Source: Rhodoflexus caldus
GTDB lineage: Bacteria; Bacteroidota; Bacteroidia; Cytophagales; Thermoflexibacteraceae
DNA: 64,000 nt
Direction: 5' to 3'
Assembly (NCBI RefSeq): GCF_021206925.1
Contig: NZ_JAJPRF010000001.1
Coordinates: forward strand, 62,001-126,000
Below the pieces are notes generated by a model. That model was not told the DNA's origin. It worked only from the letters and a program-made list of their open reading frames with translations, and did not search any database. Positions 1-64,000 of this stretch are shown piece by piece. Numbering within the stretch: position 1 is the first letter of the stretch; the number at the start of each line of letters is the position of its first letter. The translations under genes were made by a program, and so were the position numbers.

Positions 1-1
1 G

Positions 2-268
2 GGCAATGTGCGCGAGTTGCAACATGCCGTTGAGCGTGCCATTATCATGAGCGATGAAGATGAGTTACAGGCCGGGGACTTCCTGTTTCTGCTGCAAAAA
101 AGCGAAAGCGCCGAGTTGGATATTGACGACTACAATCTGGAAAATGTGGAAAAGTTGGTCATACAAAAAGCCATCAGCAAACATGCGGGCAATATATCCA
201 AAGCAGCCAAAGCACTGGGGCTTACCCGCGCCTCACTCTATCGCCGTTTGGAAAAACACGGCCTTTAA
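2..268 (+). CDS. Sigma-54-dependent response regulator, C-terminal end (partial)
   Basis: This is the tail of an NtrC-type activator whose receiver and most of its AAA+ domain lie before the window. The frame is open from base 2 and begins with GNVRELQ, the conserved end of the sigma-54 interaction/AAA+ module. The last 45 or so residues form a Fis-type helix-turn-helix: LVIQKAISKHAGNISKAAKA leads into the recognition helix ending TRASLYRRLEKHGL. Proteins of this family bind enhancer sites and use ATP hydrolysis to open sigma-54 RNA polymerase complexes. The target genes cannot be seen. It ends shortly before a strong hairpin. The family call is firm; the partner kinase is unknown. Confidence 0.9.
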   Translation, partial: GNVRELQHAVERAIIMSDEDELQAGDFLFLLQKSESAELDIDDYNLENVEKLVIQKAISKHAGNISKAAKALGLTRASLYRRLEKHGL

Positions 269-321
269 GCAGGGGTAGCTTATCCCCTAAAATTTAGGCC
301 GATGATAGCAGTTATAAATAC

Positions 322-360
322 ATAAATCCCGACAGATTTTGCCAATCCGTCGGGATTTAT
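322..360 (+). terminator. Hairpin after the response regulator, probable terminator
   Basis: ATAAATCCCGAC (322-333) pairs with GTCGGGATTTAT (349-360), with a further GATT/AATC pairing inside. It lies 54 bases after the stop codon. A long T tract is absent, so termination is inferred from position and from the many related CCCGAC...GTCGGG hairpins that end genes elsewhere in the window. Confidence 0.6.
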
Positions 361-433
361 TGTGCTTATTATCAACGTTTGAGCTGTTTTTATTCACATT
401 CGCGCGGTTGGCATAGCGGAAGGATAAATCCTA

Positions 434-1573
434 CTATAAACGGCGCGTTACTTTTTCCATCATTTGCTTTTTCCATTCGCCGAAGGTGCCTGCCAAAATA
501 TGCTGCCGTGCCTGCCCGACCAGCCACAGGTAAAAGCTGAGGTTTTGCAAACTTGCAATTTGCCCGCCCAGCAGTTCGCCTGCCACAATCAGGTGGCGCA
601 AATAGGCTTTGCTGTAAAAAGTATTCACATAGCCGCCCACTTGCGGGTCAAGCGGCGAAAAATCGCTTTTCCATTTTTCGTTTTTGATATTGATTATGCC
701 TTCGGAAGTGAACAACATGCCGTTGCGTCCGTTGCGGGTAGGCATTACGCAATCAAACATATCCACACCCAGCGCGATACACTCCAAAATATTGGCAGGC
801 GTGCCCACGCCCATCAGGTAGCGGGGTTTATTTTTAGGTAGAATTTCGCAGACCAAGCCCGTCATTTCATACATCTGCTCTGCCGGTTCACCAACAGAAA
901 GTCCGCCTATGGCGTTGCCTTCGCGGTCTAAGGAAGCGACTTCTTCGGCAGAGGCTTTGCGCAGGTCTTTAAAAACACTCCCCTGCAAAATGGGGAAAAG
1001 TGTTTGGTCGTAGCCGTAGCGCGGCTCGGTGCTATCAAAGCGTTTGATGCAGCGGCGCAGCCAGCGATGTGTCAGCTCCATTGATTTTTTGGCATAGCTG
1101 TACTCGCAAGGGTAAGGCGGGCACTCATCAAAAGCCATGATGATATCCGCACCAATGATGCGTTGAATATCCATCACCTTTTCGGGCGTAAACAGGTGCT
1201 TCGAGCCGTCAATGTGCGATTGAAACATGGCACCTTCTTCGTTCAACTTGCGGCGTTCGGAAAGCGAAAAAACCTGATAGCCGCCGCTGTCGGTCAAAAT
1301 GGGTTTGTTCCAACCGTTGAATTTGTGCAGACCGCCTGCCTGTTCTAAAATAGAAAGCCCGGGACGCAGGTAGAGATGGTAGGTATTTCCTAAAATAATT
1401 TGCGCCTTTACGTCCTGTTCAAGTTCGCGGGTGTGAACCGCTTTCACGGTTGCCACTGTTCCTACGGGCATAAAAATAGGGGTTTGAATGGTGCCGTGGT
1501 CGGTTGTAATTTCCCCGGCACGGGCGGCGGTGGCGGTATCGGTTGCCTGTAATTGAAAAGAAAGGCGTGGCAT
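434..1573 (-). CDS. tgt: Queuine tRNA-ribosyltransferase without the usual zinc ligands
   Basis: Tgt swaps the wobble guanine of tRNA Asp, Asn, His and Tyr for the queuosine precursor preQ1. The 379-residue length is normal. The base-binding motif TDSGGYQVFSLS (catalytic Asp95) and the nucleophile region VDMFDCVMPTRNGRNG (Asp274) are intact. The C-terminal CxCxxC zinc motif of the E. coli enzyme should fall near residues 312-317, but the sequence there is QVGGYV, and the downstream His ligand is replaced by Gln in SLQNLSFY. I recall similar loss in other Bacteroidota Tgt proteins, so this may be a lineage trait and not decay. The gene stands alone on the minus strand and starts at the ATG giving MPRLSFQL. 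Confidence 0.95.
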   Translation of the reverse strand: MPRLSFQLQATDTATAARAGEITTDHGTIQTPIFMPVGTVATVKAVHTRELEQDVKAQIILGNTYHLYLRPGLSILEQAGGLHKFNGWNKPILTDSGGYQVFSLSERRKLNEEGAMFQSHIDGSKHLFTPEKVMDIQRIIGADIIMAFDECPPYPCEYSYAKKSMELTHRWLRRCIKRFDSTEPRYGYDQTLFPILQGSVFKDLRKASAEEVASLDREGNAIGGLSVGEPAEQMYEMTGLVCEILPKNKPRYLMGVGTPANILECIALGVDMFDCVMPTRNGRNGMLFTSEGIINIKNEKWKSDFSPLDPQVGGYVNTFYSKAYLRHLIVAGELLGGQIASLQNLSFYLWLVGQARQHILAGTFGEWKKQMMEKVTRRL

Positions 1574-1760
1574 GGGCGTTTAACAAAAATAAGGTGCAAA
1601 TATCCTTTGAAATTCGGAAATCCGCACCTTTGCAAGATGCCTTTGCACGTTGCCGACAATCGCGGAGTTTGGCAATTTTTTAAATCCGAATCCCGAAATC
1701 CCAAATCCGCACTCCGAAAGGTCGGTTTGTTTTGCTTGATTATTGAGTCGGTATCGGCAC

Positions 1761-1790
1761 AAAAAAAGGTTGCTGCTTGGGGCAACAACC
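1761..1790 (-). terminator. Rho-independent terminator for the secreted protein gene
   Basis: Read on the minus strand, GGTTGTTG, a short loop and CAGCAACC form a hairpin (1768-1790), followed by seven T residues (1761-1767). It lies 28 bases after the stop codon of the minus-strand gene that ends at 1818. Confidence 0.75.
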
Positions 1791-1817
1791 TACGGTTATA
1801 CGACCAATCGGTACGAA

Positions 1818-2324
1818 TTACTTTTTGGCTTTCTGGGCTGCCAACATTTCGTTGTATGCTTTCAGTTGGTCGCCTTTCAGCACTTTTTTAATAGCTTCCT
1901 CAAAGGTTGTTTTCAAGCGCTCGGGCATGGCTTTCAGGTCTTCCTGCTTTTCCTTTAAGGTTTCACTTCTCTTGGCAAGAGCTGCTTTCTCTGCATTGAT
2001 TTGCTCGGCTTCCTCATCGCTGGCAGCTACTTTTTCGTTGAGTTCGGCTGCTTTGGCTTTAATCTCTTCTGCTTCTTTGGCGATTTCTGCTTTAATCATT
2101 GGGATGCTGTCCGAGCCGATTTCATAGGCTATGCGGGCATCGGTCATCTCTTTCTTCTGGGCAGCGGTGAGTTTTTTGGCTGCATCGGTAATTTTGGAAT
2201 CAATGTACTTAATCACCGGCTCAATTTTTTTCTTGGCTCGGGCTTCCGGAGTTTCGGTTTGTGCATAGCACAAGGCAAAAGCAAACAGCGAAAATAAGAG
2301 GGTGAGGCTCAGTTTTTTCTTCAT
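1818..2324 (-). CDS. Secreted lysine/glutamate-rich coiled-coil protein, unknown function
   Basis: A 168-residue protein with a clear signal peptide (MKKKLSLTLLFSLFAFALCYAQ, cut near residue 22), which predicts a periplasmic location. The mature part is highly charged and rich in Ala, Lys and Glu. It has long stretches without Pro or Gly, consistent with a helical bundle or coiled coil, and it recalls small secreted Bacteroidota proteins with Spy/LTXXQ-like helices. No catalytic motif is visible. It has its own terminator and no operon partner. I do not recognise a named family, and a periplasmic chaperone-like role is only a guess. Confidence 0.8.
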   Translation of the reverse strand: MKKKLSLTLLFSLFAFALCYAQTETPEARAKKKIEPVIKYIDSKITDAAKKLTAAQKKEMTDARIAYEIGSDSIPMIKAEIAKEAEEIKAKAAELNEKVAASDEEAEQINAEKAALAKRSETLKEKQEDLKAMPERLKTTFEEAIKKVLKGDQLKAYNEMLAAQKAKK

Positions 2325-2432
2325 AAAAAAGCTAATTTTAAAGAATGGATATGCTGCAATTTATGCGAAGGCAACGAAAATTGCACCTGCATCTTTGTTA
2401 ATCTTTACAAAAATAAAACCAAAAGCTGCCGC

Positions 2433-3614
2433 ATGTTAGCACAAATTCAATATTTAGCCCAATCTGTTGCAGAACGGGTAATCGGTCATCGCCGTCATCT
2501 CCATGCATATCCCGAACTGTCGTTCCATGAGTTTCAAACAGCAGCATATATTGCCAATGAACTGAAAAACATAGGCTTATCGCCACAGCCGATGGCAAAA
2601 ACGGGTGTGGTGGCGCTGATAGAAGGCCGCAATCCCGACAAGAAAACTGTGGCACTGCGCGCAGACATTGACGCACTGCCCATTAAAGAAGCCAACGACG
2701 TGCCTTATAAATCTACGCGAGAGGGAGTAATGCACGCTTGCGGCCACGATGCCCACACAGCCTCTTTGCTCGGCGTAGCGCACATCTTGCACCAACTGCG
2801 CCATGAATTTGAAGGAACGGTCAAACTGATTTTTCAGCCCGGCGAAGAAAAAATTCCCGGTGGGGCTTCTCTGATGATTCAAGAAGGCGTGCTGCAAAAC
2901 CCTGCACCTTCGCACATCATCGGGCAGCACGTGATGCCGCAACTGCCGGTGGGCAAAATCGGTTTCCGCGAAGGCATGTACATGGCAAGTACCGATGAGT
3001 TGTACATTCGCATTATCGGCAAAGGCGGCCATGCAGCCATGCCCGACCGCCTGATTGACCCTGTGTATATGGCGGCACATCTGGTGGTGAGTTTGCAGCA
3101 GGTAGTCAGCCGCATGGCACCGCCGCGCATTCCTTCGGTGCTTTCTATCGGGCGTTTCATTGCGGAAGGCGTAACCAATGTTATCCCCAATGAGGTGCTG
3201 ATGCAAGGCACTTTCCGCACAATGAACGAAGAGTGGCGCGAAGAGGCGCACCAACGCATCCGCAAACTTGCCACCGAATTGGTGAGCAGCATGGGCGGCG
3301 TTTGCGAAATAGAAATTCGCAAGGGCTACCCCTACCTGACCAACGACCCCGAACTGACCGCAAGGATGCGCCAAGCCGCACAAACCTATGTGGGCGAAGA
3401 AAATGTGGTAGAGTTAGACCTTTGGATGGCAGGGGAAGATTTTGCCTACTATGCACAAGAAATCCCCGGCTGTTTTTATCGCCTCGGCACCCGCAACGAA
3501 GCACGCGGCATCGTTTCGGGCGTACATACCCCCACGTTTGATATCGACGAATCGTCGCTGGCCATCGGCTGCGGCCTAATGAGCTGGCTGGCTGTGGAAG
3601 AACTCAGGCAGTAG
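2433..3614 (+). CDS. M20D-family amidohydrolase (N-acyl amino acid amidohydrolase/carboxypeptidase)
   Basis: A 393-residue cytoplasmic metallo-amidohydrolase of the hippurate hydrolase/IAA-amino-acid hydrolase group, which removes acyl groups from N-acylated amino acids or dipeptides. Visible signatures are HRRHLHAYPELSF at the N terminus, RADIDALPIKE (about 76-86), the metal motif HACGHDAH (101-108, Cys103 and His105), FQPGEE with the catalytic Glu, a His in GQHV, and the last ligand in GVHTPTFD. The dimerisation domain sits between about 185 and 290. The start is the first ATG in frame; upstream bases are A/T rich without a Shine-Dalgarno sequence. The exact substrate cannot be deduced. Confidence 0.92.
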   Translation: MLAQIQYLAQSVAERVIGHRRHLHAYPELSFHEFQTAAYIANELKNIGLSPQPMAKTGVVALIEGRNPDKKTVALRADIDALPIKEANDVPYKSTREGVMHACGHDAHTASLLGVAHILHQLRHEFEGTVKLIFQPGEEKIPGGASLMIQEGVLQNPAPSHIIGQHVMPQLPVGKIGFREGMYMASTDELYIRIIGKGGHAAMPDRLIDPVYMAAHLVVSLQQVVSRMAPPRIPSVLSIGRFIAEGVTNVIPNEVLMQGTFRTMNEEWREEAHQRIRKLATELVSSMGGVCEIEIRKGYPYLTNDPELTARMRQAAQTYVGEENVVELDLWMAGEDFAYYAQEIPGCFYRLGTRNEARGIVSGVHTPTFDIDESSLAIGCGLMSWLAVEELRQ

Positions 3615-3632
3615 CACAACTTTCGGCATCAT

Positions 3633-3735
3633 TATACGCAAACCTGACAGGTTTAAAAGACCTGTCAGGTTTTAAACACCTGTTTTTCATAGATTTACAC
3701 AAAGCATTTTTGCAAACCACTTCTGCTTTCATATA
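3633..3735 (+). repeat. Dispersed ~104-bp element, copy A
   Basis: The element starts TATACGCAAACC and ends in ATATA. It carries the hairpin AACCTGACAGG...CCTGTCAGGTT near its left end, then CACCTGTTTTTCATAGATTT, ACACAAAGCATTTTTGCAAACCAC and a T-rich right end. The same order of blocks recurs at 36763-36865 (minus), 42663-42766 and 58128-58235. It fills the space between the M20 gene and the RelE-like gene. It encodes no protein and has no transposase, so it resembles a REP- or MITE-like element. Confidence 0.8.
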
Positions 3736-3776
3736 TCAAATTTGTAAAGCAAACTTTCAAACAAAAAGATGCGCAT

Positions 3777-4172
3777 ATGCTGGATGATATGCCCGACAAA
3801 TGGAATTGTAATATTTGGTTTAAAAAAAGTTTTCAGGAAGAAGCCGAAGCGCTGTCAAAAGACTACCCGTCTTTACACGCCACACTAAAAAATTTGCAGG
3901 AGGTATTGGAAATAAGTCCCTACATGGGCGAGCCATTGGGCGATGACTTGTGCATCATTCCCTTGAAACTTCGGCATGTCGGCAGCGGCCAAGAGAACTT
4001 GTTACACGTGATTACCTATGTGTTTGAGTTGGTATTCCCACTTGGCAAAAAGGCCGACGAAGGGAGTATCTGGGTGCTAATGCTGGCTATTTACGACACC
4101 TCGACAATGCCTGAAGAAGAGTTTGAAAAACTCATAGAAAAACTTCTGAACAGCCTATCCAATATCCGATAG
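3777..4172 (+). CDS. RelE/HigB-like toxin homologue without an adjacent antitoxin
   Basis: A 131-residue protein. The order of features (WFKKSFQEEAEALSKDYPSL, then SPYMGEPLGDD, then a strand giving IIPLKLRHVGSG, then HVITYVFEL and VLMLAIYDTS) follows the RelE/ParE-type fold common in Bacteroidota, whose members cut mRNA on the ribosome or act on gyrase. It is longer than the usual 85-110 residues. The second ATG (MPDKWN) four codons in is an alternative start. No antitoxin-sized gene lies beside it on either strand: a repeat element precedes it and acs follows after 91 bases. It may be a domesticated or inactive orphan. The family is inferred from pattern, not alignment. Confidence 0.55.
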   Translation: MLDDMPDKWNCNIWFKKSFQEEAEALSKDYPSLHATLKNLQEVLEISPYMGEPLGDDLCIIPLKLRHVGSGQENLLHVITYVFELVFPLGKKADEGSIWVLMLAIYDTSTMPEEEFEKLIEKLLNSLSNIR

Positions 4173-4263
4173 AAGTTCTGAATAACTTTTGCTAACTTAC
4201 CACACATGCGAATAACAGCCACGCTATCTTAATTTTTTGTCTTCAAGCCTTTATTAAACGAAA

Positions 4264-6174
4264 ATGAAACGCATTCACAACTTCGAAGAGTACCTGCATC
4301 AGTACCGCGCAAGTGTTGAGAATCCTGAGCAGTTTTGGGCAGAGGTAGCCCAAAGTTTCCACTGGCGCAAACCTTGGGACAAAGTTTTGGACTGGAGTTT
4401 TGAGGATTATTATGCCCAATGGTTCATCGGCGGCAAGCTCAATATCTGTGAAAATGCCTTAGACCGCCATTTGCCCGAGCGCGCTCATCAGACCGCCATT
4501 ATTTGGGAGGCCAATGCCCCCGCACAACCCGCTGTAATGCTTTCTTATCAGGAACTGTACGAACAGGTTTGCCGCTTTGCCAACGTGCTGAAAGCCAATG
4601 GTGTACAAAAAGGCGACCGCGTGTGTATCTACATGCCGATGATTCCCGAGGTAGCCGTTGCCATGTTGGCTTGTGCGCGAATCGGGGCGGTGCACTCGGT
4701 CGTATTTGCGGGCTTCTCGGCGCAGTCGTTGGCAGACCGCATTTTGGATGCGGACTGCAAAGTGGTTATTACTTCCGATGTGGGCGAGCGCGGTGCCAAA
4801 CAAATCGGTATCAAAGAAATTGTGGATGAAGCACTGACCCAATGCCCGAATGTACGGCGCTGTATTGTTTTTAAAAAGGGCACGCAATCGGTTGCCATGA
4901 CCGCAGGTCGCGACGTTTGGTGGCAGGATGAAATCGCAAAAGCAGATGCGCACTGCCCCGCCGAGGAGATGGATGCGGAAGACATGCTGTTTATTCTCTA
5001 CACATCGGGCAGCACGGGTAAGCCCAAAGGCGTGGTGCATACTTGCGGCGGTTATATGGTCTATACGGCTTACACGTTTCAAAATGTGTTTCAATACCGC
5101 GAGGGCGAGGTTTACTGGTGTACGGCTGATGTGGGCTGGATTACGGGACACTCCTACATCATTTACGGGCCGCTGCTTTCCGGCGCTACCACGCTCATGT
5201 TCGAGGGTATCCCAACCTACCCAGATGCCGGGCGATTCTGGCAGGTTTGCGAAAAACACGAGGTCAATATTTTCTACACCGCCCCAACGGCTATTCGTTC
5301 GCTGATGAGTTTCGGCGAAGCCATCCCGAGTCAATACAACTTGGCCTCGTTGCGAGTTATCGGTTCGGTGGGTGAGCCTATCAACGAGGAAGCATGGCAT
5401 TGGTATCATGAATACGTAGGCAAAGGCCGCTGCCCGATTGTGGATACGTGGTGGCAAACCGAAACAGGCGGCATGATGATTTCGCCGCTGGCAGGCATTA
5501 CCGTACAAAAACCGACTTATGCTACGCTGCCGCTGCCGGGCGTTCAGCCGATTTTGGTGGATGACAAAGGCAATGAAATACAAGGCAACCCTGCGGAAGG
5601 CAACCTCTGCATTCGCTTCCCATGGCCGAGTATGCTGCGCACCACCTTCGGCGACCACGAACGCTGCAAACAGACGTATTTCAGCACCTACAAAGGATTG
5701 TATTTTACAGGCGATGGCTGCCGCCGCGATGAGGACGGCTACTACCGCATCACAGGCCGCGTAGATGATGTTATCAACGTTTCGGGACACCGCATAGGCA
5801 CGGCGGAAGTAGAAAATGCCATCAACGAGCATCCGTTTGTGGTAGAAAGCGCCGTAGTAGGCTATCCGCACGACATCAAAGGTCAGGGTATTTATGCCTT
5901 CGTCATTTGCTCCGATACGCCGCCTGATATGGAGCTTTTCCGCATGGCGGTACATCGCGAAGTTACGCGCGTCATTGGCCCCATAGCCAAACCCGATGTA
6001 ATTCAGGTGGTGGACGGGCTGCCCAAAACCCGTTCCGGCAAAATTATGCGCCGCATCTTGCGAAAAATAGCCGAAGGCGACACCTCCAATTTGGGTGATA
6101 CTTCTACGCTGTTAGACCCCGGTGTGGTGGACAGAATCAAGGCAGGAGCCGCTGCACTGCGAGAAAAGGTATAA
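4264..6174 (+). CDS. acs: Acetyl-coenzyme A synthetase
   Basis: This enzyme activates acetate with ATP and CoA through acetyl-AMP, feeding the TCA cycle and lipid synthesis in the cytoplasm. The 636 residues match the family length. Key motifs are the P-loop-like YTSGSTGKPKG (246-256), the adenylate motif DTWWQTETGG, YFTGDGCRRDEDGYY, the hinge region GRVDDVINVSGHRIG, and PKTRSGKIMRR with catalytic Lys593, the residue acetylated by Pat enzymes in other bacteria. The gene is followed by a two-way terminator that separates it from the convergent cytochrome lipoprotein gene. No acetate transporter or propionate genes are adjacent. Confidence 0.97.
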   Translation: MKRIHNFEEYLHQYRASVENPEQFWAEVAQSFHWRKPWDKVLDWSFEDYYAQWFIGGKLNICENALDRHLPERAHQTAIIWEANAPAQPAVMLSYQELYEQVCRFANVLKANGVQKGDRVCIYMPMIPEVAVAMLACARIGAVHSVVFAGFSAQSLADRILDADCKVVITSDVGERGAKQIGIKEIVDEALTQCPNVRRCIVFKKGTQSVAMTAGRDVWWQDEIAKADAHCPAEEMDAEDMLFILYTSGSTGKPKGVVHTCGGYMVYTAYTFQNVFQYREGEVYWCTADVGWITGHSYIIYGPLLSGATTLMFEGIPTYPDAGRFWQVCEKHEVNIFYTAPTAIRSLMSFGEAIPSQYNLASLRVIGSVGEPINEEAWHWYHEYVGKGRCPIVDTWWQTETGGMMISPLAGITVQKPTYATLPLPGVQPILVDDKGNEIQGNPAEGNLCIRFPWPSMLRTTFGDHERCKQTYFSTYKGLYFTGDGCRRDEDGYYRITGRVDDVINVSGHRIGTAEVENAINEHPFVVESAVVGYPHDIKGQGIYAFVICSDTPPDMELFRMAVHREVTRVIGPIAKPDVIQVVDGLPKTRSGKIMRRILRKIAEGDTSNLGDTSTLLDPGVVDRIKAGAAALREKV

Positions 6175-6196
6175 CAGCCTTGCCGAGGCAAAAATT

Positions 6197-6237
6197 AAAA
6201 TCCCGAGAGGTTTTCAAAGCCCCCTCGGGATTTTTTT
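6197..6237. terminator. Two-way terminator between acs and the haem lipoprotein gene
   Basis: AAAATCCCGAG pairs with CTCGGGATTTT around a short loop and is flanked by A and T tracts, so it can work on both strands. It lies 22 bases after the acs stop and 7 bases from the end of the convergent gene. It belongs to the same AATCCCGA...TCGGGATT hairpin family seen after several genes here. Confidence 0.85.
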
Positions 6238-6244
6238 ACGATAA

Positions 6245-6760
6245 CTATGGCTGAGGGGTAAAATCCTGATTGGGCAGACCTGCACCTTGCGGTACTTTAA
6301 TGCGGATGATGGATTTTCCTGCTGCTTGGTGGCACTGATTGCAGGAAGTGGTCAGTTTCTCAAAAGCTGCACTGAAAGCAACAGCATCTTTTTGCTCAAC
6401 TGCTTTTTCCACGTTTTCAACTTGCGGCAATGCCATTGCCTTTATCAGTTCGGCTATTTTGATACCCTCATGTTCGGGGTGCAGTTTTTCTACATCTTCC
6501 AACGCTTCTTCCAATTCATGGGTGTAGTAAGAGGCAAGTTCCCAGTTTTTGGCAGCTCCTGCAAAATAGAGTTTGGCATGGTAAGTTTGTACTTGTACCA
6601 TAGCCCAACCTAAGTGCGGAATATACTGTGTTTTCTCTAAGGCAGCCTGTTTGGTTTTCAGGTCGGTGAGTTCGTTACGCAGCGCTGCGGATTCGTTAGA
6701 GGCAGGCTGACAGGCAGCCAGTGTTGTTACGGCTAAGAGAATGAGAATGAGTTGTTTCAT
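6245..6760 (-). CDS. Lipoprotein with a single c-type haem-binding motif
   Basis: A 171-residue protein with a lipoprotein signal (MKQLILILLAVTTLAAC, lipobox LAAC with Cys16), so it should be anchored in an envelope membrane facing the periplasm or outside. A helical region of about 100 residues is followed by CNQCH near residue 140, the covalent haem c attachment site. This architecture, with CxxCH near the end of a helical bundle, resembles cytochrome c'-like or small electron-transfer proteins. A heptad-like stretch follows the lipobox. No respiratory partner is adjacent. Haem attachment is well supported by the motif; the redox partner and reaction are unknown. Confidence 0.8.
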   Translation of the reverse strand: MKQLILILLAVTTLAACQPASNESAALRNELTDLKTKQAALEKTQYIPHLGWAMVQVQTYHAKLYFAGAAKNWELASYYTHELEEALEDVEKLHPEHEGIKIAELIKAMALPQVENVEKAVEQKDAVAFSAAFEKLTTSCNQCHQAAGKSIIRIKVPQGAGLPNQDFTPQP

Positions 6761-6841
6761 GATATACGGACGCGTAATACAGACACAATGACAGGACGCA
6801 AAATTATTGCATCAATACTCAAAATTACGGTAAGTTTCAAA

Positions 6842-6849
6842 TAGCTTTG
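6842..6849 (+). promoter_or_regulatory. Possible -7 box of the icd promoter
   Basis: TAGCTTTG exactly fits the Bacteroidota -7 consensus TAnnTTTG and lies 43 bases before the icd start. A matching TTTG at the correct -33 spacing is not evident, so the call is tentative. Confidence 0.35.
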
Positions 6850-6892
6850 CACCCAGTTGATTTTTCCATAAATAAAACCAAACTGCATAGAT

Positions 6893-8344
6893 ATGTCAAC
6901 GCAAAAAACCCCCATTACGGTAGCCTACGGTGATGGTATCGGGCCGGAAATCATGCGAGCAACGCTGGATATTATTCTGGCTGCCGGCGCTCAGATTGAA
7001 ATTGAGGAAATTGAAATCGGTGAAAAAGTTTATATGCGCGGTGTTACTGCCGGTATCGAAGACTCTGCGTGGGATTCTCTCCGCCGTACCAAGGTGTTCC
7101 TCAAAGCCCCTATCACAACTCCTCAGGGTGGCGGCTTCAAGAGTATGAACGTTACTACGCGCAAAACACTCGGTCTGTATGCCAACGTGCGTCCTTGCGT
7201 AAGCTACCATCCGTATGTAAAAACCAAGCATCCGGTAATGGACGTGGTTATCATCCGCGAAAACGAGGAAGACTTGTATGCAGGTATCGAACACCGCCAA
7301 ACCGACCAAGTATATCAGTGTCTGAAAATTATCACTCGTCCGGGTACTGAGAAAATCGTTCGCTATGCATTCGAGTATGCACGCGCCAACAACCGCAAGA
7401 AAGTTACCTGCTTCACCAAAGACAACATTATGAAACTGACCGACGGTCTGTTCCATCAGGTGTTTGACGAAATCGGTGCAGAGTATCCTGAAATTGAAAA
7501 AGAACACTGGATTGTGGACATCGGTGCAGCCAAACTGGCCGATACTCCTGAGGCTTTTGACGTAATTGTGATGCCTAACCTCTACGGCGACATCTTGTCT
7601 GACGTAGCGGCTCAAATCACGGGTTCGGTAGGTCTGGCAGGTTCTGCCAACATCGGCGACCAGTGCGCAATGTTTGAGGCCATTCACGGCTCTGCACCTC
7701 GCCGCGCCGGACAAAACTTGGCCAACCCTTCCGGTCTGTTGCTGGGTGCAGTGCTGATGTTGAACCACATCGGCCAGAACGACGTGGCAACCAAAGTACA
7801 CAACGCATGGTTGAAGACTATTGAAGACGGTATCCATACGTACGATATCTACAAAGAAGACGTAAGCAAAGAAAAAGTCGGCACCAAAGAATTTGCACAA
7901 GCCGTTATCGCGCGTCTGGGTCAAAAACCTTCTTCACTGAAAGCTGTGGATTATGGCGACCCTCGTCCGGTAGAGTTGAAGCCTTTCGTATTCCGTCCGC
8001 ATACACCTGCCAAGAAAGAAACCGTAGGCGTGGACGTATTCATCAACTTTGAGGGCTCTCCTAATGCCATTGGCGATAAGTTGAGAACTTGCGATACAGA
8101 CCGCCTGAAATTGGTAGTTATCAGCAACCGCGGCGTGAAAGTATATCCCGACGGTCTGCCTGAAACCTTCTGCACCGACCACTGGCGCTGCCGCTTTGAA
8201 AGCCCTGACCACAGCCCGATTTCACACAACGACATTATTGACCTGTTGGTGAGAGTAAAAGATGCCGGTTTTGACTTCATCAAAACTGAGAACCTCTGCT
8301 ACTTTGACGGCCAAAAAGGCTACTCTTTGGCACAGGGTCAATAA
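6893..8344 (+). CDS. icd: NADP-type isocitrate dehydrogenase, long form with C-terminal extension
   Basis: The enzyme oxidatively decarboxylates isocitrate to 2-oxoglutarate in the TCA cycle. The N-terminal part has the isocitrate/isopropylmalate dehydrogenase signatures: YGDGIGPEI, a substrate region with SMNVTTRKTLGLYANVRP, IIRENEEDLYAGIEHR, and the metal site NLYGDILSDVAAQITGSVGL. At 483 residues it is about 150 longer than the minimal family. Residues from about 345 on form an extra domain (from PFVFRPHTP to the end), as in the Thermus and Rickettsia enzymes. Cofactor choice is inferred from subgroup. It is monocistronic, with a strong terminator after it. Confidence 0.94.
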   Translation: MSTQKTPITVAYGDGIGPEIMRATLDIILAAGAQIEIEEIEIGEKVYMRGVTAGIEDSAWDSLRRTKVFLKAPITTPQGGGFKSMNVTTRKTLGLYANVRPCVSYHPYVKTKHPVMDVVIIRENEEDLYAGIEHRQTDQVYQCLKIITRPGTEKIVRYAFEYARANNRKKVTCFTKDNIMKLTDGLFHQVFDEIGAEYPEIEKEHWIVDIGAAKLADTPEAFDVIVMPNLYGDILSDVAAQITGSVGLAGSANIGDQCAMFEAIHGSAPRRAGQNLANPSGLLLGAVLMLNHIGQNDVATKVHNAWLKTIEDGIHTYDIYKEDVSKEKVGTKEFAQAVIARLGQKPSSLKAVDYGDPRPVELKPFVFRPHTPAKKETVGVDVFINFEGSPNAIGDKLRTCDTDRLKLVVISNRGVKVYPDGLPETFCTDHWRCRFESPDHSPISHNDIIDLLVRVKDAGFDFIKTENLCYFDGQKGYSLAQGQ

Positions 8345-8374
8345 TCGGCTTTGTAAGTGCTTGATAAAAAGTGT

Positions 8375-8413
8375 AATTCCGACAGGTTTTCAAAGCCTGT
8401 CGGAATTTTTTTG
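8375..8413 (+). terminator. Rho-independent terminator after icd
   Basis: AATTCCGACAGG pairs with CCTGTCGGAATT and is followed by a run of T, 31 bases after the icd stop. Its stem differs from the neighbouring AATCCCGACAGG hairpins by a paired change (C to T with G to A), so the stem is maintained while the sequence drifts. Confidence 0.9.
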
Positions 8414-8445
8414 CTTATTTACCGCATTTCTGATTGAACAACACC

Positions 8446-9573
8446 ATGTCTCTTCGTTTTGCCCGCGCCGCTGTTGCCGCTATGTTTCTGATTAACGGCT
8501 TTGCCTTTGCCACATGGGCTTCGCGCATCCCGCTCATACAGCAGCACCTGCAACTCAGCGCAGGAGAATTGGGAACTGCTTTGCTGGGGACTCCCATAGG
8601 TTCGCTTTTATCTTTGCCGCTGGCAGGATGGCTGACGGCGCGGTTTGGCAGCAAGTATGTAACCATTATAGCGGCTTTTATCAGTTGCTGCATTTTGCCG
8701 CTGATAGCGCTGGCTCCTTCCGCATTGGCACTGGCGGCTGTGTTGTTCCTCTTTGGCAGTGCAGGCGATATTCTCAATATCGGCATGAATGCGCAGGCGG
8801 TAAGCGTAGAGAACCAATGGGGCAAACCGATTATGTCCTCCTTTCACGGGCTGTACAGCGCAGGCGGAATGTTGGGTGCGGCCTTCGGCGGCGTGATGGC
8901 AGAGGCAGGGTTCATGCCTTTGCAACATTTTACGATAGGCGGCATCATAGGCATGGTGCTGCTGTTCATCTTCTTTCGGTGGCTGCTGCCTAACGATTCG
9001 CCCGCAGACAAAAGCAAGCCCCTGTTTGCCAAACCCGATGCCGTTTTGTGGTGGTTAGGGTTGATAGCTTTCTTCTGTATGTTGAGCGAAGGCGCAATGG
9101 CTGATTGGAGTTCGGTATTTCTGGCGGAGGTAAGCGGCACTACCGCGGGGCTTTCCACACTCGGCTATACGGCTTTCACCATGGCGATGATGAGCGGCCG
9201 TTTTCTTGGCGACCGATTGGCACAGCAACTCGGACAGGTGCGCCTCATCCGCCTGAGCGGGCTGCTGGCAGGCAGCGGCATGTCGCTGGCGCTACTGGCG
9301 GCTACGCCCTTCTGGGTAGTAGTCGGGTTCGGCATGGTCGGGTTGGGGCTGGCAACCGTCGTACCGATGGTTTACGGCGCAGCGGGTCGCTCGCAAACCA
9401 TGCCCGCAGGTGTGGCAATTGCTGCCGTTTCTACCGTGGGCTATACGGGTTTCCTCATCGGCCCGCCAGTAATTGGCTGGGTAGCAGATTTTTTTAACTT
9501 GCGCACGGCACTCATTATTGTTGCAGCGCTGGCGTTCGGCATGGCTGTTATGGCCTCCAAAGCCCGAAGTTAG
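8446..9573 (+). CDS. Major facilitator superfamily transporter (YbjJ-like)
   Basis: A polytopic inner-membrane carrier of about 375 residues with around twelve hydrophobic segments. The N-terminal FATWASRIPLIQQHLQLS and the loop motif PLAGWLTARFGSKY between helices 2 and 3 are typical of the MFS group that includes E. coli YbjJ and related sugar or drug carriers. A second conserved stretch is SSFHGLYSAGGMLGAAFGG. An in-frame TTG lies four codons earlier, but the ATG giving MSLRFARA is preferred. The stop codon overlaps that of the convergent SpoIIE gene by four bases. The substrate is unknown. Confidence 0.88.
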   Translation: MSLRFARAAVAAMFLINGFAFATWASRIPLIQQHLQLSAGELGTALLGTPIGSLLSLPLAGWLTARFGSKYVTIIAAFISCCILPLIALAPSALALAAVLFLFGSAGDILNIGMNAQAVSVENQWGKPIMSSFHGLYSAGGMLGAAFGGVMAEAGFMPLQHFTIGGIIGMVLLFIFFRWLLPNDSPADKSKPLFAKPDAVLWWLGLIAFFCMLSEGAMADWSSVFLAEVSGTTAGLSTLGYTAFTMAMMSGRFLGDRLAQQLGQVRLIRLSGLLAGSGMSLALLAATPFWVVVGFGMVGLGLATVVPMVYGAAGRSQTMPAGVAIAAVSTVGYTGFLIGPPVIGWVADFFNLRTALIIVAALAFGMAVMASKARS

Positions 9574-11633
9574 GGTTGCAAACGCACGCCTACCACCAGT
9601 ACATCATCTACCTGCGCTTGATTTTGCTTCCAGTTGTCAAATATTTCTATCAGGTGTTGTGCTTGCGTTTCTACTGGAAGTACAGACAGCGAGCGAAGTG
9701 TTTCTTTAAATCGCCTTACCATGAACTTCTTGCTGTCTGCCCCGCCAAACTGGTCTTGATAGCCATCGGAGAACAGGTACAACATGGCAGGGTGTTGCAA
9801 CACAAGGCGGTCATGATAGAAAGTAATAGCCTCGCTGCTGCCGCCAATGGCTTTCTTGGTCGGTCTGAATTCGTAAAATGCTTGGTTGCTGATGCAGTAA
9901 ACAGGATTCATTGCCCCCGCATAGTGAACGGTTGTGCTGCCGTTGGCTTTCTCTATGGTAATAATGCTGATGTCCATTCCGTCTTGCGACATCATATCGG
10001 CATTGTGCCGCAGTGCCTGATAAATGCCTGCATGTAGTTCCGACAGGATTTGCTCGGGGCGATATACCTGTTTTTCTGCAACAATTTGCCGAAGCAAAGC
10101 AGTGCCCACCATGCTCAACAAAGCACCGGGCACGCCGTGTCCCGTACAATCGGCAACCGCCAGAATGGTGGTGCTTTCGGTATGGTGTAACCAATAAAAA
10201 TCGCCGCTGACAATATCGCGGGGGCGGTAAAAGATGAAATGCTCGGGCAGCGCCTGTTTCAACTGCTTCTCGGAGGGCAAAAGTGCCTGTTGAATGTGCC
10301 TTGCATAGTGCATGCTTGCGGTCAGTTCTTCATTGATAGCCTGAATGTTGCGCTTTTGCTGTTCTACCGTTTCCAGCGCAGAGGAAAGTTCTTCGTTGGC
10401 CTGATTGAGTTCCTCGTTCTTCTCCCTGATTTCTGCTTTTTGTTTTTGAAGCAGGCGGTTGTCGCGTTGCTTGACGCGATACGCCCAAATCAGGATAGCA
10501 CCTGCCGCCAGTAAAAGCGCTGCTATGGCAATGGAGGCTATCAGTTGCAACTGTTTGTTGGCATTGTCTTTTTCCAACAGCAGAATGGCTTGCTGTTTTT
10601 TGTCAATCTCTATTTGTGCCTGCAATCGCTCTACTTGTTTGGTGTTTTCCTGATTGACAAGGCTGTCTTTCAGGCGGGTAAACTGCTCATGGTAGAACAG
10701 TGCTTTTTCAGGTTGGCGAAGTGCCTTGTAGGCTTCATAAAGGGTTTCGGAAGACTCGCGCATGTAGTCCATTGCGCCCATTTGCTGTCCTGCCGTCATC
10801 GCGGTCTCGGCAGCACCGATGGCACCCGGCAAATCACCCAACATGAGTTTTACTTTGCCCAAAGAGTTGTTGTTAGCTGCCGCAAGGTAAGGATTGTTCT
10901 TCTCGGCAGCTATCCGATTGGAAAGCGTAAGATATTCCAAGGCTTTGGCGGCATCTTTCATGGCAATGTAAATGCTGCCGATATTGTGATAGATGCTGCC
11001 CAAGCTGTAAGGGTCGTTAAACTTTTTGGCAAGACTCAAAGCCCGCATTTGCGTTTGCAGGGCTTTTTCCAATTGCCCGATTCGTTTTTCTTCAATGCCT
11101 ATGTTGCTCAGGATGTAGAGTATGCGGCTTTCCTCTTGGCCCTTAGAGAGGCGTTCGGCAATTTCCAGCGCTTTTCGGTAGTAGTTCAATGCCTCATGCG
11201 GCTGCCGCAAATTTCTGCCGTAAACAATGCCTATGGCGTTGTAAGCATCTGAAAGCCCGAGGGAATCTTTGAGGGTTTCAAATGCTTTGATGGAAGTCAG
11301 TAGCTGTTCTACCGCCTGCGGGGCTTTGCCCTGAATATCGTAACCCTGCCCAAGTATCAGCGCGAGGTCTGCCTCGCCGCGTTTCCAGCCCTGTGCTTGT
11401 GCGAGCTTTAATCCCTTTTGGGCAAAAAAGATGGCAGTATCCGTATGATTGTACAGCATCAGGTCTGCCAGCCGAAAAAGGGTTTTTGTGTAGAGTGTAT
11501 CTATGGCTTTTTCCTGCTCCCGTGTTTGCAGCACCTTTATCAGGCTGTCAAACCTGCGTGGCGCCTGTGCCGATACATGGAGGGGAAGCAGTACGGCAAG
11601 TGCCGTGATTATGTGAAGCAGTAGTTTCGGCAT
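9570..11633 (-). CDS. TPR sensor with C-terminal SpoIIE-type protein phosphatase
   Basis: A membrane signalling protein of about 687 residues. A signal peptide (MPKLLLHIITALAVLLPLHV...) is followed by a periplasmic array of TPR units (about 40-340), one membrane segment near 360-383 and a coiled coil (about 385-440). A PP2C-like SpoIIE phosphatase domain occupies the last 230 residues, with the motifs RPRDIVSGDFYW and VADCTGHGVPGALLS that carry metal-binding Asp residues. Such proteins dephosphorylate phosphoserine on STAS-type anti-anti-sigma proteins. The start at 11633 gives a clean signal peptide and is preferred over an ATG 13 codons upstream. A second SpoIIE protein at 43547-47302 has the same catalytic motifs. 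The partner is unknown. Confidence 0.9.
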   Translation of the reverse strand: MPKLLLHIITALAVLLPLHVSAQAPRRFDSLIKVLQTREQEKAIDTLYTKTLFRLADLMLYNHTDTAIFFAQKGLKLAQAQGWKRGEADLALILGQGYDIQGKAPQAVEQLLTSIKAFETLKDSLGLSDAYNAIGIVYGRNLRQPHEALNYYRKALEIAERLSKGQEESRILYILSNIGIEEKRIGQLEKALQTQMRALSLAKKFNDPYSLGSIYHNIGSIYIAMKDAAKALEYLTLSNRIAAEKNNPYLAAANNNSLGKVKLMLGDLPGAIGAAETAMTAGQQMGAMDYMRESSETLYEAYKALRQPEKALFYHEQFTRLKDSLVNQENTKQVERLQAQIEIDKKQQAILLLEKDNANKQLQLIASIAIAALLLAAGAILIWAYRVKQRDNRLLQKQKAEIREKNEELNQANEELSSALETVEQQKRNIQAINEELTASMHYARHIQQALLPSEKQLKQALPEHFIFYRPRDIVSGDFYWLHHTESTTILAVADCTGHGVPGALLSMVGTALLRQIVAEKQVYRPEQILSELHAGIYQALRHNADMMSQDGMDISIITIEKANGSTTVHYAGAMNPVYCISNQAFYEFRPTKKAIGGSSEAITFYHDRLVLQHPAMLYLFSDGYQDQFGGADSKKFMVRRFKETLRSLSVLPVETQAQHLIEIFDNWKQNQAQVDDVLVVGVRLQP

Positions 11634-11712
11634 GGCTGTTCGGTTATTGGAAAGGGTTGCAATTACCGCCAAATCGGGCTATTTTTCAACAATTTAAACA
11701 GGCTGTGTGAAA

Positions 11713-13059
11713 ATGAAAAACGTATGTGTTATCGGCGCAGGCCCTTCGGGCATTACGGCTGCCAAAAATTTACTGGATGAAGGTTTACAAGTTACGGTTT
11801 ATGACTATGGCAAAGAGGTAGGCGGTAACTGGGTTTTCAGCGAAGATGAGTCTCACTCAAGTGTATTTGAAACAACACATATCATCAGTTCCAAAACACT
11901 TTCGCAGTATGCGGATTTCCCTATGCCTGCCGACTATCCCGATTATCCTTCCCACAAACAACTGGCTGCTTATTTCCAAAGTTACGCACAATATTTCGGC
12001 TTATACCCGTTTATCCGCTTTCAAACCGAAGTAAAAGAAGCGGAACTGACTGCCGACGGTAAGTGGCTGATTACCACCGAACATCGGGGACAAACAGAAA
12101 CAGCGATATTTGATGCGCTGGTGGTTTGCAACGGCCATCATTGGCAACCTCGGTGGCCTTCCTATCCCGGTCAGTTTGCGGGGGAATATATCCATTCACA
12201 CCATGTGAAAAGGTTCAGCCGCTTTAAGGACAAGCGCGTGCTGGTTATTGGCGGAGGCAACTCTGCCTGCGATGTGGCGGTGGAGAGCAGTCGTGTTTCT
12301 GCCCGCACCGACATCAGTTGGCGACGCGGCTATTGGATTACCCCAAAATTCCTATTTGGCGAACCTGCCGATGTGGTGGGCAAGCGCATGAAATTTTTAC
12401 CGCGCAGCCTCTGGTCGCGAGTGTCGGAGTTCAGTATTCGCCTCAAATTTGGTTCGCACAAGCACTACGGGCTGCCTGAACCCGACCACCGCTTCGGGCA
12501 AACACACCCGACCATCAACGATGAATTGTACTATTTCATGCGGCACGGCAAAATACATCCCCGCCCCGAAATTGCCCGTTGGGAAGGTCATACCGTTTAC
12601 TTTACGGACGGTTCGCAGGCCGAATATGATACGGTAGTTGCCTGTACGGGCTATGTTATCGCACATCCGTTTTTTGACAAGTCCTTTATTGACTATTCAC
12701 AAGGCGAAGTGCCACTCTACCTGCGCATGATGCACCCAACGATTCAGAATTTGTATTTTATCGGGTTGTTTCAACCTTTGGGCTGCATTTGGCCGGCGGC
12801 AGAATTACAGGCAAAAATTGCCGCACGCGAATTAGCGGGTAAATGGCAACGGCCGTCCAACATTCAAGCCCTGATAGACAAAGAATTAAAAAATCCTGAT
12901 TTTCAGCAGATTAACACACCGCGTCATACTATTACGGTGGACTTTCACCGTTTTTCGGAACGCTTGCTCAAGCATTTGCCCAAAGATTATGTGCGAAAAG
13001 AGCCTCGGCAAGCCGTTGCGACTGCTTCGGAACTTATCACCAACAGCAGCGCATCCTGA
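11713..13059 (+). CDS. Flavin-containing monooxygenase
   Basis: A 448-residue class B flavoprotein monooxygenase, which uses NADPH and O2 to oxygenate soft nucleophiles such as amines or sulfides, or ketones in Baeyer-Villiger relatives. Visible features are the FAD site VIGAGPSGITAA at the N terminus, a GGNWVF segment, the group signature FAGEYIHSHHVKRF, and the NADPH-binding site VIGGGNSACDVA near residue 180, followed by WRRGYW and a C-terminal TGY motif (ACTGYVIAHPFF). A GTG two codons upstream is an alternative start. It is a lone gene pointing toward tsaD. Its natural substrate is not apparent. Confidence 0.92.
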   Translation: MKNVCVIGAGPSGITAAKNLLDEGLQVTVYDYGKEVGGNWVFSEDESHSSVFETTHIISSKTLSQYADFPMPADYPDYPSHKQLAAYFQSYAQYFGLYPFIRFQTEVKEAELTADGKWLITTEHRGQTETAIFDALVVCNGHHWQPRWPSYPGQFAGEYIHSHHVKRFSRFKDKRVLVIGGGNSACDVAVESSRVSARTDISWRRGYWITPKFLFGEPADVVGKRMKFLPRSLWSRVSEFSIRLKFGSHKHYGLPEPDHRFGQTHPTINDELYYFMRHGKIHPRPEIARWEGHTVYFTDGSQAEYDTVVACTGYVIAHPFFDKSFIDYSQGEVPLYLRMMHPTIQNLYFIGLFQPLGCIWPAAELQAKIAARELAGKWQRPSNIQALIDKELKNPDFQQINTPRHTITVDFHRFSERLLKHLPKDYVRKEPRQAVATASELITNSSAS

Positions 13060-13081
13060 TTTGCTGACTTCGGCAACAATA

Positions 13082-13119
13082 ATTTTCGGGGGAAATGGCC
13101 ACGCCTTGCCCCCGAAAAT
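13082..13119. terminator. Hairpin between the convergent FMO and tsaD genes
   Basis: ATTTTCGGGGG pairs with CCCCCGAAAAT (11 perfect base pairs, 16-base loop). It ends at the last base of the tsaD stop codon and lies 22 bases after the FMO stop. Its position between convergent genes suggests two-way termination, though T tracts are weak. Confidence 0.55.
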
Positions 13120-14129
13120 CAGAACGCCATGCGCGGCATGGGGCTGACTTCTTGCCCGCAAAAATCGCCCGCAAGGTATTTGTAGTAGGCAGCCATTGCA
13201 ATCATTGCTGCGTTGTCGGTGCAGTACTCAAAGCGAGGTACATAGACCTGCCAGCCTTCGGTTGCGCCCATTTCGGCCAGAGCTTGGCGCAGCCCAGTGT
13301 TGGCAGAAACGCCGCCTGCAATGGCAATGTGGCTGATGCCCGTTTGTCGGGCTGCTTTGCGCAATTTTTTCAGCAACATGGTAATAAGTGTGTGCTGCAT
13401 GGAGGCGCAAATATCGGCGAGGTTCTCGGCAATGAACGCAGGATTTTTTTGCTGCTGCTCCTGCAAAAAGTAGAGAAACGCCGTCTTGATGCCGCTAAAC
13501 GAAAAGTTCAGTGCGGGCGTGCTTACCTCAGGAAAAGTAAAGCGCAACGGATTGCCGTTTTTGGCGTGTTTGTCTATCAGCGGGCCGCCCGGGTAGGGCA
13601 ATCCCAGCATTTTGGCGGCTTTGTCAAAGGCCTCCCCCACGGCATCGTCTTGCGTTTCGCCGATGATTTGCATATCGGTCGGGCTTTTGACGTGCACAAT
13701 CTGCGTATGCCCGCCACTGACCGTGAGGCACAAAAACGGGAACGGCGGCTTGGGGTCTTCAATAAAGTGCGCCAATACGTGTGCGTGCATATGATGCACG
13801 TCTATGAGCGGAATATTGCGCGCCAAAGCCAATCCCTTGGCAAAAGAAGCACCCACGAGCAGCGAACCCAACAGCCCGGGGCCTCGCGTAAATGCGATAG
13901 CCTGCAAATCATCAACGGTAACGCGGGCTTGTTGCAGCGCGGCAGCTACTACGGGCACAATGTGTTGCTGGTGCGCCCGCGAAGCAAGTTCGGGTACAAC
14001 ACCTCCGTATTGGACGTGCACTTCCTGATTGGCGGTTACGTTGCTGAGCAGTTGCCCGTTGCGCAAAACCGCCGCAGAGGTTTCATCGCACGAAGATTCT
14101 ATGGCAAGCAGAGTGATGTGGGTGTTCAT
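13119..14129 (-). CDS. tsaD: tRNA N6-threonylcarbamoyladenosine synthase subunit
   Basis: TsaD transfers the threonylcarbamoyl group to A37 of ANN-decoding tRNAs with TsaB and TsaE. The 336-residue length is standard. Motifs seen are AIESSCDETSAAV at the N terminus, the metal-binding HHMHAH (His113 and His117), LTVSGGHTQIV, and GGVSANTGLRQ near the C terminus. The ATG at 14129 lies only 6 bases past the end of the disrupted HNH reading frame, so tsaD may be read from a promoter upstream of that broken module. tsaB and tsaE are not in the window. Confidence 0.97.
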   Translation of the reverse strand: MNTHITLLAIESSCDETSAAVLRNGQLLSNVTANQEVHVQYGGVVPELASRAHQQHIVPVVAAALQQARVTVDDLQAIAFTRGPGLLGSLLVGASFAKGLALARNIPLIDVHHMHAHVLAHFIEDPKPPFPFLCLTVSGGHTQIVHVKSPTDMQIIGETQDDAVGEAFDKAAKMLGLPYPGGPLIDKHAKNGNPLRFTFPEVSTPALNFSFSGIKTAFLYFLQEQQQKNPAFIAENLADICASMQHTLITMLLKKLRKAARQTGISHIAIAGGVSANTGLRQALAEMGATEGWQVYVPRFEYCTDNAAMIAMAAYYKYLAGDFCGQEVSPMPRMAF

Positions 14130-14135
14130 AATAAT

Positions 14136-14551
14136 TCAAAGAGGCGGATGTTCACCAACGGTGAATAACAACCTGCGAAGTAATTTTAGCGGTTCCCGAT
14201 TCAGTTTTAGTGTTTCTACGGTAGCTCTGCCAATTGCAGTGATACCTATAATCTCTTCTACATGATGGCTCCATGCGAAGTGTTCGTTCCATTGTTGCTG
14301 TCGCGAATGGAACAAAGGTACATCCTGTTGTGATACGGAATCTTTGCCTTGTATTTTATTGTATTTGTGGTTGTTACATCCCTGGCAAGCAAGCGCGCAA
14401 GGTTGTCCTCTGTGGTGTTACCTCCTTTGCTTTGGGGAATAACATGTTCTATTACAAAGGGTTGTAATGATATTTTTGCCGGACTTTTACAGTATTCGCA
14501 CAAGCCATTTGCCCGGAGAAATACCAACTCTTGCAGCCTGTCAGCAGACAT
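14136..14551 (-). pseudogene. HNH endonuclease gene broken by a frameshift
   Basis: From ATG 14551 the frame gives an HNH nuclease start: LRANGLCEYCKSPAK (Cys18, Cys21), then FVIEHVIPQSKGGNTTEDNLA with His36. At GCGCGC (14393-14398) it loses register. Removing one GC dinucleotide restores a continuous frame: ALACQGCNNHKYNK with the second zinc CxxC, then VPLFHSRQQQWNEHF, GITAIGRATVETLKLNRE and a stop at 14136. The repaired protein would be about 137 residues, the usual size for this family of small HNH nucleases. The unrepaired frame ends at 14258, losing the second metal pair and the C terminus. It overlaps the equally broken partner gene upstream by 11 bases. A sequencing error is possible but less likely given the partner's state. 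Confidence 0.85.
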
Positions 14552-14936
14552 ACAAATCAGGTTTGATATTGAGCGACTGAATAACTGCTTCCAATGTTGT
14601 ATTCCGCAGTTTTGCCAATTCTTTCATTCTATCAGATAACCCAGCCTTTTCGCATCATGGTATTCAAATAAAATTGGTCAGTTCCATCAACCCCTGATAT
14701 TCGGCCTCACTGACGGATTCTTCGGCACGTTTGGCATTTAGCAGTGCATAACGGCTTTTAATATCCACAGGCAAGTCGGCATTGATTTTTTGTAGCAGTT
14801 CTGTTTCTTTCTGCGAAAGAAAATGCGGCATTTTTTGCTTCCTGATGGAAATTAGCTCCGCAATCAGTGCATCTAATTCAGGGAGACTGAGCCGGTCTTT
14901 TGAAACTTGTAAAATCTGTGAATAATCGGTTTGCAT
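14541..14936 (-). pseudogene. Partner gene of the HNH nuclease, disrupted by two frameshifts
   Basis: The ATG at 14936 gives MQTDYSQILQVSKDRLSLPE followed by a helical, charged sequence (FLSQKETELLQKINADLP) ending prematurely in LMELTNFI at 14664. The sequence clearly continues in another frame as EYHDAKRLGYLIE, and then, after a second shift near 14624-14632, returns to the first frame as KELAKLRNTTLEAVIQSLNI up to a stop at 14541 that overlaps the HNH start. The first shift is one extra T near 14667. From memory, genes of this shape commonly sit directly before small HNH nucleases in Bacteroidota and cyanobacteria, and their role is not known. The gene begins 13 bases after the gmk stop, so it looks inserted into, or part of, a gmk-tsaD transcript. 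Confidence 0.75.
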
Positions 14937-14949
14937 GCCAAATAGATAT

Positions 14950-15537
14950 TTAAACCTTTTCCACCTGCACCCCTGCAAACTGTTCAAACAGTTCTTCGGC
15001 TTGTTGCAGGGCGGTGGGCAAGTGGTCGTTGAGCAGAATGACATCAAACTTTTCGGCATACTGAACTTCGCGGCGGGCTTTTTCCACACGTTCGCGGCGT
15101 TTTTCTTCCGACTCGGTGTTGCGCCCCATCAGCCGCCGTGCCAGCTCGTCTATGGAGCTGACTTTAACAAAAACGGCCAGCGCATCATCGCCATACTGTT
15201 TTTTTATGTTCAAACCGCCGATTACATCCACATCAAAAATGACATGTTTGCCGGCCTGACGGATGCGCTCAACTTCGTTTTTCAGCGTGCCGTAGAGCGT
15301 ACCATTATAGACCTGCTCATATTCCAGAAAATCGCCTGCGGCAATATGCGCCTGAAAAGCTTCCGGACTGATAAAATAATAGTCTTTGCCGTCAACTTCG
15401 TATGGCCTCCGCTCGCGCGTGGTTGCCGAAACCGAAAAGGACAGCAGCGAAGGATATTTTTGCAGTAAGTGTTTAACAATGGTTGTTTTGCCTGCTCCCG
15501 ATGGAGCCGAAAAGATAAGGAGCTTTCCAAGCGCCAT
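14950..15537 (-). CDS. gmk: Guanylate kinase
   Basis: Phosphorylates GMP to GDP with ATP. The 195-residue protein begins GKLLIFSAPSGAGKTTIVKH with the P-loop (Ser/Gly/Lys/Thr at about residues 10-19). It has the GMP-binding TTRERRPYEVDGKDYYFIS segment and the lid region RLMGRNTESEEKRRERV. It starts 11 bases after the anti-sigma gene stop and is probably cotranscribed with the ECF sigma factor pair, which is an unexpected link between a housekeeping kinase and a stress regulator. Confidence 0.97.
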   Translation of the reverse strand: MALGKLLIFSAPSGAGKTTIVKHLLQKYPSLLSFSVSATTRERRPYEVDGKDYYFISPEAFQAHIAAGDFLEYEQVYNGTLYGTLKNEVERIRQAGKHVIFDVDVIGGLNIKKQYGDDALAVFVKVSSIDELARRLMGRNTESEEKRRERVEKARREVQYAEKFDVILLNDHLPTALQQAEELFEQFAGVQVEKV

Positions 15538-15548
15538 ACAGTGCCGGA

Positions 15549-15806
15549 TTAGGTTTTAGAAACAGAAAAATGATATTGAATTTGCTGTTGAATAGTCGGA
15601 AGCAGGTCGCGAGGCGGCTGCTGGCGCGCCACGCGGGTTTTGATAACCTGTTTGATGGCGTTTTCCTGCTCGTAAAGCTGTCTGCAATTAGGGCAATCGC
15701 CTATTTGCTTGTGGAAAAAGGCTCGCTGGTTTTCGTCTGCTTCACCATCTAAAACCAACGGAAGAATCTCTTTAAACAAGAGCCTATTGGGGTCTTGACT
15801 ACTCAT
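15549..15806 (-). CDS. Small zinc-finger anti-sigma factor
   Basis: An 85-residue soluble protein with the ZAS signature HKQIGDCPNCRQLYEQE (His followed by CxxC), which in known anti-sigma factors coordinates zinc and clamps an ECF sigma factor. There is no membrane segment, so it should act in the cytoplasm, possibly responding to redox or thiol state, as in RsrA-type proteins. It lies 27 bases downstream of the sigma gene and 11 bases before gmk. The pairing with that sigma factor is inferred from adjacency. Confidence 0.85.
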   Translation of the reverse strand: MSSQDPNRLLFKEILPLVLDGEADENQRAFFHKQIGDCPNCRQLYEQENAIKQVIKTRVARQQPPRDLLPTIQQQIQYHFSVSKT

Positions 15807-15833
15807 AGTGCTTTGAAATTAAAGTACATGTAT

Positions 15834-16421
15834 TTAATTGCCGGCATAACCCATCTTGCGGGCATATTCGCTTAACTTACGCTTTAATAAGGTGCGCGCA
15901 CGGTGCAATCGCGAACGAACCGTACCAATGGGTATATCCAATATTTTTGACATTTCCTCGTATGTAAATCCTTCCAAGTCGCATAGAATAATAACGGTTC
16001 TGAAATCAACAGCCAACGAGTTGATGGCGTTGGTTACTTCATCCCCAATCAAATCCTGCACTGTTTCGGAACGCAAATCTACTGTTATATTTTCATCTAC
16101 GTCTTCGGAATTATATACGCTTTCTACTTCTTGATAGTCAACTTTGGGGGGTTCTTTGGATTTCTTGCGGAAATCGTTAATAAAGGTGTTTTTCAGTATT
16201 CTAAACAACCACGCTTTTGCATTAGTTCCTTCGGTAAATGAATTAATGAAGCGAAAAGCTTTTAAATAGGTATCCTGCACCAAGTCCTTGGCTGTGTCTT
16301 CGTCTAATGTGAGTTTATAGGCAAAGTTGTACATCGCATCAATATGCGGTACAAACTCGCGGTTGAAAAGTTGCAGGTTTTCCTGTTCGGAACGCGGAAC
16401 GGGCGTTGGGTTGTCTGTCAT
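15834..16421 (-). CDS. ECF-type RNA polymerase sigma factor
   Basis: A 195-residue extracytoplasmic-function sigma factor. Region 2 is seen in MYNFAYKLTLDEDTAKDLVQ followed by DTYLKAFRFINSF and KAWLFRILKNTFIND. Region 4 is seen in VILCDLEGFTYEEMSKILDI followed by PIGTVRSRLHRARTLLKRKL. A short acidic linker (ESVYNSEDVDENITV) separates them. The anti-sigma gene follows immediately. Two direct copies of ATTGGTTA (plus-strand sense) sit over the start codon and may be regulatory. The regulon cannot be determined from the window. Confidence 0.95.
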   Translation of the reverse strand: MTDNPTPVPRSEQENLQLFNREFVPHIDAMYNFAYKLTLDEDTAKDLVQDTYLKAFRFINSFTEGTNAKAWLFRILKNTFINDFRKKSKEPPKVDYQEVESVYNSEDVDENITVDLRSETVQDLIGDEVTNAINSLAVDFRTVIILCDLEGFTYEEMSKILDIPIGTVRSRLHRARTLLKRKLSEYARKMGYAGN

Positions 16422-16441
16422 TGGTTAGTAGTTATTGGTTA
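16420..16441. promoter_or_regulatory. Direct repeat at the sigma factor start
   Basis: ATTGGTTA occurs at 16420-16427 and again at 16434-16441, a 14-base period. On the gene strand this reads TAACCAAT twice just before the sigma factor ATG. The box recurs four times in 61904-62217. A regulator site is possible, but the evidence is only repetition. Confidence 0.35.
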
Positions 16442-16464
16442 CGTCCTTTGCCAATATAATAAAA

Positions 16465-17892
16465 TTATTGTTTTGGAGTTGCCTGTTTGTAGTAAAAGTC
16501 GGGGTATTGCGGGTGTGGCCGATACCATCGGCGCAGAATCTGCAACCGGTCAAACAGGCGTATTTTATCGGTTATCTGCGGGGCACAAATAATCAAGTCG
16601 GGCATGTCGGCCATGATATTCAAATAAACGGCCTGTGCGGTTGCGTATCTGTCCAGCATTTGCAAATGAGGGGCTGCCAGTTCGGGGCGCAGATAGGGAG
16701 TGGCTAACTGTCGGCGATAGTAATATTGCCAGCGGTTATCCAGCACCAATATGCGCTGTGCGTTTTGCGGCAAGGGCAAGGGGGCTTGCGGCAGTATATA
16801 GCCGTATCGGACGGCCGGTTGCATATCCGCCTGTTTGTTCAAGATAACCCACCCGATGGCAGGCAGTGCTGTTATAAGCATCATGGCGGTTATTTCAGTT
16901 GTCCATTTTTTGCTGAGCAGCAATATGTAGTGCGTCATAAAAAAGGCATAGGACGCGGCAAGCAATATCAGCGAGTTGCCCGAAAAACCGCCTGCAAAAA
17001 CAAAGGCCGAAACACCCACCGTCAATAACCAAAAAAGCATGATGCGATGAGTGGTTTGCTGGAAATTAATGAATGACATGCCGCTTGCATATACTTTGGA
17101 TACCGCCGGCAAGAACGACACGGCAGGCAAAGCAAGCAATAAAAACAACAGGTTGTTGTTTAAAAGAAACCGCTCCGGCAGAAAGAGCGTGAACCAGTAG
17201 TTGCGGAGCAACAGTGTAAATCCGTTGGTGTAATAATAGTAGGTAAATATTGGCAGTGCCATAAAAACCACTCCCAAGCCGATAACCAAAAACTGGCGGG
17301 GTGAAAGGCTACGCAAGAATACGGCAGAAATCAGAGCAAAGAGGATAAATAAAGCCGTTGGGTAATAAAACAGTATAGCACTGCCTACATATACGCCAAG
17401 AGAAAAGAGGCGCTCATTTTCTATGCGGTCGCGCAGGCCAAAAAGGTTGTCTAACATCAACAACAGCGGAACCGTTGCCAACAACGGCGGGGACAGCATG
17501 GCCATGTCAAAACTTACAAGTGCAAACAGGCAGTAGAACAACGCCGGCAGGTAGTTTTTTTCGTTGTAGAGGTTGTAGCGCAACGCCATTCGGTTGAGCA
17601 GCCCTGCCTGCACAATAACCAGCAGCGCCCCGATAATAAAGTAGGCTGATTGAGAGTGCCCGAACAGCAAATGGACAAGCCAAAAAATGCCTGCCGAAAA
17701 AGGCGGAATATTTTCCCAAATATCTACGTACAACTGTTTGCCCTCGGCCATGCGTTCGCCTATAAGCTGATAGAGCATATCGGCACCTGTGGCGGGTTGT
17801 TTGCCGTAGAACAAGCCGAACCGAAGCAGCAGGAAAATTACTGCTGCCAGCAAAAAACGCAGAGGGTCGTTAATTCGGAAAAGAGAAAGCAC
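16465..17892 (-). CDS. Multi-pass membrane protein, possible GT-C-like fold
   Basis: A 475-residue protein with about ten hydrophobic segments in the first 370 residues and a soluble C-terminal part of about 100 residues. The first extracytoplasmic loop has GERMAEGKQLYVDIWENIPP. An acidic-aromatic loop at this place recalls GT-C glycosyltransferases (ArnT/PMT-like), which carry D/E residues and a YxD..NKPP motif. The C-terminal part contains QRILVLDNRWQYYYRR. I do not recognise a named family. It ends 43 bases before the ECF sigma gene and begins 21 bases downstream of the rbfA stop, so it may follow rbfA in one transcript. Function unknown. Confidence 0.75.
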   Translation of the reverse strand: MLSLFRINDPLRFLLAAVIFLLLRFGLFYGKQPATGADMLYQLIGERMAEGKQLYVDIWENIPPFSAGIFWLVHLLFGHSQSAYFIIGALLVIVQAGLLNRMALRYNLYNEKNYLPALFYCLFALVSFDMAMLSPPLLATVPLLLMLDNLFGLRDRIENERLFSLGVYVGSAILFYYPTALFILFALISAVFLRSLSPRQFLVIGLGVVFMALPIFTYYYYTNGFTLLLRNYWFTLFLPERFLLNNNLLFLLLALPAVSFLPAVSKVYASGMSFINFQQTTHRIMLFWLLTVGVSAFVFAGGFSGNSLILLAASYAFFMTHYILLLSKKWTTEITAMMLITALPAIGWVILNKQADMQPAVRYGYILPQAPLPLPQNAQRILVLDNRWQYYYRRQLATPYLRPELAAPHLQMLDRYATAQAVYLNIMADMPDLIICAPQITDKIRLFDRLQILRRWYRPHPQYPDFYYKQATPKQ

Positions 17893-17913
17893 GCCGCGCT
17901 CAAATGGTTTAGG

Positions 17914-18300
17914 TTATTCCTCAGAGTCTTCCGCTTCTTCAGCCGGAGCCGGGGGAATATTCAGCCCGGCGAGCAACTGATTGATGCGCATGGCTTCTTC
18001 TTCTGTATCGTCTATGAAAAATTGCAGTTCGGGAATGATACGCACCTGATGGCGGATACGGGCAGCTAATTCCTGACGGATTTGCTTGATGTTTTCGCGA
18101 AGCATATCTATTTTCTCGGTCTTTCCTTTGTCGGGCAGGAAGCTCAGATATACTTTGGCAATACCCAAATCGGGCGAAACCCGCACAACGGTAATGGTTA
18201 CTAAATGATTGCCCGTGATTTCTTTCAGGTCTTTTTGAAAAATATCACCCAGTTCTTTCTGTATCAGGCGGGCGAACTTGCGCTGGCGAGTGGATTCCAT
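17914..18300 (-). CDS. rbfA: 30S ribosome-binding factor A
   Basis: RbfA has a KH fold and helps mature the 30S subunit, especially in the cold. The ATG giving MESTRQRKFARLIQKELGDI is chosen because family members begin at this point; an earlier start 17 codons upstream would add an unrelated extension. The VRVSPDLGIAKVYLSFLP and ELQFFIDDTEEEAMRINQLL segments are typical. The last residues are acidic (EEAEDSEE). It faces the ceramidase-like gene across a 62-base divergent intergenic region. Confidence 0.93.
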   Translation of the reverse strand: MESTRQRKFARLIQKELGDIFQKDLKEITGNHLVTITVVRVSPDLGIAKVYLSFLPDKGKTEKIDMLRENIKQIRQELAARIRHQVRIIPELQFFIDDTEEEAMRINQLLAGLNIPPAPAEEAEDSEE

Positions 18301-18339
18301 GTAATTTGAACTTAATTTAGTGCAAAAATACAGTATTTC

Positions 18340-18361
18340 ACCGATACTCACCCGATACTCA
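18340..18361. repeat. 11-base tandem repeat before the ceramidase-like gene
   Basis: (A/C)CCGATACTCA is repeated head to tail and ends two bases before the ATG at 18363. It may be a slipped duplication or a small operator in the rbfA/ceramidase divergent region. Confidence 0.5.
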
Positions 18362-18362
18362 T

Positions 18363-19937
18363 ATGGCGACCGATAAAAACAGGCGTATGCGCCGCATTTT
18401 CATCCCTCTTGCAATCATGATTGCCGTGCTTGTGCTGTGGGCGCTGCTCAACGGCAGAGACCGAACACCCGGCTACGAGCTGTCGCTGCGGATTACTCCG
18501 CCCGAGCAACCGGTCTTGCGCGTAGGTTTTGCCAAAGTGGATATTACACCGATTGTATCGGATACGTGGACAGATGCCAACGGAGATGCCCGATTTGATA
18601 AATCGGAGGGCGACCGATGGGAAGATGTCAATAAAAACGGGCGATTTGATGCGGTCTGGATGGCAGGTTTTCAGAATAAAAAACCTGCACAAGGCGTACA
18701 TGACCCGCTTTGGGCGCGTTGCATGGTGATTGATGACGGCCGTTCGCGGGTGGCGCTTGTTGCATTAGATATCATCGGGCTGGGGCATAACGAAGTAGTC
18801 AAAATCAGGGAGCGCATTGCGGCTTCTACGGGCATTACCTATGCCATCATCACCTCTACACACGTGCACGAAGGCCCCGATACCATTGGCTTGTGGGGCG
18901 AAAATTACTTTTTCAGCGGTGTAAATCCTGAATACATGGAAACCGTGCGCCAAAGTACGGTGCAGGCCATAGAAACAGCTGCTGCCAATTTGCGACCTGC
19001 GCTGTTGCGATTGGCTACCGATTCGGTGGGTGCTGCGCCCATGCTGGCCGATACCCGTCCGCCGTTAGTGTTTGACAAAAGCCTGCACATTATTCAGGCC
19101 ATTGATGCACAAGCAGACACTACGCTGGGAACGTTGCTTTGCTGGGGCAATCATCCTGAAACTTTGTGGAGCGGTAACCTGCTCATCAGTTCAGACTTTC
19201 CGCACTATTGGCGCGAGTATGTAGAAAAAGGCATTTACAAAGGAGATAGCCTGATTGCCAAGGGATTAGGCGGCACGGCAGTCTTCTTTACCGGTGCTAT
19301 CGGCGGGTTGATGACCACCCATCCCGATATTGCCATCACAGACCCCGTAAGTGGTCAAACTTTTACCAAAGGTTCTTTTGAGAAAATAGATGCACAGGGA
19401 AAACAACTGGCACTGCTGACTTTTCGGGCGTTGGACAGCGCCGCCCGAATCCCCGAAAATACCGTCCGTTCTGCCGGTATTGCGCTGCGTGCCCAAACTT
19501 TTACCATTCCGTTAGACAATAAACTTTACAAACTTGCCGTAGCACTTGGCGTATTAGACCGAGGCTACAGTGGCTGGAATCAAATGCGCACGGAGGCTGC
19601 TTATCTGCAAATCGGTGATGCGATTGGTTTGCTGTGCGTGCCGGGCGAAATTTACCCTGAAATAGTAGATGGCGGCATAGAAAGCCCTCAGGGACAGGAT
19701 TTTACCCTTAGCCCACAGGAAATACCGCCGCTTCGCAGCATGATGCAGGGCAGACAGCGCATTGTGCTGGGGCTTGCCAACGACGAAATCGGCTACATCA
19801 TGCCCAAAAGCCAGTGGGATGCCGATGCCCCCTACACCTACGATTACCAGAAAGCGCCCTACGGAGAAATTAACTCCACCGGCCCAGAGGCAGGGCCGAT
19901 TGTGCACAAAGCGTTGATGAAGGTTATTAACAAGTAG
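18363..19937 (+). CDS. Neutral/alkaline non-lysosomal ceramidase-family hydrolase
   Basis: A 524-residue protein with an uncleaved-looking N-terminal membrane anchor (about 11-29) and a large outward-facing domain. RVGFAKVDITPIV opens the ceramidase-like domain, and TSTHVHEGPDTIGLWG supplies the zinc-binding histidines. Metal binding and amide hydrolysis follow from the family, but many members act on substrates other than ceramide. A notable inset has two calcium-loop-like stretches, DANGDARFD (71-79) and DVNKNGRFD (88-96). The C-terminal immunoglobulin-like domain of classic ceramidases appears absent. It is monocistronic. Confidence 0.82.
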   Translation: MATDKNRRMRRIFIPLAIMIAVLVLWALLNGRDRTPGYELSLRITPPEQPVLRVGFAKVDITPIVSDTWTDANGDARFDKSEGDRWEDVNKNGRFDAVWMAGFQNKKPAQGVHDPLWARCMVIDDGRSRVALVALDIIGLGHNEVVKIRERIAASTGITYAIITSTHVHEGPDTIGLWGENYFFSGVNPEYMETVRQSTVQAIETAAANLRPALLRLATDSVGAAPMLADTRPPLVFDKSLHIIQAIDAQADTTLGTLLCWGNHPETLWSGNLLISSDFPHYWREYVEKGIYKGDSLIAKGLGGTAVFFTGAIGGLMTTHPDIAITDPVSGQTFTKGSFEKIDAQGKQLALLTFRALDSAARIPENTVRSAGIALRAQTFTIPLDNKLYKLAVALGVLDRGYSGWNQMRTEAAYLQIGDAIGLLCVPGEIYPEIVDGGIESPQGQDFTLSPQEIPPLRSMMQGRQRIVLGLANDEIGYIMPKSQWDADAPYTYDYQKAPYGEINSTGPEAGPIVHKALMKVINK

Positions 19938-20057
19938 CTTGGCAAATTTTTTTAAAAAAACCGATGATGCGGGTGTATGCGGATTTTATTTTCTTCTTAA
20001 ACATCTTCCGCAGGCGTTCATCTGTATTTTTTTGCATAAGTTGCTGAAAAGGAGCTA

Positions 20058-20100
20058 TTAAAACCCGACAGGTTTTAAAGTCCTGTCGGGTTTGCGTATA
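20058..20100 (-). repeat. Left part of the dispersed element; also a likely terminator
   Basis: Read on the minus strand it begins TATACGCAAACCCGACAGG and closes the hairpin with CCTGTCGGGTTT, matching the left 40 or so bases of copy A except for paired changes in the stem. The right half of the element is missing. It sits between the convergent ceramidase-like and mutS2 genes, so it could end transcription from both. The rest of 19938-20128 is A/T-rich and shows nothing else. Confidence 0.65.
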
Positions 20101-20128
20101 CGAATATCTGTCAAAATCCATTAGGGGA

Positions 20129-22546
20129 TTACCGGAGCGTTACTAATGTAATGCCTGCCCCGCCACGGTCGGCGTGTTCGTCTTCCAATCGCAGCACTTC
20201 CTTGTACTTGCGCAGATGGTCGCGGATGAGGGTGCGCAAAATACCATCGCCTTTGCCATGTACAATGCGCAAATGCTGATGGCTGAGCATAATTGCATCG
20301 TCAATAAACTGAGAAACCTCTGTCAGTGCTTCCTCGGCACGCTTGCCGCGCACATCCAAATCAAAGCTGAAATGCGACATCTTTTCGTTCAAATCGATAC
20401 CTACATTAGACGAAGGAGCGGCTTTTTCGGGCATCAATTGGCGATAGCTCTTGCGGCTGATTTTTTCCAGACGATTGATTTTAACCGTTGATTTTAACTC
20501 GCCAATCACGATAGAGGCCTCCTTACCTTTGACAGCCACTACCTCGCCCACGGTTTCCGTACCTTTCAGTCGGATATAATCGCCTACTTCAATCGGGCTG
20601 TCATCCAATTCTATTTCCGATTTTTCAACATTGGCGGGTTTGCTAATCGTTTTTATCTCTTCGGGCTGTAATTGTCGGCTGAAAGTTTCCAGTTCTTGCC
20701 GAAGTTGTTTGGTGCTTTCTTTCTCTGCCTGCTGCTCGCGTATTTGGCGAATAGTATTTTCTATTTTTTGGTTGGCTTCCTGCACAATGCGCTTGGCCTC
20801 GGCCTTCGCCTCGTTGATAAGTTGCTTGCGATTGGTTTCTATAAAATCGCGCAGGCGGTTATACTCTGCCTGTGTTTTTGCCAGCAGTTGCTTTTCGGTT
20901 TGCAACAAATCATTCTTTTCTTTGTAGAACTGCTTTTCTATTTCAAGGTCTTTGAGCAGTTTTTCTATATCAATTTTGTCTTTGCCAACTTTTTGGCGGG
21001 CGCTCTGCGTAACAACGCGCGGCAACCCGATTTTTTGAGCAATCTCGAGCGCAAATGAGCTACCCGGTTTACCTATTTCCAGTTCAAAAAGGGGCTCCAA
21101 CGCTTCTACATTGTAGCGCATGGCACCGTTAATAATACCCGGCGTATTTTCGGCATAAAATTTCAAATTGGCATAGTGAGTAGTTATAACCCCATATACC
21201 TTGCGCTCGTTCAGTTGTTCAAGAATGGCTTCGGCAATCGCACCGCCAAATTGAGGCTCGGTACCTGTTCCAAATTCGTCAATCAGGCAAAGCGACTGAT
21301 TATCGGCCAGTTGCAAAAATGCCTTCATGTTTTTTAAGTGCGAACTGTACGTACTCAGGTCGTTGTCAATGGATTGTTCATCGCCGATGTCTATGAACAG
21401 ATGCTGAAAAATACCTGCACGCGAACCCTCTTCCACAGGGATGGGAATGCCGCACTGCAACATGTACTGTAACAAACCGGTTGTTTTCAGGCAAACCGAT
21501 TTACCGCCTGCATTGGGGCCTGAAATGAGCAGGATGCGGTTTTTATCATCTAACCGAATATTGAGCGGCACTATATTTCTGCCGACTTCCTGCAAGTGTT
21601 GTTGTAAAAGCGGATGCCTTGCGCCTATCCATTGCAGCATGGGCTTTTTATGCAATTCAGGGAAAATCGCCTTGAAGTGCATCGCAAATCGGGCTTTAGC
21701 CCTGATGAAATCCATCAGTCCAAGAAAGAAATAGCCTTTTTTGAGGTCTTCCACATGCGGCCGCAAGCGCGTGGTAAGGCGTGTAAGAATGCGCACGATT
21801 TCGCGCCTCTCCTCGGCCATTAGTTCACGGATTTCGTTGTTGATTTCCAATACCTCGGCAGGCTCAATAAAAACGGTTTGCCCGCTTGCAGAAGTATCGT
21901 GTACAAAACCTTTGATGCGTCGTTTGTATTCCACCGGTAGCGGAATAACAATCCTGCCTTCACGTACAGTCAGTTGTGCCTCGTCGGAGGCTATGCCCTC
22001 TGCTTTGAGTGAGCGCAATATCTGCTCTATTTTCTTGCGAACACTGGCCTGTTCGCGCAGGATACTGCCGCGGATGTCGCGCAGTTCGGGAGAGGCATTG
22101 TCGCGCACTTTGCCGCGCTCGTCTATCACCCGCTCTATTTCGGAAAGCAGCAGCTTGTCTATTGCCAACCCGCCGCTGAGTTCTTTCAGGTGCGGAATTT
22201 CTTTGTCGTCTTTTTTAGCAATAATTTCTAAACATTTGTGAAGCGTACCTAAGGAGAGGCGGAGGTCAAAAAACTCCTCTTCGCTTAGAAATGCGCCCTC
22301 AATGGCTGCTTTCTGCAAACTTTCGCTTACATCCAAAAAGTTTCCTTCGGGAAAGGCTTCTCCCGCGGCAAGCAGTTTGCGAAATTCTTCGGTTTGACTT
22401 TGCAACTTGTGCACAACGTCGTAGCGTTCACTGAAACGCATACGCTGTACGAAAGCACGCCCCAGAGACCCACTGCAGCATTCGGCTAACTGCTGACGGA
22501 TTTTGTCAAAGCCGATTTTATCTTCAAAGTTCTTCGGATACAACAT
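20129..22546 (-). CDS. mutS2: Endonuclease MutS2
   Basis: An 805-residue MutS-family ATPase acting on recombination intermediates or stalled, collided ribosomes in other bacteria. It lacks the mismatch-recognition domain of MutS. The ATPase has Walker A GPNAGGKS (343-350) and Walker B LCLIDEFGTGTEP (419-431). It is followed by a long coiled-coil clamp rich in Glu, Lys and Gln (about 520-640), a KOW-like segment (VGDYIRLKGTETVGEVVAVK), and a C-terminal Smr nuclease domain with LDVRGKRAEEAL and LRIVHGKGDGIL. All expected parts are present. Confidence 0.96.
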   Translation of the reverse strand: MLYPKNFEDKIGFDKIRQQLAECCSGSLGRAFVQRMRFSERYDVVHKLQSQTEEFRKLLAAGEAFPEGNFLDVSESLQKAAIEGAFLSEEEFFDLRLSLGTLHKCLEIIAKKDDKEIPHLKELSGGLAIDKLLLSEIERVIDERGKVRDNASPELRDIRGSILREQASVRKKIEQILRSLKAEGIASDEAQLTVREGRIVIPLPVEYKRRIKGFVHDTSASGQTVFIEPAEVLEINNEIRELMAEERREIVRILTRLTTRLRPHVEDLKKGYFFLGLMDFIRAKARFAMHFKAIFPELHKKPMLQWIGARHPLLQQHLQEVGRNIVPLNIRLDDKNRILLISGPNAGGKSVCLKTTGLLQYMLQCGIPIPVEEGSRAGIFQHLFIDIGDEQSIDNDLSTYSSHLKNMKAFLQLADNQSLCLIDEFGTGTEPQFGGAIAEAILEQLNERKVYGVITTHYANLKFYAENTPGIINGAMRYNVEALEPLFELEIGKPGSSFALEIAQKIGLPRVVTQSARQKVGKDKIDIEKLLKDLEIEKQFYKEKNDLLQTEKQLLAKTQAEYNRLRDFIETNRKQLINEAKAEAKRIVQEANQKIENTIRQIREQQAEKESTKQLRQELETFSRQLQPEEIKTISKPANVEKSEIELDDSPIEVGDYIRLKGTETVGEVVAVKGKEASIVIGELKSTVKINRLEKISRKSYRQLMPEKAAPSSNVGIDLNEKMSHFSFDLDVRGKRAEEALTEVSQFIDDAIMLSHQHLRIVHGKGDGILRTLIRDHLRKYKEVLRLEDEHADRGGAGITLVTLR

Positions 22547-22653
22547 TTACCGCAAAGTTAGGGCATTATGGAAAGAGGCTTTCCAATCGAGCTGAATTTA
22601 CTGCAAAATTGCATGATGAGCTTCATACAAAAAACCGACAGCAAGCCAAAATA

Positions 22654-22688
22654 AAATCCCGACAGGATTTGAAAACCTGTCGGGATTT
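22654..22688 (-). terminator. Terminator downstream of susD
   Basis: AAATCCCGACAGG (22654-22666) and CCTGTCGGGATTT (22676-22688) form a perfect 13-bp stem with a 9-base loop. On the minus strand it is followed by a T-rich stretch and lies 36 bases after the susD stop, insulating mutS2 from the susCD operon. Confidence 0.85.
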
Positions 22689-22723
22689 GTTCTTTATAAC
22701 CTAATTACACAAACAAAGGCAGA

Positions 22724-24169
22724 TTAGTAGCCCGGGTTCTGTGTTATGTTAGGATTGGCATTCAACTCAGGAGTTGGAATAGGCCAAGTCCAGCGAGGGC
22801 TGTTAGGAGCCAGTGAGCACTGAGTAGCCGGAGGCGTACAGTTCTGGCGGTTGATAGTGCGGGTAGTGCGCTTCAAGTCAAACCAGCGGTGGCCTTCCAA
22901 GAACAGTTCGCGACGACGCTCATCGGCAATTGCTTGTACCAGAGCTGCACCTGTTTCAGTTCCCGGAACAAAGCCTTGGATGCGGGCTGCACGCAAAGTG
23001 TTCAGGTCTTGCAGAGCACCTGCGGCATCACCTGAGCGCTGACGTGCTTCTGCACGAATCAGGTACATTTCGCCGGTACGCAATACTTTGAAGTCGGTTA
23101 CGCCGTCGCGGTTGTTGCCTTTACCCAAGTATTTGATAGGAATAAAACGCGTAGCAGGACGTGGGGCACGGGTGCTGAAGCCGGCGGCCATGTAGCTGTT
23201 GAAACGGATGTCATTCACGCGGTCGTACAAGGCTACCATGTCAGGAGAGGCATCAAAAGATGCGCGGTCGTTACCGGCAGGAGAATATACTTCCAAAGCG
23301 GGGCCACCTTCACCGGGGTTGAAGCGAATCGCCCATGCTACTTCAGCAGCGGTTTCATCGCGCCAAATGGCAGGGAATTGTGCACGGGTTGCCAGCGGCA
23401 GAGCGTTAATAACCGTTGTTGCAAAGCGTATAGCGTCTGCATTCAGTCCGGCATACAGCGATACACGAGCCAGCATCGCATTAACGGCAATCGCATCGAT
23501 GTTCACACGGCGAGAAGCAGTGTTAATCGCACGGTCTACGTCGCTCAACAAACGCAATGCCTCATTCAAATCGTTGAAAATGCGGTCGTACACTTCTTTT
23601 ACGGATGCACGAGCAGGGCGCGCATTGGGGTTGGTGCTGGAAACGGTTGTCATAACAGGCACGCCCGGGTCATTAGAGTTGCGGTCGTAGTTATTGGCAT
23701 ACCATTTCAGCAGGTCAAAGTGCAGCCATCCGCGCAGTGCCAATGCCTGTCCTTTGATGCGGTTAGCTGTACGCTGGTTGGCAGGAGTTGTGAAAGCATC
23801 AATACCATTGATAACTACGTTTGTAGAGTTGATGATGGTATATAAACCGAGCCATCCGTTGGCAACTTCGCCATTGTCTGCTGCATATACCCAGTCCACC
23901 ATGCCGCGAGTGCCTTGTGGCAGGTTTTCGGGCGACTCTTTCAGGTTGTCGCTCATCATATCGGGAATAGAAGACTGGTTGCGTCCATAGGCATTCACAC
24001 TGCGTAACTGAGCGTAAGCGCCGTTAAGCGCTGCCTCATAGTTCTCAATGGTTTTGAACGCATTGGAAGTATCCAAAATGTGGGTTGGATTGACCTCATT
24101 AACAATATTGGCACAAGAGGTGGCAACAAAAATTGCCGAAGATGCCAAAGCGTATTTTAATAGTTTCAT
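22724..24169 (-). CDS. SusD/RagB-family nutrient-binding lipoprotein
   Basis: A surface lipoprotein of 481 residues that pairs with the adjacent SusC-type channel to capture a nutrient, often a glycan or peptide. The lipobox is ATSC (Cys19). Typical SusD features follow: an N-terminal helical region with YEAALNGAYAQLRSVNAYGR, TPR-like helices with IKGQALALRGWLHFDLLKWY, and a C-terminal ADERRRELFLEGHRWFDLKR motif. It starts 20 bases after susC in the same operon. No glycoside hydrolase, sulfatase or sigma/anti-sigma regulator is adjacent, so the substrate cannot be inferred. Confidence 0.96.
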   Translation of the reverse strand: MKLLKYALASSAIFVATSCANIVNEVNPTHILDTSNAFKTIENYEAALNGAYAQLRSVNAYGRNQSSIPDMMSDNLKESPENLPQGTRGMVDWVYAADNGEVANGWLGLYTIINSTNVVINGIDAFTTPANQRTANRIKGQALALRGWLHFDLLKWYANNYDRNSNDPGVPVMTTVSSTNPNARPARASVKEVYDRIFNDLNEALRLLSDVDRAINTASRRVNIDAIAVNAMLARVSLYAGLNADAIRFATTVINALPLATRAQFPAIWRDETAAEVAWAIRFNPGEGGPALEVYSPAGNDRASFDASPDMVALYDRVNDIRFNSYMAAGFSTRAPRPATRFIPIKYLGKGNNRDGVTDFKVLRTGEMYLIRAEARQRSGDAAGALQDLNTLRAARIQGFVPGTETGAALVQAIADERRRELFLEGHRWFDLKRTTRTINRQNCTPPATQCSLAPNSPRWTWPIPTPELNANPNITQNPGY

Positions 24170-24189
24170 TTCTGTTCAGGAATTTAATT

Positions 24190-27162
24190 TTAGAAGCCCA
24201 GATTCAAACCGAAAGTTACGGTACGCATGGCAGGGTACTGAGCGCCTGTCAGCTGACCACCGGTAATTTCAGGGTCAAAGCCCAAGAAGTCGGTGATGGT
24301 GAATACGTTCTGCCCTTGTACGAACATACGCAATGAAGAGATTTTAGCTTTGCTCACCAGCGTTGAAGGGAAGTTGTAAGCCAGCATAACGTTACGCAAA
24401 CGCCAGAAGTCGCCTTTCTCTAAGAAACGGGTTGTACCACGCTGCATTTCTTGTGTAGGACGCGGAATGTCTGTAATATCACCCGGACGGCGCCACTCTC
24501 TCAACAAGGCACGAGATACGTTGTCGATAAAGTAAGTAGGGTCTTCAACGTTTGTACGGTCGTTGTTGTAAACTTTATTACCCAGTACAAAGCTCCACAA
24601 GAAATTAAATTCTAAGCCTTTGAAAGAGAATGAGTTGGTAATACCGCCAAAGTAAGGTGCATCGCGCATACCAAAAATCTGACGGTCGTTAGGGCTGTAG
24701 TTTTCGGTAGTTTCGCCGTTGATATTGCGATAAACGGAGTTGCCGTTCTGAGGGTTCACACCAACGTACTCAACCAAGAAGTTGCTGTTTACAGGGAAAC
24801 CTACGCGGTTAATAACCAAGCCGCTGATAATTTCTTTTTCGCCTGCCAAATCAACGATTTTGTTGCGGTTGATGGCAAAGTTGATGTTGGTGCTCCATGT
24901 GAAATCGCCTGCTTTTACGTTTACAGTGTTCAGCGACAGTTCTACACCACGGTTGCGCATTTTACCCGCATTGCGGTTTTGGCTGGTAAAGCCTGTGGTA
25001 CGGGAAAGTTGCACCGGCAAGAACATATTGGTAGTCAGGTTGTCGTAGAACTCAATACCGCCTGAAATACGGTCATTGAACAAACCGAATTCAATACCTG
25101 CGTTAAGCATGTTCTTCTGTTCCCAACCCAAATCAGGGTTTGCCAACTGTGCCAATGTCAAGCCCGCTACACCATCATAAACGGCAGCAGCAGAGAACAA
25201 CTCACGTGAAGCAAAGTCGCCGATACCGAATGAACCGAACGCACTGGTGAAACCTGCTTGGCTACCTACTGTACCATAGCTGGCTTTCAGTTTCAGCAAT
25301 GACAGCGTGCTTTTGTCGATGCCCGACATGAAGTTTTCGTCAGACACAATCCAGCTGCCGCCCAATGACCAGAAGTTACCCCAACGCTTGTCGGCACCGA
25401 AGCGGGAAGAACCATCGCGGCGAACAGTAGCGCTTACAAAGTAGCGGTCTTTGTAACCGTAGTTGGCAGTCAGGAAGTAAGACATCAACACGCTTTCAGA
25501 GCCGTTACCGCGTACGATAGGAATAAAGTTGTTGGTAGGGCTACCTTGTGTGATACCTGCTTCGTTTTGCAGGTTGCCGGTCAGGCCAAAGCCTGTGAAA
25601 CCAAACGTACCGAAGCGATTTCGCACTACTTCTTGGAATAAACCTACGTTCAGGTTATGGTCGCCAAAGGTTTTAGCATAGTTTACGGAAGTAGTACCTG
25701 TCCAACGGGTGTTGCGGAAGAAGTTGCGGTTCAGCGAACCGTTACGGCGGTTGGCAGCCGACTGACCAACTACTGAAAAACGGCTGAAGTAAGTTGTGCT
25801 TTCCTGATTTTCATAGTCCACACCCCATGCCGTACGGGCAGAAAGACCTTGCAGGAATGGAAAGTTGTACTCGATAAATACGTTGCCTACGCCTTTAAAT
25901 TCTTTGGTTCCGCGGAAAGTTTCCAGCATTTCCTGCACAGGGTTTGGCTGACCTGAAAGGAATTGAGAGTAGCGACCGTCGGGAGTGAAAGGGGTTTCAT
26001 AAGGGTTTGCCCAACGGATAGCGTTCAAAGGAGAGGCAATACCTGAGTTAGCTTCTGTTGTGTTCTTATAGTCAGAGTAGCCTGCGGTAGTGTTCAAACC
26101 GAAGCGCAGATTGCCTGCATTGTGCTCAATATTCACGCGGCCGGTGTAACGGTCTAAGCCGGTGAAGCGCACAGTACCGGTTTGTTGGAACAGGTTGCCT
26201 GAAATGTAGAAAATGGTCTTTTCATTGCCGCCTGAAGCACTGATTTGGTGCTGTGAAGTTTTACCTACCTGAAACAGTTCTTTCTGCCAGTCGGTTTCAA
26301 TGGTGCGCAAGCGTGCAATTTCGGCAGGTGTCAAATCTTCCAGAGGAGTACCGCCCTGAAGCAGTTCGTAGTCAATTTTTTCATTGGTATTCATCAACTC
26401 CAAACGGTTGGGAGGGAAGAAAGACATACCGTACTGACCACTGTATTCAATTTTGGCAGCACCGGCCTTGCCACGGCGGGTGGTAATAACGATAACACCG
26501 TTAGAACCGCGAGAACCGTAGATAGAAGTTGCCGCTGCATCTTTCAAAACGTTTACAGACTCAAAGTCGGCAGGGTTGAGTGTAGCGAAGTTCTGTGCAG
26601 AAATTTGCACACCGTCCACAATGTACAGCGGTTCGTTGGTACCGTTGATAGAACCTACACCACGGATACGAACGGCAGCAGGTGCGCCGGGCTGACCTGA
26701 GTTAGCCTGCACAAGCAAGCCCGGAGCCTGACCTTGCAACATCTGGTCAAAAGAACCCAGAGGAACGGCGCGAATAACTTCCGCTTTCACAATGGCAGCA
26801 GAGCCGGCCAGCGCTTTCTTTTCTTGTTGGCCGTAACCGGTTACAACTACCTCTTGCAGAGTTTTGGTATCCGGCATCAGCGCAACGTCAATAGTTGTGC
26901 GCGTGCCAATTTCCACCTCTTGCGAAACAAATCCTACAAAGCTGAAAACCAAGGTTTTGGCATTCGCCGGTACATTGATGCGGTATTTACCGTCCGCATC
27001 GGTTGTTGCTCCTGAGTTTGTTCCTTTAATCAGGATGGATACGCCCGGAAGAGGCACTTTCTCTGTACCGTCGGTAACAGTACCGGAAATTTGTCTGTCC
27101 TGGGCAAATGCTGCAAATCCTGTGAGCAGCATTACCACATACAGCAGTAAGTTTTTTTTCAT
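24190..27162 (-). CDS. SusC/RagA-family TonB-linked outer-membrane channel
   Basis: A 990-residue TonB-dependent importer. The signal peptide (about 1-20) is followed by a carboxypeptidase-regulatory-like beta domain (ISGTVTDG...LVFSFVGFVSQEVEIG), a TonB-box-like TLQEVVVTGYG near 107-117, the plug with LYIVDGVQI, and the SusC hallmark SIYGSRGSNGVIVITTRRG. The barrel ends in an aromatic residue (FGLNLGF), as expected for BAM-assembled proteins. There is no long N-terminal STN domain, so it lacks the usual sigma-regulator link. A good Bacteroidota promoter and a CRP-like palindrome lie upstream. Confidence 0.97.
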   Translation of the reverse strand: MKKNLLLYVVMLLTGFAAFAQDRQISGTVTDGTEKVPLPGVSILIKGTNSGATTDADGKYRINVPANAKTLVFSFVGFVSQEVEIGTRTTIDVALMPDTKTLQEVVVTGYGQQEKKALAGSAAIVKAEVIRAVPLGSFDQMLQGQAPGLLVQANSGQPGAPAAVRIRGVGSINGTNEPLYIVDGVQISAQNFATLNPADFESVNVLKDAAATSIYGSRGSNGVIVITTRRGKAGAAKIEYSGQYGMSFFPPNRLELMNTNEKIDYELLQGGTPLEDLTPAEIARLRTIETDWQKELFQVGKTSQHQISASGGNEKTIFYISGNLFQQTGTVRFTGLDRYTGRVNIEHNAGNLRFGLNTTAGYSDYKNTTEANSGIASPLNAIRWANPYETPFTPDGRYSQFLSGQPNPVQEMLETFRGTKEFKGVGNVFIEYNFPFLQGLSARTAWGVDYENQESTTYFSRFSVVGQSAANRRNGSLNRNFFRNTRWTGTTSVNYAKTFGDHNLNVGLFQEVVRNRFGTFGFTGFGLTGNLQNEAGITQGSPTNNFIPIVRGNGSESVLMSYFLTANYGYKDRYFVSATVRRDGSSRFGADKRWGNFWSLGGSWIVSDENFMSGIDKSTLSLLKLKASYGTVGSQAGFTSAFGSFGIGDFASRELFSAAAVYDGVAGLTLAQLANPDLGWEQKNMLNAGIEFGLFNDRISGGIEFYDNLTTNMFLPVQLSRTTGFTSQNRNAGKMRNRGVELSLNTVNVKAGDFTWSTNINFAINRNKIVDLAGEKEIISGLVINRVGFPVNSNFLVEYVGVNPQNGNSVYRNINGETTENYSPNDRQIFGMRDAPYFGGITNSFSFKGLEFNFLWSFVLGNKVYNNDRTNVEDPTYFIDNVSRALLREWRRPGDITDIPRPTQEMQRGTTRFLEKGDFWRLRNVMLAYNFPSTLVSKAKISSLRMFVQGQNVFTITDFLGFDPEITGGQLTGAQYPAMRTVTFGLNLGF

Positions 27163-27202
27163 TGCAATTGATTTTAAATTATTGTTAAATCACAACCACC
27201 CG

Positions 27203-27234
27203 CAATTTTAAGGATTTAAATTTTACAGTTCAAA
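27203..27234 (-). promoter_or_regulatory. susC promoter
   Basis: On the minus strand, TTTG (27234-27231), a 20-base spacer and TAAAATTG (27210-27203) fit the Bacteroidota consensus TTTG-N19-21-TAnnTTTG with one mismatch. Transcription would start about 35 bases before the susC ATG. Confidence 0.6.
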
Positions 27235-27239
27235 AAAGA

Positions 27240-27255
27240 TGTGTTAATTAACACA
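27240..27255. promoter_or_regulatory. Perfect 16-bp palindrome, CRP/FNR-like operator
   Basis: TGTGTTAATTAACACA is a perfect inverted repeat. It sits 5 bases upstream of the susC TTTG box, centred about 48 bases before the inferred start point, which is a typical activator position. Its TGTG-N8-CACA outline has the layout of CRP-family sites. It also lies between the divergent susC and dipeptidase genes and could serve both. A related sequence occurs at 30618-30634. Confidence 0.6.
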
Positions 27256-27330
27256 GCATAAGCCAAGTTGTTGCCCGATTTGTCAAAAAAACGACTTTAT
27301 ATTGCATACTCATCTATTTGCCGTGTACGT

Positions 27331-28317
27331 ATGATACCTGTTGCCGATACCCATTGCGACTTACTGAGCTACCTGCAAAACGTGGCCAATGCCTCCCCTC
27401 TCTCCGACGAGTCGCGATGCAGCTTGCCTTTATTGGAACAAGGAGGCATTGTTTTGCAAACCACCGCTGTTTTTACCGTAACCAAACCCGGAAGTACCTA
27501 TTTGGCAGCGGGACAGGTAGAAAAATTAACCGACTTACTGCAAAACTATCCTGAAAGGGTATATGCCCTGTTGCAAACTGAGCAACTTCCCGATGTGCCT
27601 TTTACAGGAAAAACAGCCTTGTTGCCCGCCATTGAAAACGCCTCCGGTTTGTGCGAAGAGCACGAACCGCTCAATAAATGCTTTGAAAGGTTAGACAAAA
27701 TGCGGCAGCAACTGGGACGCATTTTTTACATCAGTCTTACACATCATACAGAAAACCGTTTTGGCGGCGGAAATCAAACCAATATCGGCCTGAAAGATGA
27801 CGGCAGAAAACTGTTAGACTACTTGGCGCGCCAACCGATTGCCATTGATTTTTCGCATACAAGCGATGCCCTTGCAAACGATATTCTGTTACACATAGAC
27901 AAGCACCAACTGCCCTTGCAGGTAATTGCCAGCCATTCCAATTTCAGGGCGTTGCACAATCACCCGCGCAACCTGCCCGACGATATTGCCAAAGAAATCA
28001 TTCGCAGAAACGGCATCATCGGGCTGACGTGGCTAAAAGCTTATCTGGGAGATAATCCGCTCAACTTGTTTGAACACCTCCGCTACGGAATAGGCATGGG
28101 TGCCGAGCATCAGATGGTGTGCGGTGCCGATTTGTTTTATTACCTGCCCGAACATTTTCCGCAAGGTGTATTTTTTGACCGATATTCTAACGCGAGTCAT
28201 TATAGAACGCTAATTGCAGACTTAGCAGCGCAAGGGCTGCCCGAAAGCACGCAGAAGGGTTTTCTACATCGCAATTTGCTGCATTTTTTGCAACGACTGT
28301 GGCAAAACAACAGCTGA
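27331..28317 (+). CDS. M19-family membrane-dipeptidase-like peptidase
   Basis: About 328 residues of the renal dipeptidase family, which hydrolyses dipeptides using a two-zinc TIM barrel. Metal-ligand motifs are visible: ADTHCDLLSYL at the very N terminus (His8, Asp10), then a central Glu in PAIENASGL, SLTHHTENRFG, and IASHSNFRALHNHPRNL. IDFSHTSD lies between them. No signal peptide is evident, so it is probably cytoplasmic. The ATG at 27331 is chosen because it places the metal motif at the N terminus as in the family; a TTG 63 bases upstream would add an unrelated tail. It is divergent from susC. Confidence 0.85.
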   Translation: MIPVADTHCDLLSYLQNVANASPLSDESRCSLPLLEQGGIVLQTTAVFTVTKPGSTYLAAGQVEKLTDLLQNYPERVYALLQTEQLPDVPFTGKTALLPAIENASGLCEEHEPLNKCFERLDKMRQQLGRIFYISLTHHTENRFGGGNQTNIGLKDDGRKLLDYLARQPIAIDFSHTSDALANDILLHIDKHQLPLQVIASHSNFRALHNHPRNLPDDIAKEIIRRNGIIGLTWLKAYLGDNPLNLFEHLRYGIGMGAEHQMVCGADLFYYLPEHFPQGVFFDRYSNASHYRTLIADLAAQGLPESTQKGFLHRNLLHFLQRLWQNNS

Positions 28318-28448
28318 CAGATTGCATAAAACACACGTAAAAGCATATTTCCGACACGGATATTACATCGGCGAATCTAACAAAGTAAAACTTTGATTCA
28401 ATAGGATGGCAGATTGTGCGTTGTTACAAGCAATAATCCCGACATCCT

Positions 28449-29984
28449 ATGGAGCAATACTATTCCGCAATTGCACGGCGATTGATTTACCCCGCTATCT
28501 GTCTGTTGTTCTTTACTTCTACTGCTAATGCCCAGCAACACTCCATTCAGGAGATTCTGGTGTTGTTGGAGCGCGGTCAGTTTTCTTCCGCGAGCCACAT
28601 GTTGCAGGCCAACCTCCAATCCGACCCCTCCGATTCGGAATCGCGCATTCTGTTGGGGTCGCTCATGGAGCACAACGGCCTTCGGATGGAAGCCATCCGA
28701 TTGTGGCAAAAAGGATTGCAAAACAATGAAAGCGATTACCCTTTGCTGATGTCCATAGGCGAAAGCTACCTGAATGAAGCCGAAATACAATTACAGGAAG
28801 ACACTACGCCAAGTTCGCTCCTGCCTGTCAGTACCCCGACAACGGATTACGCTGCCTATCTGGATTCGGCAATAGCACATTTTCAGCAAGCAGCCGCTTA
28901 TTACCCTCACGAGGCCGACCCTTTGCATTTTCTGGCAAATGCCTATCAAATAAAAGGCGACTATGAACAGGCTTTGTATTATGCCAATCTTTTGGCGAGG
29001 ATTTTTCCTTCCGATGAAAAAAATCATACACTGGCAGGGCTACTGCTGATGCAGGCCGGTGATTATGAACAGGCAAAAAACGCACTTCAAACAAGCCTTT
29101 CGCTGAACCCCCGATATACCGCCGCCCTGAAAGGACTGGCAGAACTGATGTTGTTCTACGACCGCGCGGAAGATGCGGCCTTATTTATGCGGCAGGCAGC
29201 CTTTTATGATTTTATTCCGTCGTTTGTGCGCTTGTCTTTCCATGATAACAATTATGAAATTTATTCAAACCTGACAACTGCTGCCGGAACAGAAAACGAA
29301 GATGAGTTGCGCAGAATTTTCCTTTCATTATTAGACGACAAATCCGATGAGAGCACGCAATGGATGGCACTCATGTTTTGGCATCAGTTAGTGCCTGCCG
29401 ACTTGGACGAAATCGGCTGGGATGATTTTGCCCAACGCGGCATGGAAAGCCAACGCCTGATTATGGAAATGGCACAGCGTACCGAAAACTGGGTGTTGCT
29501 TGGCAGACTTTGTAAAAAAATGGTGGCACTGAACATTCCCGGCACATTTGAACTGCTGACTACGCTGTTGCCCAAAGACAAAATGATGGATTCGCCGCTC
29601 CGCATTGCCTACTGTTTGGCAGCCTTGGGAAATGAACTTGCCATTCCCTACCTCATCCGCGAGTTGCAATACGATGACACCGAAGACGACAACGACGGCT
29701 ATCATTTCAGCAAAGAAGGCAGACAGGCAGCCCGCCAGCGTGCTATTTTAGCACTGTCTTACTTCAATACTGCCACCGCCATTGAAACGCTGCAAAAAGG
29801 TCTGCAAAACAGCGAAATCAAACCATATTGCGCCGCTGCCCTGTACCGGCTGACCATGGAGGAACAATATCTTGAACCGCTGCGCCAAATGGCCTATCGC
29901 AGCGAAAAAGACCTTGAAATTGCACATTTTCTGCGCTTTATCGGTACACGCGAAGCAGACCAAATTGCGAAGCTGATGGAATAG
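28449..29984 (+). CDS. Secreted TPR protein with C-terminal HEAT-like repeats
   Basis: A 511-residue protein with a signal peptide (MEQYYSAIARRLIYPAICLL..., cleavage after about residue 28, NAQQ). Residues about 35-250 contain TPR-like pairs, for example YEQALYYANLLARIFPSDEK and YEQAKNALQTSLSLNPRYTA. The C-terminal third has alternating helices with ARQRAILALSYFNTATAIET and IKPYCAAALYRLTMEEQY, resembling HEAT repeats. It is probably a periplasmic scaffold. It is followed after 26 bases by the Nudix gene on the same strand. No catalytic residues are seen and the function is unknown. Confidence 0.8.
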   Translation: MEQYYSAIARRLIYPAICLLFFTSTANAQQHSIQEILVLLERGQFSSASHMLQANLQSDPSDSESRILLGSLMEHNGLRMEAIRLWQKGLQNNESDYPLLMSIGESYLNEAEIQLQEDTTPSSLLPVSTPTTDYAAYLDSAIAHFQQAAAYYPHEADPLHFLANAYQIKGDYEQALYYANLLARIFPSDEKNHTLAGLLLMQAGDYEQAKNALQTSLSLNPRYTAALKGLAELMLFYDRAEDAALFMRQAAFYDFIPSFVRLSFHDNNYEIYSNLTTAAGTENEDELRRIFLSLLDDKSDESTQWMALMFWHQLVPADLDEIGWDDFAQRGMESQRLIMEMAQRTENWVLLGRLCKKMVALNIPGTFELLTTLLPKDKMMDSPLRIAYCLAALGNELAIPYLIRELQYDDTEDDNDGYHFSKEGRQAARQRAILALSYFNTATAIETLQKGLQNSEIKPYCAAALYRLTMEEQYLEPLRQMAYRSEKDLEIAHFLRFIGTREADQIAKLME

Positions 29985-30010
29985 CGCCAAAAAGGATGTA
30001 TTTTTAGGGC

Positions 30011-30601
30011 ATGTTAGCTGCAAAAATATCACAGGCGCTGAACGACTACCTGCACCGGCAGCCGCCCATGCGCTGGAAAATCCCCGAACATCCCGCACCG
30101 CGCATTGCTTCCGTACTAATTGCACTTTTTCAGGAAGGTGGCGAGTGGCACCTTCCTTTTATATTGCGCAATACCTACAAAGGCGTACACAGCGGTCAGG
30201 TTGCTTTCCCCGGCGGCAGGTACGATATGACCGACGAAGACTTGATTGCCACAGCCCTCCGCGAAACACAGGAAGAAATCGGAGTGTGCGTCGGCCGTTC
30301 GCAGGTGGTAGGCAGACTGCACGAACTTTACATCCCTCCCAGCCACACAATTGTACACCCGATAGTAGCCGTATTGCCCGAACCGCCCGTGTTCAACCAT
30401 GACCCGCGCGAAGTGGCAGAAGTTTTTACCTTGCCTGTCTCCTACTTTAAAAGACCCGACATCAGAGGCGTTCGCGAAGTGATGCTGCCCAACGGCAACA
30501 GCATGCCGTTTACTACTTTCCGCGTAGCCGAAAAAGAAATATGGGGTGCAACAGCCCGTATGCTCACCGAATTTTTGGAGGCCGTCCAACCCGTTCTGTG
30601 A
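30011..30601 (+). CDS. Nudix hydrolase, NudL/CoA-pyrophosphatase type
   Basis: A 196-residue Nudix enzyme. The region RNTYKGVHSGQVAFPGGRYD followed by LIATALRETQEEIGV carries the Nudix helix (REtxEE core). The preceding KGVHSGQVAFPGG matches the extra UPF0035 signature of enzymes that hydrolyse coenzyme A to phosphopantetheine and 3',5'-ADP. It lies just after the TPR/HEAT gene, probably in one transcript. The subgroup assignment is from the extra motif and not from a full alignment. Confidence 0.85.
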   Translation: MLAAKISQALNDYLHRQPPMRWKIPEHPAPRIASVLIALFQEGGEWHLPFILRNTYKGVHSGQVAFPGGRYDMTDEDLIATALRETQEEIGVCVGRSQVVGRLHELYIPPSHTIVHPIVAVLPEPPVFNHDPREVAEVFTLPVSYFKRPDIRGVREVMLPNGNSMPFTTFRVAEKEIWGATARMLTEFLEAVQPVL

Positions 30602-30617
30602 ACATATTGGCCGGAAG

Positions 30618-30634
30618 ACGTGTTAATTAAACGT
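30618..30634. promoter_or_regulatory. Degenerate relative of the susC palindrome before the RND gene
   Basis: ACGTGTTAATTAAACGT shares the GTGTTAATTAA core with the perfect palindrome at 27240-27255. It is centred about 40 bases before a plausible start point set by TATCTTTA (30653-30660). Function is inferred only from similarity and position. Confidence 0.35.
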
Positions 30635-30730
30635 TATATTCCGTAAAATGGTTATCTTTACAACGGCACATGCCGCATATCAACTACAACCGCCGTCATT
30701 GTATTTCCCGTACCTCATTTTTTCTGATTT

Positions 30731-33700
30731 ATGAGTCTTTCAACTGTCAGTATCAGAAGGCCTGTTCTGACTGTCGTGCTTAACTTGGCAATCGTTATTT
30801 TCGGCATCATCGGTTTCCGCTACCTCGGCGTGCGCGAGTATCCGAATGTGGAAACACCTGTGGTTTCCGTATTTACCTCATTTACAGGCGCTAACGCGGA
30901 GGTTATAGAATCGCAGATTACCGAACCGCTGGAAGAAGCCATTAACGGCATCCCGGGCATTGCCTCTATCACCTCCACCAGCAGCGACGGTCGCAGCAGC
31001 ATCAACATTGAATTTGATTTGGAAACCAATATAGATGAAGCAGCTAACGACGTGCGCGACAAAGTTTCCGGTGCGGTTTCGCGTTTGCCCGCCGAGTGCG
31101 ACCCGCCGGTAGTTGCCAAAGCCGATGCCAACGGCAGTTTCATCATCAGCCTCTATGCGCAAAGCGACAAACGAAGCACGTTAGAAATTACGGCCATTGG
31201 CGAAAAACTCATCAAAGAACGTCTGCAAACCATTCCGGGCGTATCGGGCATCCGCGTATGGGGCGAAAAAAAATATGCCATGCGCCTCATTATCGACGTG
31301 GATAAACTGGCCGCCTATCAACTGACCCCGCTGGATGTACGTCAGGCACTCCTCCGCGAAAATGTGGAGTTGCCATCGGGAAGAATTGAAGGCAACAATA
31401 CAGAACTCACCGTAAAAACATTCGGACGGTTGGTATCGGAAGATGACTTCAACAATTTAGTCATTAAGCAAACCGGAGAAAAGGTAGTAACCTTTGCCGA
31501 TATAGGTAAAGCCAAACTGACTGCGGAAAACGAAAAAACCATCTTCCGCCGCGACGGGCGCTACATGGTCGGCTATGCCATAGAACCGCAGCCCGGCGCC
31601 AATCAAATTGCCATCAGCGATGAGTTCTACAAGCGATTGGAGCAAATTCGCCGCGACCTGCCCGAAGACATAGACGTTTCCGTAGGTTTTGACGACACCA
31701 AATATATCCGCGCTTCTATCGCCGAGGTGCAGGAAAGCGTTTATATAGCCTTCGCATTGGTTGCGGGTATTATCTTCCTGTTTCTGCGCGACTGGCGCAC
31801 AACCGTCATTCCGCTGGTTGCCATCCCTGTTTCCCTGATTGGTGCGTTCTTCATCATGTATGTGGCAGGGTTCACCATCAACGTACTGACCATGTTGGGC
31901 ATTGTGCTTGCCATCGGTTTGGTAGTAGACGATGCGATTGTGGTATTGGAAAATATTTACGCCAAAATAGAAGAAGGCATGACACCGATGGAAGCAGGTT
32001 TTAAAGGCGCCGAAGAAATATTCTTTGCCGTTATCTCCACAACCATCGCGCTGGCTGCCGTATTTATGCCGGTAATATTTCTGCAAGGCATCACCGGTAA
32101 ATTATTCAAAGAGTTTGGCGTAGTAATCGCCGGTTCGGTAATTATCTCATCATTTGTTGCCCTTACGCTGACAACGATGATGTCGTCTCGCCTGCTCAAA
32201 CGCCGCGTGAAACACAATTGGTTCTACAACAGCACAGAAGGCTTTTTCGTATGGCTGAACAGGCAGTATGAACAGTCGCTGGAAAGTTTCATGCGCGTGA
32301 AATGGCTGGCGTTTCCGATTATTGCCCTTGCCATTGGTCTAATGGTGGTCATATTCAAAAGTTTGCCACAAGAACTTGCACCGTTGGAAGACCGCTCGAG
32401 CATCCGCATTTCCATTACAGGCCCCGAGGGTTCTTCTTTTGAGTTCATGGACAGCTATATGGTGAAGTTGTTGGACACCTTGAAAAAAAATGTGCCGGAA
32501 GCCAACGCCGTAATTGGCATTACATCTCCGCCATTTATGTCGGGTGCAGCCAACACAGGCATGTCGCGACTGGAACTTTCCGAGCCTACGCAGCGCAAAC
32601 GCAGCCAGCAGGAAATAGCCGACATGCTCAATAAAAAACTACGCGGCCTGAGTGAGGCTCGCGCCATCGCCACCCAATCTCCTACTATCGGCAACAGGCG
32701 CTCCGGCCAACCCGTGCAATTTGTAATTCAAGCCCCAACATTGGAAAAATTGCGCGAAGTACTGCCCAAATTTCTTGCCGAAGCACAAGCAGACCCCACA
32801 CTTACGACAGTGGATGTAAACCTGAAATTCACTAAGCCGGAAATCAGGCTCAGCATAGACCGCGACAAAGCCAATACAATGGGTGTAAACGTATTGGACA
32901 TTGCCCAAACGCTGCAATTAGGCTTCAGCGGTATGCGCTTCGGCTATTTTATTATGAACGGCAAGCAATATCAGGTGATTGGCGAAATGAGCCGCGGCGA
33001 CCGCAACGAACCCTTAGACCTTCGCTCGCTCTACGTAAAGAACAGAAACGGCAACCTGATTCAATTGGACAATCTGGTAACGCTCAAAGAAGAAAGCAGC
33101 CCTCCGGCTTTGCTGCGCTACAACCGATTCGTGTCGGCCACCGTATCGGCAACACCTGCCCCCGGCAAAACCATCGGCGACGGTCTGGATGCCATGTATG
33201 CCATTGCCGACCGAGTATTGGATGAGTCGTTTACCACTGCACTGGCAGGACAGTCCAAAGAGTTTAAGGAAAGTTCTTCAAGTTTGTTGTTTGCGTTCGG
33301 GCTTGCGCTGGTGCTTATCTACTTAGTGCTGGCAGGACAATTTGAGAGTTTCCGCGACCCGCTCATCATCATGTTCACCGTGCCGCTGGCACTTGCCGGA
33401 GCATTGCTTTCGCTGTGGTATTTCAAACAAACGCTTAATATATTCAGCCAAATCGGGATGATTATGCTCATTGGTCTGGTAACAAAAAATGCCATCTTGA
33501 TTGTGGAGTTTGCCAACCAGAAAAAAGAGCAGGGCTTAAACAAGTTGGAAGCGGTTAAACAAGCCGCCGAGCAGCGTTTTCGCCCCATTCTGATGACGGC
33601 ACTTTCCACCATTTTGGGTACGTTGCCCATTGCGCTGGCATTGGGTGCAGGTGCAGAAAGCCGCGTTTCCATGGGCATTGCTGTTATCGGCGGTATGATG

Positions 33701-33820
33701 ATTGCCACAGGGCTGACCCTCTACATCATCCCCGCCATCTATGCTTTCTTCTCTAAGGAAACTTCCAATACAGAACAGAAGCAGGTTCAGCAAGAACCCG
33801 AAGAATTGGCCGTTGGATAG
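30731..33820 (+). CDS. RND-family efflux pump inner-membrane subunit
   Basis: A 1029-residue HAE-type permease that exports drugs, lipids or other hydrophobic compounds using the proton gradient. It shows the usual internal duplication: a transmembrane helix at the N terminus (RRPVLTVVLNLAIVIFGII), a large porter loop, then a bundle of helices with the proton-relay motif GLVVDDAIVVLENIYA in helix 4, and a second half starting near residue 515. ATPAPGKTIGDGLDAM and LVLAGQFESFRDPLIIM are also typical. No membrane-fusion or TolC-type gene is adjacent, so it must use partners encoded elsewhere or act alone. It is followed by a terminator. Confidence 0.95.
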   Translation: MSLSTVSIRRPVLTVVLNLAIVIFGIIGFRYLGVREYPNVETPVVSVFTSFTGANAEVIESQITEPLEEAINGIPGIASITSTSSDGRSSINIEFDLETNIDEAANDVRDKVSGAVSRLPAECDPPVVAKADANGSFIISLYAQSDKRSTLEITAIGEKLIKERLQTIPGVSGIRVWGEKKYAMRLIIDVDKLAAYQLTPLDVRQALLRENVELPSGRIEGNNTELTVKTFGRLVSEDDFNNLVIKQTGEKVVTFADIGKAKLTAENEKTIFRRDGRYMVGYAIEPQPGANQIAISDEFYKRLEQIRRDLPEDIDVSVGFDDTKYIRASIAEVQESVYIAFALVAGIIFLFLRDWRTTVIPLVAIPVSLIGAFFIMYVAGFTINVLTMLGIVLAIGLVVDDAIVVLENIYAKIEEGMTPMEAGFKGAEEIFFAVISTTIALAAVFMPVIFLQGITGKLFKEFGVVIAGSVIISSFVALTLTTMMSSRLLKRRVKHNWFYNSTEGFFVWLNRQYEQSLESFMRVKWLAFPIIALAIGLMVVIFKSLPQELAPLEDRSSIRISITGPEGSSFEFMDSYMVKLLDTLKKNVPEANAVIGITSPPFMSGAANTGMSRLELSEPTQRKRSQQEIADMLNKKLRGLSEARAIATQSPTIGNRRSGQPVQFVIQAPTLEKLREVLPKFLAEAQADPTLTTVDVNLKFTKPEIRLSIDRDKANTMGVNVLDIAQTLQLGFSGMRFGYFIMNGKQYQVIGEMSRGDRNEPLDLRSLYVKNRNGNLIQLDNLVTLKEESSPPALLRYNRFVSATVSATPAPGKTIGDGLDAMYAIADRVLDESFTTALAGQSKEFKESSSSLLFAFGLALVLIYLVLAGQFESFRDPLIIMFTVPLALAGALLSLWYFKQTLNIFSQIGMIMLIGLVTKNAILIVEFANQKKEQGLNKLEAVKQAAEQRFRPILMTALSTILGTLPIALALGAGAESRVSMGIAVIGGMMIATGLTLYIIPAIYAFFSKETSNTEQKQVQQEPEELAVG

Positions 33821-33830
33821 TTTCACGCAC

Positions 33831-33870
33831 AAAAAAATCCCGACCGGTTTTGTAATCGGTCGGGATTTTT
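33831..33870. terminator. Two-way terminator after the RND gene
   Basis: AAAAATCCCGACCG pairs with CGGTCGGGATTTTT, flanked by A and T tracts. It lies between convergent genes, 11 bases after the RND stop and 21 bases from the end of the minus-strand gene. Confidence 0.9.
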
Positions 33871-33890
33871 ATTTTCGGCATTCAGCAAGC

Positions 33891-34256
33891 CTAAATCTGT
33901 TCCAGCTCATCGGCAACTTCATCCATCGTGCGATTATTCTCGGGGTTTTCATCGCGGATGGCCTCCATTTCCTGCTGTACGATGCGCAAGATGCGAGCAA
34001 TATAGGCTGCGTGCCAGCGCTGCCGCTCTTCTTCGCTTTTTGGGTCGGGGCGGTAGGCTTCTATGTCGGCGCGAGAGAGCGTACCTTTGGCTTCCAACAG
34101 GCGCTCAATGGTATCTAAGCGTTCGTGTACGACGGCCAGTTCGCCGGCTACTGCCATGGTAATGTTCAATACGCGCTCTACTGCTGCATCGTCAAAAAAG
34201 TAAGGACGTTTGCCCTTGGCCTTGCTGTTGGCAAGTACTATGTCGTTGATTTCCAT
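33891..34256 (-). CDS. Small acidic protein of the methyltransferase operon, unknown function
   Basis: A 121-residue soluble protein. The sequence includes RPYFFDDAAVERVLNITMAV and AVVHERLDTIERLLEAKGT, then helical charged segments with WHAAYIARILRIVQQEM. It looks all-helical, with a possible dimer-forming helix at about 30-60. It begins 9 bases after the methyltransferase stop, so the two are almost surely cotranscribed, and it could be an accessory subunit. I recall similar small proteins beside methyltransferases in proteobacteria, but cannot name a family. Confidence 0.75.
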   Translation of the reverse strand: MEINDIVLANSKAKGKRPYFFDDAAVERVLNITMAVAGELAVVHERLDTIERLLEAKGTLSRADIEAYRPDPKSEEERQRWHAAYIARILRIVQQEMEAIRDENPENNRTMDEVADELEQI

Positions 34257-34265
34257 ATCGTTTCG

Positions 34266-35465
34266 TTATTTTTTCCATGCCCCGAATACATTCCATACCG
34301 CTGCTCTGCCGTGGTCTTCCGGCTCGGGAGCACGTGGTTTGGTGTGGTCTTCGTTGTCGTTCACTGCCCGCACACCAATTTGGAAGAAGTTTTCTGCTTT
34401 GAAGCCCGCTTGGGTCATCAGTTCTACCGTATCAATGTCGTGCATTTTAGACCAGAACGGCTCGTTGTTGTAGAATGCATCCCAATCGCGGATGAATTGC
34501 TCGTACAAATCCATTTCGGGTGTGTACTGCGGTTGCTCAATGTGCATGGTCAGACCGCCCGGCTTCAGCATCCGATAAATTTCCTTCATAATGCCGTGGA
34601 TAGATTTACCGGAAGTTTCGTGCAGGAACATAGTCGTCTGAATCCAGTCAAAACTTTCATCGGGGAAACCCGTAAACTGCCCGTCCATTTGGATAAACTT
34701 CACGTTGGTAATGCCCATGGCTTGTGCGCGGGCGTGTCCATAGCGTAACATGGGTGCACCTACATCTATGGCAATCACCTCTGCATCGGGATAAGCCTGT
34801 GCTATCGGCAGAACGTTGTGCCCCAGCCCACAACCGATGTCTAAAATGCGCTTCGGCTTGAACTCAGGATGATGCGAAAGCAACCATTGTGCAATGGCTT
34901 TTCCGCCGCCATCGTTGAAACGCCCCAGTGCTCCACCTGTGGTAACAAACAAGCCCATGTCGTAGTTGGCAGCCGCCGAAACGTCGCCCTCAAATAGTTC
35001 TGTGTGATAGCTGCCCGGCATGAGGTGGTTGTCCACTTTGGCAATATAAGGCGGAATGGTCAGGTTGGGGTTGAGTTGGAGGGTATCTTTGCCCGCATTG
35101 AGCTGCGCTGCCTTTTCGGCCAATTGCTTTGCCTGACGCAGCACAAGCGAACGCCCTGCCTGCTGACGCATTTCCATAGCCGCGCGGCGCAGCGCACTCC
35201 ACGTTTGGAAATGAGGGTCTCTCAACATGGCTTCACGCACCTCGCGGCGGTTTTCAAAATCGCGCCCTTTTTCACGGCGAAAACGCGGACGCACACGCTT
35301 GTCAAAAGCAATGCGGTTGCCCGGAGAAACCATTGTTGCCAAATGCTTATTCAAATTGGACAAGAAATTGAAACGCGCAATTTCGTCGTGGCTTGCCTCC
35401 GGTGCCACCTCGTGTTTGCCGATGCGATGCCATGCAGGCGGCACATTAATTGGTGCTTGGTTCAT
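34266..35465 (-). CDS. Class I SAM-dependent methyltransferase
   Basis: A 399-residue enzyme with a helical N-terminal region of about 180 residues followed by a Rossmann methyltransferase domain: motif I RILDIGCGLGHNVLPIAQ, motif II VIAIDVGAPML, the FIQMDGQFTGFPDESFDWIQ segment, and LKPGGLTMHIEQP. The motif set matches small-molecule (ubiquinone, terpenoid or polyketide type) methyltransferases more than nucleic-acid ones. The long N-terminal domain resembles those of natural-product methyltransferases. Its operon has an upstream palindromic operator shared with the DUF3598-like gene. The substrate is unknown. Confidence 0.85.
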   Translation of the reverse strand: MNQAPINVPPAWHRIGKHEVAPEASHDEIARFNFLSNLNKHLATMVSPGNRIAFDKRVRPRFRREKGRDFENRREVREAMLRDPHFQTWSALRRAAMEMRQQAGRSLVLRQAKQLAEKAAQLNAGKDTLQLNPNLTIPPYIAKVDNHLMPGSYHTELFEGDVSAAANYDMGLFVTTGGALGRFNDGGGKAIAQWLLSHHPEFKPKRILDIGCGLGHNVLPIAQAYPDAEVIAIDVGAPMLRYGHARAQAMGITNVKFIQMDGQFTGFPDESFDWIQTTMFLHETSGKSIHGIMKEIYRMLKPGGLTMHIEQPQYTPEMDLYEQFIRDWDAFYNNEPFWSKMHDIDTVELMTQAGFKAENFFQIGVRAVNDNEDHTKPRAPEPEDHGRAAVWNVFGAWKK

Positions 35466-35492
35466 ACTGATTCAGGCTTTTATTGTTGAACA

Positions 35493-35515
35493 AATAGTTA
35501 ATCACATTAATTATT
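35493..35515. promoter_or_regulatory. Palindromic operator before the methyltransferase operon
   Basis: AATAGTTAAT, three bases, ATTAATTATT: 10-base arms with one mismatch, 28-50 bases before the start codon. It overlaps a possible -7 region (CTATTTG on the minus strand). The same site occurs at 36152-36178. A second small palindrome, GCGTAAGTTACGC, lies next to it at 35524-35536. Confidence 0.65.
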
Positions 35516-35559
35516 GTATATAAGCGTAAGTTACGCGAAATTGTTTGGCTTTAAAAGCA

Positions 35560-35591
35560 AAGAAGAAAACTTCAAGGAAAGTTTTCTTCTT
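35560..35591 (-). terminator. Terminator between the DUF3598-like gene and the methyltransferase operon
   Basis: AGAAGAAAACTT and AAGTTTTCTTCT form a perfect 12-bp stem with a 6-base loop, 59 bases after the stop of the DUF3598-like gene. It ends in a T-rich stretch on the minus strand, so the two units are transcribed separately. Confidence 0.7.
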
Positions 35592-35649
35592 TCAGATTGA
35601 CACATCTTGATTGTTGTAATTTAAACTTGGGTAATGAACTTACCCAAGC

Positions 35650-36090
35650 CTAATCAATGGCTTCCTGAGGTGCTACACGGCGTTCTTCAATCATCGTGAG
35701 CCCTTCAAATTTTCCGTTGCGGCTGTGCTGCCAAGTACGCATCCGATGCCCGTCTTCCAACAAAGTAATAATCTCGTACAGGTGCGTGCCGGGCTGTTCA
35801 TTGTATTGCCATTCCAAACAGATAACATCGCCTGCTTCCCACGCCTTGCCGATGATGCGCTTGTTGTCGTAGTGCAGAATGCCCTTCTCATCAAAAGGCG
35901 ATGCGCCGAAATCGTGAACTTCTTTTTTTCCGTTGTCCCATGTGTATTCATTTTTCTGAATCCACTGGTTGTCCTTCATTTTCAGGAACAAACGGCTTTT
36001 GTGGCGGTCAATAACCTCTCCCTTTTCATTCAGGCGGGTGTAAGTGCCTTCCCAGATACCGGTGTGAGCTTCAAAAAGTGGCAATTTCAT
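35650..36090 (-). CDS. DUF3598/lipocalin-like protein
   Basis: A 146-residue beta-rich protein beginning MKLPLFEAHTGIWEGTYTRL. The pattern of FxxHxGxWEGTY, VIDRHKSRLFLKM and later repeated strands (KRIIGKAWEAG, YEIITLLEDGHRMRTW) resembles the calycin-like DUF3598 group, some of which bind bilins or lipids. No signal peptide is present. The ATG at 36090 is preferred over one 18 codons upstream because the family starts near the FxxHxGxW motif. It has the same upstream palindrome as the methyltransferase operon, suggesting joint control. The ligand and reaction are unknown. Confidence 0.7.
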   Translation of the reverse strand: MKLPLFEAHTGIWEGTYTRLNEKGEVIDRHKSRLFLKMKDNQWIQKNEYTWDNGKKEVHDFGASPFDEKGILHYDNKRIIGKAWEAGDVICLEWQYNEQPGTHLYEIITLLEDGHRMRTWQHSRNGKFEGLTMIEERRVAPQEAID

Positions 36091-36151
36091 GGCTAAAAAT
36101 CGTTTTAGTGTAAAAGGAATGTTTGCTGGTATAAAGGTAAGCATTTTTCCT

Positions 36152-36178
36152 AAAATAGTTAATTAGATTAACTATTTT
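36152..36178. promoter_or_regulatory. Palindromic operator in the divergent DUF3598-like/STAS-like region
   Basis: AAAATAGTTAAT and ATTAACTATTTT form perfect 12-base arms around TAG. It lies 62 bases before the DUF3598-like start (minus) and about 100 bases before the STAS-like start (plus). The core matches the site at 35493-35515, so one dimeric regulator (MarR- or TetR-sized site) probably binds both. Confidence 0.7.
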
Positions 36179-36278
36179 TTTGAAACAATTTTATTGGTAA
36201 ACGGTTATGGAATTTTCGGCTGACAAACAACCACTTTATCCAATTGCCGCTTCTTTTGTTTTTCCTCTCACAATAACC

Positions 36279-36692
36279 ATGTTACAAACCGTTATCAGCA
36301 ATAAATACATTCTTGCAGGCTGGATAGATGATGGTCATGTGTTTTATTACACATGGAAAGGCTTTGTGCCTCCTCACGAAATGAAAATCCTTTTGGACGA
36401 AGTACTAATACACTTGCAAACAGGCAACAGCTCGCTGATGTTGCAGGATTTGCGCACCGCACAGGCTGTAGGCACAGAAGTTCAGGAATGGTTAATCAAT
36501 GACTGGGTGCCGCGTGCCGTAGCAATTGGTTTGCGCAAAGTAGCATTACTAACGCCACAGTCCCTTTTCGGGCAGCTTGCCGTTAATCAAGTGCGCAATA
36601 AAGTCATAATTAATGGCATAGAGCTTGACAATCAGTTTTTTGATGATGAAGTCAAGGCCATTCAATGGCTCAGGGATGGCAGTAAGGCATAG
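36279..36692 (+). CDS. STAS/SpoIIAA-like protein, paralogue 1
   Basis: A 137-residue soluble protein closely similar to the one at 47753-48166 along its whole length: both start MLQTVI(S/N)NKY, share YY(T/A)WKGFVPP, the central LMLQDL, VGLRK(V/I)ALLTP, GQ(L/M)AVNQV(R/K)NK and end in a FFDDE(V/A)KAIQWLR motif. The alternating strand-helix pattern and the C-terminal FxDDExKAxxWL recall SpoIIAA-like STAS/SEC14 domains. It may be a target of SpoIIE-type phosphatases. The ATG at 36279 is chosen because it aligns with the paralogue start; an earlier ATG at 36207 would add 24 unrelated residues. No serine site is proven. Confidence 0.75.
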   Translation: MLQTVISNKYILAGWIDDGHVFYYTWKGFVPPHEMKILLDEVLIHLQTGNSSLMLQDLRTAQAVGTEVQEWLINDWVPRAVAIGLRKVALLTPQSLFGQLAVNQVRNKVIINGIELDNQFFDDEVKAIQWLRDGSKA

Positions 36693-36762
36693 CACGCACA
36701 GATAAATTTAAGCAGTTTAAAATGTACTTTTGAACGCCGATTTTGGGCGGATGATATGGTTT

Positions 36763-36865
36763 TATACAAAAGTACAAGCGATTTGCGAAAAATATTTTCG
36801 CGTAAGACATTGAAATACAAATATTTAAACCTGACAGGTCTCTGAAACCTGTCAGGTTTGTGTAC
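36763..36865 (-). repeat. Dispersed ~104-bp element, copy B (reverse orientation)
   Basis: On the minus strand it reads TGTACACAAACCTGACAGGT, closes the hairpin with ACCTGTCAGGTTTAAATA, continues with TTTGTATTTCAATGTCTTAC and ends CGCTTGTACTTTTGTATA. It lies between the STAS-like gene and the DUF2520 gene. Its right end is also part of a 9-base inverted repeat (GTACTTTTG at 36724-36732, CAAAAGTAC at 36768-36776). Confidence 0.8.
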
Positions 36866-36887
36866 AACTGCTTTAAAAACACAAATC

Positions 36888-37682
36888 ATGCTTCGGATTG
36901 CACTCATTGGCGCAGGAAATGTTGCTTGGCACTTAGCCGACGCCTTAGAATCGGCAGGGCATCGCATTACGGAGGTGTTCAGTCGCCGCCGCAAAAATGC
37001 CGTAGCACTTGCCGAGCGATTGTATGAGGCTGCCCCGCTTGCTAAACCCGACTTATCCCGCTCGGCAGCAGAGTTGGTTGTTCTCTCGGTTACTGACTCG
37101 GCACTGCCCGAGTTGCTGCCCGAGTTGCAATTGCCGCCGCGGGCAGCCGTGGTACATACTTCCGGCACATTGCCCATGAATCTGTTGGCAAACCTGAATT
37201 GCCCGCACGGTGTTTTTTATCCGCTGCAAACTTTTTCCAAAGCAAAGGCGGTAGACTGGCAGCCCGTGCCTATTTGCATTGAGGCCTCTGACCGAATGAC
37301 ACTTGATATGCTTGCTTCGCTTGCTTCCGACATCAGCACCCGAGTATATGAAATTAACTCCGACGAACGCAAGCAACTGCATTTGGCAGCGGTTATCGCC
37401 TGCAATTTTGCCAATCACCTGTGGCATATGGCTTCGCAAGTGCTCAAACCCATAGGCATAAGCCTTGAAATATTGCATCCGCTGCTTCAGGAAACGTTGG
37501 AAAAGGTCACGCAAATGCCTCCTCACAAAGCACAGACAGGGCCGGCAGTGCGGGGAGACTTACCCGTGATAGAGCAACATATGGCACTCCTGCAACCTCA
37601 TGCTCCACTGTGGGCAGAGATTTATCGCCTGATGAGTCGCAGCATTGCAGAATCATCCCCTCATCACTCGACAAGCAGATGA
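36888..37682 (+). CDS. DUF2520 Rossmann-type oxidoreductase-like protein
   Basis: A 264-residue protein with an N-terminal NAD(P)-binding fold (LRIALIGAGNVAWHLADAL, GxGxxA) and a C-terminal helical domain with DERKQLHLAAVIACNFANHL. This two-domain design matches the DUF2520 group, related to pyrroline-5-carboxylate reductase and ketopantoate-reductase-like enzymes, with no established substrate. The ATG at 36888 is chosen because the nucleotide-binding motif then sits at the N terminus; an upstream GTG would add ten residues encoded partly by the repeat element. It is a single gene. Confidence 0.85.
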   Translation: MLRIALIGAGNVAWHLADALESAGHRITEVFSRRRKNAVALAERLYEAAPLAKPDLSRSAAELVVLSVTDSALPELLPELQLPPRAAVVHTSGTLPMNLLANLNCPHGVFYPLQTFSKAKAVDWQPVPICIEASDRMTLDMLASLASDISTRVYEINSDERKQLHLAAVIACNFANHLWHMASQVLKPIGISLEILHPLLQETLEKVTQMPPHKAQTGPAVRGDLPVIEQHMALLQPHAPLWAEIYRLMSRSIAESSPHHSTSR

Positions 37683-37853
37683 CCCGCAATTGAGCAGCCT
37701 GCCGGAGATTGGATTTTTGTAGATTTTTTACTTAATTGCAGAAAGCAGTTGGGATTATTTGGGTACATTTTTTAACAAACCAAATCGTCAGCCATGTTCG
37801 CCAAAAACTTTTCTATGGCAGGCAGGCATACATAAGCAGGCAGGGGGTTGCAT

Positions 37854-40800
37854 ATGAGCACACTCAAAGACAAACTTTATGATTTTCTGCATGAGCAGCC
37901 GGATGTTTTTGATTTTCTGCAAGTGCACGCACCCGATGGCTGCTGGTATTATCATGCCTCCCATCCTGAAAAGCTATGGATAAACCCCCGATTCAAAAAC
38001 TGCTTGGGCTATACTGCCGAGCGGGATATTCAATGGGACGCTATCAAAAGCCACGAAGAGGCAATTCTTGAAAATTTTACGACATATGCGGCAAGTGCTC
38101 CCAACGGCATAGAATATCGTTTCAGGCGGCAAAATGGTGCACATATATGGTTCAAAGTGATGGCAATGCCCGACCGCCTTGACCCCGAGGGTCTTGTCAT
38201 CGGCTTTACTGCTATGCGCAGCGCAGAAGCCATAGGCATGGCAGGCAGCAAGAACGCCATCATGAGCCTGCTGACCGAATACGAAGGCGATTCCATTATC
38301 ATTACCGATACGGATGGATATGTGCTGTGGGTGAATAAAGGCTTTGAACAACTGACCGGCTACACGCTTGCAGAAATACGCGGTCGCAAACCCAAGGAGT
38401 TGCTGCAAGGAAAAGACACCGACCCCCAAGTATCCCGTCGGTTGGGTGAAGCTATCCGTTCTCGCCAGCCTATCCGCGCCGAGCTGATTAATTACCACAA
38501 AAGCGGCAAAGCCTATTGGTTAGAAATGCACATTTCTCCCGTTTTTGATGACAACGGCGAATGTACGGGCTTTATGTCGGTGGGCAGAGATATTACCCGC
38601 AGGAAAGAAAAGGAGGAAGAAGCCCATTTTCAGGCACAACTGCTGGAAAAAGTAGGGCAGCCGGTGATAGCAACCCACCCCGAAGGTTACATATTTTACT
38701 GGAACAAAAAAGCAGAAGAAGTTTACGGCTGGAAAAGAGAAGAGGTACTGGGGCGCCTGATTATGGACATAGTGCCATTAACAGAAATCAGTGCTGAGGA
38801 ACGCGCGGCCATCCACAGGGAAAACTTCGGCAAACTGTGGGTACGGGAGTTTACCGCGCAGCGCAAAAACGGCGAGCAGTTCCCCGTACAGATAACCAAT
38901 CAGCCTATCCTAAACGAAAACGGCGAACCGATAGCCTTGGTTGGTATTTCGCAAGACATCACCGAGCGAAAGCAATACGAAGAAGCGCTGAAAAGACAGG
39001 CACAACTGCAAAACATGCTCATGCGCCTTTCTACACGCTTTATCAACCTGCCGATTGAACAATTGACCGAGGCATTACAAGAAGCCCTTGCAGAAGTCGG
39101 AACATTCTTTAACACCGACCGCGCGTACATCTTTGAATACTCTTTTGACAAAAATATTGCTATTAATACCCACGAATGGTGCAAGGAAGGAGTTCCTTCC
39201 CAAAAGCAATATTTGCAGGCCGTTCCACTGAAAAAATTGCCCGAGTGGTTGGCAGCACACCTCAACGGTGAGAGTGTACACATTGCAGATACCCGACAAA
39301 TTACCAATGACTACCTGCGCGAACTCTTGTTGTCGCAAAATATCAAAAGCCTGCTGACCATCCCCATGCGCAACGGCAACCAGTGCATCGGGTTTGTCGG
39401 GTTTGACTCCGTGGAGCATCTGCATACATTCAGCGAAGATGAGTGCCGCTTTCTGACCGTATTTAGTGAGCTGTTGGTCAATGTATGGCTTCGCAAACGC
39501 ATGGAAAACGAACTGCTCCGCACCAAGCAGTTACTCGAGCAAACCAACAAAGCCGCCCGCATAGGTGGCTGGGAGGTAGATTTGGTGCAGAATACAGTCT
39601 ATTGGTCAGACCTAACCAGAGCCATCCACGAAGTTCCGCCCGACTACCAACCCAAGTTAGGCTTCGACGAACTTTTGCAAGAACGCATCAACTTCTACAA
39701 AGAAGGTTACAGCAAAGACCGAATTAATGAAGTGCTTCAAAGAGCCATCCGGTACGGCACACCTTTCGATGAAGAACTGCAAATTGTAACTGCCAAAGGG
39801 CGCGAGGTGTGGGTGCGAGTGATTGGTGAGGCACAAATGGAAAACGGCGTTTGCAAAAAACTCTATGGCTCATTTTATGACATCGACGCGGCGAAAAAGG
39901 CAAAACTTGCCCTCATTCAGAAAACAGAGGAGTTCAATGAACTGGTGGCACTTATCCCGATGGGCGTATATAAATACGAAGACAGTCATCGGTTCGTATA
40001 TGTCAGCCCTGTTTGGTGCAAGTTGAACAACCTCACTGCAGAAGATGTATATGCCAACCCCGATTTACCGATTGGTTTAATTCACCCTGATGACAAAGAA
40101 CGCTTCATAAACGCCAATAAGGATGCCATCCGTAAGAAAGCAGACTTACATATTGAGGTACGCAAACTTACGGGCGGAGAGGTGCGCTGGATGCGCATTG
40201 CTTCCCGTGCTAAAACAGATGAAAACGGGCATACGGTATGGTTTGGCACACAAACCGATATTACGGATGAGAAGTTAGCTGCCTTAGCCCTTGCAGAAGC
40301 CAAAGAGAAAGCCGAAGCTGCCAGCAAAGCCAAGTCGGAGTTTCTTGCCAATATGAGCCACGAAATACGCACGCCACTCAACAGCATCATTGGTTTTGCA
40401 GGTCTGTTGGTAAATACACCGCTCAATACGCAGCAATATGAATACATAGATTCGGTCTATCATTCTGCCCAATCGCTGCAAGCACTCATCAACGATATTC
40501 TGGATTTCTCTAAAATAGAGGCCGGCAAACTGGAACTTTATCCTGAAACGGTTCATATCCCCGCTTTGATTCACCAAACAGCGAAGACCATCAGCTATCA
40601 GGTAAAAACCAAAAACCTTGACCTGATTACCGATATTGATTCTCGCATTCCACCGTTGCGGGCTGATGTTGCCAAACTGCGCCAGATACTCATCAACCTG
40701 CTGGGCAATGCCGTCAAGTTTACCGAAAAAGGCATGATATCCGTTAAAGTCAAACTGACCGATATCAAAGACGGCACGGCATTGCTCCGCTTTTCCGTGC

Positions 40801-41825
40801 GCGATACAGGCATTGGCATTGCGCCTGAAAATCAGCAGAAAATTTTTGATGCCTTCGTACAGGCCGATTCTTACACCACCAAACGCTTTGGCGGAACAGG
40901 CCTCGGTTTGAGCATTTCCAATAAATTGTTGCATCTGATGGGCAGCAGTTTGCAATTAGAAAGCGAACTTGGCAGAGGCAGCCATTTTTTCTTCGATTTG
41001 GCACTGCCGATAGAAGCTGCAACACCTCAAACGGTATCTGAACACCCTCAAAATGCCGTTGAATCGCTTCTGCAACAGCAGTCGTTTAATATTTTGTTGG
41101 TAGATGACAACCCCATTAATCTCTTGGTAGCGCGGCGGATTATACAGCACATAGCGCCGCAAGCACACATACAAGAGGCTTCCGGCGGCAAATTGGCGGT
41201 TGAAATGTTCAGTCAAAACCCGCCCGACATTGTACTGATGGACTTGCAAATGCCAGAAATCAACGGCATTGAAGCAACCGGCATGATACGTGCATTGGAA
41301 AGCAGCCAACACAAGCACACGCCCATTATTGCCGTAACGGCGGGTACTGTCAAGGGCGAGCGTGAAAAATGTTTAGCCGCAGGTATGGACGATTTTATGC
41401 CTAAACCCATCGACAAAAACGCTATGCAGTTGATGCTGGAAAAATGGCTGTTCGGACAACCCAACCATGCAGCCGATGAACCGCTCCCCGCATCGGGAGA
41501 TGATGATGATTTCAGCACTTTGCGGCAATATCGGCAAAGCGACAAGGATTTTTCAAGTGCACTGGAACAAGAGAGTCGCATACAACTGATGGATATTCTC
41601 GGCCAAATTGACCAAAGCATCCAAACGCGCAGTTTGCCGCAATTGCAAAAACTGGGGCATAATCTGCGCGGCACTGCGCTCAATTTGGGCTTAGAAAAAA
41701 TAGCCGCCACAAGCCTTGCTATAGAAAACCTCCCCGAGTGGCAAGAAGCAACCATAAAACAGTTGCAAACGCAGATTCACGCACAAATCGCTGACGTGAT
41801 TCGTTGGATGGATACTGCACAGTAG
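37854..41825 (+). CDS. Cytoplasmic hybrid histidine kinase (PAS/GAF/HisKA/HATPase/REC/HPt)
   Basis: A protein of about 1324 residues without membrane segments. Three PAS domains (about 20-380) are followed by a GAF domain (about 395-540), two more PAS domains (about 560-800), the HisKA box FLANMSHEIRTPLNS (phospho-His near 835), and a HATPase with RDTGIGIAPENQQKIF and GGTGLGLSISNKL. A receiver domain follows (DIVLMDLQMPE, Asp near 1125, Lys in MPKPIDK) and then a C-terminal HPt domain (KLGHNLRGTALNLG, His near 1267). Such multi-step phosphorelay proteins sense cytoplasmic cues through PAS/GAF ligands. No response regulator gene is adjacent. The ATG at 37854 is preferred to the TTG two codons upstream. 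Confidence 0.96.
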   Translation: MSTLKDKLYDFLHEQPDVFDFLQVHAPDGCWYYHASHPEKLWINPRFKNCLGYTAERDIQWDAIKSHEEAILENFTTYAASAPNGIEYRFRRQNGAHIWFKVMAMPDRLDPEGLVIGFTAMRSAEAIGMAGSKNAIMSLLTEYEGDSIIITDTDGYVLWVNKGFEQLTGYTLAEIRGRKPKELLQGKDTDPQVSRRLGEAIRSRQPIRAELINYHKSGKAYWLEMHISPVFDDNGECTGFMSVGRDITRRKEKEEEAHFQAQLLEKVGQPVIATHPEGYIFYWNKKAEEVYGWKREEVLGRLIMDIVPLTEISAEERAAIHRENFGKLWVREFTAQRKNGEQFPVQITNQPILNENGEPIALVGISQDITERKQYEEALKRQAQLQNMLMRLSTRFINLPIEQLTEALQEALAEVGTFFNTDRAYIFEYSFDKNIAINTHEWCKEGVPSQKQYLQAVPLKKLPEWLAAHLNGESVHIADTRQITNDYLRELLLSQNIKSLLTIPMRNGNQCIGFVGFDSVEHLHTFSEDECRFLTVFSELLVNVWLRKRMENELLRTKQLLEQTNKAARIGGWEVDLVQNTVYWSDLTRAIHEVPPDYQPKLGFDELLQERINFYKEGYSKDRINEVLQRAIRYGTPFDEELQIVTAKGREVWVRVIGEAQMENGVCKKLYGSFYDIDAAKKAKLALIQKTEEFNELVALIPMGVYKYEDSHRFVYVSPVWCKLNNLTAEDVYANPDLPIGLIHPDDKERFINANKDAIRKKADLHIEVRKLTGGEVRWMRIASRAKTDENGHTVWFGTQTDITDEKLAALALAEAKEKAEAASKAKSEFLANMSHEIRTPLNSIIGFAGLLVNTPLNTQQYEYIDSVYHSAQSLQALINDILDFSKIEAGKLELYPETVHIPALIHQTAKTISYQVKTKNLDLITDIDSRIPPLRADVAKLRQILINLLGNAVKFTEKGMISVKVKLTDIKDGTALLRFSVRDTGIGIAPENQQKIFDAFVQADSYTTKRFGGTGLGLSISNKLLHLMGSSLQLESELGRGSHFFFDLALPIEAATPQTVSEHPQNAVESLLQQQSFNILLVDDNPINLLVARRIIQHIAPQAHIQEASGGKLAVEMFSQNPPDIVLMDLQMPEINGIEATGMIRALESSQHKHTPIIAVTAGTVKGEREKCLAAGMDDFMPKPIDKNAMQLMLEKWLFGQPNHAADEPLPASGDDDDFSTLRQYRQSDKDFSSALEQESRIQLMDILGQIDQSIQTRSLPQLQKLGHNLRGTALNLGLEKIAATSLAIENLPEWQEATIKQLQTQIHAQIADVIRWMDTAQ

Positions 41826-41881
41826 CAGAGCAGAGTAATTGAGCGATAACGAGTTTTGTTTGCTCCGAATGCTCCCTCCTA

Positions 41882-42208
41882 TTAACCGAGTTCCTGCTGC
41901 GGGTCCCAGAAAAGCTCTTTGAAATTTACCACGCGGTCGTCTACAACCTGCACTCCCTCAGCTTGCAGGGCTTCCTGCATGGCCGTAGGAGTGCCGAAAT
42001 GATGCTTCCCCGTAAGTAGGCCGCTCCTGTTTACAACGCGGTGTGCAGGTACTTCCGGGCGTGTGTGTGCGGCATTCATTGCCCAGCCTACCATGCGGGC
42101 GCTCATTTTACTGCCTAAGTATTTGGCAATGGCACCGTAGCTGGTTACTCTCCCCCGCGGAATCAGACAGACGACTTCATATACATCCTCGAAAAAATTA
42201 TTTTTCAC
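41882..42208 (-). CDS. Alkyltransferase-like protein (ATL), MGMT fold without the active-site Cys
   Basis: A 108-residue protein of the O6-methylguanine-DNA methyltransferase family. VYEVVCLIPRGRVTSYGAIA and the winged-helix GWAMNAA segments are clear. The catalytic PCHR motif is changed to PAHRV (Ala55), so methyl transfer is impossible. Known ATL proteins with this change bind alkylated guanine, flip it out and recruit nucleotide excision repair. The N-terminal ribonuclease-like half of Ada is absent. It starts 80 bases from the divergent cold-shock gene. The role is inferred from the ATL group. Confidence 0.9.
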   Translation of the reverse strand: MKNNFFEDVYEVVCLIPRGRVTSYGAIAKYLGSKMSARMVGWAMNAAHTRPEVPAHRVVNRSGLLTGKHHFGTPTAMQEALQAEGVQVVDDRVVNFKELFWDPQQELG

Positions 42209-42221
42209 GAAACCTATTGAT

Positions 42222-42255
42222 TTTGTTAAAGTTTGCTAAAAAAGGCTTACATTTG
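42222..42255 (+). promoter_or_regulatory. Promoter of the cold-shock gene
   Basis: TTTG (42222-42225), a 22-base spacer and TACATTTG (42248-42255) fit the Bacteroidota promoter pattern. A start near 42262 would give a 5' leader of about 27 bases rich in T and A. Confidence 0.6.
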
Positions 42256-42288
42256 GGCAAGTTCTTTTTTTAATTTAAGTTCAATTTA

Positions 42289-42486
42289 ATGAAAACCGGT
42301 AAAATTAAGTTCTTCAACGAGTCGAAGGGCTATGGTTTCATCGTAGATGATGAGACTCAAAAAGATGTGTTTGTTCACATTAGCGAGTTGGGCAATGCTA
42401 CAACGCTCACTCAGAATGACGCAGTGCGTTTTGAGGTAAAAATGGGCAAAAAAGGCCTCAACGCTGTCAATGTAGTGAAACTCTAA
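42289..42486 (+). CDS. Cold-shock domain protein
   Basis: A 65-residue OB-fold nucleic-acid chaperone. RNP1 (KGYGFI) and RNP2 (VFVHIS) are intact, and the N-terminal MKTGKIKFFNESKGYG is typical of Bacteroidota Csp proteins. It binds single-stranded RNA and prevents secondary structure. It has its own promoter and a strong terminator. Cold induction is inferred from the family and was not visible in the leader. Confidence 0.96.
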   Translation: MKTGKIKFFNESKGYGFIVDDETQKDVFVHISELGNATTLTQNDAVRFEVKMGKKGLNAVNVVKL

Positions 42487-42539
42487 TGAAATTCTCCATA
42501 GATTTTTCCTTAGTGAAGTAACAAAATTGAATTCCGTGC

Positions 42540-42571
42540 AAAAGAGCATTCCGTTTTGGGATGCTCTTTTT
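42540..42571 (+). terminator. Terminator after the cold-shock gene
   Basis: AAAAGAGCAT and ATGCTCTTTT form a stem closed by a C/G-rich loop, followed by T residues, 54 bases after the stop codon. Confidence 0.9.
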
Positions 42572-42662
42572 GCTTTACAGGCAAATAAGTAATCACATTA
42601 ACGCGTTTTCTACCGCAGCGTTCGCAAAGGCTCAATTGCGGAGTATACCAAGAAAAGATACT

Positions 42663-42766
42663 TATACACAAACCTGACAGGTTTTAGAGACTTTTCAGGT
42701 TTAAATACCTGTATATCATCAATTTAAACAAAGCATTTTTTCGCAAACCTCCTGCGCTTTTGTATA
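42663..42766 (+). repeat. Dispersed ~104-bp element, copy C
   Basis: It begins TATACACAAACCTGACAGG, has the hairpin partly degraded (ACTTTTCAGGTTT on the right arm), continues TATATCATCAATTTAAACAA, TTTTTTCGCAAACC and ends GCGCTTTTGTATA. It is the clearest copy of the terminal inverted repeat TATACA...TGTATA. It lies in the 341-base gap between the cold-shock gene and the FMN reductase gene. The remaining bases (42572-42662 and 42767-42827) show no gene. Confidence 0.8.
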
Positions 42767-42827
42767 GAAAATTTAAGCCCATAACCACGCTGCACGTGCT
42801 GCCGTTGGCTCAACTGCCTGAACCGTT

Positions 42828-43352
42828 TTAAAATGCCAGCAGACTCTCTACCTGCTTGTTGAGCTGTCGCAGATAGTTTTCGTTTTGGATGCGATTATCG
42901 GCCATACTTTTTTCTATGAAAGGCATTTTAACGCGATGCGCGAGCACGTGAATCCCCAAATAGTGCAGAACGTCGGTAAAATGGCTGAGAGCAGGCGCAG
43001 CTCCTTGCGGCCCCGACGAAATGCCCACTAATGCCGCTTTGCGGTTTTTCCAAGGGTTAGGATAAGGCATCCCGTCCAGAAAAGTTTTCAGCACGCCGGG
43101 GAATGAGCCGTTATATTCGGGAATGATGAAAACAAGTTTGTCCGAGTCGGCAGCCTGCTGATGAAAAGCAGTGAAGGCAGGGTTTTGTCCGCCCTTATCG
43201 TACAATGCAGAAAATGCAAAATCGTGCGGCAGTTGCGAAAGGTCTAAAATCTGTGCAGGTGCGCCATGCGTTGCCAGCAGTTCCTGATACAATTGTGCGA
43301 TGCGCAGTGTCAGCGAGCCGCTGCGATTAGTGCCTGAAATGATGGTAATCAT
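42828..43352 (-). CDS. NADPH-dependent FMN reductase
   Basis: A 174-residue flavodoxin-like reductase. ITIISGTNRSGSLTLRIAQL is the flavin phosphate-binding loop. IPEYNGSFPGVLKTFLDGM and GISSGPQGAAPAL are the second and third signature loops. Members transfer electrons from NAD(P)H to FMN, quinones, azo dyes or metals. The ATG at 43352 is chosen since the flavin loop starts right after it; an upstream TTG adds seven residues. It is a single gene with no recognisable monooxygenase partner. Confidence 0.92.
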   Translation of the reverse strand: MITIISGTNRSGSLTLRIAQLYQELLATHGAPAQILDLSQLPHDFAFSALYDKGGQNPAFTAFHQQAADSDKLVFIIPEYNGSFPGVLKTFLDGMPYPNPWKNRKAALVGISSGPQGAAPALSHFTDVLHYLGIHVLAHRVKMPFIEKSMADNRIQNENYLRQLNKQVESLLAF

Positions 43353-43546
43353 CCGTTTGGGTTGGTTCTGCAAAGGTAACCTGTTTAGGCGTTAATTGTT
43401 TGTCGTGTGCCCCGATTACGCTTATCGGTAGGCAGCGCATCAATCCCACAAAAAATAATCACTTTAAAATATACAATTTAAACTTTTTTTCGTTACATTA
43501 ATACCTAACTACATCTATGGTATTACCTTAACTCAACTGTTGCCCT

Positions 43547-46500
43547 ATGAAAGCAAGGGTGTACTTCTTTTTCACCGTATCGCTTCTGACAACCATTACT
43601 GCCTTAGCACAGCAGCCGCAATGGGGCATTGATGCACGCCTATCGGTCAATATTGAAAACGGCCTGAGCCACAACAACGTGCTGGCCGTGATGCAGGATA
43701 GCCGCCAATACCTTTGGATAGGTACACAAAACGGGCTGAATTGTTACGACGGTCGCAGTATTCGCAGTTTTACACCGCTGCCCGGTAAGTCGTTGGAAAT
43801 ACGCGCCATTCTGGAAGACAAGCAGCAACGCCTCTGGATTGGCACCAACGCAGGGCTTTTCCTTTTCCATCGGCAAACCGAACAATTCTCTCATTTTCAA
43901 AAAGATACGGCCAATGTCCTTTCCCTTTCCGACAACAGCATTTTCTGTTTGGCAGAAGACCGCGCCGGACACCTCTGGATTGGTACAAGTACAGGGGTTT
44001 CGCGCTTAGACCCCGATAAGCAGACTTTTTTCAATTATCCTTTTCAGGGCGCTTATACGCAGGGTTTAAGTGCCGTTTACAGCATCACCACCGATGCCGA
44101 CGGCAATATTGTTGCCTCATCGCTGGGGCAGGGCATACAGGTGTACTCGGCGGCTGAAGAAGTATTTATCTCTTATCCGCTCTATCCTCGCCAATTTCAA
44201 CGCGACTATGTTACCCGCTTGCTCAAAGACAGCAAAGGGTATTTGTGGGTAGCAACTTTGCAAGGCGTTCGCCGAATAGATACCCGCACAGGCAATACCC
44301 GCTCTTTTACTGAAACCGACGGACTGCCCAACAACTACGTAACTGCCCTTGCTTCCGATGAAAACGGGCGAGTATGGGTGGCTACCAAACAGGGCGGTCT
44401 TGCCTATTTTGACGAGAACCGATGGACAACCATTCAGGATTCAAAAGGCGAATACAGCCTTGCGGCAGGAAAGGCCGTGCAAACACTGACTACCGATTCA
44501 GGAAATATTTTATGGGCAGGAACCGCCGGTGGCGGACTTGCTGCATGGAAAAACGAAGCCAATTATTTTACCATCCGTCCGGAGTTTGGGGCAATAACAG
44601 CCATGACGCAGCAAGGCGAGAGCTATTGGGCGGCTACTGCTGCCAAAGGTCTATTCAGGCTCAACGGCAACGGGGAGGTAACGGCACATTTTGAGCCGGG
44701 TAGCAAAGGCTTTCCGCAAGGAACCATCCGCGCTATACTTGCTTCGCGCAAGGGCGAAATTCGGGTGGCCAACGAACAAGGCATCTACCTGTACAAAGAA
44801 GGACAGTGGCAATACCTCCGCCCGGGCTGGGAAGGCCCCGAAGAGGGAACAGTTTCCACCCTTTTTGAAGACTGCAAAGGACGTATTTGGGTCGGTACGC
44901 AGGAAAGCGGCCTTTACGTTACGGGCGACCTGCCCAATCAGTGGTTGGTGTTCCGCCACAATGTCAAGCGCCCGCAAAGTATTGCCGATAATCACATCCG
45001 CTGCATTGCGGAAGATATGCAGGGCAATATCTGGGTCGGTACGGCAAGCGGTGGACTGAGCCGCTGGGACGGCAACGACGGTTTTGTCAATTTTAGGAAT
45101 GAAGCAGGCAACCCGTATTCATTGCCGCACAACAGCATCAAAAGCCTGTTTACCGATGAGCAGGGCAATTTTTGGGTAGGTACTTTTTCGGGTTTGGCAC
45201 GTTGGGAGCCGCAGCAAAAGCATTTCCGCACCTTCCGATTCAATCATGTGGCACTGGGGGAAGTCATCCACGACATTCGCGCCGGCAACGAGCGCATGTG
45301 GGTGTTTACCGAGCATACACTGATGCAATTTGACCGCAAAAACGGCCTCTTTGTCCCATATCGCATTGCCTCGCCTGCTTCGGGTTTGCAGTACACCACG
45401 CAGGGACTCATCAGCCCCGAAGGCGATTTGCTCATTGGTACAAATCAGGGCTTGGTGAGCATTCGCGCGGCCATTGCCGACCTGTACGCAGGGCGCTCGC
45501 TGCCGCGGGCTTTTTTCCGTTATGCCAACTATCAGGCAGATACGTTGCAGGTGCAAGTACCCTTAGACGGCTTGTCGGAACTGACCATTCCTTATCAGGC
45601 AGCCAATATCAGGGTATCATTTGCCTCTCCGCATTTTGGTTATCAGGCTGCCCCTGTGTTCAGCTATCGGTTGAGCCCTTCCAACAGCCGATGGTCAGAA
45701 CCGACTACCGACAGCGAAATGACATTGGGCAAACTTGCCCCCGGCGATTACACACTCTACCTGCGCGTTTTAGGCCCAAAGGGATGGAGTTTGCCAACGG
45801 AAATACTGATTCGGGTACGTCCGCCGTTTTGGGAAACGTGGTGGTTTCGCTCGGCGGGTATGTTGTCGCTCATCGGGCTTGGGTTTATTACCTACCGCGC
45901 CCGCGTGCGCCGCATAGAGCAGCAAAATGAACAATTGGAACGCGTGGTAGAAGAGCGCACCTCTCAAATTGCCAGCCAGAAGAACCAATTGGAGCGTGCT
46001 TACCACAACGTGCGCACCATCAGCGAAATCGGGCATCGGATTACGGCGCAGTTGCACAGCGAACAGGTAGTCGGAGAGGCTTTTGCAGGTGTGAGCGAAC
46101 TGGTAGAGGCTGCCCTGTTCCGTGTGGGCATTTACGACGACAGCAGCCGCCAATTGTTGTTTTACGGCTTCCGCAACGGCGTGGCTATGCCGCTTGTCCG
46201 CCATGAAATTGAGGTGGGGCAAAAACGTCTTTCTGCGGTATGCTTTCAGTACCAAATGGAAATTGTGATTAACGATTTTGAGAAAGAAGCCCCCGAATAC
46301 GTAGCCGATGAACACATTGAATACCAAACCGAGCAGCCGCTGTCGGCCATTTACCTGCCTCTGACGCTGAACAAGAAAGCTATTGGCGTATTTACCGTGC
46401 AGAGTTACCGCAAAAATGCCTATCAGGCAGCCGATGTGGACTTCCTGCGTGCCTTGGCAACCTATCTTTCCGTGGCGATAGACAATGCACGAGCTTATGA

Positions 46501-47302
46501 CCGCTTAGACGAAGCCCGCCGCCAGATAGCCCGTCGCAATGAGCAAATGGTAAGCAGCATCCGCTATGCCGAGCGGATTCAGAAGGCTATTCTGCCTGCC
46601 GAATCGGACTTGCAGGCCTTGTTTGAGAAATTTTTTATTTGGTATCAACCCAAAGACATTGTTTCAGGCGATTTCTATTGGTGTCACAGCGAAGGGCGGC
46701 GCAAATGGGTTGCCGTAGCTGATTGTACCGGACACGGCGTTCCCGGAGCGCTCATGTCTGCCATCGGGCACAGCATCCTGACCGAAACAGTGGCCCGCCG
46801 ACGCATCGCACAACCTGCCGAAATTTTACAAACCGTCCATGCGGAAATGCGAAAAGCGCTGCAAACCGAAAACGGCACCCACGACGACGGTATGGACATC
46901 GCCCTCTGCCTGATTGAAGGCAACGAAGTAACTTTTGCAGGAGCTAAACGACCGCTATATGCGGTCAAACCTTCGGGCAACCCAGCCGAAAACCGCTTAG
47001 TAGAGTTGCGTCCCAATCGGCAGTCCATCGGCGGCAGATTGCGCAGCAGCGAAACAGCTTTTGAACAGCACACGGTTTCGCTGCCTGCCGGAACGATGCT
47101 CTACCTGACCTCCGACGGCTTAGCCGACCAGCCAAACACCAACCGTGAAAAGTTGGGCAGTATGGCAGTGAAAGAGTTGCTTATGGCACTTGCCCACCTG
47201 TCCGTAGAGCGTCAGGCAGAAGAATTATCCGATATTTTTGACGAGTTCCGGCAAGGCGAAAGCCAGCGCGACGACATCTGCGTGCTGGGGATTCGGTTGT
47301 AG
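43547..47302 (+). CDS. Two-component-like propeller sensor with GAF and SpoIIE phosphatase domains
   Basis: A 1251-residue membrane protein. A signal peptide (about 1-22) precedes a large periplasmic beta-propeller made of repeats such as LWIGTQNGLNCYDG and LWIGTSTGVSRLD (to about 640), then a Y_Y_Y domain, a membrane segment near 763-783, a coiled coil, a GAF domain (about 824-984) and a SpoIIE phosphatase domain. The last carries IQKAILPAESDL, YQPKDIVSGDFYW (near 1041) and ADCTGHGVPGALMSAIG. In Bacteroidota this sensor half is usually joined to a histidine kinase; here a Ser/Thr phosphatase takes its place. The STAS-like gene at 47753 may encode its substrate. Confidence 0.95.
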   Translation: MKARVYFFFTVSLLTTITALAQQPQWGIDARLSVNIENGLSHNNVLAVMQDSRQYLWIGTQNGLNCYDGRSIRSFTPLPGKSLEIRAILEDKQQRLWIGTNAGLFLFHRQTEQFSHFQKDTANVLSLSDNSIFCLAEDRAGHLWIGTSTGVSRLDPDKQTFFNYPFQGAYTQGLSAVYSITTDADGNIVASSLGQGIQVYSAAEEVFISYPLYPRQFQRDYVTRLLKDSKGYLWVATLQGVRRIDTRTGNTRSFTETDGLPNNYVTALASDENGRVWVATKQGGLAYFDENRWTTIQDSKGEYSLAAGKAVQTLTTDSGNILWAGTAGGGLAAWKNEANYFTIRPEFGAITAMTQQGESYWAATAAKGLFRLNGNGEVTAHFEPGSKGFPQGTIRAILASRKGEIRVANEQGIYLYKEGQWQYLRPGWEGPEEGTVSTLFEDCKGRIWVGTQESGLYVTGDLPNQWLVFRHNVKRPQSIADNHIRCIAEDMQGNIWVGTASGGLSRWDGNDGFVNFRNEAGNPYSLPHNSIKSLFTDEQGNFWVGTFSGLARWEPQQKHFRTFRFNHVALGEVIHDIRAGNERMWVFTEHTLMQFDRKNGLFVPYRIASPASGLQYTTQGLISPEGDLLIGTNQGLVSIRAAIADLYAGRSLPRAFFRYANYQADTLQVQVPLDGLSELTIPYQAANIRVSFASPHFGYQAAPVFSYRLSPSNSRWSEPTTDSEMTLGKLAPGDYTLYLRVLGPKGWSLPTEILIRVRPPFWETWWFRSAGMLSLIGLGFITYRARVRRIEQQNEQLERVVEERTSQIASQKNQLERAYHNVRTISEIGHRITAQLHSEQVVGEAFAGVSELVEAALFRVGIYDDSSRQLLFYGFRNGVAMPLVRHEIEVGQKRLSAVCFQYQMEIVINDFEKEAPEYVADEHIEYQTEQPLSAIYLPLTLNKKAIGVFTVQSYRKNAYQAADVDFLRALATYLSVAIDNARAYDRLDEARRQIARRNEQMVSSIRYAERIQKAILPAESDLQALFEKFFIWYQPKDIVSGDFYWCHSEGRRKWVAVADCTGHGVPGALMSAIGHSILTETVARRRIAQPAEILQTVHAEMRKALQTENGTHDDGMDIALCLIEGNEVTFAGAKRPLYAVKPSGNPAENRLVELRPNRQSIGGRLRSSETAFEQHTVSLPAGTMLYLTSDGLADQPNTNREKLGSMAVKELLMALAHLSVERQAEELSDIFDEFRQGESQRDDICVLGIRL

Positions 47303-47752
47303 TTGAGCACACTCAGCCTGATATTTTGTCATACACAACCCCGAAAGGTCTTAAAGACCCGTCGGGATTAATTTTCAGCGATTGGAGAAATGGAGACTGT
47401 CAGCAATTTTTATGAATCAATGCAGATGAAAACTCTTTGCGTGCGCCGCGGTAAGTAAGACAGGTCTGCCTCCCAAACACAAAGACACACAGAGCCACAT
47501 TTTTCCAAAAATCGTTTGGGTATAATTTAACTGATAAAATCTCCAAAGTATCCGCCATATATCAATCTTTTTGCATCGGGTAAAAATATCGCAAACTCAT
47601 CCTGATAATTCCGAGATTTTGCACACCAAATCTTATATTGCCTTTCCGTTAATATCCACATTTTACAATTTTTTTTTAAACAAAAAAGTTGCTCATGTGG
47701 TTTAATTGCTTAAAGTTTTGAAACACTAACACAACTTCACTTACTTACAACT
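47303..47752. other. 450-base intergenic region with repeat remnants
   Basis: A degraded left end of the dispersed element lies at 47330-47371: ATACACAACCCCGAAAGG, a loop, CCCGTCGGGATTAATTTTCA. A stretch at 47476-47503 (AAACACAAAGACACACAGAG) looks like a simple-repeat remnant. The last 200 bases are A/T rich and probably hold the promoter of the STAS-like gene. No gene, tRNA or clear RNA structure was recognised. Confidence 0.6.
47330..47371 (+). repeat. Degraded partial copy of the dispersed element
   Basis: It matches the left end of copies A and C (ATACACAA, CCGAAAGG with a partner arm, then ATTTTCAGCGATT) but lacks the right half. It also forms a weak hairpin 28 bases after the SpoIIE sensor gene and could act as its terminator. 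Confidence 0.5.
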
Positions 47753-48166
47753 ATGCTACAAACAGTTATCAACAACAAGTACATGCTTGCAGGGTGGATA
47801 GGCGAGGGTAACATTTTTTACTACGCATGGAAAGGCTTTGTTCCTCCCAACGAAATGAAGCAAATGCTCGAGGAAGTACTTTCCCATCTGGAAGCCGCAA
47901 AAACTCCGCTGATGCTGCAAGACTTACAGCAAGCGCAGGCAATAGCTAACGATATGCAGGAATGGATGGCTGCGAGTTGGTTGCCGCGCGCTGCTGCCGT
48001 CGGTTTGCGAAAAATCGCACTGCTGACTCCTCGTTCTGTTTTTGGACAAATGGCTGTCAATCAGGTTAAAAATAAAGCCAGAGTGAATACTACCGAAATA
48101 GAAAGCATGTTCTTCGATGACGAAGCAAAAGCTATTCAATGGCTTAGACACAGCCGCACGGCATAG
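47753..48166 (+). CDS. STAS/SpoIIAA-like protein, paralogue 2
   Basis: A 137-residue protein, full-length paralogue of the gene at 36279-36692 (see shared blocks there). Its ATG follows directly after an A/T-rich leader, which fixes the start of the family. It is the next gene after the SpoIIE sensor, though 450 bases away, so the two could form a phosphatase-substrate pair in a partner-switching circuit. No serine kinase of the RsbW type lies nearby. Fold and role are inferred from pattern and context only. Confidence 0.75.
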   Translation: MLQTVINNKYMLAGWIGEGNIFYYAWKGFVPPNEMKQMLEEVLSHLEAAKTPLMLQDLQQAQAIANDMQEWMAASWLPRAAAVGLRKIALLTPRSVFGQMAVNQVKNKARVNTTEIESMFFDDEAKAIQWLRHSRTA

Positions 48167-48219
48167 TTCATTTGCACAAAAAGGGAAAAACCGTTAGCTT
48201 AGTAAAAAACCATCGTACT

Positions 48220-49239
48220 ATGTTAGCGCTCAGATTTTTTCCCTGCCTGCTCTTAGGCTGGTTCATTTTTTATGCACCGCGCGCACTGTCGCAAAGTTTT
48301 TGTGAATTAGGTGATTTTGCTTTGGAAAACGGGCAAATCATTAAACAATGCCGCATCGGCTACCGCACTTTCGGCAGGCTGAATGAGGACAAAAACAATG
48401 CTATTCTGTTTCCCACCTATTTTACGGGAAAGTCGGACGCACTGCGAAGCTATGTGGGCGGCAAAGGAAAAATGCTGGACAGTACACGCTACTTTATCAT
48501 ACTGACCGATGCTTTGGGGAACGGGGTTTCTTCTTCGCCTTCCAACTCAACGCTGCAAGCGGGGCGCGAGTTTCCGCTGTTCACCATTGCCGATATGGTG
48601 CGCACGCAAGAAGCGATGATTCGCAAGCAGTGGGGCATTGAAAAACTCCATGCCGTTATCGGTATTTCCATGGGGGGTATGCAGGCGTTTCAGTGGATGG
48701 CGGCCTTTCCTGCAAAGGTTGGCAAAATGATTTCTTTGGTAGGCACACCCAAGTTGGGTTTCAGCGACTTACTGCTTTGGCAAAGCGAAATACAGCCCAT
48801 AGAAAAAGCCCTGCAAACCAATGGCAACCTGCAACAAGCCATGGAAACAACCGTGTTAATCCATGCTTACGCACTGTATACGCCTTCTTGGCGCAATAAA
48901 AACCAAAAGACCGCCGATTTTCAGAGTTTTGTTCAGGCAGAAATTCAAAAATCGGCGAGTTTTTACCCCTTGGATTGGGCATGGCAGGCCAAGGCAATGA
49001 TGGCACACAATGCCTACAAAACCCTACCCTTGGATAAGCTCGGAGAGCTGCTGAAAGCCCGCGGACTGATAGTGTATGCCTCACAAGACCTGATGGTAAG
49101 CCCGCAAGCCTGTGCCGATTTGGTACAGTATAGCGGTGCGGAACACATCGTACTTACAGACGACTGCGGCCATTTGGCAACAGGTTGCAACATGGGGCGC
49201 ATCAGCGAACGGGTACAGGCTTTTTTGCAGAAACAGTAG
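48220..49239 (+). CDS. Secreted alpha/beta hydrolase of the MetX-like group
   Basis: About 339 residues with an N-terminal signal segment (LRFFPCLLLGWFIFYAPRALS). The alpha/beta-hydrolase triad is visible: nucleophile elbow GISMGGMQAF, an Asp in YASQDLMVSP, and the His in DDCGHLATGCNMGRI. The order of the pieces (GYRTFGRLNEDKNNAILF, then NGVSSSPSNST) resembles homoserine O-acetyltransferase relatives. A signal peptide is unusual for that enzyme, so it is probably an esterase or acyltransferase in the periplasm, not MetX. The ATG at 48220 is chosen because the hydrophobic segment follows it; an earlier TTG exists at 48172. Confidence 0.82.
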   Translation: MLALRFFPCLLLGWFIFYAPRALSQSFCELGDFALENGQIIKQCRIGYRTFGRLNEDKNNAILFPTYFTGKSDALRSYVGGKGKMLDSTRYFIILTDALGNGVSSSPSNSTLQAGREFPLFTIADMVRTQEAMIRKQWGIEKLHAVIGISMGGMQAFQWMAAFPAKVGKMISLVGTPKLGFSDLLLWQSEIQPIEKALQTNGNLQQAMETTVLIHAYALYTPSWRNKNQKTADFQSFVQAEIQKSASFYPLDWAWQAKAMMAHNAYKTLPLDKLGELLKARGLIVYASQDLMVSPQACADLVQYSGAEHIVLTDDCGHLATGCNMGRISERVQAFLQKQ

Positions 49240-49245
49240 TTGTGC

Positions 49246-50028
49246 CTATTTGTTCCCCCTGCTGAAAGGAAACTTCAGCGGTTCGCGGGTTAGTTCTACT
49301 TTATTGTGCGTAAACCGAAACGAAAGCGATGTTTTATTGCCGCCCGGCGGCTCAAAGGTAAGGTCTGCATTGCACACAAAAGGGAAAAGCATGTTTTCTA
49401 CGGAAGTAAAGTTGCCGTAAACTGCTTCCAAGCGATTGGGTGCGCTAAGGTCTTTCAGCGAAAGTTTTTCCATGCGGGCTGTTTGCTTGCCCACGTATCC
49501 TATCACGTCTATGTTGGATTGCTGCTTGCGCAAGAGGTACTGTTCGCCTTCGGGAATGGGGTTGGCTTGTCCCAAATCATAAGGCAAATTACCCAGCAGC
49601 GTATTTTGAATCAGTTGAAAATCAACGGGAATATCTAACCGTTTGCTGAGCGAATCGAACGTAAAGCCCAAAAAGTCGTTATTGAGCTTGTCCATGATGC
49701 GAACCGAATCGGGTGTGATGAAAATGCGGGCTGCCTCTATGCCCAATCCGGGGCGCAGGGAAATCCATATCGCACTGTCTTTCTTCATGCGAATATCTGC
49801 ATTTGCATTAACATCGCGCCCGTTATTGACAAACACTAACCTGCCTTTGGCAGTGAGATAGGTGAAATCAAAAGCATTGAAATGATAGACACTTTCTTCC
49901 TTGCGGGCAGGAATGGGGGGGGGAGTGCTGCCTGTGGTAGCTACGGGAGGTTTTTGGCAAGCACTCAGCAAGGCCATCAGTGCCATGCCGGTATAAGCAA
50001 AGCGTTTTATCAGCGGGTAAATTAACAT
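49246..50028 (-). CDS. DUF4292 lipoprotein
   Basis: About 260 residues with a lipoprotein signal and Cys in LLSAC followed by a Pro-rich linker (STPPPIPARKEE). The body has the beta-rich LolA/LolB-like pattern of DUF4292 proteins, starting FNAFDFTYLTAKGRLVFV and including IRMKKDSAIWISLRPGLGIE. Such proteins are Bacteroidota-specific and located in the cell envelope, possibly in lipoprotein or LPS handling. It follows the TPR gene by 13 bases, an arrangement I recall as conserved across Bacteroidota. The ATG at 50028 is used, since 13 upstream residues would overlap the TPR stop. Confidence 0.85.
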   Translation of the reverse strand: MLIYPLIKRFAYTGMALMALLSACQKPPVATTGSTPPPIPARKEESVYHFNAFDFTYLTAKGRLVFVNNGRDVNANADIRMKKDSAIWISLRPGLGIEAARIFITPDSVRIMDKLNNDFLGFTFDSLSKRLDIPVDFQLIQNTLLGNLPYDLGQANPIPEGEQYLLRKQQSNIDVIGYVGKQTARMEKLSLKDLSAPNRLEAVYGNFTSVENMLFPFVCNADLTFEPPGGNKTSLSFRFTHNKVELTREPLKFPFSRGNK

Positions 50029-50041
50029 TGTCGGAAAAGAT

Positions 50042-51808
50042 TTACTCAAACAGTTTTTTTTCTGCAATTTTTCGGTCTAACCACTGGCTGCCGGTGCCGT
50101 TTTTCTTGGCCAGTTGCCAATATTTCAGGGCTTCTTCGTTTCTGCCGACCTTATACAACACATCGCCGTAATGTTCCAGAATAGTGGGGTTGGAAGGGTT
50201 CAGGCGGGCTGCTTTTTCTAACAGCGGCAATGCGGCCGCATATTCGCCGCGTACATAGAGCACCCAACCATGCGTATCCAGATAGGTAGGGTTATCGGGC
50301 TCCAACTTAATCAGGCGAGCGGATAACTCCTTGGCCTTGTCCAGATTTTCACGGCGCAGCGAAAGGTAATAGCTGTAATTATTCAGCACGTAGCGGTTGT
50401 TGATGTCATACGTCAGTGCTTCCTCATAGGCTTTGTCGGACTTTTGGTATTGCTTTTGTCCATTGTAAGCATCTCCCAATTGCGGGTAGATGTTTTGCAG
50501 AAGTTCCTGATTGCCTATGGCCAACAATCGGCTTTGTTCCAAAGAAGCTACGGCCTCGTCATAGTTGCGATTGACCAAGTGGGCAGTACCGTTGTAGAAC
50601 CAAAAAGTAGCATTGTTGGGGTAATACTCAATGGCCTGCTCGGTGTGGCGGGCAAGGTCTTTGTAGTTTTGCAGCATCAGGTCGGCGCGTACAAGGCCTA
50701 CCCATGCCTGATAGTTATCGCCATTGAGTTTGACCGCTTTTTCGTAGTAACTTTTTGCTTCCGCGGCCTTGCCGTTTTCCAGCAAAATGGCGGCATATAA
50801 GCCCTGCATTTGCGGATGGTCGGGGAAAATCTGCATGGTTTTCTCCGAAAGCGACAGCAAAACGGTTTTCAATTGTGTATCATTGGTTGCGCTTGCTTGG
50901 TCGTACAAATCGGAGAGGACTTGGAGGCGAAGTTCTATTTCTAATTGCGGGTAGTCAAATGCTTTCTCGAGTGCCCTGATTTGTGCCTCTTTTTTGCCAC
51001 TGCTTTTTGCCAAATCGGCACTCAACAGCAATACACGCGGCTCGTTGGGGAAAAGGTTCTCCAATTCCGCAATTAGTTTGCGTGCTTCTTCTGTTCTGCG
51101 CGTATTCATCAGCAGTTCTACCTGCGTAATGTAAGCGTCGGGGTCATCGGGCATGGCTTCTATCAATTTTCTGCCTTCTTTCAGTGCACCTTCGGGCTGA
51201 TTCATTGCCAGATAGAGTTTTTGTTTGCGCTGAATAACGGCAGGTTCTAAGCCAACCTTTTTTTCCAATTCGTCATAAATGCGGATGGCCTCTTTGAACT
51301 TGTTTTGATAGAGCATCGCATTTGCCAAGTCGTAGTAATAACCCGGTTCATTGGGCTTTAAAATGACTAATTTGGCAAATATTTTTTCGGCTTCATCGTA
51401 CCGTTCTTGTTTTTCGTAAATTTCTGCCAGCAGGCTTAAATAATTGGGATTGTCTTTGGAAAGGTTGAGTGCTTGCTGTATCAGCCGAACGGCGTTTTTA
51501 TAGTCTTCCATTTTCAGATAGGTGCGTGCCATCTGATAGGGAATGGCCGAATTATTGGGTGCCAGTTTTCGGCTTTCTTCCAGCGTACGCAGGGCTTTGC
51601 TGTAATTTTCGGAAAGGAAGTATTGCATGGCTTCCGTAAAGAAATACTCGGCGCTGTTTTCTTCTACTTCCCGTGCCATTTCCAACGAGTCGGCCGGTGG
51701 CTGAACGACCTGCTTTTTAGGCTTCTGTGCCCGGCCATCAAAAAACACCAATAGGCTTAACAGCGCTGCCAAGCCTATTGATGTACGTAAAAGACCTTTT
51801 CTGTTCAT
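50042..51808 (-). CDS. Periplasmic TPR-repeat protein
   Basis: A 588-residue protein with a signal peptide (about 1-27) and then about a dozen TPR units, for example YSKALRTLEESRKLAPNNSA, YDEAEKIFAKLVILKPNEPG and YAAALPLLEKAARLNPSNPT. It should be a scaffold in the periplasm or at the outer membrane. Its ATG overlaps the nucleotidyltransferase stop (TGATG), and DUF4292 follows, so these three genes form one operon. This TPR/DUF4292 pairing is common in Bacteroidota, often with a sugar-nucleotide gene, but the exact job is not known. Confidence 0.92.
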   Translation of the reverse strand: MNRKGLLRTSIGLAALLSLLVFFDGRAQKPKKQVVQPPADSLEMAREVEENSAEYFFTEAMQYFLSENYSKALRTLEESRKLAPNNSAIPYQMARTYLKMEDYKNAVRLIQQALNLSKDNPNYLSLLAEIYEKQERYDEAEKIFAKLVILKPNEPGYYYDLANAMLYQNKFKEAIRIYDELEKKVGLEPAVIQRKQKLYLAMNQPEGALKEGRKLIEAMPDDPDAYITQVELLMNTRRTEEARKLIAELENLFPNEPRVLLLSADLAKSSGKKEAQIRALEKAFDYPQLEIELRLQVLSDLYDQASATNDTQLKTVLLSLSEKTMQIFPDHPQMQGLYAAILLENGKAAEAKSYYEKAVKLNGDNYQAWVGLVRADLMLQNYKDLARHTEQAIEYYPNNATFWFYNGTAHLVNRNYDEAVASLEQSRLLAIGNQELLQNIYPQLGDAYNGQKQYQKSDKAYEEALTYDINNRYVLNNYSYYLSLRRENLDKAKELSARLIKLEPDNPTYLDTHGWVLYVRGEYAAALPLLEKAARLNPSNPTILEHYGDVLYKVGRNEEALKYWQLAKKNGTGSQWLDRKIAEKKLFE

Positions 51809-52836
51809 CAGAGTTTTACTTGCGTATAGTCGCCAATGCTTAAATCGGAAGCACGGCCTTGATATTTAACATGGCTGCCCAGCATAGAGTTTCCTATTAT
51901 CGCGTTTTCAATCAGGGTATTCTGCTGAATCAGTGAGGAATGTACCACGCTGTTTTTTACAACCGAATGAGCCCCGATGGAAACATGCGGCCCGATAACG
52001 CTGTTGTGCAGTTGCACATTTTCCCCGATATAGACGGGCGGAATAATGATGCTGTTGTGATTTTTCACGGATGCTGCCACCAATGACTCCTGCAATTTCC
52101 CTGCCGACTCGCGCTCGTGCAAATAGTCCAAATAGCGGCTGTTGGTGCCTACCGTGCTGTCTTTATTGCCGCAGTCTAACCACTCGCTGATGCGCCCGGG
52201 AACAAATTTGAACCCTTTTTGCTTCATATTTTCCAGCGCATTGGTCAGTTGGTACTCGCCCTTGTCTTTAATATCGTTGTCCAGCAGATATTGCATCTCA
52301 TCGCGAAGCATATCGCCGTTTTTCACGTAATAGATGCCGATGATGGCCAAGTCGGATACAAAGTGTGTGGGTTTTTCCACAAAGTCGGTGATATAGCCCT
52401 GTTCATCGGTCTTGATAACGCCAAACGAAGAGGGATTTTCCACACGCTGCACCCAAATGATACCGTCTTTGGTTTTGTCTAATGTAAAATCGGCTTTAAA
52501 CAGTGTATCGGCAAAAGCAATTACCACAGGGCCGGTGATAGATTCTTTGGCACAAAGCAAAGCATGAGCTGTACCCAGCGGCTGGTCTTGGTAGTAAATC
52601 TTTGCCTTGGCTCCCATGCGTTCGGCAATAGCCGAGAGGTCGCGCTCAACCTGTGCACCAAAATCACCGATGATAAAGGCGATTTCTTCAATGGGTTCGT
52701 TGCAAACCACGGCAATGTCTTCCACCAAACGCTGAACAATTGGTTTTCCGGCAATTGGTACTAATGGTTTGGGAACGGTGAGCGTATGTGGACGCATTCG
52801 GGTTCCTCTGCCTGCCATCGGGATGATAATCTTCAT
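51808..52836 (-). CDS. Sugar-phosphate nucleotidyltransferase with left-handed beta-helix
   Basis: A 342-residue enzyme with the nucleotide-binding start MKIIIPMAGRGTRMRPHTLT followed by PKPLVPIAGKPIVQRLVE, and FADTLFKADF at the metal site. The last 100 residues have hexapeptide-like repeats (VQLHNSVIGPHVSIGAHSVV) giving a left-handed beta-helix, as in glucose-1-phosphate thymidylyl- or uridylyltransferases with added acyltransferase-like tails. It makes an activated sugar for surface polysaccharide. The sugar and nucleotide cannot be fixed from motifs. It is the first gene of the operon with the TPR and DUF4292 genes. Confidence 0.9.
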   Translation of the reverse strand: MKIIIPMAGRGTRMRPHTLTVPKPLVPIAGKPIVQRLVEDIAVVCNEPIEEIAFIIGDFGAQVERDLSAIAERMGAKAKIYYQDQPLGTAHALLCAKESITGPVVIAFADTLFKADFTLDKTKDGIIWVQRVENPSSFGVIKTDEQGYITDFVEKPTHFVSDLAIIGIYYVKNGDMLRDEMQYLLDNDIKDKGEYQLTNALENMKQKGFKFVPGRISEWLDCGNKDSTVGTNSRYLDYLHERESAGKLQESLVAASVKNHNSIIIPPVYIGENVQLHNSVIGPHVSIGAHSVVKNSVVHSSLIQQNTLIENAIIGNSMLGSHVKYQGRASDLSIGDYTQVKL

Positions 52837-52887
52837 AATCTGTTTGCGAGGTTAATAAGTGTTTTTGCCGAATATATGCGAAAAGGA

Positions 52888-55653
52888 TTATTCCTGCAAA
52901 ATAATCTGCACCCATCCTTTAAGTGTTTCACGGCTTACTTCGCGGCTAAGGCGACGGAATGTTACTACCGCTTCGTAGTAATACACACCGGCCGGCAACT
53001 TTGCGCCCGAATTGCTTACACCACGCCAGTTGATGAAAATATCGTTATCACTTTCATAGACCAATCCACCCCAGCGGTTGAATACTTTAAACTCCACTCG
53101 TTCTACAAATCGCGGGCAAACCAACGGACGGAAAGTATCGTTTTTGCCGTCTCCGTTGGGCGTAAATACATTCGGCAGTTCATAGTAGGGGCAGTTGTCG
53201 TTGCAAACAACGTTGCTCAGGCGGCTTTCATTGCCTGCACTGTCTAAGGCGGTTACCGCATAACAACCTGCTACCGTATTGATTTGCTCGTGAATAAATC
53301 GGGTATCGCGGATGTTGCGTCGCAAAATGCGCAGGGTATCACCTTCAAAAGGTGCAAAATACAGGTTGTAGCTTGCAATGCCCGTATCGCAAGGCGGGGT
53401 GAGATTAGGCCGCCAAGTCAGTTCATTTTTATAGACCGAATCGGCGCAGGTTGCGGGGTCTTTGGGGTTAAACCGTGAACAATCCAGCGGCACCAAGCTC
53501 AACACGGGCGGGCATGGGGCTGTCGTATCGCGCAAGGTTGAGCAGGCAATCTGCGACTTATTCAGCAGCGGCTCAAATATGTTCGGGTTGTCGTAAGTGC
53601 CTCGGGTGGTAACGTAGTAGCAGTAGCGTTCACGCTCTTGTAACGGTTGATTTTGGAAACGCCCGCGGTCGGTGTAAGTAAAGCCCCCTGTGCTGACATC
53701 CACGCTGTCTATCAGGTCAAAAGTGCCGCGCTGCGTGATGCGTTCCCTGTAAATCAGGTGACGGCGGAAACGTGCGGAGTTGTTGTTCCAAGGTACTTGA
53801 GCATTCCATGTGAGGTTGATAGCCCCGGCGGCAGGCTGTGCGGTCAAGCGCACCGATGAGGCCACTGCCGAACTGTCTATCAGCCGCCCTTGTGAGAAGA
53901 AATATACCCGATAGTTATACACGCGATTCTCCGTGTCCAGATTGCGGTCGGTAAACGACGTATCGTTTTCGGCGAATGTTTGCGGCAAGCGTATCAGGTT
54001 AGTGGTTGTGCCAAAACCTTCCGCGCGTGCTACCTGATAAGTCCATGGGCGGGGGAATCGTTCGGGTGTGATACCGATAGGCTTTACCCAACGCACAAAA
54101 ATTTCTCCGGTGGCGGTGGCCGTGCGTTCTACGCTCACATTGGTAATCAGCGGCGCATTGGTTTGAACCGTTACGCAAACTTCTTGCGAAGCAATGCTTT
54201 CGCCGCCTTTCGGTTCGGGGAAGGTAGCAAAAATGCGGTAGCAGTAGGTAATCCCGGGTTGCATACCGCGCCCGTTGTTGTTGTCTATAAAACGACCTGT
54301 GGCAGGGTCTATTCTGCCGATGAGTTCATAGCCTGCCGATGCGGGGATGCCTGTTTCACACTGCCCCGGATTCCAGCCCGAAGTGCCTATGCGCCTGTAA
54401 ACCAGCATATTGTTGGCATTGGGGCAGGTATAATTAGCCCAAGTGAGTGTAACGCTGCGGGTTTCGGGATTATACACCGCTTGCTGCAAATTGGGTGGCG
54501 GCCCTATCACGCGGATGCGATAGGTCAGATAGTCGGCCAATTGGTTGCGAATGGGGTTAGGGAAATCACGCGTAATGAAGGTGGCTACATACGGCTGTCG
54601 GCTGACATCGTTGCAAGTTGTTTGCCAGCGAAAAATGCTGCGGGCAGTACCTGCGGGCGGCTGCGAACGGATACTGTCCAAAGTGGCGCGGTTACTCGGT
54701 GCGGTAAGGTTGAACAGTTGCCCCGTGCCAAATATTGCCACGCCGTGGCGGTCAGCATCGGTGGCAACAATTAGGTCTTGCACCAGTGCTCCGGCAACTA
54801 CGCAAGTATCTTTTGTGCGATTGGTAAATAATGGCGGACGGTTTACGCACTCGCGCACCAGAATCTGCATATCGCGGTTTACCGAGCCGATACGGATACC
54901 GTTGCGCCATTCATCTACAAAAAACGCTACGTTATATTCGCCCGGTTGAAGCGGTGCATCCCAAACCAAATCGCCTGTGACGGGGTCTAAGGTCAGGGTA
55001 GCAGGTTGATTGCCTGCTTCGGTAGTTGCATTGATACCGGGCACCTGATTCAGCGGATAATAAATATCTACGTTTTGGTTCAGGCTTTTTTTGGAAATGG
55101 TAAAACGGTACGACAAACTGTCGCCGTCGGGGTCAAAAGCACCGGGGTTGTGTTTGAAGCGGCGGCGCGTACATGCCAGAAAGTCCACCGGCGGGTTGGT
55201 CAAAATGGGTGAGGAATTTAGCCCCAAAAAAGGCGAAATCAGGAAAGTGGACTGAATGGCAAAAGATGTATTCACCGAATTGGGAATATTTACCACGCCC
55301 GCATTTCGGTTGCGGATAACCACACCCACGTTAAACTCGCCCGGCCCTGCAAAAGTATAGGTGGTGCGGTAAATATTTTCAGTCGTCAGGTTGCCCACAG
55401 AGCGAAAAGCCGTACGGCGTATCAGGCGCGAGGGTGAACCATCGCCAAAGAAAATTTCTATTTCCTCATCGGGCGGCACCCCTTCGTCGTCTGTATAAAT
55501 AGTTACGGTAAACTCATAGGTGAGTGAGGTTCCGGGCAGTCTGCGGGCAATTAAATCCCCTGCCCGAATGTGTGTAGCATATACCGTCTGCGAAAAAGCC
55601 AACAGCAGCCATGCAAAACAGAATAAGGCAATGTGCCTGAAATATTTCATCAT
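52888..55653 (-). CDS. Large secreted protein with a gliding/T9SS C-terminal domain (CHU_C)
   Basis: A 921-residue secreted protein. After the signal peptide (about 1-26, ending VYATHIRAGDLI) comes a PKD-like beta domain, and then several FN3-like modules, including PPNLQQAVYNPETRSVTLTW and GAINLTWNAQVPW. The last 90 residues form the CHU_C (type B) gliding-motility domain: ELPNVFTPNGDGKNDTFRPL, then FNRWGGLVYES and LPAGVYYYEAVVTF. In this phylum such C-terminal domains direct export by the type IX secretion system and surface attachment. It is likely a cell-surface adhesin or matrix protein. It starts 26 bases after the aroC stop on the same strand. Confidence 0.94.
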   Translation of the reverse strand: MMKYFRHIALFCFAWLLLAFSQTVYATHIRAGDLIARRLPGTSLTYEFTVTIYTDDEGVPPDEEIEIFFGDGSPSRLIRRTAFRSVGNLTTENIYRTTYTFAGPGEFNVGVVIRNRNAGVVNIPNSVNTSFAIQSTFLISPFLGLNSSPILTNPPVDFLACTRRRFKHNPGAFDPDGDSLSYRFTISKKSLNQNVDIYYPLNQVPGINATTEAGNQPATLTLDPVTGDLVWDAPLQPGEYNVAFFVDEWRNGIRIGSVNRDMQILVRECVNRPPLFTNRTKDTCVVAGALVQDLIVATDADRHGVAIFGTGQLFNLTAPSNRATLDSIRSQPPAGTARSIFRWQTTCNDVSRQPYVATFITRDFPNPIRNQLADYLTYRIRVIGPPPNLQQAVYNPETRSVTLTWANYTCPNANNMLVYRRIGTSGWNPGQCETGIPASAGYELIGRIDPATGRFIDNNNGRGMQPGITYCYRIFATFPEPKGGESIASQEVCVTVQTNAPLITNVSVERTATATGEIFVRWVKPIGITPERFPRPWTYQVARAEGFGTTTNLIRLPQTFAENDTSFTDRNLDTENRVYNYRVYFFSQGRLIDSSAVASSVRLTAQPAAGAINLTWNAQVPWNNNSARFRRHLIYRERITQRGTFDLIDSVDVSTGGFTYTDRGRFQNQPLQERERYCYYVTTRGTYDNPNIFEPLLNKSQIACSTLRDTTAPCPPVLSLVPLDCSRFNPKDPATCADSVYKNELTWRPNLTPPCDTGIASYNLYFAPFEGDTLRILRRNIRDTRFIHEQINTVAGCYAVTALDSAGNESRLSNVVCNDNCPYYELPNVFTPNGDGKNDTFRPLVCPRFVERVEFKVFNRWGGLVYESDNDIFINWRGVSNSGAKLPAGVYYYEAVVTFRRLSREVSRETLKGWVQIILQE

Positions 55654-55679
55654 CTGATTTTCGGTTTAATGCAAATCCG

Positions 55680-56804
55680 CTACAAGGAGTTTTGTACAGG
55701 ATAGGCTGATACAATATGTTCTAATTTAACCACTTGGTTGCGCAAAACAAAGTCTGCCATGACTAAGGCTGCCATTGCCTCAACAATGGGTACTGCACGA
55801 GGTACTACGCAAGGGTCGTGCCTGCCTTTTCCCGATACAACGACTTGTTCTCCGCTTTGGTTAATGCTTTCTTGGTCTTGCATGATGGTAGCTACGGGTT
55901 TGAAAGCTACGCGGAAGTAAATATCTTCTCCGTTGCTGATGCCGCCCTGTATGCCGCCCGAATGATTGCTGCGAGTGCGCACCTGACCTTTTTCATCTGT
56001 ATAAAAAACATCGTTGTGTTGCGAGCCAAGCATTGCCACCCCATCAAAGCCGCTGCCGTACTCAAACCCTTTCACAGCGTTGATACTCAACATGGCTTTG
56101 CCGAGTTCGGCATGTAATTTATCAAATACAGGCTCTCCCAAACCGGCAGGCGCACCTTTGATTACGCAACTGACTACGCCTCCGATGGTGTCACGGTTTT
56201 TGCGAACCTCATCTATCAGGGCAATCATTTGTTCGGCCATCGCCGAGTCGGGACAACGGACGATGTTGCTTTCAATGGCAGCCTCCGAAAGGTCAAGTTG
56301 CAGGTAACTTTTATCAAGTTTCAGTGCGCCTACCTGCGATACGTAGGCTGCTATGCGAATACCCAAATGATTCAGAAATAGTTTTGCAACAGCGCCGGCG
56401 GCTACTCTGGCCAGTGTTTCGCGTGCCGAACTGCGCCCCCCGCCCCGATAGTCGCGAGTGCCGTATTTGGTTTGCCAAGTGTAATCGGCATGGGAAGGGC
56501 GGTATTTATCTGCAATATGCGAATAATCTTTGCTGCGTTGGTCTTCGTTCCAAACGGCTAAGGTGATGGGCGTTCCTTGCGTGTACCCCTCAAAAATGCC
56601 GGAGAGGACTTTTACTTCGTCGCCTTCTTGCCGCTGGGTAGTAATTTTGGACTGCCCGGGGCGACGGCGGTACATTTCCCGCTGTATAAAATCCAAATCA
56701 AAAGGGATACCCGCCGGACAGCCGTCTATCACCACACCCACTGCCGTGCCGTGCGATTCTCCGAAAGTAGTAATGCGGAATATTTTTCCGAAAGTATTGC
56801 TCAT
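55680..56804 (-). CDS. aroC: Chorismate synthase
   Basis: The last shikimate-pathway enzyme, converting EPSP to chorismate with reduced FMN. The N-terminal [17 protein letters not shown] signature, [12 protein letters not shown], and [20 protein letters not shown] are typical and complete. The 374-residue length is normal. The ATG giving MSNTFGKIF is used; a further ATG six codons upstream is less likely. It is followed closely by the CHU_C gene, probably without functional connection. Confidence 0.97.
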
Positions 56805-56840
56805 TTGCCAAACTGATTTCAAACAAAGATATAATCAAGT

Positions 56841-56872
56841 TTTGGCTTTGGCGTATAAATGGCTTACTTTTG
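56841..56872 (+). promoter_or_regulatory. Promoter of the 49-residue gene
   Basis: TTTG (56841-56844), a spacer of exactly 20 bases and TACTTTTG (56865-56872) match the Bacteroidota consensus perfectly. The start near 56879 gives a leader of about 46 bases before the ATG at 56925. It is the best promoter match found in the window. Confidence 0.75.
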
Positions 56873-56924
56873 CGCTGCATTTTAGCGTCGCAATTATTAT
56901 TTCACTATAAAACAGCCTTTTACC

Positions 56925-57074
56925 ATGAATAAAGCTGATATCGAAAAGCGCCTGCACGAGCTCAATGTGAAGCAGAGCAACATCATGAGCCAGAAAAAAC
57001 AAAACCGCAACATGGACGAGCTGAAAGCCGTTCGCGAAGAGATGGACAGCCTGAAAAAACAATTAAAGGCTTAA
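56925..57074 (+). CDS. 49-residue coiled-coil small protein, unknown function
   Basis: A short gene encoding MNKADIEKRLHELNVKQSNI followed by MSQKKQNRNMDELKAVREEM and a helical DSLKKQLKA tail. Hydrophobic residues at heptad spacing (Ile, Leu, Val, Met, Leu) with a high load of Lys, Glu and Gln predict one amphipathic helix or a coiled coil. There is no membrane segment or signal peptide. Strong evidence that it is a real gene comes from a consensus promoter upstream, an ATG start and a terminator 7 bases after its stop. It precedes tsf and may be translated at high level. I do not recognise a family. Confidence 0.75.
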   Translation: MNKADIEKRLHELNVKQSNIMSQKKQNRNMDELKAVREEMDSLKKQLKA

Positions 57075-57081
57075 TTGGCAC

Positions 57082-57106
57082 AGTCGGGTAATTGTGCCCG
57101 ACTTTT
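57082..57106 (+). terminator. Terminator between the small gene and tsf
   Basis: AGTCGGG (57082-57088) pairs with CCCGACT (57097-57103), followed by TTTT. It would end most transcripts of the 49-residue gene; partial readthrough could also feed tsf, for which no consensus promoter was identified in the remaining 80 bases. Confidence 0.75.
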
Positions 57107-57188
57107 TCACTTGCCTGAACCAACAAGCGACCCCGTAAGTTGCTCATTCCCAATACCTGAATTTTACATCTCAAAACATATTTCAATT

Positions 57189-58022
57189 ATGTCTATTTCT
57201 GCATCAGACGTAAACAAATTACGCCAAATGACCGGCGCGGGCATGATGGATTGCAAAAAAGCCCTGACCGAAGCAAACGGCGACTTTGAAGCTGCGATTG
57301 ATATTTTGCGCAAAAAAGGCCAGAAAGTGGCTGCTTCACGTGCAGACCGTCAGTCTTCTGAAGGTTCTGTATTCCTGCGCACCAGCGCCGACAACAAAGA
57401 AGGTTTTGCTATCTCTCTGAACTGCGAAACCGACTTCGTAGCTAAAAACGAAGACTTCGTAGCCATGGGCAACAAAGTAGCTGATATGGTAGCTGCTCAT
57501 AAGCCTGCCGACATTGCAGCCATCAATGCCATGAAAATGGAAGACGGCCGCACCCTTGCCGAGCACCTGACCGACATGATGGGTAAAATCGGTGAGAAAA
57601 TTGAAGTTGTAAACTATGCGCACGTTAAAGGTGAGCGCGTGGTAACTTACATCCACACAGGCGCTAAAGTAGGCGTGTTGGTAGCTATGAGCTCTGCATC
57701 AGAAGCTGCTGAGGCTGCCGGTAAAGACGTTGCCATGCAAATCGCCGCTATGCGCCCGCTGGCACTGAACCGCGAAGGTGTAGATGCTGCCGTTATTGAG
57801 CGTGAAATTGAAATCGGTAAAGAACAGGCTCGTGCAGAAGGCAAACCTGAAAACATGCTGGAAAAAATTGCAATGGGCAAGCTGAACAAATTCTACAAAG
57901 AGAATACCCTGCTCGAGCAGGACTTTGTAAAAGACAACAGCAAAAACATCAGCCAGTATTTGGACAGCGTTGAAAAAGGTCTGACCGTAACCGACTTCAA
58001 GCGCATCAGTATTGTAGGCTAA
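57189..58022 (+). CDS. tsf: Translation elongation factor Ts
   Basis: EF-Ts exchanges GDP on EF-Tu. The protein is 277 residues. The N-terminal UBA-like module with LRQMTGAGMMDCKKALTEAN is followed by the core region ISLNCETDFVAKNEDFVAMG, which is the conserved TDFVA motif contacting EF-Tu. The ATG at 57189 is used because MSISASDVNKLR is the family start; an upstream in-frame TTG would fall in the terminator. Uncommonly, rpsB does not precede it; the upstream gene is the 49-residue coiled-coil protein. Confidence 0.97.
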   Translation: MSISASDVNKLRQMTGAGMMDCKKALTEANGDFEAAIDILRKKGQKVAASRADRQSSEGSVFLRTSADNKEGFAISLNCETDFVAKNEDFVAMGNKVADMVAAHKPADIAAINAMKMEDGRTLAEHLTDMMGKIGEKIEVVNYAHVKGERVVTYIHTGAKVGVLVAMSSASEAAEAAGKDVAMQIAAMRPLALNREGVDAAVIEREIEIGKEQARAEGKPENMLEKIAMGKLNKFYKENTLLEQDFVKDNSKNISQYLDSVEKGLTVTDFKRISIVG

Positions 58023-58052
58023 TTTTGCCGAAAGTCAAACCTCATAAACAAA

Positions 58053-58091
58053 TACCCCGAAGATGCATTTCAATCTTCGGGGTTATTTTTT
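58053..58091 (+). terminator. Terminator after tsf
   Basis: ACCCCGAAGAT pairs with ATCTTCGGGGT around a short loop and is followed by seven T residues, 31 bases after the tsf stop. It is a classical strong Rho-independent terminator. Confidence 0.95.
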
Positions 58092-58127
58092 TGCACGCAA
58101 CCGCACGCATATGAGTAAGTTGGTCAT

Positions 58128-58235
58128 TATACAAACAAACCTGACAGGCATCTAAGAGCTGATAGGTTTAAACATTTGTTTTTCAGCAATTTACACAAAA
58201 AATTTTTTTCGCAAGCCACTCGCACTTAATATATA
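58128..58235 (+). repeat. Dispersed ~104-bp element, copy D
   Basis: It begins TATACAAACAAACCTGACAGG, has a degraded right arm (CTGATAGGTTTAAACATTTG), and continues TTTTTCAGCAATTTACACAA, TTTTTTTCGCAAGCCACT, CGCACTTAATATATA. It fills part of the 343-base gap between tsf and clpP. Confidence 0.75.
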
Positions 58236-58365
58236 AGCACGCAGATTAGGGCACGGATGGTCGCTGATTTAGGTACTCATACGAACAAATTCACGTCATC
58301 CGCAAAAAAAGAGTGTAAAAATTTGCTTGCTTACTCAAACAGCGGCAGCGTATCAACCGCAATAC
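58236..58365. other. Rest of the tsf-clpP gap, with a small repeat remnant
   Basis: The stretch AGCACGCAGATTAGGGCACG at 58236-58255, then GATGGTCGCTGATTTAGG, resembles the GCAGATTACGCGGATTT-type repeats I associate with Bacteroidota and cyanobacterial intergenic regions. No gene or terminator for clpP was seen in the remaining bases. Confidence 0.35.
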
Positions 58366-59040
58366 CTATTTTTTAGGTGCTAATACTTCATCAATCAGAC
58401 CGTAGGCTTTGGCCTCTTCCGACATCATCCAGTAGTCGCGGTCAGAATCATTCCAGATTTTCTCGTAGGGTTGTCCGCTGTGTTTAGAGATGATTTCGTA
58501 GAGTTCCTTTTTAATCTTTTGAATCTCACGGTGAGTGATTTCAATATCGGAGGCCTGTCCTTGTGCGCCGCCCAGTGGCTGGTGAATCATTACGCGGGCG
58601 TGGGGTAAGCCCGAACGCTTGCCTGCCGCACCTGCACAAAGCAACACGGCACCCATGGATGCCGCCAGCCCCGTACAAACCGTAGCTACATCGGGTGTTA
58701 CTATCTGCATGGTATCGTAAATAGCAAGGCCTGCATACACCGAACCGCCCGGGCTGTTGATGTACATAATAACATCTTTGGAGGGGTCGGTAGATTGCAG
58801 AAAGAGCAACTGCGCTACTACTACGTTGGCTACTTGGTCATCTATGGGAACTCCAAGGAAGATAATCCTGTCTTTCATCAGGCGCGAAAAAACGTCCATC
58901 TGAATCAGGTTCATGGGGCGCTCTTCCATAATGTAAGGAGTAAAATTGGTGATTGAGGTATCTATGTACTTATCAACCACCATGCTGCTGATGCCTTGTC
59001 CCTTAACAGCATATTTGCGAAATTCCTGTGAATAATTCAT
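58366..59040 (-). CDS. clpP: ATP-dependent Clp protease proteolytic subunit
   Basis: ClpP forms the tetradecameric serine protease core used by ClpX or ClpC. The triad is visible: Ser128 in [11 protein letters not shown], His153 in [11 protein letters not shown] and the Asp in the [10 protein letters not shown] region. The oxyanion motif [18 protein letters not shown] is intact. At 224 residues it has a short N-terminal extension before the mature core. clpX is not adjacent. A well-matched promoter lies just upstream. Confidence 0.96.
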
Positions 59041-59074
59041 GCTTCAAATTTGATTTAGAAGTTTGGATTCCGTT

Positions 59075-59106
59075 CAAATGTAACGAAAATTAATCCAAAA
59101 CCGCAA
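59075..59106 (-). promoter_or_regulatory. clpP promoter
   Basis: Read on the minus strand: TTG (59106-59104), 21 bases, TACATTTG (59082-59075), a good Bacteroidota promoter. The start point would be about 30 bases before the clpP ATG. It lies between clpP and the upstream sensor gene, so clpP has its own transcription unit. Confidence 0.65.
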
Positions 59107-59124
59107 GGCTGACAAAATGGCTGT

Positions 59125-61083
59125 TTAGCGCTGTCCCTGCCTCAATTGCTCCAATTCTTTCATCAATTGGGCTCTTTCTTTGTCCTTTTTTACCTGTTCG
59201 TCAATATCGCGGAGGTAAATGACAAACTCGTCGGCATTGAGCTGATGAACGGTCATTTCGGCCATAAACACTGAGCGGTCTTTGCGCGTGATTTCCTGTA
59301 TGTATGTTTCGCCCGATTTGAGCGTTGCAGGATTCAACTGCTTGGCAAAGCGGACGATGTTAGTGCCTAACAGCGCCTCGCGCGAGTAGCCGGTCATGTG
59401 GCAGAGGTTGTTGTTCATTTTCAGGATGTACCAATCGGCATCTACTTGCACAATGGCATCGGGCAGGCTTTCAATGATTTGCTCGAGCGATTCGGAAGAA
59501 GATTTGGCCATTTCCATATTGCGTGCCGATTGTTCCTGAGTGGAGAGCAACTCTTCCAAATTCTGGCGCATTTCTTCTTCCTGTACGCGCAGTTGCTCGG
59601 AGATGCTTTGCGACTCTTGCAGCAACCGCTGGGTGCGCTCGGCTACGAAAGTGGCGGCCAATGTGGAGGCAATATTCTCGGCAACGCGCTTCAAAAATTC
59701 CACACGATAGGTCGGTAAAACAGAAAATGAGGCTAACTCGATAACGCCGTACACCTCGTCGTTGAAAATCAGGGGAACGGCTACGATGTTTTTCGGGTTG
59801 GCATCGCCAAGGCCGGAACCTATCTCGATGTAGTTTTGAGGGATTTCGGTAATGAATAGGGTGTCTTTTTCAGCCCAAGCTTGGCCAATCAGTCCTTCTC
59901 CCCATCGCACGGTTTTGTTGCGCACTCTTTGGCGATTCCATGCAAAGGTTGCCATCAGTTCCATTTGCGGCTCCTGACTTTGCTGGTCTATCACAAAGAA
60001 GCAACCTTGATTGGCTTCTACATATTTAATGAGTTCGGACAGTACAACCTTGGTCAGGTTAGGTATAGAGTGGTTGTTAGCCCGCAGCAAATCAGCAAAT
60101 TTGGCAGCACCTTCGTTTGCCCAGTTGCGGCGCGCATCTTCAATGGCCAGTTGTTTGAGGTTGTCGCGCATGGTGAGCAGGCTGTTGCCCAAGACATCAT
60201 TATCGCCCAATTTACGGTAGCTGATATCGTAATCGCCGTTGCCGATATGTGTGGCAAACTCGCTCAACTTAGAAAGCCCGCCAATCAGTTGGTTGATGGC
60301 TTTCCCTATTTCTCCTATTTCATCGTTGGAAATAGTGGTAACAGGCGGGGGAATTTCGCCAATACTCAGGGTGCTCAATGCGCTTTTTATCTCGCGGATG
60401 GGTTTTATAATCTGACGGGAGGAGTACTGCCAAATAGAAATTGCAACAACAACTACGAATATGGCTGCAACCAATTCAAGCGACTTCTCGGATTGCAGAT
60501 ATCCCATAAAATTGCTGCGCACTTCGTTGCGGGCTACTTTTTCCTGTACGATTAGTCGGTCTAACCGTTGTGTGAGGTCGTTGGCCAGCGGTACGATTTT
60601 AGAGTTAAACAGGGTTTCCGATTCAAATCGTTTGATGGGGTCTTCGTAGTCGGTATCTGCATTGAGTGTTTGCATCACTACTTTTTGATTAGTAAAAAGT
60701 GTATCCACCCTTCGCATAATACCCTCCAGCAATTGCGATTTGTCAATCTGGCCGCTTTTTTCCAGATTATCGCTTATTTGTTTGAGTTCTATTTGCAGGC
60801 TTGTGAAATCATCGCTATGTATTTTGCGCAAAGTAAGTTTGCTCCCAATGTCTTTTTCGCGATAAATCCAGTCGCCGGTATATAGTTGCGACTTGATAAC
60901 CAACGTGCGCAACTCTGTCAGTTGCAGCATGGCGCGGTCTTTCGTAATGTAATCCTTAGTGATGCTGTTAAGTATCTGCTGCGAAAAAGTATAGGTAGCG
61001 ATTGCATTCACCAAGAAGATGAATGCAATCAGTAAAAGTCCCGCAGCAATTTTCAGTTGGACGCTGAAGAATGATTTATTCAT
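59125..61083 (-). CDS. HAMP-GAF-PAS membrane sensor without an output domain
   Basis: A 652-residue protein. A membrane segment near the N terminus (about 11-32), a helical periplasmic domain (about 33-200), a second membrane segment (about 201-221) and a HAMP domain (IKPIREIKSALSTLSIGEIP...) are followed by a GAF domain (about 340-480), a coiled coil with long Glu/Gln stretches, and a PAS domain (about 535-635) with LPDAIVQVDADWYILKMN. No histidine kinase, cyclase, phosphatase or methyl-accepting hairpin can be seen; the protein ends shortly after the PAS domain. It probably passes its signal through protein contacts, perhaps to a kinase encoded elsewhere. Confidence 0.88.
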   Translation of the reverse strand: MNKSFFSVQLKIAAGLLLIAFIFLVNAIATYTFSQQILNSITKDYITKDRAMLQLTELRTLVIKSQLYTGDWIYREKDIGSKLTLRKIHSDDFTSLQIELKQISDNLEKSGQIDKSQLLEGIMRRVDTLFTNQKVVMQTLNADTDYEDPIKRFESETLFNSKIVPLANDLTQRLDRLIVQEKVARNEVRSNFMGYLQSEKSLELVAAIFVVVVAISIWQYSSRQIIKPIREIKSALSTLSIGEIPPPVTTISNDEIGEIGKAINQLIGGLSKLSEFATHIGNGDYDISYRKLGDNDVLGNSLLTMRDNLKQLAIEDARRNWANEGAAKFADLLRANNHSIPNLTKVVLSELIKYVEANQGCFFVIDQQSQEPQMELMATFAWNRQRVRNKTVRWGEGLIGQAWAEKDTLFITEIPQNYIEIGSGLGDANPKNIVAVPLIFNDEVYGVIELASFSVLPTYRVEFLKRVAENIASTLAATFVAERTQRLLQESQSISEQLRVQEEEMRQNLEELLSTQEQSARNMEMAKSSSESLEQIIESLPDAIVQVDADWYILKMNNNLCHMTGYSREALLGTNIVRFAKQLNPATLKSGETYIQEITRKDRSVFMAEMTVHQLNADEFVIYLRDIDEQVKKDKERAQLMKELEQLRQGQR

Positions 61084-61138
61084 AGATACCGCTCGTATGT
61101 CCCCCCTAAATTACACTTTTCAGGACATTTTCAATAAC

Positions 61139-61903
61139 TCATATCGGAAAAGGCAGAAATGCCAGCAGTTGCTCATCCCAATTGCTCCTGTTGCCCCATT
61201 TGGAGGCGCGGTGATATTCGGGTGAGGGATGATAGATATATAAGCACGTGCCGCCTTTGATGGTTGAAATAATATCTTCTGCCAAATGCTCCGGAATGGC
61301 GGGGCAACCTTGGCTGCGCCCGATACGCCCCATTTTGGCGATGTGTGCTTCGCTTACGTAGTCGGCTGCGTGCATAACTACCGCGCGTTTGCGGGCATTG
61401 CTGTTAAATTCGCCCTCCTGCCCGTCTAAGTAAAGAGAAAGGCCGTGTTTTCCCTGATAGGTTTCACCTGTAATATAGAAGCCCAAACTGCTTTGATAAG
61501 AGCCTTCTTTGTTGGAAAACTTTTCGGCATAGTGCAGGCCGCTGTTTACTCCGTGTGCCACTAATGAATGGAACAGCACTCGCTGGGCGGCCAAATCAAT
61601 CACCCAAAGGCGCGGCTGATGAGAAGGCAGCGAAAAGTCTATTACGGTCAATAAGGTTTTCCCCGATAATTTGTTGAGTTGCTTGAACTGCAAGTACCCA
61701 ACCAGTGCTTTTCTGAATGCATCCGGATGCATTCCCTGACGGGCAAGGCCAAGTTTATCATACATAAACTGCACAGCCTGTTCCATTGGCACAATTACAT
61801 GCCGCCATGATGAAAGAATGCGTGGGGTAGCATTTGCGGTGGAAGTAGTGCTAAGGCTAAAAAATACACATGCTGCGAGCAGCGCCAAATACTTGCGTAC
61901 CAT
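61139..61903 (-). CDS. Secreted L,D-transpeptidase-like protein (YkuD_2 type)
   Basis: A 254-residue exported protein (signal peptide about 1-25). The catalytic core is seen in GFYITGETYQGKHGLSLYLD, VVMHAADYVS (His178) and GRIGRSQGCPAIP (Cys200), the His/Cys arrangement of L,D-transpeptidases. This YkuD_2 subgroup is common in Gram-negatives; some members link peptidoglycan peptides or attach lipoproteins, but activity has not been shown for many. It is separated from the upstream pyrE gene by 314 bases of non-coding sequence. Confidence 0.88.
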   Translation of the reverse strand: MVRKYLALLAACVFFSLSTTSTANATPRILSSWRHVIVPMEQAVQFMYDKLGLARQGMHPDAFRKALVGYLQFKQLNKLSGKTLLTVIDFSLPSHQPRLWVIDLAAQRVLFHSLVAHGVNSGLHYAEKFSNKEGSYQSSLGFYITGETYQGKHGLSLYLDGQEGEFNSNARKRAVVMHAADYVSEAHIAKMGRIGRSQGCPAIPEHLAEDIISTIKGGTCLYIYHPSPEYHRASKWGNRSNWDEQLLAFLPFPI

Positions 61904-62217
61904 AGGATATTGTGTTGGTTAGAAATACTTGATTGCCTGTAATTTAACAGCAGAGTAAGTGTATTATTGCTAACCAACTTTTTTGAGAGAGAAATGTTTG
62001 CGTAAGATTCACTTTCGTTTTAACAAAAAAGCTGTGTAAAAAATGCTGTTACATAGGGTTAATTCGTGTTAAAACCCTAAAAAAAGGTCAAAAAAATATT
62101 GGTTAGATGCAACAAATGCTTATCGGGGACAAAAACTAACCATGTAAAGTTTATTGATGATAATGTAAGCCGTTGCACGGCTTTCGCTTTGGTTGCAATC
62201 TTGTTGTAATTTTGGGC
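61904..62217. promoter_or_regulatory. 314-base divergent region with four TTGGTTAG boxes
   Basis: GTTGGTTAG (61914-61922) and CTAACCAAC (61970-61978) are exact inverted copies. ATTGGTTAG (62098-62106) and CTAACCAT (62136-62143) form a second inverted pair. A hairpin AGGGTT...AACCCT (62055-62078) sits between the pairs. The region separates the L,D-transpeptidase-like gene (minus) from pyrE (plus). TAATTTTG (62207-62214) resembles a -7 box but is too close to the pyrE ATG unless the mRNA is leaderless. No gene is seen. Confidence 0.45.
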
Positions 62218-62856
62218 ATGGATTCAACTGTTGCCAAACAAGTCGCCGCCATGCTGCTGGAAGCCGGCGCTGTCAAACTCAGCCCGCAAGAACCTTTCAC
62301 TTGGGCATCGGGCTGGAAGTCGCCTATTTACTGCGACAATCGCCTGACATTATCATTTCCGGCTATTCGCACCTATATCAAGCATGCACTTGCCGATGCG
62401 GCGCGCACCTATTTCCCTGAAAAAGAGGCTATTGCAGGCGTAGCAACGGCGGGTGTGCCACAAGGGGCGCTTCTGGCCGACTTGCTCAATCTGCCTTTTT
62501 TATATGTCCGCCCCAAACCCAAAGACCATGGTCTGGAAAATCTGATTGAAGGCAAAATCATTCCAAATGCCAAAGTACTTTTGGTGGAAGACCTCATCTC
62601 TACGGGAGGCAGCAGCTTGAAAGCAGTGCAGGCCGTTCGCTCGGTAGGTATGCAGGCCTATGGGATGCTGGCAACTTTCAGCTACGATTTTGACATTGCC
62701 CGCCAAAACTTTGAACAAGCAGGCGTGCCACTCCATGTGCTTTGCACCTACCCTACCCTGCTTATAGAGGCGGTTGCCAAAGATTTTATCGGTGAAGAAG
62801 ATATGGCATCGTTGCAGGAGTGGCGCAAAGCTCCCGATGCGTGGCAGGCATCATAA
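62218..62856 (+). CDS. pyrE: Orotate phosphoribosyltransferase
   Basis: Pyrimidine synthesis: converts orotate and PRPP to OMP. 212 residues. The PRPP-binding motif VLLVEDLISTGGSSLKA is complete, and FTWASGWKSPIYCDNRL and AGVATAGVPQGAL are family signatures. The ATG at 62218 gives MDSTVAKQVAAMLLEAGAVK, the typical start; an earlier in-frame start would add 15 residues. The stop overlaps that of the convergent DCC gene by a few bases. Confidence 0.96.
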   Translation: MDSTVAKQVAAMLLEAGAVKLSPQEPFTWASGWKSPIYCDNRLTLSFPAIRTYIKHALADAARTYFPEKEAIAGVATAGVPQGALLADLLNLPFLYVRPKPKDHGLENLIEGKIIPNAKVLLVEDLISTGGSSLKAVQAVRSVGMQAYGMLATFSYDFDIARQNFEQAGVPLHVLCTYPTLLIEAVAKDFIGEEDMASLQEWRKAPDAWQAS

Positions 62857-63258
62857 AAAACGCGCTTTCAACTCAGGGGTAGGCATACGGCAGGCATCAC
62901 GCTTGCCAAACCATCGGTAGCGGTTGGCAGCAATCCATCGGTAAATACCGTCGCGCAGCAGTGGCGGGATGATGATGGCTCCGTATGCCAACCGCCACAT
63001 ACCGCCCAATTCGCGGACTACTTCCAGCGCTGCCCGTGAGCGGGTATAAGTGCGTCCTTTGCTATAAAAAACAAACGTGTCAAAATCGGCGGTATCCATA
63101 CCAAACCGCATGAGTATTTGTTGCCCCGTTTCCGATTGCAGAGAAGCAAATTTCAGCCGATTCCGATGGTCTGCGTCTATCAGAAAATTAACAATACCGT
63201 TGCATAAGTTGCAAACCCCGTCAAACAAAACGACCGATTCCGACTCCCAATGATACAT
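62851..63258 (-). CDS. DCC-family thiol-disulfide oxidoreductase (DUF393)
   Basis: A 135-residue thioredoxin-like protein. VLFDGVCNLCNGIVNFLIDA holds the DxxCxxC motif (Cys16, Cys19) that names the family, and the C-terminal GKRDACRMPTPELKARF is also conserved. Members are often membrane-associated or redox-related, but the reaction is not established. The gene is convergent with pyrE, overlapping by 6 bases at the stops. Confidence 0.9.
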   Translation of the reverse strand: MYHWESESVVLFDGVCNLCNGIVNFLIDADHRNRLKFASLQSETGQQILMRFGMDTADFDTFVFYSKGRTYTRSRAALEVVRELGGMWRLAYGAIIIPPLLRDGIYRWIAANRYRWFGKRDACRMPTPELKARFL

Positions 63259-63314
63259 GATGGCTGTGTTACCTGAATCAGAAACAAAACTACGGCCTGA
63301 TTGTTACAAATTGC

Positions 63315-64000
63315 TTATTGATAGCCTTTGGCTTGTAAATGAAAAAGTTCGGCATATTTGCCGTTGAGTTGCAGCAGTTCCTCGTGCGTACCTATTTCTT
63401 TGAGTTCGCCCTTTTCTAAATACAAAATCCGGTCTGCCATACGCACAGTGGAAAATCGGTGCGAAATCAGTACGGCGGCCTTACCTTGCATCAGTTCGGA
63501 AAAACGCACAAAAACTTCGTGCTCGGCGCGTGCATCCAATGCGGCGGTAGGCTCATCCAGAATGAGCAGTTGCGCTTTGCGCATATAGGCACGGGCAATG
63601 GCGATTTTCTGCCACTCGCCGCCCGAAAGGTCGGTACCTTCCGAAAATCGCTTGCCCAGCATCTGTTGGTAGCGCAGCGGCAGGCGTTCTATCAGAGGCT
63701 CTGCCAGACTCTTACGGGCGGCATCAGCAATTTGCGGTTCATTTTCGCGGTCGTTAATACTGCCAATGGCGATATTTTCGGCAGCAGTCATGGAGTAGCG
63801 CACAAAATCCTGAAAAATAACGCCGATATTTTCGCGCAAATCAGTCAGGTCGTAGTCGCGCAGGTCTTTGCCGTCCAAGAGGATGCACCCTTCGGTAGGG
63901 TCGTAGAGTCGCGCCAGCAGTTTGACAAGCGTCGTTTTTCCGGCACCGTTTTCGCCCACTAATGCTATTTTTTCGCCCGGACGCAGGGCAAAGGACACAT
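63315..64000 (-). CDS. ABC transporter ATP-binding domain, C-terminal part of an exporter (partial)
   Basis: The end of an ABC exporter whose membrane half lies beyond the window. The nucleotide-binding domain is nearly complete: VSFALRPGEKIALVGENGAG continues into the Walker A KTTL, then the Q-loop IGVIFQDFVRYSMTAAENIA, the signature DLSGGEWQKIAIARAYMR, Walker B LLILDEPTAALD and the His switch LISHRFSTVRMADRI. The tight set of motifs is typical of fused half-transporters such as MsbA-like or lipid/peptide exporters. Substrate unknown. Confidence 0.93.
   Translation of the reverse strand, partial: VSFALRPGEKIALVGENGAGKTTLVKLLARLYDPTEGCILLDGKDLRDYDLTDLRENIGVIFQDFVRYSMTAAENIAIGSINDRENEPQIADAARKSLAEPLIERLPLRYQQMLGKRFSEGTDLSGGEWQKIAIARAYMRKAQLLILDEPTAALDARAEHEVFVRFSELMQGKAAVLISHRFSTVRMADRILYLEKGELKEIGTHEELLQLNGKYAELFHLQAKGYQ

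Follow-up and report, generated by a model that had tools for sequence, protein, structure and literature searches.

A palindromic DNA site marks about 20 genes and operons, foremost of branched-chain amino acid synthesis, in a Bernardetiaceae genus: a candidate MarR-family regulator

The palindrome AATAGTTAAT-N3-ATTAACTATT, which occurs twice in the window (the whole 64-kb stretch of DNA that was analysed), is well supported as a real regulatory DNA site, found far beyond chance, and marks a predicted regulon of about 20 genes or operons, foremost those of leucine, isoleucine and valine synthesis. The evidence consists of the motif, its genome-wide enrichment, the sites kept before orthologous genes, a site in the promoter of a MarR-type gene and, in a second genus, the association of the motif with leu/ilv genes. 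The operator binder is best read as a dimeric MarR-family repressor, closest to MepR of Staphylococcus aureus, and a MarR protein encoded in all four genomes of the genus is probably the one that binds these operators.

Two operators and their genes in the window

The consensus was matched perfectly at one place and with one mismatch at another, which confirms the two palindromes originally noted (the 12-base arms of the perfect one follow from the sequence), and both lie upstream of minus-strand genes, one before a DUF3598 gene and one before a methyltransferase gene. At up to three mismatches these were the only two matches in the window, with 0.01 expected. The features are as follows.

36154..36176, no strand assigned: operator 1, AATAGTTAATTAGATTAACTATT, perfect 10-3-10 palindrome, promoter of the DUF3598 gene
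35650..36090, minus strand: DUF3598_N protein, 146 aa (Pfam DUF3598_N, E=3e-10), conserved start ATGAAATTGCC
about 35562..35589, minus strand: terminator-like hairpin, GAAGAAAACTT-N6-AAGTTTTCTTC with a T-rich tail, between the DUF3598 gene and operator 2
35493..35515, no strand assigned: operator 2, AATAGTTAATCACATTAATTATT, one mismatch, promoter of the methyltransferase operon
34266..35465, minus strand: class I SAM-dependent methyltransferase, 399 aa, regulon member (Methyltransf_25, E=1.2e-21)
33891..34256, minus strand: small acidic protein, 121 aa, second gene of the methyltransferase operon

The true start of the DUF3598 gene is probably 36090, which is common to the four genus genomes in the alignment, and the 164-aa ORF reaching to 36144 would be an over-extension; counted from this probable start, operator 1 lies 63 bp from the ATG, and operator 2 lies 27 bp from the methyltransferase start at 35465. 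The methyltransferase gene and the 121-aa ORF are separated by 9 bp and stay adjacent in two genomes (G001 and G002); a Pfam search gave no family match for the acidic protein. The terminator that had been placed between the two units corresponds to the T-rich hairpin listed above, which is kept in the four-genome alignment and was missed by a simple consensus terminator scan.

Among public genomes, relatives of the DUF3598 gene were found in Bernardetiaceae/Cytophagales MAGs. A homologue with 67% identity was also seen in a Candidatus Kapaibacterium MAG (L100:3001-3426), with no motif nearby within 6 mismatches, and is possibly a case of gene transfer.

Enrichment of the motif and the genes that it marks

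The motif was enriched over its reversed control and not randomly placed when the whole genome was searched, a check that the original prediction had proposed. At up to three mismatches it was found at 13 places in the 3.96-Mb genome G000 (reversed control 0), and the four genus genomes held 13, 9, 11 and 9 such sites (reversed control 0, 0, 1 and 0); a relaxed form of the motif gave 28, 25, 18 and 21 sites against 3, 7, 6 and 6 in the reversed control. At up to one mismatch the motif was present in 4 of the 59 genomes, every one of them in the genus. Five of the 13 sites in G000 are near-copies within one tandem array of GLPGLI-like genes. The 18 places in G000 within one mismatch of the relaxed form are all intergenic except one, which lies inside a doubtful 117-aa ORF, and five places with two mismatches to that form are intragenic and probably due to chance.

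The motif is kept before orthologous genes, as both sites of the window recur in all four genus genomes: operator 1 is a conserved island in the alignment, and operator 2 is retained with variants. Also in all four genomes, a site precedes leuC, ilvB, DUF3598A, the methyltransferase gene, DUF3598B with its aconitase-like operon, and a gene for a GH3 protein; ilvB, identified as acetolactate synthase (NCBIfam, above cut-off), carries its site inside the leu/ilv operon. About ten more gene groups share a site in two to four genus genomes. The site was found in two or three genomes at the following genes.

Malic enzyme, hydantoinase-B-like protein, FAD-binding protein with a 372-aa orphan
Flavin amine oxidase, glyoxalase-like protein, polysaccharide deacetylase
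TonB/SusC receptors, GLPGLI-like genes

The “small regulon” of three genes that had been proposed was therefore too narrow, since the motif stands at about 20 units, which include leuCDBA-ilv, malic enzyme and the hydantoinase-B-like protein as well as flavoenzymes, TonB/SusC receptors and a GLPGLI-like array. The leuC promoters of other genera were without the site.

Two marked loci were recorded in their own right. At L017:8597-14559 there is a five-copy tandem array of small secreted proteins and GLPGLI/Porph_ging-like genes, each unit with a near-identical promoter that carries the motif. The operon behind the DUF3598 paralogue (L014:906-5491) encodes aconitase/homoaconitase-like large and small subunits, an HpcH/HpaI aldolase and a HapK-like protein, and looks like an uncharacterised pathway.

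Relative to the -7 boxes, which we inferred from a Bacteroidota consensus of general knowledge, the site lies upstream of or overlaps the promoter in the DUF3598 genes and lies downstream at leuC, a variable placement that suits a repressor. The downstream position at leuC, together with a 10-bp stem and 3-nt loop located 7-63 nt from most start codons, could also point to a role of the palindrome at the RNA level, as a hairpin of the 5' leader. However, at DUF3598B a conserved TACATTTG -7 box follows the palindrome, which would therefore not be transcribed, several copies are situated between divergent genes, and departures from pairing have no strand preference (21 G-U vs 17 C-A on the sense strand); the hairpin reading was rejected on position and pairing, and we consider it extremely improbable.

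A candidate MarR regulator with the site in its own promoter

A MarR/TetR-type gene whose own promoter holds the site had been named as something to look for, and one of the MarR type exists, which makes it the best candidate.

G000:C22:33612-34103, minus strand: candidate MarR regulator, 165 aa, in one operon behind a monocarboxylate-type MFS transporter

The MFS-MarR operon is present in all four genus genomes (85-100% identity), and in its promoter TTTTGCTTAACYTAATTAAC forms a conserved island within diverged intergenic DNA in all four. In G001 a motif copy precedes the operon, and the G000 copy matches less well (3 mismatches to the relaxed form). On a palindromised PWM that was built from 16 other site groups, with the MFS-MarR sites excluded, the MFS-MarR promoter sites scored 15.0-20.9 bits. 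Among 433 background upstream windows four scored above 9 bits, at 14-23 bits, all of them resembling further sites, and the remainder stayed below 9; in a Markov background of 2 Mb none reached 18 bits.

The predicted winged helix of the protein is recognised by Pfam (MarR_2, E=4.4e-13, 49.6 bits vs a cut-off of 27; MarR, 36.2 vs 24.6), and the top PDB matches of its AlphaFold2 model (pLDDT 88.8, pTM 0.83), namely MepR, HpaR, ST1710 and YusO, have the MarR fold. In the D-x-R-R wing, D107, R109, R110 and K111 are invariant across 13 homologues. The best match of the MFS partner, below cut-off, is an L-lactate transporter model, and a carboxylate ligand of the candidate MarR is for this reason a guess. 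The genus has a further MarR (158 aa, L169-L172), which was rejected as the regulator because no site lies close upstream of it.

MarR and Lrp/AsnC were the regulator families compared as binder. Lrp controls leu and ilv genes in E. coli, and an Lrp/AsnC protein was first favoured here for its branched-chain amino acid targets. The binder would then be the feast/famine regulator L018:7607-8089, the only Lrp/AsnC protein common to all four genus genomes; the content of the regulon (branched-chain amino acid synthesis and uptake) is Lrp-like, and in three genomes the lrp gene has a motif copy at about 600 bp upstream (a weaker copy with 4 mismatches in the fourth), although two RNA-like elements and a terminator stand in between and the site is not evidently in lrp's own promoter. 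The recognition-helix segment of this Lrp, SGGTVHVRMKKLEK, is identical among the aligned family members, yet those without the MarR have no motif enrichment, and the leuC promoters of members that share the helix are without the motif. Because family members that do not have the motif carry an unchanged recognition helix, Lrp was demoted and is unlikely to be the binder. A second Lrp, present in only 2 of the 4 genus genomes, was also rejected.

The two RNA-like elements between the motif copy and lrp/asnC occur in all four genus genomes as a tandem pair, each of 150-170 nt and strongly folding, and end in T-arm-like GGTTCGAATCC; Rfam gave none at gathering score and ARAGORN made no call.

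L018:7068-7472 (minus strand), L037:5145-5538, L044:2223-2578 and L081:2115-2508: tandem RNA-like elements

A regulator of another type (e.g., TetR, LysR or Rrf2) is quite unlikely. The shape of the palindrome is compatible with all three, TTAAT-N3-ATTAA also matches the LysR-type T-N11-A dyad, and an Rrf2 sensor could suit the Fe-S enzymes among the targets (leuCD, IlvD and the aconitase-like protein), but no regulator genes stand beside the inspected sites except those of the MarR operon and the distant lrp, and such a binder would leave unexplained both the site in the MarR promoter and the enrichment in the second genus.

Motif and MarR in other genomes

In this second genus (genome G009), which has a MarR orthologue at 62-63%, the motif was found 11 times against 1 in the control. 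Of its two best sites, one stands immediately before ilvB and the other between leuD and leuB, 55 bp before leuB; the MarR gene there is without an MFS partner, and no site of its own is evident. Seven genomes of the family without a close MarR showed no clear enrichment (motif/control 9/13, 9/8, 17/21, 10/12, 25/23 and 16/17, with one genome reaching 31/19 in the relaxed scan). In G007 (MarR at 55%) there were 13 motif sites against 55 in the control. The families f2 and f14, the genomes of which are AT-rich, have MarR homologues at 46-50% but no motif enrichment, and their site contexts are not those of branched-chain amino acids; among the distant genomes with such homologues, G125 has one site before a diaminopimelate decarboxylase-like gene. 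Some of the distant homologues without enrichment share the recognition-helix core ALNVSRPNITN. Since the distant homologues are unenriched, the motif does not accompany MarR everywhere, which is the kind of argument that was held against Lrp above: the two correlate well close to the genus but no longer do so farther away.

Comparison with known regulators and proposed mechanism

The nearest solved relative of the candidate MarR, by sequence (E about 1e-8) as well as by fold (chains of the DNA complex 4LLN, TM 0.70-0.74 by query), is MepR, the MarR-family repressor of mepRA in S. aureus. MepR binds pseudo-palindromes with GTTAG half-sites (PMC3617543, PMC8044140), which resemble the GTTAA half-site here. 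It is co-transcribed with a transporter and self-repressive; the candidate MarR likewise lies in a transporter operon and, with the site in its own promoter, is predicted to repress itself. However, the two proteins share only about 25% identity, and MepR is known from two promoters in a drug-efflux locus, while the motif here stands at about 20 metabolic and envelope units. Orthology to MepR (a mepRA locus with a MATE pump) was not found at this identity, and the neighbours are monocarboxylate/efflux-type MFS transporters. In regulon logic, leu/ilv synthesis plus uptake, the system is like the Lrp/AsnC feast-famine regulators, but these belong to another protein family, and the conserved Lrp of the genus fits the motif distribution poorly. 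CodY of Firmicutes, a global regulator with branched-chain amino acid synthesis as a core target (e.g., PMC5794164), is an unrelated protein, alike in role only.

We infer that each AATAGTTAAT half-site would receive one winged helix of a MarR homodimer, in the way that MepR contacts its GTTAG half-sites. Repression would most likely be achieved by promoter overlap at the DUF3598 genes and at the MarR's own operon, and by blocking early transcription at leuC, and a metabolite would presumably release the protein from its operator. The regulon would have its centre in branched-chain amino acid synthesis (leuCDBA-ilvE-ilvD-ilvBN) and extend to the DUF3598, methyltransferase and aconitase-like units, malic enzyme, flavoenzymes and outer-membrane receptors. 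With respect to the single dimeric repressor that the original prediction had proposed for both units, one dimeric regulator is supported, and repression itself is, like the ligand and the MarR as binder, what we infer. That the marked genes modify or sense a small molecule had one ground, namely that MarR proteins are usually ligand-responsive.

Significance

MarR proteins are usually regarded as local switches that control efflux or the breakdown of aromatic compounds. A search of open-access literature, incomplete in its coverage, turned up no description of a MarR protein that regulates branched-chain amino acid synthesis in Bacteroidota. We give about even chances to the broader proposal that, in one genus of the Bernardetiaceae and in a second, neighbouring one, a MarR-family protein is a global regulator of branched-chain amino acid synthesis and of about 20 further metabolic and envelope units, a role held elsewhere by Lrp or CodY, with the DUF3598, methyltransferase and aconitase-like units in the same metabolic programme. 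If true, a MarR operator at leu/ilv synthesis and at many other units would represent an unusual global role for the family, and uncharacterised families (DUF3598, the aconitase-like operon and the 372-aa orphan) would be placed in one regulated programme.
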